A DNA stretch of 41,875 nucleotides from a virus. The notes under the pieces were generated by a model. It had not been told where the DNA came from. It did not search any database and saw only the letters and a program-made list of their open reading frames with translations. The stretch lies in the IMG/VR virus record IMGVR_UViG_3300028840_000401, positions 1 to 41,875 of that record; one strand, written 5' to 3'. This document shows, piece by piece, positions 1-41,875 of the stretch. The translations under genes and the position numbers were made by a program. Within the stretch, counting starts at the first letter, position 1. Each line of letters opens with the position of its first letter.

Positions 1-222
1 TGCTGTCTCGGAGTTCTCTGCGAACTGACTGAAGAAGTTGCGGACGTGGGTAACGGTTATTTTCAGCTCGCTGGGAGCGACGACCGCTGTAACCAGATGC
101 CATCCCAGGACATCTATGATTTCTGGGATCTGCATGATGAGGTGGCAGATCAGCTGGCAGCGCTGAATGACCGGGGTGCTACGTTCACACAGATCGCTGA
201 TGTGATCGAGGCACTTATCTAA
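1..222 (+). CDS. C-terminal part of YCCLGVLC-type phage protein (gene continues from 41555)
   Basis: The reading frame is open from the first base (TGC TGT CTC) to TAA at 220-222. It is the 3' part of the gene starting at 41555, because bases 1-144 repeat 41732-41875. Joined, the protein is 132 residues. It carries the motif YCCLGVLCEL and ends with a segment reading TFTQIADVIEAL. Small phage and bacterial proteins with a YCCLGVLC core followed by a T/S-F-x-x-IAD-x-IE tail form a common uncharacterised family. The function is unknown. The gene at 41164-41508 looks like a distant relative. Confidence 0.8.
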   Translation, partial: CCLGVLCELTEEVADVGNGYFQLAGSDDRCNQMPSQDIYDFWDLHDEVADQLAALNDRGATFTQIADVIEALI

Positions 223-228
223 TCAACA

Positions 229-270
229 GGCCCCTTCGGGGGCGTCTAGGACAACCACGGAGATATACCT
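229..270 (+). promoter_or_regulatory. Hairpin leader element, copy 9
   Basis: A stem GCCCC (230-234) and GGGGC (239-243) closes a UUCG loop. GTCTAGGACAACCA (244-257) and the ribosome site GGAGA follow, ahead of ATG 271. It belongs to the repeated leader family of the early block. Confidence 0.75.
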
Positions 271-636
271 ATGTATGATTTTCATGCAGTGATGAGAGTT
301 TCTCAAGAGCAGCACAAAGATATCACAACTGGTATCTTGACAACTGCTGTGGAATCTGGTTGGGGTGACTGGTTTGCTTACAAATCGCACCGCGATCCAG
401 AGACAGCTTGGGTGCTCTCAGCGAATGTGCTTGACATTGAGGAAGGAACCATTCATGCTATTGGCCAGGCCAAAATCTGGGCAGCATTGAACGCAGCCAT
501 GTCGAGCAATCTAGCTAGCTATCTGAAGCGTGACGTGCTACAATGTATCCTCGATGGGGATGCTGCAGCACTGGATGCTGAAGGAGCTGACGCAATCATC
601 CAGCTTGCAATCTTTGGTGAGCTGGTATATGGTTAA
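271..636 (+). CDS. Conserved small early phage protein, 121 aa
   Basis: Product of 121 residues starting at ATG 271 after CGGAGATATACCT, a good ribosome site within a leader element. The N-terminal part (ILTTAVESGWGDWFAYKS, about residues 22-39) and the last residues (IIQLAIFGELVYG) resemble a widespread uncharacterised phage family whose members end in a similar Q-x-A-x-FGE-VYG tail. That family resemblance is from memory, not a search. There is no membrane segment. It sits in the early block of small genes, many of which in other phages modulate host processes. Function unknown. Confidence 0.8.
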   Translation: MYDFHAVMRVSQEQHKDITTGILTTAVESGWGDWFAYKSHRDPETAWVLSANVLDIEEGTIHAIGQAKIWAALNAAMSSNLASYLKRDVLQCILDGDAAALDAEGADAIIQLAIFGELVYG

Positions 637-641
637 AGATA

Positions 642-681
642 CCCCGCTTCGGCGGGTTTGGGTAACCATTGGAGAATACTT
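642..681 (+). promoter_or_regulatory. Hairpin leader element, copy 10
   Basis: CCCGC (643-647), UUCG loop, GCGGG (652-656), then GTTTGGGTAACCA (656-668) and GGAGA before ATG 682. Same design as the other early leaders, with a different stem sequence. Confidence 0.75.
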
Positions 682-891
682 ATGAGTGAGATTGATATCG
701 GAGTACTCGACACCGTCGAGCCGGATGAGTTCGCCACCCATCTCAGGAAGCAGGGCTTGCGCCAGGCTAGAGCTGCTAACTGGAATACGGCAGGCGATCT
801 TACCACGGCAGCAGCCGTCATTGACGAACTGCTTGGCACCATTTACGAACTGCAGGAGACTATCGATGGGTTTTCAAATCCGAGGGGTTGA
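682..891 (+). CDS. Small early protein, 69 aa, unknown
   Basis: ATG 682 is chosen because it follows TTGGAGAATACTT and the GGTAACC leader. The TTG at 658 lies inside that leader and has no ribosome site. The product is helical, mildly acidic and has no cysteine or membrane segment. The gene overlaps the next one (start 866) by 26 bp, so the two are probably translationally coupled. I do not recognise the family. Confidence 0.75.
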   Translation: MSEIDIGVLDTVEPDEFATHLRKQGLRQARAANWNTAGDLTTAAAVIDELLGTIYELQETIDGFSNPRG

Positions 892-1099
892 CACCCGTAA
901 CAACTTGAAAGAGGAGTTGCGGTATGCCAACTCTATCTGCAACGACCTCAATACTGCTGACTTGAGAACAGTTCATGGCCGCAGTGAGGCGAGGGACTGG
1001 ACGCGAGAGCTTCAGGCTCAACTGGATTACGCCCAGCAACAGCTGGACGATCTCCGGGAATTCATTGAGCAAGAGGAGGACAAGCATGCAGCCGAATAG
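866..1099 (+). CDS. Small helical/coiled-coil protein, 77 aa
   Basis: ATG 866 follows CAGGAG at a good distance and yields 77 residues. The second half is rich in Leu, Gln, Glu and Asp with heptad-like spacing (residues about 45-75) and probably forms a coiled coil. It is overlapped by its neighbours on both sides (682-891 and 1086-1268), as in a tightly packed operon leading to the sigma factor. No known family is recognised. Confidence 0.7.
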   Translation: MGFQIRGVDTRNNLKEELRYANSICNDLNTADLRTVHGRSEARDWTRELQAQLDYAQQQLDDLREFIEQEEDKHAAE

Positions 1100-1268
1100 T
1101 GGATGGGTTTGTCCCAGGTGCCTGGAGAAGTACCACGACGAAGATCTGTTACGGATACGTGAACCCCACGGCGAAGTGCTGATCTACACACCGTGTTGCG
1201 AGGAAGGACCGCTGGAGTACGCGGAACTGTTGGAGTACGAACGGAGGATCGTAGATGAGCGATACTAG
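1086..1268 (+). CDS. Small zinc-finger-like protein, 60 aa
   Basis: ATG 1086 follows AGAGGAGGACA. The 60-residue product begins with GWVCPRCLEKYHDED and carries a later TPCCEEG, so CxxC plus CC could bind one zinc ion. It overlaps the sigma factor start (1255) by 14 bp. A small zinc protein beside a sigma gene might be a transcription accessory factor, but that is inference from position only. Confidence 0.7.
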   Translation: MQPNSGWVCPRCLEKYHDEDLLRIREPHGEVLIYTPCCEEGPLEYAELLEYERRIVDERY

Positions 1269-1911
1269 TGAGATGTTCCACAAGGATGTGCAGAACTACG
1301 AGTTCCCCAAGATCCCTCACAGTGAGCTGGAGCGGTTGCACCGCCTGGCCACTATCGAGGGTGACATGGAAGCCTGGCAGACCCTGTGGATGCACGGGGT
1401 TCGCCTGGTCCTGAAGCTTGCGAACAAGATGCGCAACGTAGGGGAGATCACGAGCCACGATATGTACAATGAGTGCATTTCGGTGGGTAACGTAGCTATC
1501 GGTGAAGCTCTGCTCACCTGGCGTCCGAAGAAGGGTCGGTTCTCGACCTGGGTCTGGGTGCAGGTACGCTACGCAATCATCGAGGAGATCAAGTCTGAGA
1601 TCTTCCAGGGAGGCAAATCCCACAAAGACCAGGACGTGGAGCTATTGACCAACGAAGGTCAAGCAGCCGCCAACTGGGAGGAGTTTGTCAGAGACCTGGA
1701 GGTTGAGGATCATGCTGGAGATGAGCTGATTGAGCGAGAATTCCTGCTGGCAAGCCTCTGGATGTTGACAGATAAACAGGCACAATACTTGCGTGAAGTA
1801 TACCTTGAAGGCAGGACACTTGAGCAAGTTGCTGAGGATGAAGGTGTTTCACACCAGAACATCCACTACCACATCAAACAGGGAATCAAACAATTGAGAG
1901 AGATTCTTTGA
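1255..1911 (+). CDS. Sigma-70 family RNA polymerase sigma factor
   Basis: A 218-residue protein that would redirect host RNA polymerase to phage promoters. Residues about 30-110 match sigma region 2: a helical stretch, then NECISVGNVAIGEALLTW and KGRFSTWVWVQVRYAIIEEI, the equivalent of the FSTYA...IR segment that binds and melts the -10 element. Residues about 165-218 match region 4: LTDKQAQYLREVYLEGRTLEQVAEDEGVS, with a helix-turn-helix that reads the -35 element. Region 1.1 and a long region 3 are absent, as in small group 3 or ECF-like factors. The gene closes the early operon. Its stop codon lies within a putative promoter (1904-1944) that recurs at two other operon starts, so this protein is the natural candidate to recognise it. 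Confidence 0.9.
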   Translation: MSDTSEMFHKDVQNYEFPKIPHSELERLHRLATIEGDMEAWQTLWMHGVRLVLKLANKMRNVGEITSHDMYNECISVGNVAIGEALLTWRPKKGRFSTWVWVQVRYAIIEEIKSEIFQGGKSHKDQDVELLTNEGQAAANWEEFVRDLEVEDHAGDELIEREFLLASLWMLTDKQAQYLREVYLEGRTLEQVAEDEGVSHQNIHYHIKQGIKQLREIL

Positions 1912-1944
1912 AAAACTTGGAGATATACCTATCATTATTATAGG
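1904..1944 (+). promoter_or_regulatory. Putative phage sigma promoter, copy A
   Basis: TTCTTTGAA (1904-1912), 15 bases, then CCTATCATTATTATAGG (1928-1944). The same two boxes with the same 15-base spacing occur at 5465-5506 and, on the minus strand, at 37409-37451. It overlaps the end of the sigma gene and precedes the primase-helicase operon. The region also contains GGAGATATACCTAT, the usual ribosome-site sequence, but the ATG is ATC here. Confidence 0.7.
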
Positions 1945-2048
1945 TTAGTCTAATTCTAATCTAGGTTACCTTAGAGGGCCTTCGGCCCATTAAGTCTAGG
2001 TTAGGTTAGATTATGGGGCCTGCGGCCCCTAGTACTAGGAGATATTCT
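1941..2048 (+). promoter_or_regulatory. Double hairpin leader of the replication operon (copy 11)
   Basis: Two GC hairpins, GGGCC-TTC-GGCCC (1976-1988) and GGGGCC-TGC-GGCCCC (2015-2029), are separated by a T/A-rich stretch. Four copies of TAGGTTA occur (1941, 1962, 1997, 2002). The leader ends in AGGAGATATTCT before ATG 2049. It looks like two stacked leader elements of the early type, with GGTTA(G/C)C variants in place of GGTAACC. Confidence 0.6.
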
Positions 2049-2321
2049 ATGAGACATGAATTGTTTGAACTGCTTGATGCTTGGAATCCCAAGTGGCAAA
2101 CGCAGTACAACTCTCTGCTCGAAGCCGTCAATGCCTCTGACGAGGAGATTGCCCTGGCCTACGGCGAGTGGTTGCGCACAGATGCTGGGCAGCAGCACCT
2201 GGCCACGTTCAAGGATGTACCGGATGTCCTGTCTGCCATCAAGGCAGCTCAGGAAGCTGAGGAGAATTCCTCTCTGCCGTACAAGCTGAGCAACATTGGC
2301 AAAGCACCTGGGGGAGGATGA
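2049..2321 (+). CDS. Unknown protein, 90 aa, first gene of replication operon
   Basis: ATG 2049 follows AGGAGATATTCT. The protein is 90 residues, acidic and mostly helical (HELFELLDAW at the N-terminus), with a Gly/Lys tail. It is the first gene after putative promoter A and lies one base upstream of the primase start at 2323, so both are surely on one transcript. No known family is recognised. A replication accessory role is only a guess from position. Confidence 0.7.
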   Translation: MRHELFELLDAWNPKWQTQYNSLLEAVNASDEEIALAYGEWLRTDAGQQHLATFKDVPDVLSAIKAAQEAEENSSLPYKLSNIGKAPGGG

Positions 2322-2322
2322 G

Positions 2323-3135
2323 ATGCCTAGCATCAAAGACATCGTAGCCCTGGAAGGGGATCAGCTTCGTGTAGGCTCATCGATCTACATCGACTGCCCC
2401 AGTTGTGGCCGTAAGGATAAGATGGGCATCACCCGCACCAACGACGGGATCCTGTTCCACTGCTTCAGTTCCCACTGTGGCCGCTCAGGTATCTCAGGAG
2501 GAGCGAGTTACGATCACGGCAACAATGAGGTCCAGCAGAAAGCACGCCGCTACGTGGGCCATACAAACGGTCTGACAGACGAAGACAGGGCTTTCTTCTT
2601 GGAGCGGTTCGGTATCTCTCCCCGTAAGATGCCTATGGAGATGCTGCGAGCGGGTGAGAGATACTTCTTCCCTATCCGTGACTTCGATGGTCAACAGATC
2701 GGCGAAGTGTTGCGCCAGCCCTCCTGGAGTGGTGAGCCTATCGCCCCGCTAGCTGGGGTGCCTCGTGCTGCCAAGGCTGTGACGTACATCGAGCGTGACA
2801 AGCCGAAGCTGGCATGGTACAGGGACTGGGATCAGCCCAACGACAAACTGGTGGTGATCGTGGAGGATCCGGTGTCTGCCATGAAGATCCGGCAGACGAC
2901 TGGGTACACGGGCGTAGCTCTGTTGGGGAGCAGCGGTGGAGACCAGGAGTTCGGCAGTATTGCCGATCACTCCAAGAACCGCACCGTTCTGTGGCTGGAC
3001 CCCGACATGAACAGTCAAGCATTCCAGCTGGCTGCTAAGTACGGAGGTATCTTCAACGACCTGGCTGTGGTCCTGGATGTGGCCGATCCAAAAGACCTGA
3101 CGCCAGCACAGATAGAGGGGAAACTGCTTGATTGA
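2323..3135 (+). CDS. DNA primase (zinc-binding plus TOPRIM)
   Basis: A 270-residue primase that would lay RNA primers for lagging-strand synthesis. ATG 2323 follows GGGGGAGGATGAG; a TTG at 2296 upstream lacks a ribosome site. The zinc-binding domain has C25PSC28 and C47 with C52 (HCFSSHC), similar in layout to the T7 gp4 primase zinc motif. The TOPRIM core shows VVIVEDPVSAMK (E181) and VLWLDPD (D226, D228). The helicase is a separate gene, starting 8 bp before this stop, so the T7-type primase-helicase is split here. The family call is firm; activity is inferred. Confidence 0.9.
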   Translation: MPSIKDIVALEGDQLRVGSSIYIDCPSCGRKDKMGITRTNDGILFHCFSSHCGRSGISGGASYDHGNNEVQQKARRYVGHTNGLTDEDRAFFLERFGISPRKMPMEMLRAGERYFFPIRDFDGQQIGEVLRQPSWSGEPIAPLAGVPRAAKAVTYIERDKPKLAWYRDWDQPNDKLVVIVEDPVSAMKIRQTTGYTGVALLGSSGGDQEFGSIADHSKNRTVLWLDPDMNSQAFQLAAKYGGIFNDLAVVLDVADPKDLTPAQIEGKLLD

Positions 3136-4315
3136 GAGTAAGGTGCTGGGAGCCATAATGGACTCCCGCCAAGCCTGGGACCGGGCTAAGCACCACCTGT
3201 CCAAGGATGACCTGTCCCCTCAGGGGCAGATGTGGCTAGAGCTGATTCGCGGCTACTATCAACGGGGCAACCCAGATAGTGTGGACCGTCAGCTCCTTCG
3301 TCGCGAAGGTGAGCGAACTTTCCCGGAGAAGCATGCAGACACTCTGCTTGGCTACTTCGACCGGTTAGAGTCCGGAGACCCAGACAACATCATTCACGAC
3401 CTACTGGAGGTCAAGCGAGCGGCGGTTGGGAACCAGCTGTGCGCTAGCATCCAGTCGAACGACAAACACCTGGAGGACCGTCTGCAAGAGTACACGGAAC
3501 TGCTCAAGGCTACCAGCCTGGGGCACTCTGAGATCAAGTGGACGGAGGATGATGAGGAGATGAACGCCCGGCTTGACCGGGAGAACCTGATCCCTATCGC
3601 CCCTATGGAGCTGAACAAGAAGTGCAAGGGTGGAGCCATCCGAGGAGACCACATCGTGGTGTTCGGTCGCCCTGAGGCATTCAAGACCGGATTCACGGTC
3701 AACATGGTGGCAGGCTTTCTCAAGACCGGGCACAGTGCGCTGTACATCGGGAATGAGGAGGATACGTACAAGACCCGGAAGCGGATCATCTGCAACCTGG
3801 CCAACTGTACCCCAGACCAGTACGAGGCGCAGCCTGAGCGAGCTTTGACACTGGCTAGGGGTAGAGGGCTGGACAAGCTGAGGATCTGCCACATGCAGCC
3901 GGGGTCGATCCCTGAGATCGATGAACTGCTGACTGAGGTGAAGCCGGATTGCCTGATCATTGACCAGGTGCGGAACCTCCACGTCCCCAAGGCGGACAGC
4001 ATGACCATCAAGCTGGAGAGACTCGGTATCGAGATTCGAGCGCTGCTGGCCAAGCACAACTGCCTGGGAGTGAGTCTGACGCAGGCCCGTGACTCTGATA
4101 CCAAGTCTGCCTGGCTCACGATGGAAGAGATGGACAGCTCTAGGACAGGGCTTCCAGCCCAGGCTGACCTGATCATTGGTGTAGGAGCGAATGAGGAGCT
4201 GATCCGTAATGGACAGCGAGCCATCAGCCTCTGCAAAAACAAGCTTTCAGAAGATCCGGATGGTCGGGTCGGTTTTATGGTGCGAGTAGACCTCGCCAGG
4301 AGTAGAGTTAAATGA
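3128..4315 (+). CDS. DnaB-like replicative helicase
   Basis: A 395-residue hexameric-type helicase. The start TTG 3128 is preferred to ATG 3158 because ESKVLGAIMD matches the N-terminal helix of DnaB-type proteins and the sequence overlaps the primase stop. The Walker A variant GRPEAFKTG (180-188) has K186 and T187. Walker B is DCLIIDQ (274-280). A later SLTQARDSD resembles the DnaB H3 motif LSQLNR. It should load at the fork with the primase encoded just upstream. The P-loop lacks the usual second glycine, a variant that occurs in phage relatives of DnaB. Confidence 0.88.
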   Translation: MIESKVLGAIMDSRQAWDRAKHHLSKDDLSPQGQMWLELIRGYYQRGNPDSVDRQLLRREGERTFPEKHADTLLGYFDRLESGDPDNIIHDLLEVKRAAVGNQLCASIQSNDKHLEDRLQEYTELLKATSLGHSEIKWTEDDEEMNARLDRENLIPIAPMELNKKCKGGAIRGDHIVVFGRPEAFKTGFTVNMVAGFLKTGHSALYIGNEEDTYKTRKRIICNLANCTPDQYEAQPERALTLARGRGLDKLRICHMQPGSIPEIDELLTEVKPDCLIIDQVRNLHVPKADSMTIKLERLGIEIRALLAKHNCLGVSLTQARDSDTKSAWLTMEEMDSSRTGLPAQADLIIGVGANEELIRNGQRAISLCKNKLSEDPDGRVGFMVRVDLARSRVK

Positions 4316-4605
4316 GAGATCGACTGCAGAACCCGGAGATGACTGAGGACCGAGCACGGGACATCGTGTCCCATGTAGTGGCCAACCGTCTTCGTTGGGG
4401 CAAGTATTACCAGGGCGACGACATCGATGGCGGCATCACCGCTGTGTTCGATGCCTTGATCCTGCTGGCCTACGCAGAGAACGATACCACGAAGGAGCTA
4501 CGTGATACGATCACAAAGCTGAACCGTCAACTAGGTGCCTCGAAGGCACGCGAAACCCAGCTCAAGAAGCGTCTGGGTCTCGACACTGGAGATGAGGAAG
4601 TATGA
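4312..4605 (+). CDS. Unknown protein with C-terminal coiled coil, 97 aa
   Basis: Starts at ATG 4312 in an ATGA overlap with the helicase stop. Residues about 1-60 are globular and helical; residues 60-90 (KELRDTITKLNRQLGASKAR onward) have heptad-like Leu/Ile spacing and probably form a coiled coil. The tight coupling between helicase and ThyX suggests co-expression with the replication genes. No family recognised. Confidence 0.75.
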   Translation: MRDRLQNPEMTEDRARDIVSHVVANRLRWGKYYQGDDIDGGITAVFDALILLAYAENDTTKELRDTITKLNRQLGASKARETQLKKRLGLDTGDEEV

Positions 4606-4805
4606 AAGCTATACTGCTTTGGTTCGTACTCACCAGCGGCCCGAACGCCAACGAGAAACAGCACCTGGAGTTCAGCTCTATGGAGGCTTGTCACGCAGCC
4701 CGTGACAGGATCGAAGTTCTGGTGGAGGAGTATGGCGGGATCGTGTCCTGGTGCTCCTGGGATCCGTACTACATCATCAACACCATGATGGGGGTGCAAG
4801 AGTGA
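4602..4805 (+). CDS. Small protein with hydrophobic N-terminus, 67 aa
   Basis: ATG 4602 overlaps the previous stop (ATGA). Residues 1-11 (MKAILLWFVLT) are hydrophobic, short for a signal peptide, and are followed by a polar domain with two cysteines (C30, C51). Phages often encode proteins of this size with a short hydrophobic start and an LEF-S-x-x-AC element. I know no function for them. The gene overlaps the ThyX start in a GTGA. Confidence 0.7.
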   Translation: MKAILLWFVLTSGPNANEKQHLEFSSMEACHAARDRIEVLVEEYGGIVSWCSWDPYYIINTMMGVQE

Positions 4806-5482
4806 GCGATGATCAGCTTCGTATGGTACTGGATCACGGATACGTTCGCCTCGTTGAAGCGATGGGTTCGGACCTTTCCGTCGTTAGATCAGCGCGAGTC
4901 TCTTACGCAGGGGAGCCTAGAGGAGATGGCCGCGACGAGAACCTCATCCGATATCTCTGGAGAAACGGACACACCTCCCCGTTCGAGTCAAGCTACGTCA
5001 CCTTCGAGGTCAAAGCCCCGATCTTCGTAGTCCGCCAATGGCATAGGCACCGCACGCAGAGCTACAATGAAGTCTCTGCCCGGTACACCGAGCTGCCTGA
5101 GGAGTTCTACGTCCCAGATCTGGATCAGATCACAACCCAGTCTGCTGACAACAAGCAGATGCGGACAAAGGAGCAGCACCCGGAAGCGGAGATGCTTCGT
5201 ACGTTCATTGCTGAATCGTGCGAGGAATCTTTCGACGTGTACCACCACCTCCTGGCAGAGGGGTGCCCAAGGGAGCTAGCACGAGGAGTGTTGCCTGTCA
5301 ACACCTACACCAAGATGTTTGCGTCCATGAACTTGTTAAACCTTTTTCGGTTCTTGGGGGAGCGGCTGCATCCGCATGCCCAGTATGAGATTCAGGTCTA
5401 CGCGAGGGCTATGGCGGAACTGATCGCACCTTTGTGGCCAATTAGTTACGATGCATTCGAAGAGTCTTTGAATTATGGCTGA
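4802..5482 (+). CDS. thyX: Flavin-dependent thymidylate synthase ThyX
   Basis: A 226-residue ThyX that methylates dUMP to dTMP using methylene-tetrahydrofolate and FAD. The signature RHRxxxxxxxS is present: RHRTQSYNEVSARY at residues 82-95, preceded by FEVKAPIFVVRQW. HTSPFESSYVTF (57-68) and LPVNTYTKMFASMNLLNLFRFL are also typical. GTG 4802 overlaps the previous stop. Together with the class II reductase at 12984 it gives the phage its own thymidylate and deoxynucleotide supply. Its 3' end carries the -35-like half of putative promoter C. Confidence 0.93.
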   Translation: MSDDQLRMVLDHGYVRLVEAMGSDLSVVRSARVSYAGEPRGDGRDENLIRYLWRNGHTSPFESSYVTFEVKAPIFVVRQWHRHRTQSYNEVSARYTELPEEFYVPDLDQITTQSADNKQMRTKEQHPEAEMLRTFIAESCEESFDVYHHLLAEGCPRELARGVLPVNTYTKMFASMNLLNLFRFLGERLHPHAQYEIQVYARAMAELIAPLWPISYDAFEESLNYG

Positions 5483-5506
5483 ATCCGCCTATCATTATAA
5501 TATGGG
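5465..5506 (+). promoter_or_regulatory. Putative phage sigma promoter, copy C
   Basis: TCTTTGAA (5465-5472), 15 bases, then CCTATCATTATAATATGGG (5488-5506). Both boxes and the spacing match copies A and B. It lies across the end of thyX and the first codons of the polymerase gene. Transcripts would start near 5503-5512, inside the reading frame that begins at 5475, so a transcript from here would need a later start codon. Confidence 0.6.
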
Positions 5507-7439
5507 CGCTATTCCTGACTTCGTACTTAACCCGAACCCTCTGCACTTCATGACGCAGAACCATGTCACTCTCGACTTCGAGATCGACACCAGTCATGGA
5601 GACTACGGGCATCCTGTCCACCAGGACAACCAGATGCTCCTGGCAGTGTGGAAGCGGGGACCTGCTCACCCTCACGGGCCGGGCAGGGAGGTGGCATGGG
5701 CCAGTGAGTTTGGCCTGGAACATCTGCTAGCAGACATTGAGTGTGCGCAGGTGCTGGTGTGTCATAACGCCAAGTATGAGCTGGGATGGCTCAGACGGTG
5801 TGGCCTGGACCTGAGCAAGGTTCTTGTTTACTGCACCAAGATCGGAGAGTATGTCCTGAGTGGCAACCTCTCCTCGAACCTGGGATACTCCACCAGCCTG
5901 GATGCCTGCTGCATCCGGAGAGGATGGCCTCCCAAGGATCCCGTAGTGGATCAGATGATGCGTGATGGCATCAACCCGGTACGCATACCACGACCCTGGC
6001 TGCAGGGACGGTGTGAGCAAGACGTAGAGAGTACAGAGAAGCTGTTCTTCCATCAGCGTGAGATGCTGAAGGAGCGAGGCCAGCTAGCCCTGCAGTACAC
6101 TCGCTGCCTGCTGACCCCTGTCCTAGCAGACATTGAGTTCAACGGTATGTGTTTGGATGCTGACCGAGTGCTGGAGACCTATGAGGAGCAGCGACTTGAC
6201 TACATCAAGTACTGCGACGAACTGGACACCATCACTGGTGGTATCAACTTCAACAGCCCAAAGCAGATAGGCGAGTACGTCTACGGTGAGCTTGGCTTCC
6301 AGGAGTTCCGCAACTCTAAAGGGGAACCGATCCGGACGGCAGCGAAGCGACCGAAGACTGACAGCGCCACACTGGCACGGCTGAAGGCGACGACTAAACC
6401 CCAGAAGGATTTCATGCGAGTCTACAAGCTCGTGAACAAGCTGGGCTCCAACCTCTCGAAGAACCTGGAGTTCTTCAAAGGGGTGGTGGATGAGAACGAC
6501 GGCATCTTCCATGCGGTGTTCCACCAGACTGTGACGGCAACCCACCGGTTGTCCTCATCTGGCATCGAGCAGAAGTTTGCTGAGTTTGAAAAGCCGAAGA
6601 AGGCACAGTTTCAGAACCTACCGAGAGCGTTCAAGAAGCTCTTCAAGGCCCGATACGAGGGCTGGCTCTTTACGGAGTGGGACGGTAGCGGTCTTGAGTT
6701 CCGAGGTGCTGGCCTCGTCTCTGGGGACCAGCGTATTCTGGGAGACATCAACGAGGGCAGAGATCCTCACTCGTTCTCTGGCTCCGTCATGCGGGGTATG
6801 GATTACGAGGAGTTCAAAGCCAAGGTAGACTCCGGAGATAAGGAGTTCAAAGAACTGAGGACCAACGCGAAGGTAGACACCTTCAAACCACTGTACGGTG
6901 GTCAGTCTGGTACCAAAGCACAGCGAGCGTACTACGAGGCGTTCAACGGTCGCTACTCTGGGCTTGTTCGCAAGCAGGAAGAGTGGATGTATGCAGCTCT
7001 GGCCGACAAGGCTTTGAGACTGCCTTGGGGAATGACTTTTTACTTCCCATTTGCTAGGATGGAATCAGACGGGTACGTCAACATCAGGACGAACGTCTTT
7101 AACTATCCTATCCAGTCCTTCTCCACGGCTGAGGTAATCCCTCTTGCCCTGGTGTGGTTCTGGCATGCTATACAGGCCAACGACCTAGCCGAGGTCATCC
7201 TCCTGGTCAACACGGTGCACGACTCAGTCTTGTCTGAGGTTCACCCTGACTATGTTGAGGAGTATAAGGCACATAGCATTGACGCCTGGGACTATGTCTT
7301 CAGGTACTTTCGCGAGGTTTACGGCTTCCCCCTCGATGGTATCCCATTGGGTACCGAGTTCTGCATCGGGTCACACTGGTCGCAGGGCGAAGAGGAAGCA
7401 TGGAACATATACCCTGACGGTAACCGGGAGAAAGCATGA
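5475..7439 (+). CDS. Family A DNA polymerase with 3'-5' exonuclease
   Basis: The replicative polymerase, up to 654 residues. The exonuclease domain has LDFEID (Exo I, about residues 33-38), LVCHNAKYELGWL (Exo II) and CEQDVESTEKLF (Exo III). Polymerase motifs are TEWDGSGLEFRGAG (A), RTNAKVDTFKPLYGG (B) and LVNTVHDSVLSEV (C), all with their catalytic residues. There is no 5'-3' exonuclease domain; that activity is the separate gene at 8552. The start is uncertain: ATG 5475 overlaps thyX, while ATG 5502 and ATG 5550 are in frame and would fit transcripts from promoter C. The T7 polymerase begins only a few residues before its Exo I motif, so 5550 is plausible, though it lacks a clear ribosome site. 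Confidence 0.95.
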   Translation: MAESAYHYNMGAIPDFVLNPNPLHFMTQNHVTLDFEIDTSHGDYGHPVHQDNQMLLAVWKRGPAHPHGPGREVAWASEFGLEHLLADIECAQVLVCHNAKYELGWLRRCGLDLSKVLVYCTKIGEYVLSGNLSSNLGYSTSLDACCIRRGWPPKDPVVDQMMRDGINPVRIPRPWLQGRCEQDVESTEKLFFHQREMLKERGQLALQYTRCLLTPVLADIEFNGMCLDADRVLETYEEQRLDYIKYCDELDTITGGINFNSPKQIGEYVYGELGFQEFRNSKGEPIRTAAKRPKTDSATLARLKATTKPQKDFMRVYKLVNKLGSNLSKNLEFFKGVVDENDGIFHAVFHQTVTATHRLSSSGIEQKFAEFEKPKKAQFQNLPRAFKKLFKARYEGWLFTEWDGSGLEFRGAGLVSGDQRILGDINEGRDPHSFSGSVMRGMDYEEFKAKVDSGDKEFKELRTNAKVDTFKPLYGGQSGTKAQRAYYEAFNGRYSGLVRKQEEWMYAALADKALRLPWGMTFYFPFARMESDGYVNIRTNVFNYPIQSFSTAEVIPLALVWFWHAIQANDLAEVILLVNTVHDSVLSEVHPDYVEEYKAHSIDAWDYVFRYFREVYGFPLDGIPLGTEFCIGSHWSQGEEEAWNIYPDGNREKA

Positions 7440-8074
7440 GCGAACTGATCGCATACGTGGACGACATCCAGATCAAGACTGGTGTTGGCCGAAACAACAA
7501 GCCCTACACGGTGTACAACGTACTCTGCACGACTAAGTCTGGTGAGTCCAAGCGCATCGGCTGGGGCTTCAACGCACCATCGTTTAAGGCAGGCGAATGG
7601 ATCAAGACAAGCACGGTCACGAACGACCGAGGGTACGAGGAGTACCAGAAGAACGCCCCCGTAGAGGTAAAGTCCGGGCCTGCGCCGACTGCTACCCAAG
7701 GGGATGCCTCGTCTTCGGGCACTGCTCCTGGGAACGCCTCTCCCAGCCAGACGCAGCAGAACATCCACTACCAGAACAGCCGCACCGCAGCGATTGAGCT
7801 GACGGGACTGCTCCTGGAGAACAACGCTCTGCCGATCAGCTCTGCCAAGGCGAAGGCAGGTGAGGCCAAGCGGTTCGAGCAGATCATTGAGGCTGTGGAG
7901 AAGCTGACTGTTCAGCTGTACAACGACCTGGACACCTTCCGTCTGTTCGAGAAGCATGCGGACTCTGGTGAGGTTGTGGTGCCGACTGAGGATGAGATCC
8001 CGGAAGAGGTACCGGAGCCGGATGTTCCGGAGACAGACGACGCTTTCGGTGACGATGACGACATCCCGTTTTAA
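7436..8074 (+). CDS. Single-stranded DNA-binding protein (SSB-like)
   Basis: A 212-residue protein overlapping the polymerase stop (ATGA). The N-terminal ~70 residues look like a beta-rich OB-type domain. A Ser/Pro/Gln-rich linker (about 80-110), a helical segment and a very acidic tail ending DDDDIPF follow. That tail closely mirrors the C-terminal tip of bacterial SSB, which docks replication partners. It probably coats single strands at the fork and recruits the polymerase. The OB fold is inferred; the tail is seen directly. Confidence 0.75.
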   Translation: MSELIAYVDDIQIKTGVGRNNKPYTVYNVLCTTKSGESKRIGWGFNAPSFKAGEWIKTSTVTNDRGYEEYQKNAPVEVKSGPAPTATQGDASSSGTAPGNASPSQTQQNIHYQNSRTAAIELTGLLLENNALPISSAKAKAGEAKRFEQIIEAVEKLTVQLYNDLDTFRLFEKHADSGEVVVPTEDEIPEEVPEPDVPETDDAFGDDDDIPF

Positions 8075-8083
8075 GGAGAGCTT

Positions 8084-8323
8084 ATGAGTGATACGAACGC
8101 AGGTCGGGTAATAGCAGAGACCGACAACTTCCTCCTGGTACTGGGCAAGGGGATCTACGAATCCCCCTGGCAAGGCCAGCTCTGTTACCAGATCTACAAC
8201 CGAGAGTTCATGGTCTGTGAAGCTGAAGGTCCGATGGAGGTGTCAGCTAGGGCTGCGCTCCAGGACTTCCAGGCTCAGTATGAGCAGTTCGTTGGTAGCG
8301 CTGTAGAAGTGCCCAATGGGTAA
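8084..8323 (+). CDS. Unknown small protein, 79 aa
   Basis: ATG 8084 follows AAGGAGAGCTT. The protein is acidic, with one hydrophobic strand (NFLLVLGKGIYESPW) and no membrane segment. The stop overlaps the next start at 8316. It lies between the SSB-like and exonuclease genes. No family recognised. Confidence 0.7.
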   Translation: MSDTNAGRVIAETDNFLLVLGKGIYESPWQGQLCYQIYNREFMVCEAEGPMEVSARAALQDFQAQYEQFVGSAVEVPNG

Positions 8324-8555
8324 CTACAAGTCAGGCGACCAAATCTCACGCAGGGAAGCGTGGGAGGACTTGAAGGAGGATCTGCTGGTACGGATCTGGA
8401 AGTTCAACGACCGTCACGTCTTGACTGATATCTTCGTGAACCTTGCCCGACTGGCAGGCATTAGCGACAGAGATACGTCCCAGGACGTGGGTCGTCTTGT
8501 TATGGTTCTCAGCCTCTTTGGGGTGCTGGGCGGAATAGGAGCGTACTTCGGATGA
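8316..8555 (+). CDS. Small protein with C-terminal membrane segment, 79 aa
   Basis: ATG 8316 overlaps the preceding gene by 8 bp. Residues 1-55 are charged and helical; residues about 58-78 (GRLVMVLSLFGVLGGIGAYFG) form one predicted transmembrane helix at the very C-terminus, like a tail anchor. It may be an inner-membrane protein tied to replication genes by operon position. Function unknown. Confidence 0.7.
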   Translation: MGNYKSGDQISRREAWEDLKEDLLVRIWKFNDRHVLTDIFVNLARLAGISDRDTSQDVGRLVMVLSLFGVLGGIGAYFG

Positions 8556-9436
8556 AAGCACTGGTTGACGTAGATGGTATGACTTACCTGGCAGGCTTTG
8601 CGGTAGAGAAGAGCCACTACTGGGTAGTATATGAGAACGCTGAAGGCGAGATGGGAGAGGAGTACTTCACCTCAGGTGATGACCTCAAAGCATTCAAGAA
8701 GCAGGAAGGTATCGTCGTCGTTGACCAGGAGCGTGTAGCTCAGGTCGGTCCCCTGGAGCACGCACTCTACATCGTTCGGGACAAGATGCAGCGCATGCAG
8801 CAGCTGGGTGACCTGGAGGTCTACATCAAGGGAGATGGTGAGACCTTCCGGTCCCGGTACGCTACGCTGGATGAGTACAAAGGCAACCGGAAAGACTCCT
8901 GGAAGCCTAAGCACTTCGATGCTATCTGTGACTACCTCATAGGGAAGTGGGGTGCTACCAAGGTGAACGGTAGGGAGGTAGACGATGAAGTCTCTATCCG
9001 TGCCCACCAGCTTGGCAAGTACTACTGGGTATGCTCCCCCGATAAGGACCTGGACCAGATCCCAGGCTGGCACTGGAACTACCGCGACAACGTGGAGTAC
9101 TACATCGATGAAGAGACAGCCAGGCTCTGGTTCTGGAGACAGGTAGTCAGCGGTGACTTCGCGGACAACGTGAAGGGCTGCTGGAAGATCGGGGAAGGCA
9201 AGGCCGACAAGTGGATCGATGAGCACGGGCACCTGTCAGATGAGGAGATCTGGGCAGGTATCGTCACTCTTTACGAGGAGAGCCAAGGTAAGAACGGCTG
9301 TCCGTATGCAGGGCTTGACCCTGAAGTAGTTGCGCTAGAGAATGCGCAGCTTGTGTGGATGCAACAGAAGCCTGGCGAGATATGGATGCCCCCTGGTCAG
9401 GACTTCATCTATGAGGAGGGTAACCTCGATGACTGA
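8552..9436 (+). CDS. 5'-3' exonuclease (T7 gp6/FEN-like)
   Basis: A 294-residue nuclease of the PIN/FEN-type 5'-3' exonuclease family, likely for primer removal and host DNA breakdown. Seen: VDVDGM at the start (metal ligands D6 and D8), DEYKGNRKDSW in the middle, then REVDDEVSIRAHQLGKYYWV and CSPDKDLDQIPGWHWN. The latter matches the family's (E)ADD...(S)xDkDLxQ metal-binding and substrate region. It overlaps its neighbours by ATGA. With the polymerase lacking this domain, it supplies the missing activity. Confidence 0.88.
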   Translation: MKALVDVDGMTYLAGFAVEKSHYWVVYENAEGEMGEEYFTSGDDLKAFKKQEGIVVVDQERVAQVGPLEHALYIVRDKMQRMQQLGDLEVYIKGDGETFRSRYATLDEYKGNRKDSWKPKHFDAICDYLIGKWGATKVNGREVDDEVSIRAHQLGKYYWVCSPDKDLDQIPGWHWNYRDNVEYYIDEETARLWFWRQVVSGDFADNVKGCWKIGEGKADKWIDEHGHLSDEEIWAGIVTLYEESQGKNGCPYAGLDPEVVALENAQLVWMQQKPGEIWMPPGQDFIYEEGNLDD

Positions 9437-9890
9437 TCTGAAAGACACGCACTGGTACATCGCTGGCCCGATGTCTGGTGTCCCACAGTACAACATCCCG
9501 CTGTTCGACTTCACGCGGGACCTGCTGACCCACAGAGGGTACACCATCACCTCCCCGGCTGACCTCGACAGTCAGGAGGTTCGAGAGCTGGGCCTGGCCA
9601 ACGAGACCGGTTGGTATAATGTGGACGAGAAGGGGAACCACCGGATCGGTGAGGGTGAGACGGCTGAGAGTTGGGGCGACTTCCTGGCTCGTGACGTAAA
9701 GCTGATCGCTGACTCTGATATCTTTGGTATCATCCTGCTCCCCAACTGGGAGAAGAGTCGTGGGGCTCGCCTGGAGGCGTTCGTCGGACTGCTGCAAGGT
9801 GAGAAGTTCCGGTACGCTACCTTCAACCCTGAGACCACTGAGTTGAGGGAAGTACCGCAAGCCTACATCAAGCGACTGGTAGCGCGATGA
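9429..9890 (+). CDS. DUF4406 / nucleoside 2-deoxyribosyltransferase-like protein
   Basis: A 153-residue protein with the DUF4406 pattern: WYIAGPMSGVPQYN at residues 8-21, a SWGDFLARDVKLIADSDIFGIILL segment and SRGARLEAFVGLLQG. The fold family is related to nucleoside 2-deoxyribosyltransferases. DUF4406 proteins are frequent in phages and their exact substrate is unsettled. A role in nucleotide scavenging or turnover fits the nearby ThyX, RNR and dNTP diphosphohydrolase. ATG 9429 overlaps the exonuclease end. Confidence 0.8.
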   Translation: MTDLKDTHWYIAGPMSGVPQYNIPLFDFTRDLLTHRGYTITSPADLDSQEVRELGLANETGWYNVDEKGNHRIGEGETAESWGDFLARDVKLIADSDIFGIILLPNWEKSRGARLEAFVGLLQGEKFRYATFNPETTELREVPQAYIKRLVAR

Positions 9891-10018
9891 AGATCCCCCG
9901 CCTTCCTGTTCGAAAGGGCAAGAGGGCGGTGCCTTCTCGCCTCCACGAAGACAAGAGGAGAAAGAAAGATCGCAAAGACAAGAAAGCCAGACGTTGGAGA
10001 CACGGTAACAGTGACTGA
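9887..10018 (+). CDS. Very basic small protein, 43 aa
   Basis: ATG 9887 overlaps the previous stop in an ATGA. Almost half of the 43 residues are Lys or Arg (for example DKRRKKDRKDKKARRWRHG), with a net charge of roughly +15. It may bind nucleic acid. There are no cysteines or hydrophobic core. The overlapping start and the continuity of the operon support it being real; no family is recognised. Confidence 0.6.
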   Translation: MKIPRLPVRKGKRAVPSRLHEDKRRKKDRKDKKARRWRHGNSD

Positions 10019-10151
10019 TCACTGGACCTCGACAACGCTGACCGGTGAAGTGACGTGGTGCGGGAGTACTCAGTTCACCTACGTAGTAGATAAGATCACC
10101 TACTTCTGCCCATACAATGGAGATTGGAAACATGGCGAGGAAGCGTCGTGA
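10011..10151 (+). CDS. Unknown small protein, 46 aa
   Basis: GTG 10011 overlaps the stop of the basic protein, and its stop lies 20 bp into the endonuclease gene, so it fills what would otherwise be the only gap in this operon. The 46 residues are rich in Thr, Trp and Tyr, with two cysteines (TWCGST and TYFCPY). No strong ribosome site is seen for the GTG; coupling to the upstream gene is likely. No family recognised. Confidence 0.5.
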   Translation: MTDHWTSTTLTGEVTWCGSTQFTYVVDKITYFCPYNGDWKHGEEAS

Positions 10152-10602
10152 CAGACGATTCACAGACCCAGGAGGGGACGAGTGGGACAGCCAGTTCGAG
10201 TTCCTGGTCTACACAGGACTCCAAGGTCTTGGATATAGTGTCCGAAGATGCGACAAAAGTGATTCCGTTGCTTACAACCACGGCGTCACCCAGGGCCGCT
10301 GCCTGGAATGCGGCAGTGCTGAAGTCGTTCAGGAGCGGAACTATACCCCGGATCTATATGTGGTTGAACCACAAGAAGAGGCTACCGGAGCAGGCTATTA
10401 TATCGAGTGTAAAGGGTATTTCCCTGCCGACAGGCGTTCACAGCTACGCTCTGTCATCCAGTCAAACCCGGACCTTGATCTGCGCATCCTATTCGCCGCT
10501 GAGAGGAAGCTCACCCAAGCTAAAACTAACATAGAGTACGTTCACTCCTACATCAAGTGTGGGGCTGGCGTCTGGAACAACGGTGCGTTAGAATGGAGGT
10601 AA
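10132..10602 (+). CDS. Endonuclease I-like nuclease (T7 gp3 type)
   Basis: A 156-residue PD-(D/E)XK nuclease that would cut Holliday junctions and branched DNA. The core YTPDLYV, then YYIECKGYF, then RSQLRSVIQSNPDLDLRILF matches T7 endonuclease I, including the later ERKLTQ. A small insert RCLECGSAEV adds a CxxC. ATG 10132 is favoured over ATG 10117 because TGGAGATTGGAAAC is suitably spaced before it. It probably resolves replication intermediates before packaging. Confidence 0.88.
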   Translation: MARKRRDRRFTDPGGDEWDSQFEFLVYTGLQGLGYSVRRCDKSDSVAYNHGVTQGRCLECGSAEVVQERNYTPDLYVVEPQEEATGAGYYIECKGYFPADRRSQLRSVIQSNPDLDLRILFAAERKLTQAKTNIEYVHSYIKCGAGVWNNGALEWR

Positions 10603-10609
10603 GCGAGCA

Positions 10610-10873
10610 GTGAATGCGAAGCAAGCTAAGGCTCTGAGACAGGAGCTACTCAAGTCACCTCGACAGGAGGTGCAGGTCAGCAGAGGTACGGTATTCCGCA
10701 CCCTGTCTGAGCTTCAAGAGGATGGTGAGATTATCCGTGAGTACCCCTGGCCGCTGGATGTACTGTACGGTCCTATCCGTGTGAAGGAGCCCCTGCGGCT
10801 CATCAACAAACCTGGCACACCGCGTGCGGTTTACCGGTCTGAGAAGAAGAGGAGAAAGAATGAGCGTAGGTGA
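10610..10873 (+). CDS. Small basic protein, 87 aa, unknown
   Basis: GTG 10610 follows TGGAGGTAAGCGAGCA. The protein is basic, with a KKRRKNERR tail, and a central segment (SRGTVFRTLSELQEDGEIIREY) that resembles the wing-and-helix part of a winged-helix DNA-binding domain. That resemblance is weak. It overlaps the next gene by 14 bp. No family assignment. Confidence 0.6.
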   Translation: MNAKQAKALRQELLKSPRQEVQVSRGTVFRTLSELQEDGEIIREYPWPLDVLYGPIRVKEPLRLINKPGTPRAVYRSEKKRRKNERR

Positions 10874-11450
10874 TGTGAACAGCAACGAGAAGGGTAGTGG
10901 AGCCCGGTACAATGACGGCAAGGTGCCGCTGGACTTCATCCCTATAGAGAACTGGTGCCGGTACTGGGAGGCGAACTACAACCTAGAGGCGTATGACCGA
11001 CGTATCGTCCACGCTCTCATTGAGTGGCAGCAACGAGAATTGTTGGCCCAAGACGTCCTGGCCAAGATCCATATCAAGGACCTGCACGAAGCAGCGCGAG
11101 TCTTTGAGTTCGGTTCGAAGAAGTATGCCGCCTGGAACTGGGCCAAGGGTATGTCCTGGGAGATCCCGCTGGGCTGCATCATGCGACACTTCGAGGCTAT
11201 CTGGTCCGGTGCTCCAACCGATCCAGAGTCTGGTCTCTCGCACTGGGGGCACATCGTGTGCAACATCATCATGCTGGCGCACTTCGAAGACTACTTCCAG
11301 GAAGGTGACACCCGTCCTCCGGAGACCGTCTTTATCCGACAAGGGAAGGTCGGTACCTCCGACGACATTGCGGATGCCTTGAACTACGCGAACGAGTACG
11401 ACGAGGCCCTGGCTGTACGCCTGGGTATGACGTCAGATATGGAACGATGA
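10860..11450 (+). CDS. dATP/dGTP diphosphohydrolase-like protein (DUF5664 type)
   Basis: A 196-residue protein with the pattern of the DUF5664 family: ARYNDGKVPLDFIPI near the N-terminus, EAARVFEFGSKKYAAWNWAKG, then IMRHFEAIWSGAPTDPESGLSHWGHIVCNIIMLAHF. Family members are annotated as dATP/dGTP diphosphohydrolases, with conserved His and Glu on the helical core. ATG 10860 follows AGGAGAAAGA. It may tune the purine dNTP pool. No purZ-like adenylosuccinate synthase homologue is present, so a 2-aminoadenine (Z) genome is not indicated. Confidence 0.78.
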   Translation: MSVGDVNSNEKGSGARYNDGKVPLDFIPIENWCRYWEANYNLEAYDRRIVHALIEWQQRELLAQDVLAKIHIKDLHEAARVFEFGSKKYAAWNWAKGMSWEIPLGCIMRHFEAIWSGAPTDPESGLSHWGHIVCNIIMLAHFEDYFQEGDTRPPETVFIRQGKVGTSDDIADALNYANEYDEALAVRLGMTSDMER

Positions 11451-11590
11451 TGCCAAACGAACGAGAGATCGCTGAAGCGGTCAAGTATATCCGGGATGCG
11501 TGTGAGTACCTGGATCCAAATGAGTACACGGAAGAGTTAGCCCTTGAGGCACTGGACCATGCACTGGAGTTGTTGGGAGACAATGTGTGA
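11447..11590 (+). CDS. Small acidic helical protein, 47 aa
   Basis: Two adjacent start codons (ATG 11447, ATG 11450) overlap the previous stop, and the stop at 11588-11590 overlaps the next GTG start. The product is 47 residues, acidic and helical (EAVKYIRDACEYL...ALEALDHALELL). Overlaps at both ends support a genuine gene. Function unknown. Confidence 0.65.
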   Translation: MMPNEREIAEAVKYIRDACEYLDPNEYTEELALEALDHALELLGDNV

Positions 11591-12342
11591 ATATACTTTT
11601 TTACGATGTAGAGACTGCACCAAGCCTGGCGTATGTGTGGAAGATCTGGAAGGAGAACATCGGTACGAACCAGCTCCTGGATTCTGGGCGGGTTATCTCC
11701 TGGGCTGCACGATACCTTGGCGACCCAGAAGACCAGTATCTGTTCATGAGCGAACACACGCACAGTCATGCGGAGATGATCGAGGGACTGCACGAGACTC
11801 TGGAGGAAGCTGATGTCATCTGTGCATACAACGGTGACAACTTCGACCGTCCGGTGGTCAATGCGGAGTTCCTGCGTGCTAAGCTGTCACCTCCTGCCCC
11901 GTCCAAGCAGATTGATCTGTACCGAGTCGTCAAGAAGAACTTCCGTTTCATCTCGAATCGCCTCGAATATGTGGCACGACATCTGGGACTGGAAGGCAAG
12001 CTCGACACAGGTGGTTTCTCGTTGTGGGCTCGATGCCTGGAGGGAGATCCAGAGGCATGGGAAACCATGGAGGAGTACAACGCACAGGATGTCTTCGTCC
12101 TAGAGGAGCTGTACCACCGTCTGCTGCCTTGGATCAAGGATCACCCGAACCACGGTATCGGCAAGGAAGGTCTGGTATGTCCGAACTGTGGCGGTACCCA
12201 CGTTCAGCGTCGAGGTACTACGACCTCGGTGTCGTACACCTACCAGCGGTTCCAGTGTCAGGACTGCGGTACCTGGTCTCGCCAGCGTCTCTCTGAGAAG
12301 GCGACAGCGAAGCCCACCCTGACCCAGGATAAGACACGGTGA
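11587..12342 (+). CDS. RNase H-like 3'-5' exonuclease with C-terminal zinc ribbon
   Basis: A 251-residue DnaQ/YprB-type exonuclease. FYDVETAP (residues 5-12) gives the DxE motif, VICAYNGDNFDRPVV gives the second acidic motif and YNAQDVFVLEELY the third. Residues about 198-235 add a zinc ribbon with CPNCGG and CQDCGTW. GTG 11587 follows GGGAGACAAT. The polymerase already has its own proofreading domain, so this is an extra nuclease, perhaps for repair or end processing. The domain call is firm; the role is inferred. Confidence 0.85.
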   Translation: MNILFYDVETAPSLAYVWKIWKENIGTNQLLDSGRVISWAARYLGDPEDQYLFMSEHTHSHAEMIEGLHETLEEADVICAYNGDNFDRPVVNAEFLRAKLSPPAPSKQIDLYRVVKKNFRFISNRLEYVARHLGLEGKLDTGGFSLWARCLEGDPEAWETMEEYNAQDVFVLEELYHRLLPWIKDHPNHGIGKEGLVCPNCGGTHVQRRGTTTSVSYTYQRFQCQDCGTWSRQRLSEKATAKPTLTQDKTR

Positions 12343-12743
12343 TCGGGGACAACGAAGTCATGGCATCTACCGTCGTGGAGGGCAGTACGTTAAAGTACGT
12401 CCTCCCTGACGGGCAGGTAGTCCAGGGCACAAGACCGGAGCAGATGAATGCAGCAGCAATCCAAGCGTGGTGCGACCACGTCCGAAGCAACATCGAAGCC
12501 GTGCACAACAAAGCACGACAACGAAAGCCCAGGGAAGATAGCAAACAGGAGAGCGCACCAAGATCTGAACCTTCTCCGCAGAGTAGTGACCCGCTTGAGT
12601 ATGCGCAAGCGATGTATGAGCAAGCGCTAAACCGCTGTAACTACCTCTTCCACGAACTGGAACGGGTTCAGGACGAGGAAGATGCAGCAAGGAAGGACCT
12701 AGAGAAGTGGAAGAAGATCAAGGAGGCGTTGAATGAGACCTAG
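12339..12743 (+). CDS. Unknown protein with coiled coil, 134 aa
   Basis: GTG 12339 overlaps the previous stop; an in-frame ATG at 12360 is an alternative start. A small beta-like N-terminus (STLKYVLPDGQVVQG) is followed by a charged linker and a C-terminal helix of roughly 45 residues, rich in Glu, Lys and Leu, which is probably a coiled coil. No family recognised. Confidence 0.65.
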   Translation: MIGDNEVMASTVVEGSTLKYVLPDGQVVQGTRPEQMNAAAIQAWCDHVRSNIEAVHNKARQRKPREDSKQESAPRSEPSPQSSDPLEYAQAMYEQALNRCNYLFHELERVQDEEDAARKDLEKWKKIKEALNET

Positions 12744-12984
12744 AAAGTGGGAACACATAGCATTCGCCTTCTTCATGCTGGCGCTGTGGTCTGCTATTGC
12801 GTTCGCTGAGGATGAGCCGACGATCATCATCGAAGCCGATAAGGAGGCAGAGACCTACTGCAAGATCCCTACCATCGTCTCTCACATCTGTGAGACGAAG
12901 AAAGAAGGCAGCATCAAGTACTTGTACTGCATGGACAAGTCTTATAAAGTTACGAGATACATCTTGGAAGGAGACCAAGCTTAA
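12733..12984 (+). CDS. Small exported protein with signal peptide, 83 aa
   Basis: ATG 12733 gives MRPRKWEH, then a hydrophobic stretch FAFFMLALWSAIAFA and the acidic EDEP, a good Sec signal peptide with cleavage after AFA (residue 25). The mature part has about 58 residues and three cysteines (C43, C53, C66). An exported protein just ahead of the ribonucleotide reductase is unexpected. Superinfection exclusion or envelope modification are possible roles, but nothing in the sequence decides. Confidence 0.7.
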   Translation: MRPRKWEHIAFAFFMLALWSAIAFAEDEPTIIIEADKEAETYCKIPTIVSHICETKKEGSIKYLYCMDKSYKVTRYILEGDQA

Positions 12985-14858
12985 TGGAAGAATACCAGTC
13001 ATTCATACACAAAAGCAGGTACGCTAGGTACCTGGACGACGAAGGCAGGAGAGAGACATGGGACGAGACCGTGGACCGGTACGTCTCATTCTGGTCGGAG
13101 CAGCTGACGCCAAAGGAGCTGCAGGATCTGGCTGAGAGTATCTACAGCCTGCAGGTCATGCCTAGCATGCGTGCCCTAATGACCGCTGGAGAGGCCCTGA
13201 ACCGAGACCACGTAGCCGGGTACAACTGTGCCTACCTGGCGGTAGATCACGTCAGGGCATTCGATGAGACGCTGTACATCCTGATGTGCGGCACAGGGGT
13301 AGGCTACTCAGTAGAGCGTCAGTACGTCAATCAGCTGCCTGAGGTAGCGGAGGAGATCCATGATTCAGACACCATCATCACTGTCTCGGACTCGAAGATT
13401 GGTTGGGCAAGCGCATACCGAGAACTGGTATCACTCCTGTATGCTGGAAAGTCGCCCCAGTGGGACCTTAGTAGAGTGCGAGCTGCGGGTGAGCGGCTTA
13501 AAACCTTCGGAGGCAGAAGCTCTGGGCCAGCTCCTCTCGATGATCTGTTCCGATTTACGACTCAGCTCTTCAAAGGCGCTGCAGGTCGAAAACTTACCAG
13601 CATCGAGTGTCACGACCTCATGTGCAAGATCGCTAGTATCGTTGTTGTGGGAGGAGTTCGGCGCAGTGCGCTCATCTCCCTCAGTAACCTCACAGACCAA
13701 CGGATGAGACATGCTAAGGATGGACAGTTTTGGGAGACGACCCCCTATCGCTCGTTGGCGAATAATTCGGTCTGCTACACCGAGAATCCGGACATCGAGA
13801 TATTCATGGAAGAGTGGCTCTCTCTGCTACGCAGTAAGAGCGGTGAACGTGGGATCTTTAACCGTGTCGCTGCTCAGCGGCAGGTGGAACGAATCGGACG
13901 GAGAGATCCGGAACATGAGTTTGGCTGTAACCCGTGCTCCGAGATCATTCTCAGACCAGCTCAGTTCTGCAACCTTACGGAAGTGGTCGTTCGGCCCACG
14001 GATTCAGTTTCAGATCTCCAAAGGAAGGTACGTCTCGCCACCATCCTGGGAACACTTCAGTCTACACTTACTGATTTCAGATACTTGAGGGCAATATGGA
14101 AAAGGAACTGCGAGGAGGAAAGACTCCTGGGCGTATCTCTGACGGGTATTCTCGACCACCCAGTCCTGGGGAATCCCAACAGCAAAGAGTTGCCAGGGAT
14201 CCTGGACGAACTGAGGAAGGAAGCTATCTCAACGAACAAGAAGTGGGCGGACAAACTGGGGATCAACCAGAGTTCTGCAATCACTTGTGTGAAGCCGTCT
14301 GGCACAGTGAGTCAATTGGTGAATTCCGCGTCTGGGATCCATGCCCGGTATGCCCCCTACTACATACGGAGAGTGAGGAGTGACCGTAAGGACCCGCTTG
14401 CCCAGTGGATGCGGGACCAAGGTTTCCCATACGAAGAAGACAGCTTCAACCAGGACGTTGACGTTTTCTCCTTTCCTCAGAAAGCACCAGTCAAAGCGGT
14501 ATTCGAGGGAGACCGGACGTCTCTGCAACAGCTGGAGCTATGGAAGATCTATCAAGACAATTGGTGTGAACATAAGCCGTCGATCACGGTACATTATCGA
14601 GAAGAGGAATTCCTGGACGTTGGAGCCTGGATCTATTCTCATTTCGATGAGGTCTCCGGGGTGGCGTTTCTACCAAAAGATGATCACGTATACCCACAAG
14701 CTCCGTATGAGGCAATTTCGAAAGAGACATATCACGAGATGGTGCGGTCTATGCCCAAGGCCGACTGGTCTACATTCGAGGAGACGTATGACAACACCAC
14801 AAGCAGCCAGGAACTTGCGTGTTCGGCTGGGGCTTGCGAAGTGGCGGACATATCCTAG
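12984..14858 (+). CDS. nrdJ: Adenosylcobalamin-dependent (class II) ribonucleotide reductase
   Basis: A 624-residue monomeric-type class II reductase that converts ribonucleotides to deoxyribonucleotides using coenzyme B12. Key residues by analogy with the Lactobacillus leichmannii enzyme: redox pair C82 and C329, active-site motif CNPCSE with N316, C318 (thiyl) and E320, and a C-terminal CxxxxC pair, C613 and C618, that re-reduces the active site. CVKPSGTVSQLVNS matches the phosphate-binding loop. It overlaps the upstream stop by one base. The host must make or import B12. It pairs with ThyX for dTTP supply. Confidence 0.93.
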   Translation: MEEYQSFIHKSRYARYLDDEGRRETWDETVDRYVSFWSEQLTPKELQDLAESIYSLQVMPSMRALMTAGEALNRDHVAGYNCAYLAVDHVRAFDETLYILMCGTGVGYSVERQYVNQLPEVAEEIHDSDTIITVSDSKIGWASAYRELVSLLYAGKSPQWDLSRVRAAGERLKTFGGRSSGPAPLDDLFRFTTQLFKGAAGRKLTSIECHDLMCKIASIVVVGGVRRSALISLSNLTDQRMRHAKDGQFWETTPYRSLANNSVCYTENPDIEIFMEEWLSLLRSKSGERGIFNRVAAQRQVERIGRRDPEHEFGCNPCSEIILRPAQFCNLTEVVVRPTDSVSDLQRKVRLATILGTLQSTLTDFRYLRAIWKRNCEEERLLGVSLTGILDHPVLGNPNSKELPGILDELRKEAISTNKKWADKLGINQSSAITCVKPSGTVSQLVNSASGIHARYAPYYIRRVRSDRKDPLAQWMRDQGFPYEEDSFNQDVDVFSFPQKAPVKAVFEGDRTSLQQLELWKIYQDNWCEHKPSITVHYREEEFLDVGAWIYSHFDEVSGVAFLPKDDHVYPQAPYEAISKETYHEMVRSMPKADWSTFEETYDNTTSSQELACSAGACEVADIS

Positions 14859-14870
14859 AGGAGGATGGTG

Positions 14871-15116
14871 ATGAGTAATGATCCGACGAGAGTGTGGGCA
14901 AGTTACGAGGGCCGATTTCTGGATGTCAGAGATGCAGGGGTAGGATGCGAATATATCCGCGCTGACATCTATAAGGCTGAGATCGACCGGCTGAAGGCTG
15001 AGAGGGACGACGCTCGAAGATGGGCTGCACAGCACCGCAACGATGCGTTCGGCATTGACGCAAACCCGGATAGCGTAGCCATTTCACGGCTACCGTGGGA
15101 GGATGACGATGAATGA
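14871..15116 (+). CDS. Unknown small protein, 81 aa
   Basis: ATG 14871 is chosen because AGAGGAGG (14857-14864) sits six bases upstream; ATG 14865 would be too close. The protein is charged, with a helical DRLKAERDDARRWAAQHRNDAF segment and an acidic tail (PWEDDDE). The end of the gene supplies the ribosome site for the next. No family recognised. Confidence 0.7.
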   Translation: MSNDPTRVWASYEGRFLDVRDAGVGCEYIRADIYKAEIDRLKAERDDARRWAAQHRNDAFGIDANPDSVAISRLPWEDDDE

Positions 15117-15288
15117 TGTGGTATTTGCTATCATGAGTACGATACTAATCGGGACACTGATCGCAGCGGTCCTTACACTCAATGAGCATAAGAGGGTGGA
15201 GCGGTGTGTGTCCATCGAAGAGTGGTCAAAGAAGCACGAACTGGGCAGGAGAGATCATGACTTCTACCTGAGAAGGTGCCAGGAATGA
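15109..15288 (+). CDS. Small single-pass membrane protein, 59 aa
   Basis: ATG 15109 follows GGGAGGATGAC; ATG 15103 overlaps that site. Residues about 4-25 (VVFAIMSTILIGTLIAAVLTL) form one transmembrane helix at the N-terminus, followed by a basic, soluble tail of 34 residues. It could be an inner-membrane protein with its tail in the cytoplasm. It overlaps the next start in an ATGA. Function unknown. Confidence 0.7.
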   Translation: MNDVVFAIMSTILIGTLIAAVLTLNEHKRVERCVSIEEWSKKHELGRRDHDFYLRRCQE

Positions 15289-15710
15289 GACGACCCCTAC
15301 CGTTCAAAGGTAATATCCGTTACGTGCCGTGTCTGCCGATAGAGTACATACGGCACAACTCCAACAACCTCCTGGTCACACCTAAGTTCCTGCATCGTCT
15401 CAAAGAGTCGCTAAAGACTGAAGGGATGCAGAACCCAATCATAGGCGAGACTGTCCAGGACAGAGTGCAGGTAGGTCCAGGTAAGCAGCGACTCAGAGCT
15501 GCTATCGAGTTGGGATGGGATACGGTGCCGGTCATGGTATGGGACAAACACAACATCATCCCGAACCTTAGGGTGGAGTTTGAAGAGGTTCCAACGGATG
15601 CTGGTGTTATAGAAGCATTCTTCTTTGACGACCACGAGGTAGATCGTGTAGCCCTATCCAGAGGTAACCTTGCGATCAAGAAGACAGTGAACTGGAGAGA
15701 CAAGCAATGA
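15285..15710 (+). CDS. ParB/Srx-like N-terminal domain protein
   Basis: A 141-residue protein with the ParB-N pattern: IRYVPCLPIEYIRHN, LKESLKTEGMQNPIIGE, then VQVGPGKQRLRAAIELGWDTVPVMV. The GxxRLxAAxxLGW element is the usual nucleotide-binding and catalytic part of ParB and related nucleases. There is no helix-turn-helix after it, so it is not a partition protein. Phage members may be nucleases or regulators. ATG 15285 is chosen over GTG 15276 because it overlaps the previous stop. Confidence 0.75.
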   Translation: MRRPLPFKGNIRYVPCLPIEYIRHNSNNLLVTPKFLHRLKESLKTEGMQNPIIGETVQDRVQVGPGKQRLRAAIELGWDTVPVMVWDKHNIIPNLRVEFEEVPTDAGVIEAFFFDDHEVDRVALSRGNLAIKKTVNWRDKQ

Positions 15711-16270
15711 ACTGTGAAATATTTCACCAACTCCCGTGGTACACGATCCCTCACCTGGGCCTCAGTTGGCACGCATCAGCCAAGGCAGGGACTCAAACCC
15801 TGCTGCGGGTCATCCTGAGGGAGTTCAACATGGCGGACCCAGGCTACGGCCATAGACGTATGCGGATACATAAAGATCTGGTGGCTGAGGGACTCGTGCT
15901 TGCGGAGCAGGTGCCGACAGGAAAGTGGTGCGAACAGATTGTCCGGCATCCCTGGGACAGGTTCAACTCTCTCTTGAAAGACAAGTGTTTCGGAGGAGGG
16001 GATGGAGTCCCAGCTGAGATGTACAACATCGAGAACTCAAGAGAGCTGGTGGATTACATCAAGCGTAACCCTTACGGCAACGTGCACTGGACTCCACAGT
16101 CTACAGTCGTTGGGGCCGATGCATACGTCAGCATAGAGTCCTTCGGGGCACAGCAGGGCTTCCATGAGAACAAGACAGAGAAGCTTGAGGAAGGTAGGTC
16201 GGTACGAGTCTACCAGGAGGTGATGAAGCTGTACCGATCAGACGAAGCACTCTATCGGTATGCACTCTGA
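15707..16270 (+). CDS. Sulfotransferase family protein
   Basis: A 187-residue protein with the two PAPS-binding signatures of sulfotransferases: SAKAGTQTLLRVIL (about residues 24-37, the 5'-phosphosulfate loop in the K-x-GT form) and VRHPWDRFNSLL (about residues 78-89, the 3'-phosphate site with Arg and Ser). NVHWTPQSTVV and a closing VYQEVMKLYRSDEALYRYAL match the Sulfotransfer_2-type layout. It would move sulfate from PAPS to a carbohydrate, lipid or protein. It ends the rightward operon next to the convergent terminators, a common place for accessory genes. Confidence 0.85.
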   Translation: MNCEIFHQLPWYTIPHLGLSWHASAKAGTQTLLRVILREFNMADPGYGHRRMRIHKDLVAEGLVLAEQVPTGKWCEQIVRHPWDRFNSLLKDKCFGGGDGVPAEMYNIENSRELVDYIKRNPYGNVHWTPQSTVVGADAYVSIESFGAQQGFHENKTEKLEEGRSVRVYQEVMKLYRSDEALYRYAL

Positions 16271-16273
16271 CAT

Positions 16274-16305
16274 AAAAAAGCCCCCGTCACTTTCGATCAG
16301 GGGGC
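16274..16305 (-). terminator. Rho-independent terminator for the leftward late transcript
   Basis: On the minus strand GCCCCC (305-300 of this kb), a 14-nt loop and GGGGGC are followed directly by six T (A run at 16274-16279). It lies beyond the last late gene and beyond the small gene at 16321, so late transcripts run antisense through that gene before stopping. Confidence 0.8.
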
Positions 16306-16320
16306 CACGGGAGAGCCTGT

Positions 16321-16623
16321 ATGTGGAAACGAACAAGACGACGACTGACTGGGAAGGGTAGTAAGAATACCAAACTGTTCCAGTGCTGGCTAGACATCCG
16401 GAAGAGGATGCGTCCGAGTCACAAAGATTATAAGCACTATGCCGAACGAGGCATTGAGCTATGTTTCGATGAGTTCGAGGAGTTCAGGGACTATGTCCGC
16501 AGACTACCCGGTCTCCAAAAAGATTCGGTGCTAGACCGGATCGACAATGAGGGGAACTATGAACCAGGCAATCTCAGGTGGGTAACCTGGGCAGAGTCCA
16601 ATCGGAACCGAAGCTTCAGATGA
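16321..16623 (+). CDS. HNH/AP2-type small phage protein
   Basis: ATG 16321 follows GGGAGAGCC. The 100-residue product has HYAERGIELCFDEFEEFRDYV and SVLDRIDNEGNYEPGNLRWV followed by SNRNR. This is the hallmark of a common mobile phage family, usually annotated as HNH-type or AP2-associated proteins, with LDRIDN-x-GxYxPxNxRW. It sits alone on the plus strand between a leftward terminator (16274-16305) and a rightward one (16629-16651), like a cassette inserted at the convergent junction. A complete HNH triad is not obvious in this member. Confidence 0.75.
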   Translation: MWKRTRRRLTGKGSKNTKLFQCWLDIRKRMRPSHKDYKHYAERGIELCFDEFEEFRDYVRRLPGLQKDSVLDRIDNEGNYEPGNLRWVTWAESNRNRSFR

Positions 16624-16628
16624 CTTTG

Positions 16629-16651
16629 CGGGACCTACGGGTCCCGTTTTT
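16629..16651 (+). terminator. Rho-independent terminator for the rightward transcript
   Basis: CGGGACC (629-635), loop TACG, GGTCCCG (640-646) and five T. A perfect 7-bp stem placed four bases ahead of the end of the last leftward gene (16655). Confidence 0.9.
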
Positions 16652-16654
16652 GTG

Positions 16655-17407
16655 TCAGTAGTAGTCGTTGTGTACGAGGAACCCTCCGATGATAGCGGAT
16701 ACCACGTTGTTGTTGGCGTTAGACACGGCGAGGACACGGAGGTCAGACTTCGCAGGGAGTGCCACCACCGTAGCATCGTTGGCGTACTGGATCTGGAAGT
16801 TGTAGACGTCAGAGATCGAACGCCAAACTGGGTCGGCACCAAACACCTTAAGCTGGCCCAGGAAGTGGATGTCCGTGGTAGATGCCTGTCTGCCTGTAGT
16901 GTGAGAGTAGTACGTGATGAGGAGCGTATGGTCAGCTGGAACGGTATAGTTGCAGCAGTGACACTGGCCCTCAGTCGCTTCGATGTAGCTCTGGAGATCA
17001 CCTCCAATCGATGTACTGATATTCCCTGCGTTCTGAGATGAGCTACCAGCGGTACTACAGAAGGTGCGGTTGATACGGATGAAGGTTTGCGTAGTCTGGA
17101 CTGGGCTTGTACCGTTGAGTGTGACAGTTTCAGTCACGTCATGATAATCCTCGTCCAGGCCATTCACGACGACAGTGCGTGCACCAGTACCAGCAGCAGT
17201 GTCATTAACATCGTCAGACACAACACTCGCTACCGCCGCAGCGCTAGGCAGTACACGGATACCTCCAGCAGCCCACACCTCTTCGGTGCCGGTGTCCACG
17301 TCTGGGTTCATCCCGAACTTACGGAAGCTTTCCCAGCCAGGGTGGTGCCCTAGAGCAATTGAGATTCTCAGATCATCTGGGGTCAGCTGCCCAATACTGT
17401 CTAGCAT
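16655..17407 (-). CDS. Virion structural protein, last gene of the late operon
   Basis: A 250-residue protein if it starts at ATG 17407, just after the stop of the upstream small gene. The frame is open further, to GTG 17470, but that would overlap the upstream gene heavily. The middle part, DDVNDTAAGTGARTVVVNG then TETVTLNGTSPVQTTQTF and RINRTF, matches a beta-rich structural protein family seen in many marine podoviruses. Position after holin and endolysin is typical of late accessory structural proteins. A decoration or tail role is inferred. Confidence 0.75.
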   Translation of the reverse strand: MLDSIGQLTPDDLRISIALGHHPGWESFRKFGMNPDVDTGTEEVWAAGGIRVLPSAAAVASVVSDDVNDTAAGTGARTVVVNGLDEDYHDVTETVTLNGTSPVQTTQTFIRINRTFCSTAGSSSQNAGNISTSIGGDLQSYIEATEGQCHCCNYTVPADHTLLITYYSHTTGRQASTTDIHFLGQLKVFGADPVWRSISDVYNFQIQYANDATVVALPAKSDLRVLAVSNANNNVVSAIIGGFLVHNDYY

Positions 17408-17408
17408 C

Positions 17409-17558
17409 TTAGCCACGGACCCTCCCATACGGCTGGTGCCGTTCCAGTCTGCGGATGATGAGAGGACCACGGATCTTGAAAGCAGGAGTGTCTCTCCACT
17501 CCCACTTCCCGTGATGTCTCTTGACGTGGTACTTGCGCCCTGGTAGACGGAACTTCAT
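17409..17558 (-). CDS. Very basic small protein, 49 aa
   Basis: ATG 17558 overlaps the stop of the preceding gene (ATGA) and the stop at 17409 lies two bases before the next ATG at 17407. The product has 49 residues and is strongly basic (about 17 Lys/Arg plus several His), with KFRLPGRKYHVKRHHGKW at the start. It could bind DNA or membrane. Perfect packing between neighbours supports it; no family is recognised. Confidence 0.65.
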   Translation of the reverse strand: MKFRLPGRKYHVKRHHGKWEWRDTPAFKIRGPLIIRRLERHQPYGRVRG

Positions 17559-17776
17559 CAGACTTCAGGGTATCTGTCGGTGCCGTCCCAGATGCCAGAG
17601 CTGTTCGGGTCAGCCCCATACATGCTCTCGTACATCAGACGACTGAAGTTGGCCATACGGTCCAGGTCCTCAGCTTGTGCTGCTACCTGGGCTTCCAGGT
17701 TCTGGACAGCAACCAGGACCTCATCCAGCTTGTCAACAATTTCGTCAGCAAACGGTGGCGTTCTTGGTGCAGGCAT
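17558..17776 (-). CDS. Small coiled-coil protein, 72 aa
   Basis: ATG 17776 follows AAGGAGCAATAAA. Residues about 10-45 (DEIVDKLDEVLVAVQNLEAQ and onward) have regular heptad spacing, and the tail is acidic. It lies immediately downstream of the holin. In some phages a small coiled-coil virion or tail protein sits here. It could also be a lysis helper. No membrane segment is seen, which argues against a spanin. Confidence 0.7.
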   Translation of the reverse strand: MPAPRTPPFADEIVDKLDEVLVAVQNLEAQVAAQAEDLDRMANFSRLMYESMYGADPNSSGIWDGTDRYPEV

Positions 17777-17777
17777 T

Positions 17778-18203
17778 TTATTGCTCCTTGCTCTTGAAAG
17801 CGGCTACTGTAGCGGGGACTACCTTCTCTACACTACGTCCCACCAGGTAACCACCCAGTCCGATCTTAATCAAGTCAAACACATCAGCTACCCTTTCCTC
17901 AGATAGCCCGTCCGGTGTCAAGCCGAACCAGTACGCGACTGTCAGCAGCACGAAGGTGACCATAGTTGCAGGTCTCCAGGTGCTCGTCAGCCAGTGTTCA
18001 CTCTTCGCTTCAGCCTCGATGATGCGAGCCTTAGCTTCCAGCTGAGCTGTCTCGTAGTCGAGCCCCTTCTCCAGGAAGTCAACTTGCACTTCCAACAGAG
18101 CAGCCTTAGCCGCGAGCCGTTCATCATCGCTCGTGTGCAGCTCATCAACCAGCTTAGCAGCTGGCTTGAACACTTCTCTAATGAATCCTAGCAATCCAAT
18201 CAT
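17778..18203 (-). CDS. Holin, GTA/3TM type
   Basis: A 141-residue protein: an amphipathic N-terminal helix (IGLLGFIREVFKPAAKLVDEL), a long charged helical stretch (residues 25-70), then SEHWLTSTWRPATMVTFVLLTVAYWFGL and IGLGGYLVGRSVEKVVPA. The W-x-TSxxRPxxM element followed by two membrane helices matches the holin family first described from gene transfer agents. It would open the inner membrane so that the endolysin encoded upstream can reach the wall. ATG 18203 follows TAAGGAGCTGTTCAC. Confidence 0.85.
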   Translation of the reverse strand: MIGLLGFIREVFKPAAKLVDELHTSDDERLAAKAALLEVQVDFLEKGLDYETAQLEAKARIIEAEAKSEHWLTSTWRPATMVTFVLLTVAYWFGLTPDGLSEERVADVFDLIKIGLGGYLVGRSVEKVVPATVAAFKSKEQ

Positions 18204-18246
18204 GTGAACAGCTCCTTAATCCAGTCCCAGACTCGTCGGAGCACCC

Positions 18247-18585
18247 TTAGCCAAGCAGGACCGGGGCGTTTGGGGCGATACCAATACGGAACCCAAGGTC
18301 GTTCGACAGTTCAGACTCATCCCCGTCGATGTCAACAGCGGTCAGCGCAATGACGTGTCTACCCTCGGGGAAGTCAGGCAGTGCAGCCTCATAGTTCCCG
18401 TCAGGGTTCAGGCTACCGGGGAGAGCCAGGAAGTAGTTGGCCGGGTCCCGGACCAGATCTGCTTCATTGTCTGCCCTGTACAGGTTGTATGTCAACGGCC
18501 CCTTTACTGGAGATCCGTCTGTGTTCTGTGTGGGTGCCTGCCAGGAGATAGATTCTGGGTTCACACCCTTTTCAACGCTAGCCAT
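18247..18585 (-). CDS. Fibronectin type III-like domain protein, 112 aa
   Basis: A 112-residue protein with one Ig-like beta sandwich of FnIII type: SISWQAPTQNTDGSPVKGPLTYNLYRA, then a final strand region HVIALTAVDIDGDESELSND. Such domains occur on phage virions, where they bind carbohydrate or decorate the capsid or tail. ATG 18585 overlaps the endolysin stop (TAATG). Placement between endolysin and holin is unusual for a virion protein. Confidence 0.75.
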   Translation of the reverse strand: MASVEKGVNPESISWQAPTQNTDGSPVKGPLTYNLYRADNEADLVRDPANYFLALPGSLNPDGNYEAALPDFPEGRHVIALTAVDIDGDESELSNDLGFRIGIAPNAPVLLG

Positions 18586-18998
18586 TATGTATAGTCCACC
18601 AGTTCAAAGTGAAAGAGATCATCGAACTTGTTGTCCGTGATGTCGTTGTTGCGGTTCCAGTCACCACCCCAGCGTAGCTCCAGACAATCGTCTGCTGCCT
18701 TCTGGATGAGGCGACCTGCGATGTAGTTCAGCTGCTCCCTCAACTCGCTATCCGACTTCGGGTACGGATAGGGCTGCAGGTCTACAGCGATGGCAGGGTA
18801 GCGGTTGTGCTTGCTGTCCGGCCACTTCACTTTCGTGTATGTGGGGTACAGCTCGTTCTGTTCAGACTCTGTGCGGTGACCGCAGACCAGGGAGATGTCC
18901 CCTACCTCTTGGAGGTACCAGTCTACGAGCCTCTGCAGCTCGATATGAAGGGTTTTGTAGACTCGCTTACTGCGCGGCCCCCACTTCCTGTTGCTCAT
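18585..18998 (-). CDS. Endolysin, M15-type L-alanyl-D-glutamate peptidase
   Basis: A 137-residue peptidase of the VanY/M15 family that would cut the peptide side chains of peptidoglycan. Seen: VCGHRTESEQNELY (39-52), SKHNRYPAIAVDLQPYPY with zinc ligands H64 and D73, and DDLFHFEL with H130. The order and spacing match phage T5-type endolysins. There is no signal peptide, so release depends on the holin. The start overlaps the end of the upstream internal protein by 32 bp. Confidence 0.9.
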   Translation of the reverse strand: MSNRKWGPRSKRVYKTLHIELQRLVDWYLQEVGDISLVCGHRTESEQNELYPTYTKVKWPDSKHNRYPAIAVDLQPYPYPKSDSELREQLNYIAGRLIQKAADDCLELRWGGDWNRNNDITDNKFDDLFHFELVDYT

Positions 18999-20487
18999 TC
19001 TCTACTTGCTCCGCGATGGTTTCGAACAGTCCAAGCTGGGATGCCCAGCCTTCTTCTGCCCATGCCTGACGGATCTGGTCAGGGCTGATATCGTTGGACA
19101 GCATCCAGGTACCTACGGCACCAGCTGTACCGAACTTAGGGTCGGGCTTTCTACCCAGTCGTGACGCCAGGTACTCTTCTACATCCTTGAGGCCAGCAGA
19201 TCGCTCACCCTGGACGAACTTGGCAGCGTCCTCGAATGGCCTCGCTACGTCAGCAATGTTCTTGTTGGCTGTGGTAGCAGCCTTGATGTATGACTCCACC
19301 ATCTCATCGATAGCTTTGCGCTTCGGTCCAGAGAAGACAGTCTCATACTTTGGGTTCTTCTTCATGTCACCGAGAGCAGCCTTGAGAGCGGCTACATCAA
19401 TGAACGCCGTACCGTCTGTGTTGGTCTTCAGGCTGTTGTTCTGCAGCAGGTCCAGCATCGTGTTGGCTTCATTGCGTAGGTCCTTGGTACCCAGGCCAGC
19501 TTCCTTCGCTGCTTTGGTAGGACGGATGCTCTTGACGATAGCAGGGAACTCATCCAGGAAGTTGCCGACAGTCTCGTCAGTCATGCCTGGACGGCTCGCT
19601 ACAGTCGCTTGTGCCTTGGCCGCTTCACGGGCCAGGCGAGAGTCTTCCTGTCCACCACGACGCAGCAGAGCACGCTCTACCGGGTCAGAGGCGGCAATGG
19701 ATTGTTTGCCGGTAAGTGCACGGGACATGCGACGAAAAATCCCTTCTGCGAAGATGCGGCGACTCTGGCGGGGTCCAGCAACAGCACCCAGGGTAGCGGC
19801 CAGTGTTCCGCCTGCACCAGTGCCCGTAAATCGATTTGCAACTAGACCTCCTAGCTTGTTTCCGATTGCACCACCCGCTAGCGAGAGACCAGCCGATTTG
19901 AGGGCCTCTGTGCCACGGACTTCATTCTCTGTCTTCCCGGTGACGAACTCAGCCAGTCCAGCCATAGCAGCCCATGCTTTCCAGGACTGTGGTAGGGACT
20001 TGACTGTGCTGAGGACCTTAGCACCTTGGGCTACAGACTGTGCTGCACCGCCTCCAGGAACTGCCAGGCTACCCAGGAAGAAAGCTACTTCCCCTGCATC
20101 CTCTGCACCCAGACCTTCATCGAATTCTTCCCACTGCTCACGGGCAGCTTCTTCAACCCGTGCGACAGCTTGAGCCTCTGCTGGGCTCCCAGTCAGCTGT
20201 TGAATCCCACGCTTCACACTTGCGATACCAGACCCAACCCCAGCCAGGCCACGAGACAGGGCGCTATCCCCGAACGTAGCCTGCAGGTTCTCGGCTGCGT
20301 TACCTGTAGGCACAGGTCCAGCTGCAGCTGCTGCCGCATCAAATGGTTGGCCAGCTCCACGGTTCTTGAATGCCGTCAGAGCTTGTTTAGCCTTCTCGAT
20401 CTGATCAGGCGTAGCCTGGCCAGCCCGGATAGCCGCTTGCATACCACGGGCTAGGCGTTGTGCTTGTTCAGCTGTGGTGATTTCCAC
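18967..20487 (-). CDS. Internal virion protein (ejection protein candidate), 506 aa
   Basis: GTG 20487 follows CGGAGGTAGCTA. A 506-residue protein, Ala-, Gly- and Lys-rich, with a long helical N-terminus, a hydrophobic central part (about 145-225, with EVAFFLGSLAVPGGGAAQSV and repeated glycine-rich helices) and a charged helical C-terminus. Large helical proteins encoded between tail fibre and lysis genes in podoviruses are usually carried in the capsid and ejected with the DNA. Family membership is inferred from size, composition and position. Confidence 0.65.
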   Translation of the reverse strand: MEITTAEQAQRLARGMQAAIRAGQATPDQIEKAKQALTAFKNRGAGQPFDAAAAAAGPVPTGNAAENLQATFGDSALSRGLAGVGSGIASVKRGIQQLTGSPAEAQAVARVEEAAREQWEEFDEGLGAEDAGEVAFFLGSLAVPGGGAAQSVAQGAKVLSTVKSLPQSWKAWAAMAGLAEFVTGKTENEVRGTEALKSAGLSLAGGAIGNKLGGLVANRFTGTGAGGTLAATLGAVAGPRQSRRIFAEGIFRRMSRALTGKQSIAASDPVERALLRRGGQEDSRLAREAAKAQATVASRPGMTDETVGNFLDEFPAIVKSIRPTKAAKEAGLGTKDLRNEANTMLDLLQNNSLKTNTDGTAFIDVAALKAALGDMKKNPKYETVFSGPKRKAIDEMVESYIKAATTANKNIADVARPFEDAAKFVQGERSAGLKDVEEYLASRLGRKPDPKFGTAGAVGTWMLSNDISPDQIRQAWAEEGWASQLGLFETIAEQVENEQQEVGAAQ

Positions 20488-21860
20488 TAGCTACCTCCGA
20501 CGAACTCGTTGAAGAAGTCCAGGTCTTGTTGTTGCTCAGGCGACAGGTCAGGCGCAGACTTTTGCTCTGTTGGTGTCGCTTTACCACCTTCCTGCAGACG
20601 CTGGAAGCCTTCTCTACGCTCTACCATGAAGTCTACGAACTCACGCAGCTCTTGCTCCACTGCATCCTTAGACTGGCGGTAGCGGTCAGCTTCCTTGACC
20701 CCAGTATCTCCACGGATGTATCCGGCGTCAGCTTCGTCCAGGAGAGCTTCCAGGCCGATGTGAGTACGGGCGATACGCTTCTTCATCAGGCTCACGATAA
20801 CCTCTGGGTCACCGTTACCGATCAGCATGCGAGCAGCCATCTCAACGTCCTGGTCAGACAGACGACCACCTGGGTCGAGGGTCTTAGCCAGCTGGTAGGC
20901 CAGTCCCAGTACCTGGGCACGAGCCTCAGACGAGATACGACCTTCACCAGACACGTTCGCCCAGATCTCATCCACCCGGCTTTCCACTCGCTCAGCATCC
21001 TGGCGAGCTACAGCAGCCTGTCCTTCAGTCTCGAACTGGCCGAAGAACTCCTCACGGACACGGTCAGTGAAGTTCTGCAGATCCGCACCAGCGGTAGCCA
21101 GGACCTCAGAGTTACGCTCCAGGGCCAGTGGGCTACGTCTCAAGGTAACCAGAAGGTCCTTGAGGTCCGTGTTCAGGACCTTAGCCGCTGTCAGTCCAGC
21201 GAACTCCTTGTCCTCAGCGCTCTTGTTCTTCCTGGCACGCAGAGATCCAGCAGTCAGTCTGCCGTCAAGCTTGTAGGCGTCCAGCCCTGTCCCCAGGTCG
21301 AACTGCATGTCCGGGTTCTCAGCACGCATCGCGGCGACTTGCTCTGCAATCTCTTGATCAGTTGCCTCCTCGCCAAAGTACTTGACAGGGATAGTCTTCC
21401 CATCAGCACCGGTAGCGAACACGGCACGCTTGCCTGCACGGATAGCCAGCTTCTGAGCTTCGTTCAGATCCAGTCTGTCACGCTCGTTGCCTACCTTCAG
21501 CTTCTCCTGCTCCAGCTTCTCTTGCTGCAGGGCGATGATCTGATTGTTGGCTTGCAGTGCTGCCTCCGGGTTTACCCCGGCCAGAGCCTCCCTAGCTGCC
21601 TTTGCCTGGCGGATTCCGAAGTCAGCTGCAGTCTCGCCTGCCTCTTGCTCAAGTCCTCCCACAGAGTCTGTGAGGGCCGTCTGAGTGGCTCTTGCTTTCT
21701 TCAGCTCCGGATCCCCGAAGATACCAAAGATGGACTGCTGGGCAGCAGCACGCGCTACCACGTTAGGATCACGCGACAGCTTGGCTTGCTGGAACTGCTG
21801 ATTACGCTCAGCAGCGATCTCCTCAGGTGTCTTGACGTCTAGTCCAAATAGTTGTGCCAC
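20487..21860 (-). CDS. Internal virion protein candidate, 457 aa
   Basis: GTG 21860 follows GGGAGTAAGCTAA. Almost wholly helical and charged, with Gln/Glu/Lys-rich coiled-coil stretches (residues about 10-30 and 105-140) and no membrane segments or cysteines. The gene order Gly-rich protein, this protein, then the 506-aa protein parallels the set of two or three internal core proteins found in T7-like and related podoviruses. No catalytic motif (such as a lytic transglycosylase) is visible. Confidence 0.65.
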   Translation of the reverse strand: MAQLFGLDVKTPEEIAAERNQQFQQAKLSRDPNVVARAAAQQSIFGIFGDPELKKARATQTALTDSVGGLEQEAGETAADFGIRQAKAAREALAGVNPEAALQANNQIIALQQEKLEQEKLKVGNERDRLDLNEAQKLAIRAGKRAVFATGADGKTIPVKYFGEEATDQEIAEQVAAMRAENPDMQFDLGTGLDAYKLDGRLTAGSLRARKNKSAEDKEFAGLTAAKVLNTDLKDLLVTLRRSPLALERNSEVLATAGADLQNFTDRVREEFFGQFETEGQAAVARQDAERVESRVDEIWANVSGEGRISSEARAQVLGLAYQLAKTLDPGGRLSDQDVEMAARMLIGNGDPEVIVSLMKKRIARTHIGLEALLDEADAGYIRGDTGVKEADRYRQSKDAVEQELREFVDFMVERREGFQRLQEGGKATPTEQKSAPDLSPEQQQDLDFFNEFVGGS

Positions 21861-23264
21861 TTAGCTTACTCCCGCTGCGATGGCTGCGAGCTGGTCGGCA
21901 CCGATGCCGCCTGCACCACCTCCACCGAATCCACCGAAGACGTTGGTAAAGAGACCACCGAGTGCATCCCCACCACCCAGAGCTGTGCTCAGGTCACCCA
22001 GAACAGAGGCGTTGAATGTCTGAGGAGCTGTCAGGTTGGCGATACTGTCACCCAGCTGGCTAGCCTGACCGGTGCGAGTGTTGGCTTGGTTCGTCATGAA
22101 GCGCAGTGCCAGTTCCGCAGGGGCGATAGCCTGGCCTTGGATGCTAGAAGACCCTGTCAGCAGTTGGTTGAGGTTCTGGATGTTGCCAGTCTGGAACTCT
22201 TGTGGGAAGAGCTGTGAGGCAGTACCCAGGTTGAAGAGGTTGGATCCGAACAGCTGTTGACGGCCAGCTTGTGTACCGATGTCCTGTGTCAGTGCACGAG
22301 ACAGGTCAGCAGCTTGCCCGAACCGGTTGAATGCTGTCCCCAGGAGCTGATCCTGGAGGCTCTGTACGCCGCTACCAGCACCCAGGAGACCTACACCCAG
22401 ACCCAGGTCAGAGGCTTGCTGTGCTCTAGCTTCGCCACCGGCTTGGATCTGACGCTGTAGGTCAGCTTGTCCCAGACCACGAGCGAAGGCTTCTGTCTGC
22501 AGGGCACCACCAGATGTCCCCATCTGTCCAGTGCTGAACTGGCGTTGCTGCAGGTTCCGGAAGGCACGGTCCTCAAAAGGTTGCGCAGACTCACGCAGAC
22601 GGCCCAGGGTCGTATCGAAAGCTTGGTCGAAGCCGCCCATACCACTTAGGATATCCCCGCCTTGCTGTCCCAGGGACTGCCCCAGACCAGCCAGGAACGG
22701 GTTCTGAGAGGCGTTCTGGAAGTCACCGAACAGAGAGCCTACTGCGTTACCAGACAGGCCCATGAGGGCTTGGAGAGCGGAAGGATCGAATGCTCCAGCA
22801 CCCTGTCCACCCAGACCGAGACCGGCGAGTTGAGCTTGGTTCAGACCACCTTGTCCCAGGTTGATGCCTTGCGCTGCTTGCGCAATAGCGAGTTGAACTG
22901 GGTCCAGGTTACCTGCGGTGAGGTTTATGTTCCCGAGATCAGACTGGAAACCACCACGTCCTACTTGCCGGAAGCCACCACCCAGGTCCGTGATTGTGTT
23001 AGGTGTGCCGCCTCCAGGCAGGAACTGTGGAGCCCCTACTTGTCCGCCAGGACCACCAGCCTGCACTCCAGGGGAACCGCCGAAGCTGATACCAGCTCCA
23101 CCAGGACCTGAGAGATTGATCGGGCTGAATGCCGTACCTTGGATCTCCAAGGCATTACGGGCAAATCGCTTAGCATCTCGTGCTGCATCCTTACCTTGAA
23201 AGAGGCCCCCGATGCCACTGGCCAGGGCTCCTCCTGCCGCTAGTGCGCTCAGGGGATCTACCAT
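21861..23264 (-). CDS. Gly/Gln-rich internal or tail protein, 467 aa
   Basis: ATG 23264 follows TTGGAGAACGTAACTA. A hydrophobic, glycine-rich start (LSALAAGGALASGIGGLFQG) is followed by DAARDAKRFARNAL and long low-complexity stretches rich in Gly, Gln, Leu and Phe. It resembles the virion proteins with an N-terminal glycine-zipper-like segment that are often encoded next to ejection proteins. A role in the channel across the envelope is plausible but inferred. Confidence 0.65.
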   Translation of the reverse strand: MVDPLSALAAGGALASGIGGLFQGKDAARDAKRFARNALEIQGTAFSPINLSGPGGAGISFGGSPGVQAGGPGGQVGAPQFLPGGGTPNTITDLGGGFRQVGRGGFQSDLGNINLTAGNLDPVQLAIAQAAQGINLGQGGLNQAQLAGLGLGGQGAGAFDPSALQALMGLSGNAVGSLFGDFQNASQNPFLAGLGQSLGQQGGDILSGMGGFDQAFDTTLGRLRESAQPFEDRAFRNLQQRQFSTGQMGTSGGALQTEAFARGLGQADLQRQIQAGGEARAQQASDLGLGVGLLGAGSGVQSLQDQLLGTAFNRFGQAADLSRALTQDIGTQAGRQQLFGSNLFNLGTASQLFPQEFQTGNIQNLNQLLTGSSSIQGQAIAPAELALRFMTNQANTRTGQASQLGDSIANLTAPQTFNASVLGDLSTALGGGDALGGLFTNVFGGFGGGGAGGIGADQLAAIAAGVS

Positions 23265-23494
23265 TAGTTACGTTCTCCAAGTGCCATGTCCAGCTTCGTT
23301 TCGATCCGAGCTAGACGGTCGATAATAGTCAGGTGCTCCCCTTCTAGGCGAGACACGTCTTCTTCCAGCGTCTTTACTGTCTTTCGAGTTGCACCCCATG
23401 CGCCTCCTGCGCCAAGAATAGCAGAGCCGATTCCGATGGCCGCTGCTGTGGTCAGTTCCACTTGATTAGTTTCCTTATTGTCCATCTCGACCAT
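23264..23494 (-). CDS. Small membrane plus coiled-coil protein, 76 aa
   Basis: Start ATG 23494 (or ATG 23485) overlaps the end of the fibre gene. Residues about 13-34 (LTTAAAIGIGSAILGAGGAWG) form a small-residue-rich transmembrane helix. Residues 37-72 (TVKTLEEDVSRLEGEHLTIIDRLARIETKL) are a clear coiled coil. The layout, N-terminal anchor with an outward coiled coil, resembles small phage membrane proteins and could be an i-spanin-like or tail-associated factor. No partner lipoprotein was found, so the lysis role is unproven. Confidence 0.7.
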   Translation of the reverse strand: MVEMDNKETNQVELTTAAAIGIGSAILGAGGAWGATRKTVKTLEEDVSRLEGEHLTIIDRLARIETKLDMALGERN

Positions 23495-25742
23495 CTGGGT
23501 AGTCTTCTGGCTCTAGTTCTGTAGCGCCCATGACAGCGCCGTTAATGAAGTTCCACCCATCTGCGGCGGCGTCTGTGAGGATGTCCGGGCCTCGAATCTT
23601 TCCTGACACCCAGTCGTCTCGCAGTGTTAGGACTCCTGTGTCCGGGTCTCTGTCATATCCAATCAGGTTGGTTGTGAGGACGTTCGTTGACGTAGTACCC
23701 CCCCAACCAGTAATAACGCCTTTACCGTCATCTGTGAAGTACATATTCACGACCACAGTCTGGAGGTTGGCAGGAGACTCTATTGTCTCGTAAGGGTTTT
23801 CCACCTCACCTTGCAGGGCGAAGTATGTCCCGTTCCAGCGGAGGTGATCCATAGCTCTACCGCTCGTGAGAGGTCCTGCTCCTGTGCGCCAGTAATGCAC
23901 GTAGAGATCGTCCCCAATGCAGTACAGAGTACGGATATAATCTCGTCCACCACCAGGTAGGGTGCTCACACCGTTGTTGTAGAGGTTGGCTGTAGCTGTC
24001 CAGGTAGACCCACTCCGCTTGAAGATGGCGACGTTGTCCACAGCGTTACTCATGCCGCCAGAGTTGGTACCTTCAATCGCTACAATCGCGTAGTCGGTAG
24101 TCCCGTCGTTGAAGAACGCAATTGTCCGCACAGAGTTACCGTTAGCCGTGTACCCTGAGAGGGTCTGTCTCGTCAGCGTAGGAGTGGCTGTCCCAAGGCC
24201 AGCAGTGGCATAGATATGGATACCGCCTGCACCACCAGTGTTCGGGTCGTCTAGGTTGGTCGATTTAGAGGCGATACCCAGATAGTTCCCGTTCTCACTC
24301 CACTGCACCGCACTGGATTCCCCTAGTCCTTCTCTTGTGGGTGGCTGGTCATAGATGGTGTTAGTTTCTTGTTGCCAGTTCCCTGCCGTACCGCTCAGGT
24401 AGTCCCACCGGAATGCGGGAAAGAAAGTGGTACTGATCGTAGACACCGCGATAGGGTGAATGTACAGCTCATTACGGCCAACACCTGTATCACTGATCGA
24501 GTCAGGGCTCCAGTTGGTGGAACCAATCAGGTAAACAGCTCTGCTGCCACCAGGAGATACAGCTCCACGTCTCCAGAACGCACCCTTACCCAGCGCAGCC
24601 ATCTGCCGCGCAGTGGATACGTTAGAGTCCCACAGAGCGACATTGAAACCGTTCTGCGACATTGTGATCGCATTGAGGTTGTTGTCCACTTCGGACTCTA
24701 CGCCGTGATCAATTGGGTAGCAGTGCCCACCGTACACGTTGTTCACCCAGTGACCCTTAGCGACCCAACGCTGGTTGCATCGTTCGAGCAGCATAGGGTT
24801 AGGGAACGCTGTACCGCTGAGATTGGCCCGTGCGGTCAGGAATGTGACCTTGTCTAGACCTGCAGGAGGTCCTTCAGTGGTCACAGCTCTGACGTTACGA
24901 CGCACGTAGCGTCTAGCGACTGTGGTGTTAGACTCAGCACGTTCAATACCGCCGATCCATCTCTTCCACATCTCGCGGATGTTGCTCATGCTGAGTGGAG
25001 CGTCAGTGAAGGCTACGTACTCGACTTGACCATCAAAGAAGTTGGCCCCACCAGTGTAGCTGCCTCCGCTGTAAGTCGCCAGACCTCCAACACTCAGAAC
25101 ACCTGGTGCAACCATGTCTGCAATCCATCCAGGACTGCCTCCGGTAGTGTCTACAGTCTCCACTTCCTCGATCTGTCCGGACAGTCGGTGACCGTCCAGC
25201 CACACCTGGTACTCATCCTCAGTCACATCATACTGGAAGATGAGCATGTGCGTGACGTCGCTCGTCTGCACGTTCGGGCTCCAACCTGTACCACTGATGC
25301 GAGTGGCGAACTCGATGTTACGTGAGTTGGCTCCGCTGAGAAACTGTAGACGGCAACCCTCATCAGTTGCGATGAGAGCGATCTGCAGAAGCTCCGTGAT
25401 CGGATCCGCCTCATCCTGGATAATGACCAGATTGGTAGTGTGGACCGTGTCTGGAGAGTACATCACAATGATCGCACCTTCGGTCAGGCTCTGGATGGCT
25501 GTGATGTTTTTCGTATGGAACTGCTCTGTAGTACCATCGAAGTCGATCTGGTACGTAGGGTCATCAGGGACCAGAGAGTCCTCGAAGGCATACCCAGGCT
25601 GTCGGTACACAGGAGTGCCTACAGCTTCCAGGTCACCCATAGTACCACTACCGGTGTTAGCCAGGTTCCCGGATGCTTCATCAAACTTGTATTCAGCGAC
25701 TGGCTGAACTACAGTGTCCATGTAGTCGTAAAAAGCAGTCAT
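23475..25742 (-). CDS. Receptor-binding/tail fibre protein with LamG and propeller-like domains
   Basis: A 755-residue protein. Residues about 15-255 read as a LamG/concanavalin-like jellyroll (AEYKFDEASGNLANTGSG at the start, WLDGHRLSG and FFDGQVEYVAFTDAPLS near the end). Residues about 300-720 show repeated WS-x-x-x and YLI/YVHYWR strands such as ESSAVQWSENGNYLGIAS and TIAFFNDGTTDYAIVAIEG, which look like a WD40-type beta-propeller. It lacks an obvious tail-attachment N-terminus. It probably binds the host surface, perhaps hung on the fibre encoded upstream. ATG 25742 follows AGGATAACA. Confidence 0.75.
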   Translation of the reverse strand: MTAFYDYMDTVVQPVAEYKFDEASGNLANTGSGTMGDLEAVGTPVYRQPGYAFEDSLVPDDPTYQIDFDGTTEQFHTKNITAIQSLTEGAIIVMYSPDTVHTTNLVIIQDEADPITELLQIALIATDEGCRLQFLSGANSRNIEFATRISGTGWSPNVQTSDVTHMLIFQYDVTEDEYQVWLDGHRLSGQIEEVETVDTTGGSPGWIADMVAPGVLSVGGLATYSGGSYTGGANFFDGQVEYVAFTDAPLSMSNIREMWKRWIGGIERAESNTTVARRYVRRNVRAVTTEGPPAGLDKVTFLTARANLSGTAFPNPMLLERCNQRWVAKGHWVNNVYGGHCYPIDHGVESEVDNNLNAITMSQNGFNVALWDSNVSTARQMAALGKGAFWRRGAVSPGGSRAVYLIGSTNWSPDSISDTGVGRNELYIHPIAVSTISTTFFPAFRWDYLSGTAGNWQQETNTIYDQPPTREGLGESSAVQWSENGNYLGIASKSTNLDDPNTGGAGGIHIYATAGLGTATPTLTRQTLSGYTANGNSVRTIAFFNDGTTDYAIVAIEGTNSGGMSNAVDNVAIFKRSGSTWTATANLYNNGVSTLPGGGRDYIRTLYCIGDDLYVHYWRTGAGPLTSGRAMDHLRWNGTYFALQGEVENPYETIESPANLQTVVVNMYFTDDGKGVITGWGGTTSTNVLTTNLIGYDRDPDTGVLTLRDDWVSGKIRGPDILTDAAADGWNFINGAVMGATELEPEDYPDGRDGQ

Positions 25743-25744
25743 TG

Positions 25745-26980
25745 TTATCCTAGTTCTACGATGCTGAGGACGGTGCGATCTCCGCTACCCAGGGTCTCCG
25801 CTTGAGAGGTCTCAGCTGTGACCTTCATAACCTGTCCAGCAGACAGGCTGACCACAGCCGTTACCGTTACAGACCAGTCCTTACTGTTGCTGTCCGCTTG
25901 GTTCGAGATGTTGTGGTTCACTACCGAGCTAGAACCTTCATAGATCTTGACTCGTAGCTCTTCACCGCTGCCCAAGGTGTCGGCAGTGACCGTAGCAGAT
26001 ACCAGCAGCTTAGCTCCATCAGAGCCAGCCGTGTAGGTGGTGCTAGACCATGTACCGCGTTGGAAGTTGTCGTAGTCCGTTGTGCCGAATGTGACGTCAG
26101 TCTCTGTAGCGGAAGACAGGGCCTGCGCAGATGCGGCAGACAGTCGGCCTTCTCCCAGCTGATTACCGATAGCGTTAGCCACGGAGATCTTCTTAACTGT
26201 GTTGCTGTCGTCAGTGTCAGAGATCAGCAGCTCGTCATCGTCAGCTGGTACTACAGCCAGCTCAGTCTCATTCGTGATGTCTACGTCGAAGGTACGGTCG
26301 GCAGACAGGTCACCTCCACCAGAGAGGCCAGCACCGGCTGTCAGGGTACGAGTCTCCAGTACCGCACTGGTACCGCCACCAAGGTTACCTGGGTCGATTG
26401 CGGCTTCCAGGTTGGCGAAGGTAATCTTCTTTGGTGCGTTAGAGTCGTCTACGTCAGCGAAGGCCAGGAAGTCACCAGCAGCAATAGCGGCAGCTGTCAG
26501 CTCGTTTACGTCCAGGTCAATCGTAGCGTCAGCTGATAGGTCGGTACCACCCACGCTGTAACTCAGTCCGGCACCAGCCGTCAGCGTGATCGCTGTCAGG
26601 TCACCAGAGCTGTTCAGAGTTGTGCCGTCGATCTCCAGACCGGTACCAACTTCCAGGAACGCAGTCGCCAGAGCGGAGTGGTCCCAGAAGAGAATACGGT
26701 CAGCACCAGGGGCAGCGAGAGCTTGGAGATCCTCCACGATACCAGCAGCATTCGCCGCCCAGGTTGTAACCCGGCCAGGGGTCATCACTACCGTGTTAGA
26801 GCTACCAGCTTGCGCTTCACTAGCGTCAGCAATAGAAGTTGTGTCGAACTTGGTTGCGATAGCAGCAGAGATCGCTGCCAGTTCGGCATCGATGTCGGAT
26901 CCCTTGATGATCTTCAGCGGGTTACCCGTGCTCAGGGCATCCTTGGCGCTGTAGTCATTGATCTGGGTGTAGTCACTCAT
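25745..26980 (-). CDS. Tail fibre protein, 411 aa
   Basis: A 411-residue fibre. The N-terminus (YTQINDYSAKDALSTGNP then KIIKGSDIDAELAAISAAI) is a familiar podoviral tail-attachment sequence. The shaft contains an internal repeat: LTAGAGLSYSVGGTDLSADA at about residues 135-155 and LTAGAGLSGGGDLSADRTFD at about 215-235, each followed by an Asp-rich segment. The C-terminal ~120 residues are beta-rich and resemble a small trimeric head domain. It precedes the LamG/propeller gene, so the two likely act together in adsorption. Confidence 0.8.
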   Translation of the reverse strand: MSDYTQINDYSAKDALSTGNPLKIIKGSDIDAELAAISAAIATKFDTTSIADASEAQAGSSNTVVMTPGRVTTWAANAAGIVEDLQALAAPGADRILFWDHSALATAFLEVGTGLEIDGTTLNSSGDLTAITLTAGAGLSYSVGGTDLSADATIDLDVNELTAAAIAAGDFLAFADVDDSNAPKKITFANLEAAIDPGNLGGGTSAVLETRTLTAGAGLSGGGDLSADRTFDVDITNETELAVVPADDDELLISDTDDSNTVKKISVANAIGNQLGEGRLSAASAQALSSATETDVTFGTTDYDNFQRGTWSSTTYTAGSDGAKLLVSATVTADTLGSGEELRVKIYEGSSSVVNHNISNQADSNSKDWSVTVTAVVSLSAGQVMKVTAETSQAETLGSGDRTVLSIVELG

Positions 26981-28524
26981 TAGGCGATTCTTCCTACCTT
27001 AGCGAACAGTTCCAGCTGCTGCAGGGCGAATTGGCCCTGTACGTTAGACTCCAGGTAGACCTTGTAGTACTGCCCTGTAGCCCGAGCGGGAACCTTAATG
27101 ATGTTGAGGAACAGTCCACCAGACCATTCAGCCAGACCCCACTCCCCTACATTCCATTCGGAGACTACGGGGTCAACGACTTCAGCGTTGGCGAACTTGC
27201 GTCCTTCCTTGAAGTCTACAGCCCAGCTGAAGCTGATGTTGGTGTTGTTACGGACGAACAGGATAGATCCCAGACGCTTCAGCATCTTCAGTCTGTTCGC
27301 AATGTTCTCTCCCAGATCCAGCCACGGGCTGGCGTACTTGAAGTCGATCAGAGATCCAGCGTCAGAGTCATTCCCGTAGGTCCAGACTTGACCAGGCCCA
27401 CCGAACAGAAGAGTCCCATCCCTGCGGACCTCCAATGCTGTCGGTGCCAACGTCCATGTAGTAGCTGGGAAAACCGTGTCCCCTTCTTCATCCCGAAAGG
27501 CGTTCTTCACATGGAAGATCCATGTCTTACTTACGTCGGGCAGGCTCAGTACGTAGAGCCCATCTTCCCCATAGTAGGAGGATTGTACTGTATCGGTTCC
27601 GTTGAGCCTGAAGTCACCCAGGAAATCATCCCGGACGTACTTAGAGACATTGGTCAGCGGGTTCGACTTCTCCTGGATCACGCGCCCCAGAGATTGAAGA
27701 CCATTGCGCGAAAGGAAGACGATGTCGGCTTCACCAATGTGTTGAATTGTGTGCTGAGATTCACACCCCGTCCCCTGGATGACGTCGATGACGACGAGGT
27801 TGTCTGGGTCGATACCGAGCTGTGATCCGGTCCCGTCTTCCCAGATGACGATGTGGTTCTTACCGAAGACGATGAGGCGACCGTTGAACGCCGTGATAGC
27901 AGATACAACGTCCATACCGCCTGTCCATACATTGGACATATCAATCGTCTTAGAGTCCGCAGTAGTGTCCCAATCAGTCTCATCGAGTAGGCCAGAAATA
28001 CGGATAGTCTGTCCGTCAGAGTCGAGACCCCAGACGCGACCATACCCAGCAAACCCCACACCATTGAAAATAGTAGGTGCAGTACCGCCAGACTCAACGA
28101 CAGTAGCAAAGTTGCTAGCAGAAGGACGAACCACAGGCTTCTGCCCGTCTTGGAATCCAATAACCTTCTCGTTGAAGTTGTGGAAGTTCCATCTGCCGTC
28201 TGTGTCTGTGACTGCTCCAGAGATGTCGTTCCCTTCCGGGTCTGCCAGGTCATTCGCAATTCCACCGTCCCAGGCTACGATAGGTTCAACTACACCATCC
28301 CCCTGAATGTATTCGAAGATGGTCTTTACGTCCGGTAGACTGGTGATGTCAGTCGTTGTCGTCACGGAGTACCCGTTACGCGCAGCAAGACGCCCAGCAT
28401 CGTCCACGACACAGTTCGTGGCCAGGGTCGCCCAGATCGGGTTCAGGATCGAACCCTTCTGCTGCAGGTTCAGCCCGGCAGAGCCAGGCGAAACCAGATC
28501 AATAGGAAGGAGCTGTCTAGACAC
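26980..28524 (-). CDS. Tail nozzle-like protein (tubular B / P22 gp10-like), 514 aa
   Basis: A 514-residue beta-rich protein. It opens with LPIDLVSPGSAGLNLQQKGS and TNCVVDDAGRLAARNGYS, the pattern of podoviral nozzle or DNA-stabilisation proteins that begin with a strand marking each parameterised position. Repeated strands (IVAWDGGIA, VIGFQDGQKPVV, LIVFGKNHIVIWE, IVFLSRNGLQSL) suggest a propeller. It follows the adaptor gene and precedes the fibre, the usual tail order. GTG 28524 overlaps the adaptor's end. The family name is inferred from pattern and position. Confidence 0.8.
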   Translation of the reverse strand: MSRQLLPIDLVSPGSAGLNLQQKGSILNPIWATLATNCVVDDAGRLAARNGYSVTTTTDITSLPDVKTIFEYIQGDGVVEPIVAWDGGIANDLADPEGNDISGAVTDTDGRWNFHNFNEKVIGFQDGQKPVVRPSASNFATVVESGGTAPTIFNGVGFAGYGRVWGLDSDGQTIRISGLLDETDWDTTADSKTIDMSNVWTGGMDVVSAITAFNGRLIVFGKNHIVIWEDGTGSQLGIDPDNLVVIDVIQGTGCESQHTIQHIGEADIVFLSRNGLQSLGRVIQEKSNPLTNVSKYVRDDFLGDFRLNGTDTVQSSYYGEDGLYVLSLPDVSKTWIFHVKNAFRDEEGDTVFPATTWTLAPTALEVRRDGTLLFGGPGQVWTYGNDSDAGSLIDFKYASPWLDLGENIANRLKMLKRLGSILFVRNNTNISFSWAVDFKEGRKFANAEVVDPVVSEWNVGEWGLAEWSGGLFLNIIKVPARATGQYYKVYLESNVQGQFALQQLELFAKVGRIA

Positions 28525-29227
28525 TCACAAGTTCCGTGATGTTACCCGCTTCTGCATCGTCCCGAGAGACCGCAGTAGCAAGTGCTTCGTTGAAGCGTTG
28601 TTCGTTGAACTGACCGTTTGTACCCAGCTCTTCCCCACGCTCTTCCATCGCGTGCCAGACAGCACCGACGAAGATCGGGCGCACAGGGATCTTGATGATT
28701 TCACTCAGATCTGTGTCAGCGAAGCGTGCTTGGGGAACAGTGATGGTGAGCTGAATTGTGCGATCACCAGAGGGGCGGGGCCAAACGAACAGGTCCAGGC
28801 CATCCCCAGAACTGTTGTCCAGTGCAAAATAGGTGGGATCCTGACGAGTATCCGTGTCGATGGTGTCGCGGTAGATGAGTTCCGCCAGATCGATCTCAAT
28901 AAGTGGGTCAGGGTTGTCCGAATCAGTGATATCGAACGCGAGTGGGATCACCTGGATGCGGTTCTGTTGGAAGATCCGGACTAGGCGAGACCGCTCGTTT
29001 GCGCCAGTTACCGTCCCAGACTGTGCTCCAGCCAGGATAGTGACATTGATCGTTTGTCGCAGGGCACGCCACTGGTGGGCATCCTCGACTTCTTCTTTCA
29101 CATCATTGATGATGTCACCAACGAGCTTCTGGTAGTCTTCTGTCAGCTCAGTAGTGGAGCCGTCTAGCTCATCTTCTCCGAGCTTGCGCATGACGCGGTT
29201 CACAAGCTGCAGGTATGTTGTAGCCAT
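28517..29227 (-). CDS. Tail adaptor protein (tubular A / head-to-tail connector), 236 aa
   Basis: A 236-residue protein starting MATTYLQLVNRVMRKLGEDEL, which is highly typical of podoviral adaptor proteins that sit below the portal. Further matches are IINDVKEEVEDAHQWRALRQT and a C-terminal IIKIPVRPIFVGAVWHAMEERG. ATG 29227 follows GGGAGACTTTA. It comes directly after the capsid gene and a weak terminator, in the standard gene order. Confidence 0.85.
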   Translation of the reverse strand: MATTYLQLVNRVMRKLGEDELDGSTTELTEDYQKLVGDIINDVKEEVEDAHQWRALRQTINVTILAGAQSGTVTGANERSRLVRIFQQNRIQVIPLAFDITDSDNPDPLIEIDLAELIYRDTIDTDTRQDPTYFALDNSSGDGLDLFVWPRPSGDRTIQLTITVPQARFADTDLSEIIKIPVRPIFVGAVWHAMEERGEELGTNGQFNEQRFNEALATAVSRDDAEAGNITELVSV

Positions 29228-29252
29228 TAAAGTCTCCCAGATAGAGGTTCGG

Positions 29253-29274
29253 AAAAGGGGACCCGAAGGCCCCC
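29253..29274 (-). terminator. Weak terminator/attenuator after the capsid gene
   Basis: Minus strand: GGGGGCC, loop TTCG, GGTCCCC, then four T. A stable 7-bp stem with a UUCG loop but a short U run. It may reduce read-through into tail genes so that capsid protein is made in excess. Confidence 0.65.
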
Positions 29275-29293
29275 TATCCTAAGCAGCAGTTGC

Positions 29294-30250
29294 TTACGTA
29301 GTCGGAACTACGAAAGTAACGATGTTGCTGTCGCGCAGAACCTTAACGCCGTAGAGCATGTCTACAGTGAACAGGTCAGCCAGCCACTCCTGCTTGTATT
29401 GCGTCTGAGAGCGAACTCCCATCTGCTCTACGAGGAGCATACCGTCACGCTGGAACAGGATACCAGCTACGTTGTCGGCGTTGTTAGAAGAGTCGTCAAC
29501 CAGCGGCAGCTGAGTTGTGACATAGACTTCTACACCGTACACGTTACCAACGATACCGTTGCGGATGGTGTTACCACCTGCACGCTCACCGACGAAGGCT
29601 TCTTCCGTGAAACGGGCGATACCTGTCAGGTCTTGCTTAACGATAGTTGGAACAACGTAGAAACGCTCAGCCATCGGCACGTCACCGTCGTCCAGAACCT
29701 TGATGTGAGCACGGATACCCGCATCAGAGATGTCTGTAGAAGCAGTTTCGTCCCAGACAGAACCGTCACCTTCGTAGATTGTGTCGAAGGTAGACGTTGT
29801 TTCCAGGGTGTTGGTAGAAGCAGTGTACACCAGAGACGCAGAGCCAGTGTTGAAGAACTCGACCAGGAGGTCGGTGTCAACCTGCTTAGCGATGGCATAA
29901 CCACCGTCGTCAGTGTAGAACTGCCGCAGAGAAGCCAGCGCTTGCACGTCAACGATGTCTTCGATGAAGCGGCTGTATTCCTTGTGCTTGTCGATAGATA
30001 CGACCAGTCCAGCATCTGCTCCGTGTTGGATCAGAGTAACTTGAGACTGAGCGCCTTTGTCGCTAGCAGAGCCACGAGTCGGCGTAGGGATACGGATAGT
30101 ATCACCCTTCTTGCCACGGTGGTTGAGCTTGCGTACCAGGTTTGCTGCTACCAGGTTTTGTTTGTAGGCAGCGATCACCTCATCAGACCACAGCTCCGGG
30201 ATGAAGTTGGGTACCTCAGTGGTGATAATGTGGTTAGTTCCTAGAGCCAC
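29294..30250 (-). CDS. Major capsid protein
   Basis: A 318-residue protein of podoviral coat type. It begins NHIITTEVPNFIPELWSDEV and contains KKGDTIRIPTPTRGSASDKG, a typical early strand of HK97-fold coat proteins of this group. It ends in a beta-rich QYKQEWLADLFTVDMLYGVKV region. GTG 30250 follows TAGGAGATAAGAC, the best ribosome site in the late operon. It lies just downstream of the scaffold gene and just upstream of a weak terminator, both expected of the most abundant virion protein. Confidence 0.9.
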   Translation of the reverse strand: MALGTNHIITTEVPNFIPELWSDEVIAAYKQNLVAANLVRKLNHRGKKGDTIRIPTPTRGSASDKGAQSQVTLIQHGADAGLVVSIDKHKEYSRFIEDIVDVQALASLRQFYTDDGGYAIAKQVDTDLLVEFFNTGSASLVYTASTNTLETTSTFDTIYEGDGSVWDETASTDISDAGIRAHIKVLDDGDVPMAERFYVVPTIVKQDLTGIARFTEEAFVGERAGGNTIRNGIVGNVYGVEVYVTTQLPLVDDSSNNADNVAGILFQRDGMLLVEQMGVRSQTQYKQEWLADLFTVDMLYGVKVLRDSNIVTFVVPTT

Positions 30251-30279
30251 GTCTTATCTCCTATTAGGGATTGGGTTGA

Positions 30280-31071
30280 TTACTTCACCCGCCCTTCGAG
30301 ATAGGCTTGCTGGATGTGCTGCTGATAGGCAGGATCCAGGTAACCTTCGGGATCTTCAAGCTTCTTCTTGATGATATCAGTCCGCTTGATAATCTCGCCC
30401 TTAGGCGCAGGTGCGTCTCCAGTAGCAGAGCCCTCGAATACGGGAGCTGTACTGCGTCTGGCTGGTGCTTGTCCTTCCGGATCACCGGAGTGGGACTCGT
30501 TTGCAGCCTTATACGAGTTGATCAGTTCGACCAGGGCTTCTTGGTCACCAGCGGCACCCATCTGGGCAGCACGCAGGCGGAAGGGGTCTCCCTTACAGTA
30601 CTCGATGAACTCCTCAGAGTTCAGGATCTGTTGCGCATCATTGTGACGGACAGTCAGGCTTGTGCCAGACACCGCACCTTCCAGCGCTTGGATCTTTGAG
30701 TCGTACTCTTCTCGCAGCTTTGCTTCGCGTGTTTCGAAATACTTGCTAATGGTTGCTGTTGGATCAGCCAGGAGTTCTGTGGGGTCAATCGTGACTTCCT
30801 GCACAGGGTCCTGGGAACCTTCACCAGCAGCTCTTGCCTCTTCAATCTTGAGAAGACGGTCTGCCATGCCGCGCACTTCACCGAGTTCGTTAGCCATGCG
30901 GCTACGATCTTTCTCGGCGTTCAGGTACATCTCGTACACTTCTTCGGGGGACTTACCCTTCAGCTTGTCCGGAACCTCCGGGGCTGGGTTGTCGTCCTTC
31001 GGTGCTTCTGCTGCTGCAGCTGCGGTATGCTTTTCCAGATTCTCGTCTCTGGTTGGATCTACTAGAGCCAT
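30280..31071 (-). CDS. Capsid scaffolding protein
   Basis: A 263-residue acidic, Ala/Glu-rich, almost wholly helical protein between portal and coat genes. It has a disordered Pro/Ala-rich N-terminus, SPEEVYEMYLNAEKDRSRMANELG, a central helical region, and a C-terminal KRTDIIKKKLEDPEGYLDPAYQQ, a basic helix that in scaffolds binds the coat protein. ATG 31071 follows TAGGAGATTACA. The call rests on position, composition and the C-terminal helix. Confidence 0.82.
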   Translation of the reverse strand: MALVDPTRDENLEKHTAAAAAEAPKDDNPAPEVPDKLKGKSPEEVYEMYLNAEKDRSRMANELGEVRGMADRLLKIEEARAAGEGSQDPVQEVTIDPTELLADPTATISKYFETREAKLREEYDSKIQALEGAVSGTSLTVRHNDAQQILNSEEFIEYCKGDPFRLRAAQMGAAGDQEALVELINSYKAANESHSGDPEGQAPARRSTAPVFEGSATGDAPAPKGEIIKRTDIIKKKLEDPEGYLDPAYQQHIQQAYLEGRVK

Positions 31072-31135
31072 TGTAATCTCCTATCCCGCCCAATATGGGT
31101 TGTGGGTTTGAGTTTGATGAAGTGAAGGGGGAATT

Positions 31136-31414
31136 CTAGTCCGCCCCAGGCCGGGGACCGTAGTCACCATGTTCGGCCTTGGTCTTTTCTTCCTTTTCCT
31201 TCTGTTGGCGGTGCATCCTATCGAACTTGTCGATTGCTTCTGGGGATGCAGAGTGACCCTGGGCAAGGCTTAGCCAGTCAGGAGACGGGGCCTTCAGGAT
31301 TACTCTCTCAGCTGTGCCCAGGCACTGAGTGCAGGGCATCGAGGTTTCGTCACTCTTGACGAAATGTTCTTCTACATGACCGCATCGTCGGCACTTGTAG
31401 TCGTGGAGGATCAT
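31136..31414 (-). CDS. FmdB-like zinc ribbon protein, 92 aa
   Basis: Residues 1-40 (LHDYKCRRCGHVEEHFVKSDET and MPCTQCLGTAERVILK) give a CxxC...CxxC zinc ribbon of the FmdB type. The rest is a charged helix rich in Lys, Glu and Gln. ATG 31414 overlaps the preceding stop. Such proteins are common just upstream of phage scaffold and capsid genes; their role is not established. Confidence 0.8.
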   Translation of the reverse strand: MILHDYKCRRCGHVEEHFVKSDETSMPCTQCLGTAERVILKAPSPDWLSLAQGHSASPEAIDKFDRMHRQQKEKEEKTKAEHGDYGPRPGAD

Positions 31415-31728
31415 ACGAAAGCTTCGCCATCTCCTACGAGTGGGGCCTCTTCTGATTCTGCACGCTCTTGTACCGCTTGAGCGAACTCAAGGTTGAGTCG
31501 GTCAGGGATGTTGATGACTTGGACCAGCCCATCTCGCAGGCCGCGAGCATAGTTGTATTGGTCCCAGCTTTGGGCGTTGTCTAGCACACCGGCTAGGCCC
31601 TCAAGCTTTTCAGTGATGTCCTGGAGGATGATAGCCCATCCAGGAGATCCTAGTGTCGATTGGAGCTTGCCAAAGGTCTCCTTTTCGGAGTCAGTCAGCT
31701 TCTCCCACAGGTCTGGTTGCGTATCCAT
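31411..31728 (-). CDS. Unknown protein between portal and scaffold, 105 aa
   Basis: A 105-residue acidic helical protein (WEKLTDSEKETFGKLQSTLG at the start) with no motif I can name. Small helical genes in this position are frequent in podoviruses and may assist assembly. ATG 31728 follows GGGAGATACT, and the stop overlaps the zinc ribbon gene by 4 bp. Confidence 0.7.
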   Translation of the reverse strand: MDTQPDLWEKLTDSEKETFGKLQSTLGSPGWAIILQDITEKLEGLAGVLDNAQSWDQYNYARGLRDGLVQVINIPDRLNLEFAQAVQERAESEEAPLVGDGEAFV

Positions 31729-31739
31729 AGTATCTCCCG

Positions 31740-33749
31740 TTACTCATTGTTGTTGGCCTCTCGTGCGACACGCTGGCGTTCAACCTCGACACGAGCTGCG
31801 TCGATCTGGTTGCGCTCAGCATCGAGCTGGAGGTCTTGTGCTTGCAGATAGATCTTCTGCTCAGCTACGCTGGCTTCTCGCTCAGCTTTCTCTGCTTCGG
31901 CCAGGAGCTTGCGCGTCTCAGCCTGCAGCTTGTTGTTCTTCAGAATCTGTTCGGTCAGAGCCTGTTCAGCGGTTTCAGCTTCGAACTCACGCAGCTTCTT
32001 GGCGTGTGCCTCTGCTTCTGGGTCAGGCTGCAGAGCCTGCTCCATCGCTGCCATGATCTCTGCCTTATTCACTACAGCAGACATCTCCATGATGCCTTGA
32101 GCTACAGCAACCTTTACCTGAGGGTAATCCTCTGGCAGCATGGCCATGAGCTGCGTCAGGTTCAGCTGCTCGACTTCGCGAGCAACGATACCCAGGGTAG
32201 CCTTGACCAGGAATTTGGTGTCGTTGAACGGGTACCGCGTCTGGTTGTACTGCAGATATCTCCACGCTGTCTTCTTGATCAGCGGCTGCATCAGTTGACG
32301 GTCTACGTTCTGGATCGCTCTCTTGCTTCGCTTGACGAAGGCTCCCATGAGCATGGATCCGGCATTCGCAGCATTCCCGCCTGAAGCGGTCTGTCCACGA
32401 AGTACAGAAGCAGTGTCAAACGCTCCAGTACCCATCTGAACCATCTCTTGTAGTTCGCGAGACTGGTTGAATGTGTTAGGTTCGAGGTTTCCGATCTGGA
32501 CAGGTCGCAGGATCTCATCCGGGTTCCCTTGAGTCAGCCATACCTTACCGGGTTTGACCTCTGGCTTGAAGCCACGGGGAATACGTCCGGCATCGATTCC
32601 AAGCATAGGGGCAGAGACAAAGCCCAGAGCGTCAGCACGACTGCGCATCTCTGCGTCCAGAGCTTTCTGTGGGTTGTAGCCTTTCTCACTTACACCTCTT
32701 CCCCAGAACCTACCTGGGACCTTATCCCAGCTGAAAGACACAACAGAGCGGTCCTTCATAGTAAACGGATTGATGATGGCACGCAGGAGGACACCATCAT
32801 TCGCGTAGGTCACGATAGCCTCTACTAGAGGACCAGATGAGCCTGTTGCACGCCCTTCAGCGTCCAGGAGGTCATCAACCGCTGTAATGTTGCGTTGAGC
32901 CCGATTCAGCAGCTCCAGGGGAACCTTGCCGTGGTACTCGATCACCTGGGTGACGTCAACATCAGTTTTACCAGCAGCAGTTGGCTCTTCCTGGCTGTAC
33001 ACATCCCGAGGGATAGGAGAGCCGCCCAGATAAGGGAGGGCACGGTCATCATAGATGCCACGCTCGATCTTCTCTAGGACTGCGTGCGTAGGCGTCTTGT
33101 GCTCGAAAGCAATACCGAGCATCTGCTGGATGTTAGAAGCGGAGCTGTCCGGGATGACCTGGTCGGGTCTGTAGCTTTCCCAACGAACCACGAACCGTGA
33201 GTCGTCTTCGGCTTCCAGGGCACCGTTGGCCGGGTTCCGCTTGAGCTTGCTGCCAGGGAGGATCTCAGTGTTGATCTTGATGGTACCCTGACCGAAGATA
33301 GCCGCGTTCGTCACAGCTTCAGAGATCACAGACTTACCGTCTACCAGCTCGATGTCTTCCAGGAGCTGGTCACGCATCAGCGTGGCGTCCATCTTCTCTT
33401 CGTCAGCGATATCGTCAGCGATGTCAAACCAGACTTCGCGAGACAGGACAGCTTCTTCGATTTCAGCTACCGAGGTCTCAATGGCTTGAGATAGGGCAGG
33501 GGCGATCAGTCGAGAACGCTCAGAGGACTTGTTCTGATCCTCGATACTCCACTGGCCTCTCCACAGTCTCCAATACTCTTGCCACAGCGCATCGTAGTAC
33601 ATGCTGCGGTGGTCCCGCCAGATACCAACACGATGGACTACCCATGCCACAAGTTCCCCACCAGGGAGCAGTGCCGCCTTGTTCGAATCATCGGCGGAAT
33701 CAGGAGAGTCAATTAGAATCTCCTGTCCTTGTGTACTGACTTCAGCCAT
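31740..33749 (-). CDS. Portal protein
   Basis: A 669-residue portal, the ring at the packaging vertex. The N-terminal half has DALWQEYWRLWRGQWS, SRLIAPALSQAIETSVAEIEEAVL and FSWDKVPGRFWGRGVSE, all typical of P22/podoviral portals. The last ~130 residues form a long charged helix (EAEAHAKKLREFEAETAEQA onward), likely the barrel that protrudes into the capsid and longer than in T7. Neighbours are large terminase upstream and scaffold/coat downstream. ATG 33749. Confidence 0.9.
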   Translation of the reverse strand: MAEVSTQGQEILIDSPDSADDSNKAALLPGGELVAWVVHRVGIWRDHRSMYYDALWQEYWRLWRGQWSIEDQNKSSERSRLIAPALSQAIETSVAEIEEAVLSREVWFDIADDIADEEKMDATLMRDQLLEDIELVDGKSVISEAVTNAAIFGQGTIKINTEILPGSKLKRNPANGALEAEDDSRFVVRWESYRPDQVIPDSSASNIQQMLGIAFEHKTPTHAVLEKIERGIYDDRALPYLGGSPIPRDVYSQEEPTAAGKTDVDVTQVIEYHGKVPLELLNRAQRNITAVDDLLDAEGRATGSSGPLVEAIVTYANDGVLLRAIINPFTMKDRSVVSFSWDKVPGRFWGRGVSEKGYNPQKALDAEMRSRADALGFVSAPMLGIDAGRIPRGFKPEVKPGKVWLTQGNPDEILRPVQIGNLEPNTFNQSRELQEMVQMGTGAFDTASVLRGQTASGGNAANAGSMLMGAFVKRSKRAIQNVDRQLMQPLIKKTAWRYLQYNQTRYPFNDTKFLVKATLGIVAREVEQLNLTQLMAMLPEDYPQVKVAVAQGIMEMSAVVNKAEIMAAMEQALQPDPEAEAHAKKLREFEAETAEQALTEQILKNNKLQAETRKLLAEAEKAEREASVAEQKIYLQAQDLQLDAERNQIDAARVEVERQRVAREANNNE

Positions 33750-33752
33750 CTA

Positions 33753-35096
33753 CTAGTATCCTGAAATAAGGTCCTGTGGTTCCCACTCTTCAATCTCATC
33801 GAGTGCGATGTAAGAGGTCTGGGCTAGCTGGTCCACATACGCGAGAGCGTCAGGTCCGTCGTCGTGAGAGAGTGGGTCACCGAGATCGGCGCACTGGTCC
33901 AGGAACCACTGGTTCCATTCACCCTTTACGAGCTTGATGTGTCCTCGCTGGGCTCGACCTTGGAGCGCCCAGACGATGCGATCCAACTTCTTTGTGTTGC
34001 CGTGCGAGAGTGGGTGCGGATTCACATACCGGTTCAGATCCCGCATGTAGTCCTCAAGATACGGCCATACCGCATTCATGAGGGCACCCTTTTCAATACC
34101 GAGCTGGCACCCTTGGTAGCGGCCAGCCGTTCTCATGATTCTTAGGGCTACTTCGCGAACGTCCCAGTGTCCGTGCTGCATGTCTAGCACGTACCAGGTA
34201 TCGTTCCCAGCCCAGGTGGTGCAGATGACCGTCTCGTCAGAACGAGGAGTGTGCTTGCCATCAGACTTGGCGTACCCAGCAAGGTCCACAGTCACAATAA
34301 TCTGACCGTATCCCTCTGTGTGGCCAGGTAGGCCATCCACAATATCGAACCACTCAGGCTTGAGGTGTTTGCCTGCTCCAGAGACGAAGCTAGCCTCCAG
34401 CTCCTGGCGTACCGCCTCCCGCGACAGGTTACCAGTCATCATCGACTGGATTTCCTTCGGATTCAGGAACGGGTTGTCAAGGGACTTGAAGTGGAAGCTT
34501 TCCCAGTCGTCCCAAGGGTTGGGATCGAAGTTCTCAGGGTTGGGCTTCTCCACCGCGTTGATGAAGAGCTTCCAGAAGTGGTTCTTGCCCTTAGGCGTAC
34601 CGATGAAGAGGGCTTCCCCCTCAACGTCACCCAGAGCAGGACGGATGATGAGTTCCCAGACTTCAGGTTTCATATCAGCGTACTCGTCGAGTACAACGTA
34701 ACTGAGACCGATACCCCGGAGGGAATCTGGGTTGTCAGCACCTTTGATGTAGATCTTTCGACCAGAGACAAGTTCGAGCCAACCATCGTTGACGTTCTCT
34801 TTCGCGATTAGCCCACCCTGGTTCTTGTAACCCAAGATCTCGCGAAGCTTGGGCCACATGACACGTTTGGCCTGATCGAAAGTTGGAGCGATGTAATATA
34901 CACCATGCTCCGTGGTCAGGTTGTAGCCTGCGTAGTTTGTGCTGGCTAGCGCATGGATCGCCAGCATATACGCCGCAAAGTGCGACTTTCCAAACCTACG
35001 ACCCGCTGCTACCACCTTGAATCGGGCAGGCGAATTGTAGATCTCCACCTGACCGGGATGCAGGCGGACTTGGAACTCTCCCGTTCTTGCCGCCAT
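33753..35096 (-). CDS. terL: Terminase large subunit
   Basis: A 447-residue packaging motor. The ATPase domain has Walker A AAGRRFGKS (30-38) and Walker B YVVLDEYAD (133-141). The C-terminal RNase H-like nuclease has VTVDLAGY (first Asp), IEKGALMN (Glu) and SHDDGPDALAYV (final Asp). ATG 35096. It lies upstream of portal and downstream of a DUF5681-type gene that may be its small partner. Confidence 0.95.
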   Translation of the reverse strand: MAARTGEFQVRLHPGQVEIYNSPARFKVVAAGRRFGKSHFAAYMLAIHALASTNYAGYNLTTEHGVYYIAPTFDQAKRVMWPKLREILGYKNQGGLIAKENVNDGWLELVSGRKIYIKGADNPDSLRGIGLSYVVLDEYADMKPEVWELIIRPALGDVEGEALFIGTPKGKNHFWKLFINAVEKPNPENFDPNPWDDWESFHFKSLDNPFLNPKEIQSMMTGNLSREAVRQELEASFVSGAGKHLKPEWFDIVDGLPGHTEGYGQIIVTVDLAGYAKSDGKHTPRSDETVICTTWAGNDTWYVLDMQHGHWDVREVALRIMRTAGRYQGCQLGIEKGALMNAVWPYLEDYMRDLNRYVNPHPLSHGNTKKLDRIVWALQGRAQRGHIKLVKGEWNQWFLDQCADLGDPLSHDDGPDALAYVDQLAQTSYIALDEIEEWEPQDLISGY

Positions 35097-35104
35097 GTTC
35101 TTCC

Positions 35105-35296
35105 TTAGTTAGAAGATTGTGCTCTGTTGAAAGCCTTCTTGGCAGCGTTTAGTGCTGTGCGATTAGAAGCCTTGCGGCCAATGGTCTTGTCTGCGGCAGC
35201 TCTTGCAGCTCCCTTGCCAGTAGTCTTGGCTCGATCAAGATCCTTCAGCCTACTCTTAGCGTAATCGCTCAGCTCGACTGGACGACGCTTCGGCAT
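35105..35296 (-). CDS. Basic Ala/Lys-rich small protein, 63 aa
   Basis: A 63-residue basic, helical protein (KSRLKDLDRAKTTGKGAARA, RKASNRTALNAAKKAFNRAQ). ATG 35296 shares its first base with the previous stop (TAATG). It may bind DNA during packaging, being directly upstream of terL, but no family is recognised. Confidence 0.65.
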   Translation of the reverse strand: MPKRRPVELSDYAKSRLKDLDRAKTTGKGAARAAADKTIGRKASNRTALNAAKKAFNRAQSSN

Positions 35297-35463
35297 TAGT
35301 TCTTCCCCTTACCGCGCCAGGTTGTCTGGTTGTCGGGCTTACCTGACTTGCCTTGGAATTGTGCCGGTGCACGACGAGGAGCAGATGGGGCCTTGCCCAC
35401 CAGCTGTGCGCCACCGCTCTGGTCTACTTGGTGCTGGTTGGTAACCTTACCACCTGTGCTCAT
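35296..35463 (-). CDS. Small disordered protein, 55 aa
   Basis: ATG 35463 overlaps the preceding stop (ATGA) and the TAA overlaps the next ATG, so translation is fully coupled. The product is 55 residues, Gly/Gln/Pro/Lys-rich and probably disordered (SAPRRAPAQFQGKSGKP). The function is unknown. Precise overlaps at both ends are the main support. Confidence 0.65.
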   Translation of the reverse strand: MSTGGKVTNQHQVDQSGGAQLVGKAPSAPRRAPAQFQGKSGKPDNQTTWRGKGKN

Positions 35464-35846
35464 GATGTTTCCTCTTGGTCTACGATTTCACCTTCGAAGA
35501 TGTCCCCATCTTCCTTTTCAGGCTGTACCGTGAAGTTTTCGATAGTGATTTGGATTTTGTTGCCGCTCTCATTCACGTCCTCATCCACCTTAGCGCTGGA
35601 CAGGACCTTGTCGAGGATCAGCTTGGCAGCAGCCACGTTTCCGTTCTGTGCCTCTGCGATCATCGATACCACAATGGCATTGATGTCGTTCTTCTGGAGC
35701 CCCTCTCGGATAGCTAGTTCGAGATCCTGCTTGAGAGCAGTAATCTTGTTCTTAGCGCCCAGGGGACGACCCTTGGGATTGCCGCTTACACCCTTGGGCC
35801 ATCGCCCCTGGTTGTCTCGGATCACCTCCTTAGTTGAGTCGCTCAT
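35460..35846 (-). CDS. DUF5681-like protein, candidate terminase small subunit
   Basis: A 128-residue protein with the DUF5681 start GRWPKGVSGNPKGRPLGAKN, a Lys/Arg/Gly-rich loop. A helical core (LKQDLELAIREGLQKNDINA, then NVAAAKLILDKVLSS) and an acidic tail follow. Proteins with KGxSGNPxGRP occur beside large terminases in many phages and are proposed small terminase or DNA-binding subunits. Three small genes separate it from terL. ATG 35846 follows GAGAGAGATGAGCG only loosely. Confidence 0.7.
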   Translation of the reverse strand: MSDSTKEVIRDNQGRWPKGVSGNPKGRPLGAKNKITALKQDLELAIREGLQKNDINAIVVSMIAEAQNGNVAAAKLILDKVLSSAKVDEDVNESGNKIQITIENFTVQPEKEDGDIFEGEIVDQEETS

Positions 35847-35854
35847 CTCTCTCC

Positions 35855-36151
35855 CTATCGCCCAGGAACCAGCGCTCTGGCCAGCCTGCGGATAACAGCA
35901 GCTAGTCGGAACGATCCGATAGCTGGCTTAATAGTATATTCTTTCCGGCCTTTGATGTACCGGTGGTACCACTCCCCTTTCGACCGTGAAAAGAGGAAAT
36001 CTTGTGCTTGAGAAGCCGGGAAACCACCCCAAATGTACTCTGGGTAGCCCTGCTTGCCTCTGAAGACGATTCTCAGCTCCGAAGTGAGGGGATCGTACCC
36101 TACAACCTCGATAGCGCTCGACTCAGGAGTCTCCCTGTACACGAGAGGCAT
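35855..36151 (-). CDS. KTSC domain protein, 98 aa
   Basis: ETPESSAIEVVGYDPLTSEL followed by RIVFRGKQGYPEYIWGGFPASQ and SKGEWYHRYIKGRKEYTIKP matches the KTSC domain, a short domain found near lysyl-tRNA synthetase and in many phages. Its function is unknown. ATG 36151 follows TGGAGGACTATA, a strong ribosome site. The C-terminal 20 residues are basic (FRLAAVIRRLARALVPGR). Confidence 0.8.
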   Translation of the reverse strand: MPLVYRETPESSAIEVVGYDPLTSELRIVFRGKQGYPEYIWGGFPASQAQDFLFSRSKGEWYHRYIKGRKEYTIKPAIGSFRLAAVIRRLARALVPGR

Positions 36152-36305
36152 TATAGTCCTCCAGAGCCTGGAGTTCGGGTTCTGTCAGCCACTCATCGAT
36201 GAGCAGCTCCTCTTGATCCTCCTGCACCTCAATGGGACGGGCAGGATCAGACCTCAAGATGACCTCAATTGCTTCGGCGTGTGGGTGCCGGTGTTCCGAG
36301 GGCAT
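36123..36305 (-). CDS. Small acidic protein, 60 aa
   Basis: ATG 36305 gives MPSEHRHPHAEAIEVILRSD and an acidic helical second half (EDQEELLIDEWLTEPELQAL). It overlaps both its neighbours by 29-41 bp in different frames. No ribosome site precedes the ATG (TCAAAACA), so translation would depend on coupling to the gene at 36265-36435. The acidic composition looks natural, but the call is tentative. Confidence 0.5.
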   Translation of the reverse strand: MPSEHRHPHAEAIEVILRSDPARPIEVQEDQEELLIDEWLTEPELQALEDYNASRVQGDS

Positions 36306-36435
36306 TGTTTTGATCTGTGTTGATGTTGGGGATCTTAGAGGCTTGTCCGTGGGTAGGACTAGGGGAGGTCTTGCCGAGGGCAATATTGGGAGACTTGCCT
36401 TGCTGGCTGTCTGTGCATTGGCCGGACTTATTCAT
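36265..36435 (-). CDS. Small disordered protein, 56 aa
   Basis: ATG 36435 overlaps the end of the preceding gene (GATGAATAA) with GAGGATGAC as ribosome site. The product is rich in Ser, Pro, Asn, Thr and Gln with one Cys and is probably disordered (SQQGKSPNIALGKTSPSPTH). One of this reading frame and 36123-36305 may be spurious in the overlap; both have supporting starts or composition. Confidence 0.5.
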   Translation of the reverse strand: MNKSGQCTDSQQGKSPNIALGKTSPSPTHGQASKIPNINTDQNNALGTPAPTRRSN

Positions 36436-36712
36436 CGTCATCCTCATCTTCTTCACCCCATTCGAACTCGAATCCGTCTCCTTCGAGACATTCGTAGATC
36501 GCATCGAGATGCTCATTGAAAGTCATGGTGTCTGTTTCGCGCTTGCGGTTGTAGTAGTCCGTCATGATCCCTAGCATCAAGATGTGCAGGCCAAGGACTT
36601 GAGGAGACTCATCAAACAGCCTTGCCAGTTTCAGATGCTTCATCACCAAGTCATCTGGAAACTGGTACGGGGACTGCTTCATGGCATTGAGGAACTGTTC
36701 CTCTAGATTCAC
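36428..36712 (-). CDS. Unknown acidic protein, first gene of the late operon, 94 aa
   Basis: GTG 36712 is chosen because ATAGGAGGTCGC precedes it; the frame is open further upstream but without a ribosome site. The product has a helical core (EQFLNAMKQSPYQFPDDLVM, ARLFDESPQVLGLHILMLGI) and a very acidic tail (EWGEEDEDDDE). Being first after the tRNAs it may be an early-late regulator, but I recognise no family. Confidence 0.7.
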   Translation of the reverse strand: MNLEEQFLNAMKQSPYQFPDDLVMKHLKLARLFDESPQVLGLHILMLGIMTDYYNRKRETDTMTFNEHLDAIYECLEGDGFEFEWGEEDEDDDE

Positions 36713-36870
36713 GCGACCTCCTATTGTGCGGTCGGACGCTAAACTGGTTGGATATTCTCCGCAGATAATGCGTCGAATAGAAGGGGTAATCTCCGCATAT
36801 TCGCCGCATGTGTACACAATATACTCATGTACGTTAATAATGGACAGAGCCGGGAAGTGTACACCGGTGT
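36713..36870 (-). promoter_or_regulatory. Control region with two GTGTACAC palindromes
   Basis: Between tRNA-Thr and the first late gene lie two copies of the palindrome GTGTACAC (36810-36817 and 36857-36864), 47 bp apart. CACCGGTG overlaps the second. CTCCGCA also occurs twice (36758 and 36791). No convincing -35/-10 pair was found here. Possible operator sites. Confidence 0.4.
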
Positions 36871-36947
36871 TGGAGCCCCAGCACGGAATCGAACCGCGTT
36901 CTCCTGTTTACAAGACAGGGCATCATCCGGATAAATGTTTCAAGGGC
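36871..36947 (-). tRNA. tRNA-Thr (anticodon UGU), slightly irregular
   Basis: Minus strand. Anticodon arm CCTGT-CTTGTAA-ACAGG gives UGU. T arm CGCGG-TTCGATT-CCGTG. Acceptor GCCCTTG with CTGGGGC has one U-U mismatch. The 3' end TCCA is encoded. The D arm is loose (CATT with GATG, and an extra base next to the acceptor), so it may be degraded or unusual. Confidence 0.65.
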
Positions 36948-37021
36948 CTTTATTCCGCCCCCGCCAATTTGTTGGCGAGGTGCTTCCTTCGGAGCGATAG
37001 GGAGGCTCCGCAGTAGATAGT

Positions 37022-37097
37022 TGGTCTGGATTCCTGGATTCGAACCAGGTCCCCCCGCTTCCAAGGCGGGTAGCTTAGCCAATTTGCCCTAACCCAG
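37022..37097 (-). tRNA. tRNA-Pro (anticodon UGG)
   Basis: Minus strand, 76 nt. Acceptor CTGGGTT pairs with AATCCAG (one G-U). Anticodon arm CCCGC-CTTGGAA-GCGGG gives UGG. T arm CCTGG-TTCGAAT-CCAGG. ACCA is encoded at the 3' end (37022-37025). A well-formed cloverleaf. Confidence 0.93.
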
Positions 37098-37099
37098 AT

Positions 37100-37184
37100 T
37101 GGTACTCCCCCCAGGATTTGAACCTGGACGACCTTCCGGTCACCGACTTCTGAGGACGGCGTGTCTGCATTCCACCAGAGGAGC
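37100..37184 (-). tRNA. tRNA-Leu (anticodon CAG)
   Basis: Minus strand, 85 nt, with a long variable arm (GACC-GGAA-GGTC) as expected for leucine. Acceptor GCTCCTC with GGGGAGT; anticodon loop CTCAGAA gives CAG, with one U-U mismatch in its stem. T arm CCAGG-TTCAAAT-CCTGG; ACCA encoded. The D loop is two bases shorter than usual. Confidence 0.85.
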
Positions 37185-37400
37185 GAAGAACTAAGGGGAC
37201 TGGAACCAAACTGAGCGCTTGGAAGTCCCCTGATGTCTGTTGGAGAGACAGACGATCCTAAGGTAACTCTCTATATCTAGTTCAGACCGGAGTACTTAGG
37301 TCTGAACAATCGGCTGCTGTGCAGCCCCTAGACGTCTAGATCGGCCCCCCAAGGGGCCTCTGCATGTCTGTCGCTAAAGTAATCGCTCCAGACTAGATAA
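37185..37400 (-). promoter_or_regulatory. Hairpin-rich leader upstream of the tRNA genes
   Basis: No gene is seen here. At least five perfect hairpins lie in a row: AGGGGACT/AGTCCCCT (37194-37231, inner CCAA/TTGG), GTCTGT/ACAGAC (37235-37253), GTTCAGACC/GGTCTGAAC (37280-37307), GGCTG/CAGCC (37312-37326) and GGCCCC/GGGGCC (37343-37358). A 12-bp palindrome CTAGACGTCTAG (37328-37339) adds to them. Transcripts from promoter B would carry this region as a structured leader ahead of tRNA-Leu. It may aid tRNA processing or be a control RNA. Confidence 0.5.
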
Positions 37401-37408
37401 ACATTACT

Positions 37409-37451
37409 CCTATACAACAATGATAGGAAATATCTCCAATTTTTCAAAGAA
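37409..37451 (-). promoter_or_regulatory. Putative phage sigma promoter, copy B (late/tRNA)
   Basis: Minus strand: TTCTTTGAA (37451-37443), 15 bases, then CCTATCATTGTTGTATAGG (37427-37409). It matches copy A over more than 40 bases including part of the spacer (TTGGAGATAT). It faces the tRNAs and the late operon. Confidence 0.7.
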
Positions 37452-37572
37452 ATCAGCAAATTAAATTGTTACAGAGTCTCTGAAATCTCCTATTTTCCCT
37501 TTGGGAACAAGGATTTACCCTGTAACAAAAGAATTTTAGACTCTGGTCTAATATTTCAAACAAAACAGGGTT
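37452..37572. repeat. AT-rich region with nested inverted repeats
   Basis: TTGTTACAG (37466-37474) is repeated inverted as CTGTAACAA (37520-37528). CAGAGTCT (37472-37479) is repeated inverted as AGACTCTG (37538-37545). CAGAGTCTCTG (37472-37482) is itself a palindrome. No gene is seen. Such a site between divergent transcripts could be an operator or a replication origin. Confidence 0.5.
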
Positions 37573-37608
37573 GATTATGTATAGTGAAAACTAGGAAAAC
37601 TTCAAAGA
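37573..37608 (-). promoter_or_regulatory. Possible phage sigma promoter, copy D
   Basis: Minus strand: TCTTTGAA (37608-37601), 15 bases, then ACTATACATAATC (37585-37573). The first box and spacing match copies A-C exactly; the second box is a looser match with one inserted base. It would be tandem to copy B. Confidence 0.4.
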
Positions 37609-37750
37609 CCGGTTGAAAAATCAGGTCAGACCCCTAAATCGGCTAGATCCAGCATTTTCTCTGTGTCAAGACTTGACTTTCCCCCCTAACTATGGCCTGT
37701 TTTTCTCTATTTCGTGAGATTGTGTGGCTACCGAACTAAATCCCGCCCCA

Positions 37751-37857
37751 TATAACCGGATGCCCTATGCTTATAACTAAATGATCTAAGAAAAAACTTG
37801 ACACGAGGGACAGAGTGTGGCACGAACATCTATAACTAAAAGTTATAAGCTTATAAC
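37751..37857. repeat. TATAAC repeats and 16-bp palindrome upstream of the early promoter
   Basis: TATAAC occurs at 37751, 37772 and 37831. The perfect palindrome GTTATAAGCTTATAAC follows at 37842-37857, ending ten bases before the -35 box of the early promoter. TATAACT-AAA-AGTTATA (37831-37847) is a second inverted pair. Spacing and position suggest an operator for a repressor or activator of the early transcript. No gene is seen from 37609 to 37900. Confidence 0.55.
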
Positions 37858-37867
37858 AAATCGGTAT

Positions 37868-37895
37868 TAGACATCCTCGCTCATTGCTGTATAAT
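37868..37895 (+). promoter_or_regulatory. Strong sigma-70 early promoter
   Basis: TAGACA (37868-37873), 16 bases, TATAAT (37890-37895). The -10 box is consensus and the -35 box has one mismatch. The start of transcription would be near 37902, which sets the 5' end of the large noncoding RNA and drives the early genes by host RNA polymerase. Confidence 0.8.
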
Positions 37896-37901
37896 GGTAT
37901 G

Positions 37902-38463
37902 TATGAGTTGGGATGACTCACCTTCTGGAGACAGTGCCAGGGGGGTCCACGAAGATGTGTCGGACGGGCCACGAAACGGTCAGGGAGAATCAGGCTCCCG
38001 GAAGAATGGATCTGCAAAGCGCGATCCACAGTTTGATAGGTGACTATCTGCTGAAACCTGACGTGCAGCTAGAGGTGTGGTGCTCTAGCCATCCTCCCAA
38101 GAGGGGATGTGGATGAAATCCGGTGACGGGTGATTCTGGGATGTTCGCTTGCGTGCATTGTGGTTTCCGAAGGTAACGGATCCATCTCCACATCTCTGGC
38201 GTAGGTTGAACCATGAGCAGGGCAGGCACGGGACGTGCTGGGAGCTAGTGAGTGGGCAGTCCAGTTATTGGGCTTGGGAGTGATGCACCGAGGTGATTAA
38301 GCCTACTGGGTGATATAAGTATATCTCTCCTAAAGCCTACTGATGAGCCGAGAGGCTATGCTGGGTGACCGGCATAGACAGGGTGGTTCCTGTCGAAACG
38401 AACACAGGCATGTGGAGAGTGAGCACTGTTCGGAGTCTATGACTCTGGATAGTGGACACTCTC
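37902..38463 (+). ncRNA. Large structured noncoding RNA, ~560 nt (GOLLD/ROOL-like candidate)
   Basis: No credible gene lies here, yet the sequence folds by eye into consecutive hairpins from end to end. Examples: TGAGT/ACTCA (37904-37920), GGGAG/CTCCC (37983-37999), TGGATC/GATCCA (38007-38028), GATAG-GTGA-CTATC (38035-38048), GCTAGAG/CTCTAGC (38068-38089), CATCCTC/GAGGATG-like (38090-38109), ATCCG-GTGA-CGGGT (38118-38131), TCCG/CGGA (38166-38180), GCACG/CGTGC (38226-38238), GATAT/ATATC (38312-38325), CTATGCTGG-GTGA-CCGGCATAG (38356-38377), GACAGG/CCTGTC (38377-38394) and a long closing hairpin GAGAGTG...CACTCTC (38415-38463). Three stems carry the same GTGA (GNRA) tetraloop and others carry GAGA, typical of RNAs with tertiary docking. 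A sigma-70 promoter sits just upstream, and tRNA genes lie 0.7 kb away. Size and phage/tRNA context match GOLLD and ROOL RNAs, but I cannot confirm membership in either. Confidence 0.8.
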
Positions 38464-38494
38464 AATTGCGTTTAGGTAACCAAAGGAGAATGCA
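38464..38494 (+). promoter_or_regulatory. Leader element, copy 1 (after the ncRNA)
   Basis: GTTTAGGTAACCA (38470-38482) and AAGGAGAATGCA lead to ATG 38495. Its hairpin is the closing stem of the large RNA (38415-38463), so the RNA's 3' end and the first mRNA leader are joined. Confidence 0.7.
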
Positions 38495-38671
38495 ATGAGC
38501 ATTATCAAGATATCTGACGACGTATGGTATGACTTCGAATCTGAGCACGCCTACTATGAAGACGACGCTGAACTGGTGTCTGATTCTGACTATCCGCCTG
38601 TCTACGCCACAGCTGAGGAGCTGGAGGTGCTGCAGGATCTGGGTCTGGTTGTAATCGAGCAGGAGGTCTGA
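38495..38671 (+). CDS. Small acidic early protein, 58 aa
   Basis: ATG 38495 follows AAAGGAGAATGCA. The 58-residue product is very acidic (SDDVWYDFESEHAYYEDDAE; no fewer than 18 Asp/Glu) and may mimic DNA or bind a host protein. The stop lies one base before the next ATG (38673). It is the first gene after the large RNA. No family is recognised. Confidence 0.7.
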   Translation: MSIIKISDDVWYDFESEHAYYEDDAELVSDSDYPPVYATAEELEVLQDLGLVVIEQEV

Positions 38672-38672
38672 A

Positions 38673-38849
38673 ATGACTATCACACAACGTCACAAGCTGC
38701 AAGAAGCCGTCATGGTCTACAATGTACAGGCTGATCAGCGGTTCCGTAGAGGCAATCCTGCGGACGCTCGATCACTCTGTGCCTACTGGATGCGACAGGC
38801 TAGGAAATTGCGAGACGGCGATCTGGTTCGGATCGCTGCTAGCTGCTAA
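38673..38849 (+). CDS. Small basic early protein, 58 aa
   Basis: ATG 38673 follows GAGCAGGAGGTCTGAA, so it is coupled to the gene before it. The product is 58 residues, basic and helical (QRHKLQEAVMVYNVQADQRF, DARSLCAYWMRQARKLRDGD) with two cysteines. It pairs with a very acidic neighbour of the same length, which may be meaningful. No family recognised. Confidence 0.7.
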   Translation: MTITQRHKLQEAVMVYNVQADQRFRRGNPADARSLCAYWMRQARKLRDGDLVRIAASC

Positions 38850-38853
38850 GCTG

Positions 38854-38895
38854 CCCCGCTTCGGCGGGTCTAGGTAACCAACGGAGATATAGCAC
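38854..38895 (+). promoter_or_regulatory. Hairpin leader element, copy 2
   Basis: CCCGC (38855-38859), UUCG loop, GCGGG (38864-38868), GTCTAGGTAACCA (38868-38880), CGGAGATATAGCAC, then ATG 38896. Confidence 0.8.
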
Positions 38896-39102
38896 ATGAT
38901 GCTACTGAACTACGATTCAAAGAAGCAACTCAAAGAGTCCATCGGCCAGCCGCTCCGCTACACTGAAACCAGCATATTTGGTCCGGAGTACACGGATAAC
39001 GGCACATTCGTTGGGGCTCGACGTCCTCACCTACAAGGTGGGGGTCGGGAGTTCTTCGCAGAAGTCACCATGAAGGATGGCAAGATCGCCGCAGTCAAGT
39101 GA
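38896..39102 (+). CDS. Small early protein, 68 aa
   Basis: ATG 38896 (a second ATG follows at 38899) after a clear ribosome site. The 68-residue product has KKQLKESIGQPLRYTETSIF and ends EVTMKDGKIAAVK. It looks like a compact beta-rich fold; similar short proteins are found in early regions of other phages. No function known. Confidence 0.75.
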   Translation: MMLLNYDSKKQLKESIGQPLRYTETSIFGPEYTDNGTFVGARRPHLQGGGREFFAEVTMKDGKIAAVK

Positions 39103-39106
39103 CTCA

Positions 39107-39146
39107 CGGGCTCAGGCCCGTCTAGGTAACCAACAGGAGATGTACA
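39107..39146 (+). promoter_or_regulatory. Hairpin leader element, copy 3
   Basis: CGGGC (39107-39111), loop TCAG, GCCCG (39116-39120), GTCTAGGTAACCA (39120-39132), CAGGAGATGTACA, then ATG 39147. Confidence 0.8.
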
Positions 39147-39410
39147 ATGTGCATATTTGAGAAGATCGCAGCAAAAAACTCAGCTATTGAATCAGCCGAC
39201 GATATCCATACAGTGATATGGTTTGGTGATGATTCTGGTGGGTTTGTGCTCGCGAAGCATGCAGGCCAGTTCGCTACATGGGCAGTCGCTGCGCATGATC
39301 TCTCCAGCTACTGGGGACACTACGGTCTGTCACTGCGTGAAGCACAGTTCGATCTAGTTGACCGTGCCTACGGCATGGAGCAGCTGCTCGACCAACCGGT
39401 GTCAGTCTAA
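39147..39410 (+). CDS. Small early protein, 87 aa
   Basis: ATG 39147 follows CAGGAGATGTACA. The 87-residue product (HTVIWFGDDSGGFVLAKHAG, then FATWAVAAHDLSSYWGHYGL) is slightly acidic with an aromatic-rich middle. The stop overlaps the start of a 19-residue membrane peptide (TAATG). No family recognised. Confidence 0.75.
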   Translation: MCIFEKIAAKNSAIESADDIHTVIWFGDDSGGFVLAKHAGQFATWAVAAHDLSSYWGHYGLSLREAQFDLVDRAYGMEQLLDQPVSV

Positions 39411-39469
39411 TGGACATCGTGATGGCGGTCTGGTTCTGCGCTTCAATCCTACTGCTCGCCCTCGACTGA
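39410..39469 (+). CDS. 19-residue membrane micropeptide candidate
   Basis: ATG 39410 shares a base with the previous stop. The product MDIVMAVWFCASILLLALD is one hydrophobic helix with acidic ends. The stop codon lies inside the loop of the next leader hairpin, so the frame fits exactly between two functional elements. There is no separate ribosome site; translation would be by re-initiation. Its shortness makes the call tentative. Confidence 0.45.
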   Translation: MDIVMAVWFCASILLLALD

Positions 39470-39512
39470 GGGCGTTTAGGTAACCACAGGAGATAACCAC
39501 AGGAGAATACTT
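39458..39512 (+). promoter_or_regulatory. Hairpin leader element, copy 4, with duplicated ribosome site
   Basis: GCCCTC (39458-39463), loop GACT, GAGGGC (39468-39473), GTTTAGGTAACCA (39474-39486). Then AACCACAGGAGA occurs twice in tandem (39483-39494 and 39495-39506) before ATG 39513. Only the second copy is properly spaced. Confidence 0.8.
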
Positions 39513-40112
39513 ATGAACTTTCACAATCGATTGATCTCTGACTGGGTCTGGGAAAATGGACACACCGCTCTGATCCCGGTTGTAGACTTCACGCTGGCTA
39601 CAATCCAGCAGCAGTTTCACACAGTCCCGCAGATCTTGAGAGAGTGGCGAGAGCTGAAGCTGGATGCGCCCACGATGTTCTCCTTCAAGAAGGAAGGATA
39701 TCAGCACGTCCGACACAATAGCGCTCGCTTGTTCACACTGCTACGTCATGCCATCAACAACGAAGATCCTGTCGATGCTATTGACACGCTGCTTGAGATC
39801 CCTGGTCTCGGCACTGTCAAAGCTGGCTTCGTGGCCCAGCTGCTGGGCTTCGAAGTCGGTTGCATCGATGGTCAGAATGCTACGCTCTATGACGTTGACG
39901 TCTCGGAGTTCGTCATTCGTGACGGCATGAAAGCTAGCACCAGGCTTCGTAAAATCCGCTCCTACGTGCAACTGTGCGAGGAGCTAGGCGGGAGCCGAGT
40001 CCTTTGGGACAACTGGTGCGAACTGATCGGCCAGAAGTACTCATCATTCGATGATTGGCAGAGCGTATCCGCACTGCATACTGAGTGCATCATTGACATA
40101 GCCGCCTCGTAA
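39513..40112 (+). CDS. HhH-GPD DNA glycosylase-like protein, 199 aa
   Basis: A 199-residue protein. LLEIPGLGTVKAGFVAQLLG (93-112) is a helix-hairpin-helix of the endonuclease III type, followed by VGCIDGQNATLY with D119 where the catalytic Asp of HhH-GPD glycosylases falls (about 21 residues after the first hairpin Gly). The lysine of bifunctional enzymes (as in GVGRK) is not at the equivalent position, so it would be monofunctional or inactive. There is no 4Fe-4S cluster motif. It might act on modified or damaged bases in phage or host DNA. It is the only enzyme-like gene in the early cluster. Confidence 0.7.
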   Translation: MNFHNRLISDWVWENGHTALIPVVDFTLATIQQQFHTVPQILREWRELKLDAPTMFSFKKEGYQHVRHNSARLFTLLRHAINNEDPVDAIDTLLEIPGLGTVKAGFVAQLLGFEVGCIDGQNATLYDVDVSEFVIRDGMKASTRLRKIRSYVQLCEELGGSRVLWDNWCELIGQKYSSFDDWQSVSALHTECIIDIAAS

Positions 40113-40145
40113 GAGGCGTTTGGGTAACCAACAGGAGATATACCT
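40103..40145 (+). promoter_or_regulatory. Hairpin leader element, copy 5
   Basis: CGCCTC (40103-40108), GTAA loop holding the upstream stop codon, GAGGCG (40113-40118), GTTTGGGTAACCA (40118-40130), CAGGAGATATACCT, then ATG 40146. Confidence 0.8.
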
Positions 40146-40592
40146 ATGAGCGAAGTACTGAAATCTAAGCTGCCTACCTCCATCTACGACGCTGTCCTGG
40201 CACATGCCGAGCGTGCAGTCGAAGAGGGTCGGGATTCTTTGATTGTCAACGGTACTGCTACCGTAGAAGTGACCTTAACGGTCACCGGCACGGTGGACGT
40301 TGACTTCAATGATATCACGGTGGCTGAGCTAGACCGCCTGGAACTGCGCATCGATGACGACGGCTATCACGTTGTTGTGTCGGAGTCAGCAGAAGGTGGG
40401 AAGGTTGATGAGTACGACCTTAGAGACCCGGTCACTTATGACTACAACTTCTCCAGAAAGGTGGAGAGGCTGGACATTCAGGATGTTGAAGTCTACGAAG
40501 CAGAAGTGAGTGACTGGGTCATCGATGAGATCGATCTGGACTACGAGTCGCAGCAAGAGCTTGACCGCTGGAATGAACGAGGTGATTCTTGA
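40146..40592 (+). CDS. Acidic early protein, 148 aa
   Basis: A 148-residue, very acidic protein: a helical N-terminus (SIYDAVLAHAERAVEEGRDS) is followed by beta-rich TATVEVTLTVTGTVDVDFND and a C-terminus dense in Asp and Glu. It resembles DNA-mimic proteins in composition, but no family is recognised. ATG 40146 follows CAGGAGATATACCT. The TGA overlaps the TTG start of the next small gene. Confidence 0.75.
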   Translation: MSEVLKSKLPTSIYDAVLAHAERAVEEGRDSLIVNGTATVEVTLTVTGTVDVDFNDITVAELDRLELRIDDDGYHVVVSESAEGGKVDEYDLRDPVTYDYNFSRKVERLDIQDVEVYEAEVSDWVIDEIDLDYESQQELDRWNERGDS

Positions 40593-40726
40593 TATTCACA
40601 GGTTTATTCAAACGGATAGCCTACGTGCTATTCACGCTAGCGGCCTTAGCTGCTGTTGCAGAATTCTGGTGGCTAGCGATGTCTCTCGCAGTTCTCGCAT
40701 GGTTTGTCATGCCTGAGACTCTGTGA
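40589..40726 (+). CDS. Small two-helix membrane protein, 45 aa
   Basis: TTG 40589 overlaps the previous stop (TTGA) with AACGAGGTGA suitably upstream. The 45-residue product has two hydrophobic helices, AYVLFTLAALAAVAEFWWLA and MSLAVLAWFVM, with a positively charged start (FTGLFKRI). A small hydrophobic hairpin protein in the early cluster may act at the inner membrane, for example in superinfection exclusion. The hydrophobic pattern is clear; a TTG start lowers confidence a little. Confidence 0.65.
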   Translation: MIFTGLFKRIAYVLFTLAALAAVAEFWWLAMSLAVLAWFVMPETL

Positions 40727-40731
40727 AAGTG

Positions 40732-40770
40732 GGGGCGCAATGCCCCGTCTAGGAACCAAGGAGATTACTT
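40732..40770 (+). promoter_or_regulatory. Hairpin leader element, copy 6
   Basis: GGGGC (40732-40736), loop GCAAT, GCCCC (40742-40746), then GTCTAGGAACCA and AAGGAGATTACTT before ATG 40771. The core lacks one T of GGTAACC. Confidence 0.75.
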
Positions 40771-41085
40771 ATGGAATTCACGATCTACTACACTACTGGG
40801 TGGTACACGTCTGGGTACGATTATCCAGGCGAATACCAGGAACTGGCAGACAAGATCGCTGAACGCACGGGTTGCGAGACCACTGCGTTCATCGAGACCT
40901 TCTACCGGAAGCCGACTCCTGAGCAAGCCGCACGCGATGTGGGTCCTGTCCGATCCTACTCCGTTAGGATATGGGTGCCGGATCTGCAGACGCTGCAGCG
41001 TATTCAGGAGAGCTACAACCACTCACTGATCATCAGCTTCGGGATGTTCCCGACGATTGAGATCTATGACGACTACCGAGAATAG
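40771..41085 (+). CDS. Early protein of unknown function, 104 aa
   Basis: A 104-residue protein: FTIYYTTGWYTSGYDYPGEY, a helix (ELADKIAERTG), CETTAFIETFYRKPTPEQAA, then strand-rich YSVRIWVPDLQTLQRIQESY. It looks like a small alpha/beta fold with one cysteine. ATG 40771 follows AAGGAGATTACTT. No family recognised. Confidence 0.75.
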   Translation: MEFTIYYTTGWYTSGYDYPGEYQELADKIAERTGCETTAFIETFYRKPTPEQAARDVGPVRSYSVRIWVPDLQTLQRIQESYNHSLIISFGMFPTIEIYDDYRE

Positions 41086-41106
41086 TTTACCACTCCTGTG
41101 GTAAAC
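41085..41106 (+). repeat. Perfect 9-bp hairpin after the gene at 40771
   Basis: GTTTACCAC (41085-41093), loop TCCT, GTGGTAAAC (41098-41106). It starts at the stop codon of the upstream gene. There is no U run, so it is not a normal terminator. It precedes leader copy 7. Confidence 0.7.
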
Positions 41107-41115
41107 CTAGTCCCT

Positions 41116-41163
41116 GAGCATGGACAGAAACTGCTCGTCTAGGACAACCAATGGAGAATACTT
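41116..41163 (+). promoter_or_regulatory. Hairpin leader element, copy 7
   Basis: GAGCA (41116-41120) and TGCTC (41132-41136) close an 11-nt loop. GTCTAGGACAACCA (41137-41150) and TGGAGAATACTT follow, before ATG 41164. Confidence 0.7.
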
Positions 41164-41508
41164 ATGTCTGACTTTGACAACATCGTAGAAGACTTCATCG
41201 ATTTCGTAGGCACCATGCCTATCGATCAGCCAATCGACCACGCTATGCGAGATGGAGACATCAACCCGTGGTGCTATTGTGCCGTGGGAGAGTTCTTCCG
41301 CACGCGGGATGATAAGCGAGTGGAAGAACCGGGCGACGAAAGAACCTCGGACTTTCAGGACGCTATGTATGAAGCTGGTCTGGCGTGCACGTTCGAGGCG
41401 CTGAACAGCAGCCAGCCAGCAACATACGGCCAGCTGGCCAAGCTGATCGAGGAGAACCTGGAGAACCCGGATCTCGACTGGGATCTTCATGAGGCGCACT
41501 ACGACTAG
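41164..41508 (+). CDS. Early protein related to the YCCLGVLC family, 114 aa
   Basis: A 114-residue protein with PWCYCAVGEFFRTRDDKR and TYGQLAKLIEENL. These elements line up with YGYCCLGVLCELTEE and TFTQIADVIEAL of the next gene, so the two are probably diverged tandem paralogues. The last residues are acidic (PDLDWDLHEAHYD). ATG 41164 follows TGGAGAATACTT. Function unknown. Confidence 0.75.
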   Translation: MSDFDNIVEDFIDFVGTMPIDQPIDHAMRDGDINPWCYCAVGEFFRTRDDKRVEEPGDERTSDFQDAMYEAGLACTFEALNSSQPATYGQLAKLIEENLENPDLDWDLHEAHYD

Positions 41509-41512
41509 CAAG

Positions 41513-41554
41513 AGGGGCTTCGGCCCCGTCTGGGTAACCTAAAGGAGAATACTT
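41513..41554 (+). promoter_or_regulatory. Hairpin leader element, copy 8
   Basis: GGGGC (41514-41518), UUCG loop, GCCCC (41523-41527), GTCTGGGTAACCT (41528-41540), AAAGGAGAATACTT, then ATG 41555. Confidence 0.8.
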
Positions 41555-41875
41555 ATGAATCTGATTTCAAGCGAATGTTTCCAGTATCTCTACAGATACT
41601 GCAACACACCGGATTACGTCCGTATCCCTTCTACGCTCCGTGATCGATGGGTGAAAGCTCTTAGGTCTGGCGAGTACGAGCAGGATCGTGACTTTCTCAG
41701 AATCCTTAACGATGATGATACCTACGGGTATTGCTGTCTCGGAGTTCTCTGCGAACTGACTGAAGAAGTTGCGGACGTGGGTAACGGTTATTTTCAGCTC
41801 GCTGGGAGCGACGACCGCTGTAACCAGATGCCATCCCAGGACATCTATGATTTCTGGGATCTGCATGATGAGGTG
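41555..41875 (+). CDS. N-terminal part of YCCLGVLC-type phage protein (continues at 1)
   Basis: ATG 41555 follows AAAGGAGAATACTT. The N-terminal 107 residues include RWVKALRSGEYEQD, then YGYCCLGVLCELTEEVADVG. The pattern RW-x-x-AL-x-SG-x-Y, followed by CCLGVLC, occurs in many phage genomes. The gene runs off the window and is completed at 1-222. Confidence 0.8.
   Translation, partial: MNLISSECFQYLYRYCNTPDYVRIPSTLRDRWVKALRSGEYEQDRDFLRILNDDDTYGYCCLGVLCELTEEVADVGNGYFQLAGSDDRCNQMPSQDIYDFWDLHDEV
41732..41875. repeat. Terminal overlap identical to bases 1-144
   Basis: All 144 bases repeat the beginning of the window and sit inside one gene. This shows a circular map, from a circularly permuted or terminally redundant genome. 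It does not mark a physical end. Confidence 0.95.

Follow-up and report, generated by a model that had tools for sequence, protein, structure and literature searches.

A predicted structured noncoding RNA upstream of the early genes of a 41.7-kb phage genome

RESULTS

A long noncoding stretch lies between the tRNA genes and the early genes

The stretch of DNA that we analyzed, referred to here as the window, is 41,875 nt long, and its ends are identical, with bases 1 to 144 recurring exactly as bases 41732 to 41875. This 144-bp direct repeat indicates that the phage genome is probably complete at 41,731 bp (about 41.7 kb) and was either circularly assembled or terminally redundant. The late genes are on the minus strand and include those for the terminase (33753 to 35096), the portal (31740 to 33749), and the major head protein (29294 to 30250). 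The early and replication genes are on the plus strand, beginning at 38495 and running across the genome end, past which come, in order, genes for a sigma-70-like factor (1255 to 1911), DnaB, a family A polymerase, and a ribonucleotide reductase. The polymerase is ~39% identical to those of the VpV262-like phages (Zobellviridae), and the cultured relatives of the terminase and capsid are all distant. The phage-encoded sigma factor belongs to the sigma-70 family (Sigma70_r4), which suggests that later phage genes use another type of promoter.

The late and early genes diverge from a region that contains a 1.7-kb noncoding stretch. On one side of the RNA region within this stretch are the genes for tRNA-Leu, tRNA-Pro, and tRNA-Thr (36871 to 37184, minus strand), 0.7 kb from the RNA and on the opposite strand; on the other side is the first early gene. 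A G+C-rich hairpin cluster adjoins the tRNA genes (37281 to 37440), where both strands are unusually stable (z about −4), and the AT-rich divergent intergenic region at 37770 to 37860 carries repeated TTATAAC/CTATAACTAAA motifs that are possible regulator or origin sites.

The codon-usage model called no gene from 36818 to 38494. The initial annotation had described ~560 bases at 37902 to 38463 as lacking a credible gene, and our analysis agreed. Neither of the ORFs present, of 67 aa (37913 to 38116, plus strand) and 51 aa (38343 to 38498, plus strand), was scored as a gene or was preceded by a Shine-Dalgarno module, and no ORF inside the region had a PHROG match.

The promoter reported directly upstream of this region also proved to be real. 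The sigma-70-like sequence TAGACA-N16-TATAAT (37868 to 37895, plus strand) matches the consensus at 11 of 12 positions and, when both strands were scanned, was the only site in the genome to do so. Transcription is predicted to start at about 37901 to 37903, which is 1 to 3 nt upstream of the first hairpin (TGAGTT/GACTCA; 37904 to 37920, plus strand; mean pair probability, 0.89). A second plus-strand hairpin, CCTTCTGG/CCAGGGGG, follows at 37921 to 37944 (pair probability, 1.0).

The plus strand is more structured than expected by chance

We compared the predicted transcript body (37902 to 38463, plus strand) with dinucleotide shuffles. The minimum free energy (MFE) of the plus strand was −231.9 kcal/mol, versus −199 ± 6.6 kcal/mol in the shuffles (z about −4.7), and that of the minus strand was −174.0 kcal/mol (z −2.8). 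At least thirteen hairpins had previously been folded by eye; the plus-strand MFE fold contained 18 hairpin loops, against 10.2 ± 2.0 in shuffles, and 14 of the 18 had stems of at least 4 bp, against 5.1 ± 1.9. Neither number was reached by any of 500 shuffles. When windows were tiled genome-wide, a count of 18 was reached elsewhere only at the tRNA array (about 36801).

The three identical GTGA tetraloops and the GAGA loop that had been noted were all found, with a single GAGA loop at 38346. All three GTGA loops (38035, 38118, and 38356) cap plus-strand stems of at least 5 bp. None of 10,000 shuffles contained at least three GTGA loops of this kind, placing them beyond chance, and at least three GNRA loops were seen in 0.14%. 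The minus strand had no GTGA or GNRA loops on such stems. G-U pairs made up 12 of the 103 well-supported pairs and were used in several stems. The strand asymmetry of the fold and of the GTGA loops argues for selection on a plus-strand RNA and against DNA palindromes. Judged by these fold statistics and the lack of a coding signal, a structured, noncoding, plus-strand RNA is well supported, and we consider it very probable that a real one is encoded at 37902 to 38463.

The structure is not evenly distributed. The excess stability is mainly in the 3′ 200 nt (38262 to 38463; local z −6.4), and in the middle (38056 to 38265; z 0.06) stability does not exceed that of the shuffles. Local z values were −0.9 for 37902 to 38261, where there were 12 hairpins versus 6.9 in shuffles, and −2.0 for 37902 to 38135.

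Most of the RNA is predicted to form a closed multibranch domain (37946 to 38416, plus strand). Pairs 37947-37950/38412-38415 close it, and its inner helices are 37994-37999/38240-38245 and 38068-38080/38188-38200. Its pair probabilities exceeded 0.8 in the isolated RNA, and the domain was partly rearranged when downstream sequence was added. Within it, all on the plus strand, are the GTGA hairpins GATAG-GTGA-CTATC (38035 to 38048), ATCCG-GTGA-CGGGT (38118 to 38131), and CTATGCTGG-GTGA-CCGGCATAG (38356 to 38377), as well as the GAGA hairpin (38346 to 38357). The repeat reported at 38299 and 38333 does consist of two exact copies of AAGCCTACTG (38299 to 38308 and 38333 to 38342, plus strand), although it is weak evidence, since chance alone would give about 0.15 such 10-nt repeat pairs in 562 nt (562 × 562 / 2 / 4^10). 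Both copies are alternative pairing partners of 38269 to 38274, and a switch is possible in the predicted fold.

No terminator-like site separates the predicted RNA from the early genes

At the 3′ boundary is a 21-bp hairpin with an AG/GA internal loop (38415 to 38463, plus strand; z −6.6); with both strands considered, no other 56-nt hairpin in the genome is as stable. The early messages of T7 are separated by RNase III sites, which are long hairpins that contain an internal loop and lie at gene boundaries. Such sites call for ~20 bp or more of nearly continuous double helix, and the length of 21 bp makes the terminal hairpin a candidate RNase III site. It ends 31 nt upstream of the first early gene and about 12 nt upstream of the Shine-Dalgarno module of that gene, TTAGGTAACCAAAGGAG (38472 to 38488, plus strand), which is common to several genes. 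The first early gene itself (38495 to 38671, plus strand) encodes 58 aa with no assigned function and no PHROG match (codon-usage score, 23).

An extended form of the module, (TT)AGGTAACCAAAGGAG, precedes genes of the phage at 661, 38475, 38873, 39479, and 39492 (plus strand). Near-identical copies precede terminase-region genes in other loci (L029:9206, L026:441, and L023:412), where terminase identity is only 45%.

Downstream of the RNA, the plus strand has no terminator-like site ahead of the first genes, so transcription would read on into the early genes. The RNA thus has the layout of an operon leader: a promoter upstream, the same strand as the genes, and no terminator before the first of them. 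C-poor untranslated RNA would offer Rho no landing site. C outnumbered G in 1 of 484 78-nt windows of the RNA, versus 960 of 3,159 (30%) in the early genes, and such a G-rich, C-poor composition would be as expected of a long untranslated leader needing to escape Rho.

The RNA matches no known family and has no detected homologue

The initial annotation had proposed that the RNA is a member or relative of GOLLD or ROOL. At the gathering level, no Rfam family matched the region, and a permissive Rfam scan (E ≤ 5) gave no GOLLD or ROOL match on it. Searched individually at E ≤ 10, neither RF02032 (GOLLD) nor RF03087 (ROOL) found a match. Since the individual ROOL search was also blank in control genomes, the permissive scan is the better test. 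With both covariance models, including the conserved 3′ domain of GOLLD, finding nothing, we rejected membership in either family. It is credible that the window RNA is a new phage RNA and not a member of GOLLD or ROOL.

A blastn search with the RNA retrieved no similar sequence from 50,697 phage records or 72,556 plasmids, and exact 26-mer matching found no homologue in IMG/VR. None of ~190 related loci, located through the terminase, polymerase, helicase, and a 68-aa early protein, contained anything similar. Scans with the portal and a 199-aa early protein yielded no relatives, a scan of genome contigs yielded one distant terminase and nothing else, and a search for GNRA-rich folds in 5600 windows of the related loci yielded no clear counterpart. 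The apparent matches of L023, L026, L029, and L079 to the 3′ edge of the RNA were merely the Shine-Dalgarno module, and an 18-nt exact match in record L188 was inside a 581-aa ORF and was taken as chance.

The contigs of the two nearest relatives, L085 (75% terminase identity) and L005 (67%), break off shortly before the RNA would be reached. L083 (58%) extends across this position and carries, in place of a long RNA, a promoter with only a short leader, which means that such an RNA is dispensable or not universal in the lineage.

Other phages have hairpin-rich regions at the same position

The 68-aa protein (38896 to 39102; phrog_37117) has no assigned function. It has 59 relatives in IMG/VR and is 40 to 69% identical to proteins of Rhodobacter, Erythrobacter, Roseobacter, Pseudomonas, and Pelagibacter phages and of many metagenomic phages.

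Several of the phages with a relative of this protein (L138, L139, L146, L148, L158, L168, and L183) have back-to-back consensus promoters between the small terminase gene and the early genes, and the rightward promoter is followed by 300 to 600 nt of very hairpin-rich noncoding DNA (z down to −11). These regions contain arrays of near-perfect short hairpins (L139:2604-3330, L146:3115-3850, and L158:2817-3490; also L148, L168, and L183). They resemble the window RNA in position, in the promoter-then-noncoding layout, and in high hairpin density. However, they share neither sequence nor fold with it, are near-palindromic, and show no GNRA enrichment. Their two strands fold about equally well, and a second promoter-like site can lie downstream of them, ahead of the early genes. 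Given this lack of similarity, the folding of both strands, and the second promoter-like site, the L139-type regions may be a different thing from the window RNA. RNAalifold applied to L139, L146, L148, and L158 gave 30 pairs changed on both sides with an unfavorable covariation term (+0.88), the alignment of L158 being poor. The survey suggests that the interval between the small terminase gene and the early genes often holds structured noncoding sequence, without implying that the RNAs are homologous. If related phages keep swapping hairpin-rich leaders at one place, selection there may be on structure and not on sequence.

Two of these loci (L183:2123-2229 and L168:1858-1960) also have an inverted repeat, ~105 nt long and nearly perfect, with the start codon of the next gene in its 3′ arm; this repeat could hide the ribosome-binding site of that gene.

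DISCUSSION

The reading that we favor, tentatively and with confidence a little short of even, is that the RNA is a structured, C-poor, untranslated 5′ leader of the early operon, probably cut at its terminal hairpin. We counted for it the unique 11/12 promoter, the plus-strand structure, the lack of a terminator, the boundary hairpin, the C-poverty, and the L139-type parallels, and against it the lack of a homologue, the short leader of L083, and the dissimilarity of the L139-type regions. Host RNA polymerase would transcribe the leader from the best sigma-70-like promoter of the genome and would pass from it into the early genes. The C-poor, hairpin-dense body would let the polymerase cross ~590 untranslated bases by giving Rho nowhere to land. 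RNase III would then cut the terminal hairpin, as between the T7 early messages, leaving the early mRNA with a clean 5′ end and freeing a discrete RNA of ~560 nt; the leader would also shield the early mRNA. We infer these events of transcription, Rho escape, cleavage, and shielding, drawing the T7 parallel and the Rho argument from general knowledge.

The ROOL assembly is an RNA-only nanocage, and the GOLLD assembly is a 14-mer nanocage. A possible but less probable reading is that the window RNA is an ornate RNA acting in trans as GOLLD and ROOL do: discrete, abundant, early, compactly folded, accumulating apart from the mRNA, and perhaps forming oligomers through loop-loop and A-minor contacts. 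Its length (~560 nt, against 574 positions in the Rfam ROOL model), the tRNA cluster 0.7 kb away, the GNRA loops beyond chance, and the predicted multibranch body capped by hairpins at both ends are all consistent with this, and GOLLD and ROOL, which assemble into nanocages, are likewise phage RNAs found close to tRNAs (PMC12286853). The absence of Rfam matches, homologues, and a terminator argues against it, as does a middle third only as stable as shuffled sequence. We think it unlikely, though slightly less so than the reading discussed next, that the RNA founds a class of its own among large ornate phage RNAs, with no relation to GOLLD, ROOL, or OLE; it would then be the first transcript of infection, released from the early mRNA by RNase III, self-folding, and perhaps self-assembling.

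The uneven fold raises the question of whether the functional structure is confined to the 3′ 200 nt, for example, as an mRNA 5′ stabilizer or a processing site, with the upstream 360 nt serving as a spacer or representing what is left of a lost gene. The local z values (−6.4 for 38262 to 38463 against −0.9 for 37902 to 38261 and 0.06 for 38056 to 38265) favor such a division, but the upstream part has more hairpins than its shuffles (12 versus 6.9), holds two of the three GTGA hairpins, and bears no coding trace, and we judge the division improbable. Far less probable still is an element acting as DNA, for example, a replication origin or palindromes that bind protein. The region is a divergent late/early one and adjoins the AT-rich stretch with TTATAAC repeats (37770 to 37860), but palindromes would fold about equally on both strands, whereas here the plus strand reaches −231.9 kcal/mol and the minus strand −174.0 kcal/mol, G-U pairs are present in several stems, and only the plus strand has GNRA loops. 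We give least credence of all to the idea that the region encodes one or more small proteins and that its structure is incidental; the 67-aa and 51-aa ORFs would be the candidates, but neither was scored as a gene, matched a PHROG, or followed a Shine-Dalgarno module.

To our knowledge, large structured RNAs are a rarity in phages, and no function is known for them. The leader that we favor, an RNA joined to an early operon and ending in a likely processing hairpin, would offer a testable idea of how such RNAs arise. Among the known systems, ROOL (RF03087) is of the same length class (574 model positions against ~560 nt) and is similar in its phage setting and many hairpins; its location in phages or prophages near tRNA genes also has a parallel here, in the cluster at 36871 to 37184. 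The window RNA differs in having no match to the model, in lying on the strand opposite the tRNAs, and in continuing without a terminator into early genes. GOLLD (RF02032) is likewise a large phage RNA with tRNA genes nearby, but the window RNA does not match its model and is shorter, many GOLLD members being reported at >800 nt (PMC12286853). Phage ICP1 has a noncoding RNA of ~800 nt, known from RNA-seq, that lies between gp139 and gp140 and adjoins the lysis cluster; its authors compared it with GOLLD and ROOL on length only (PMC7567579). Both it and the window RNA would be long phage transcripts from ORF-less space, but the latter is a prediction only and is upstream of early genes rather than beside a lysis cluster. 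Finally, like the RNase III sites of the T7 early genes, the terminal hairpin is long, contains an internal loop, and marks an early gene boundary; unlike them, it comes after a long structured leader.
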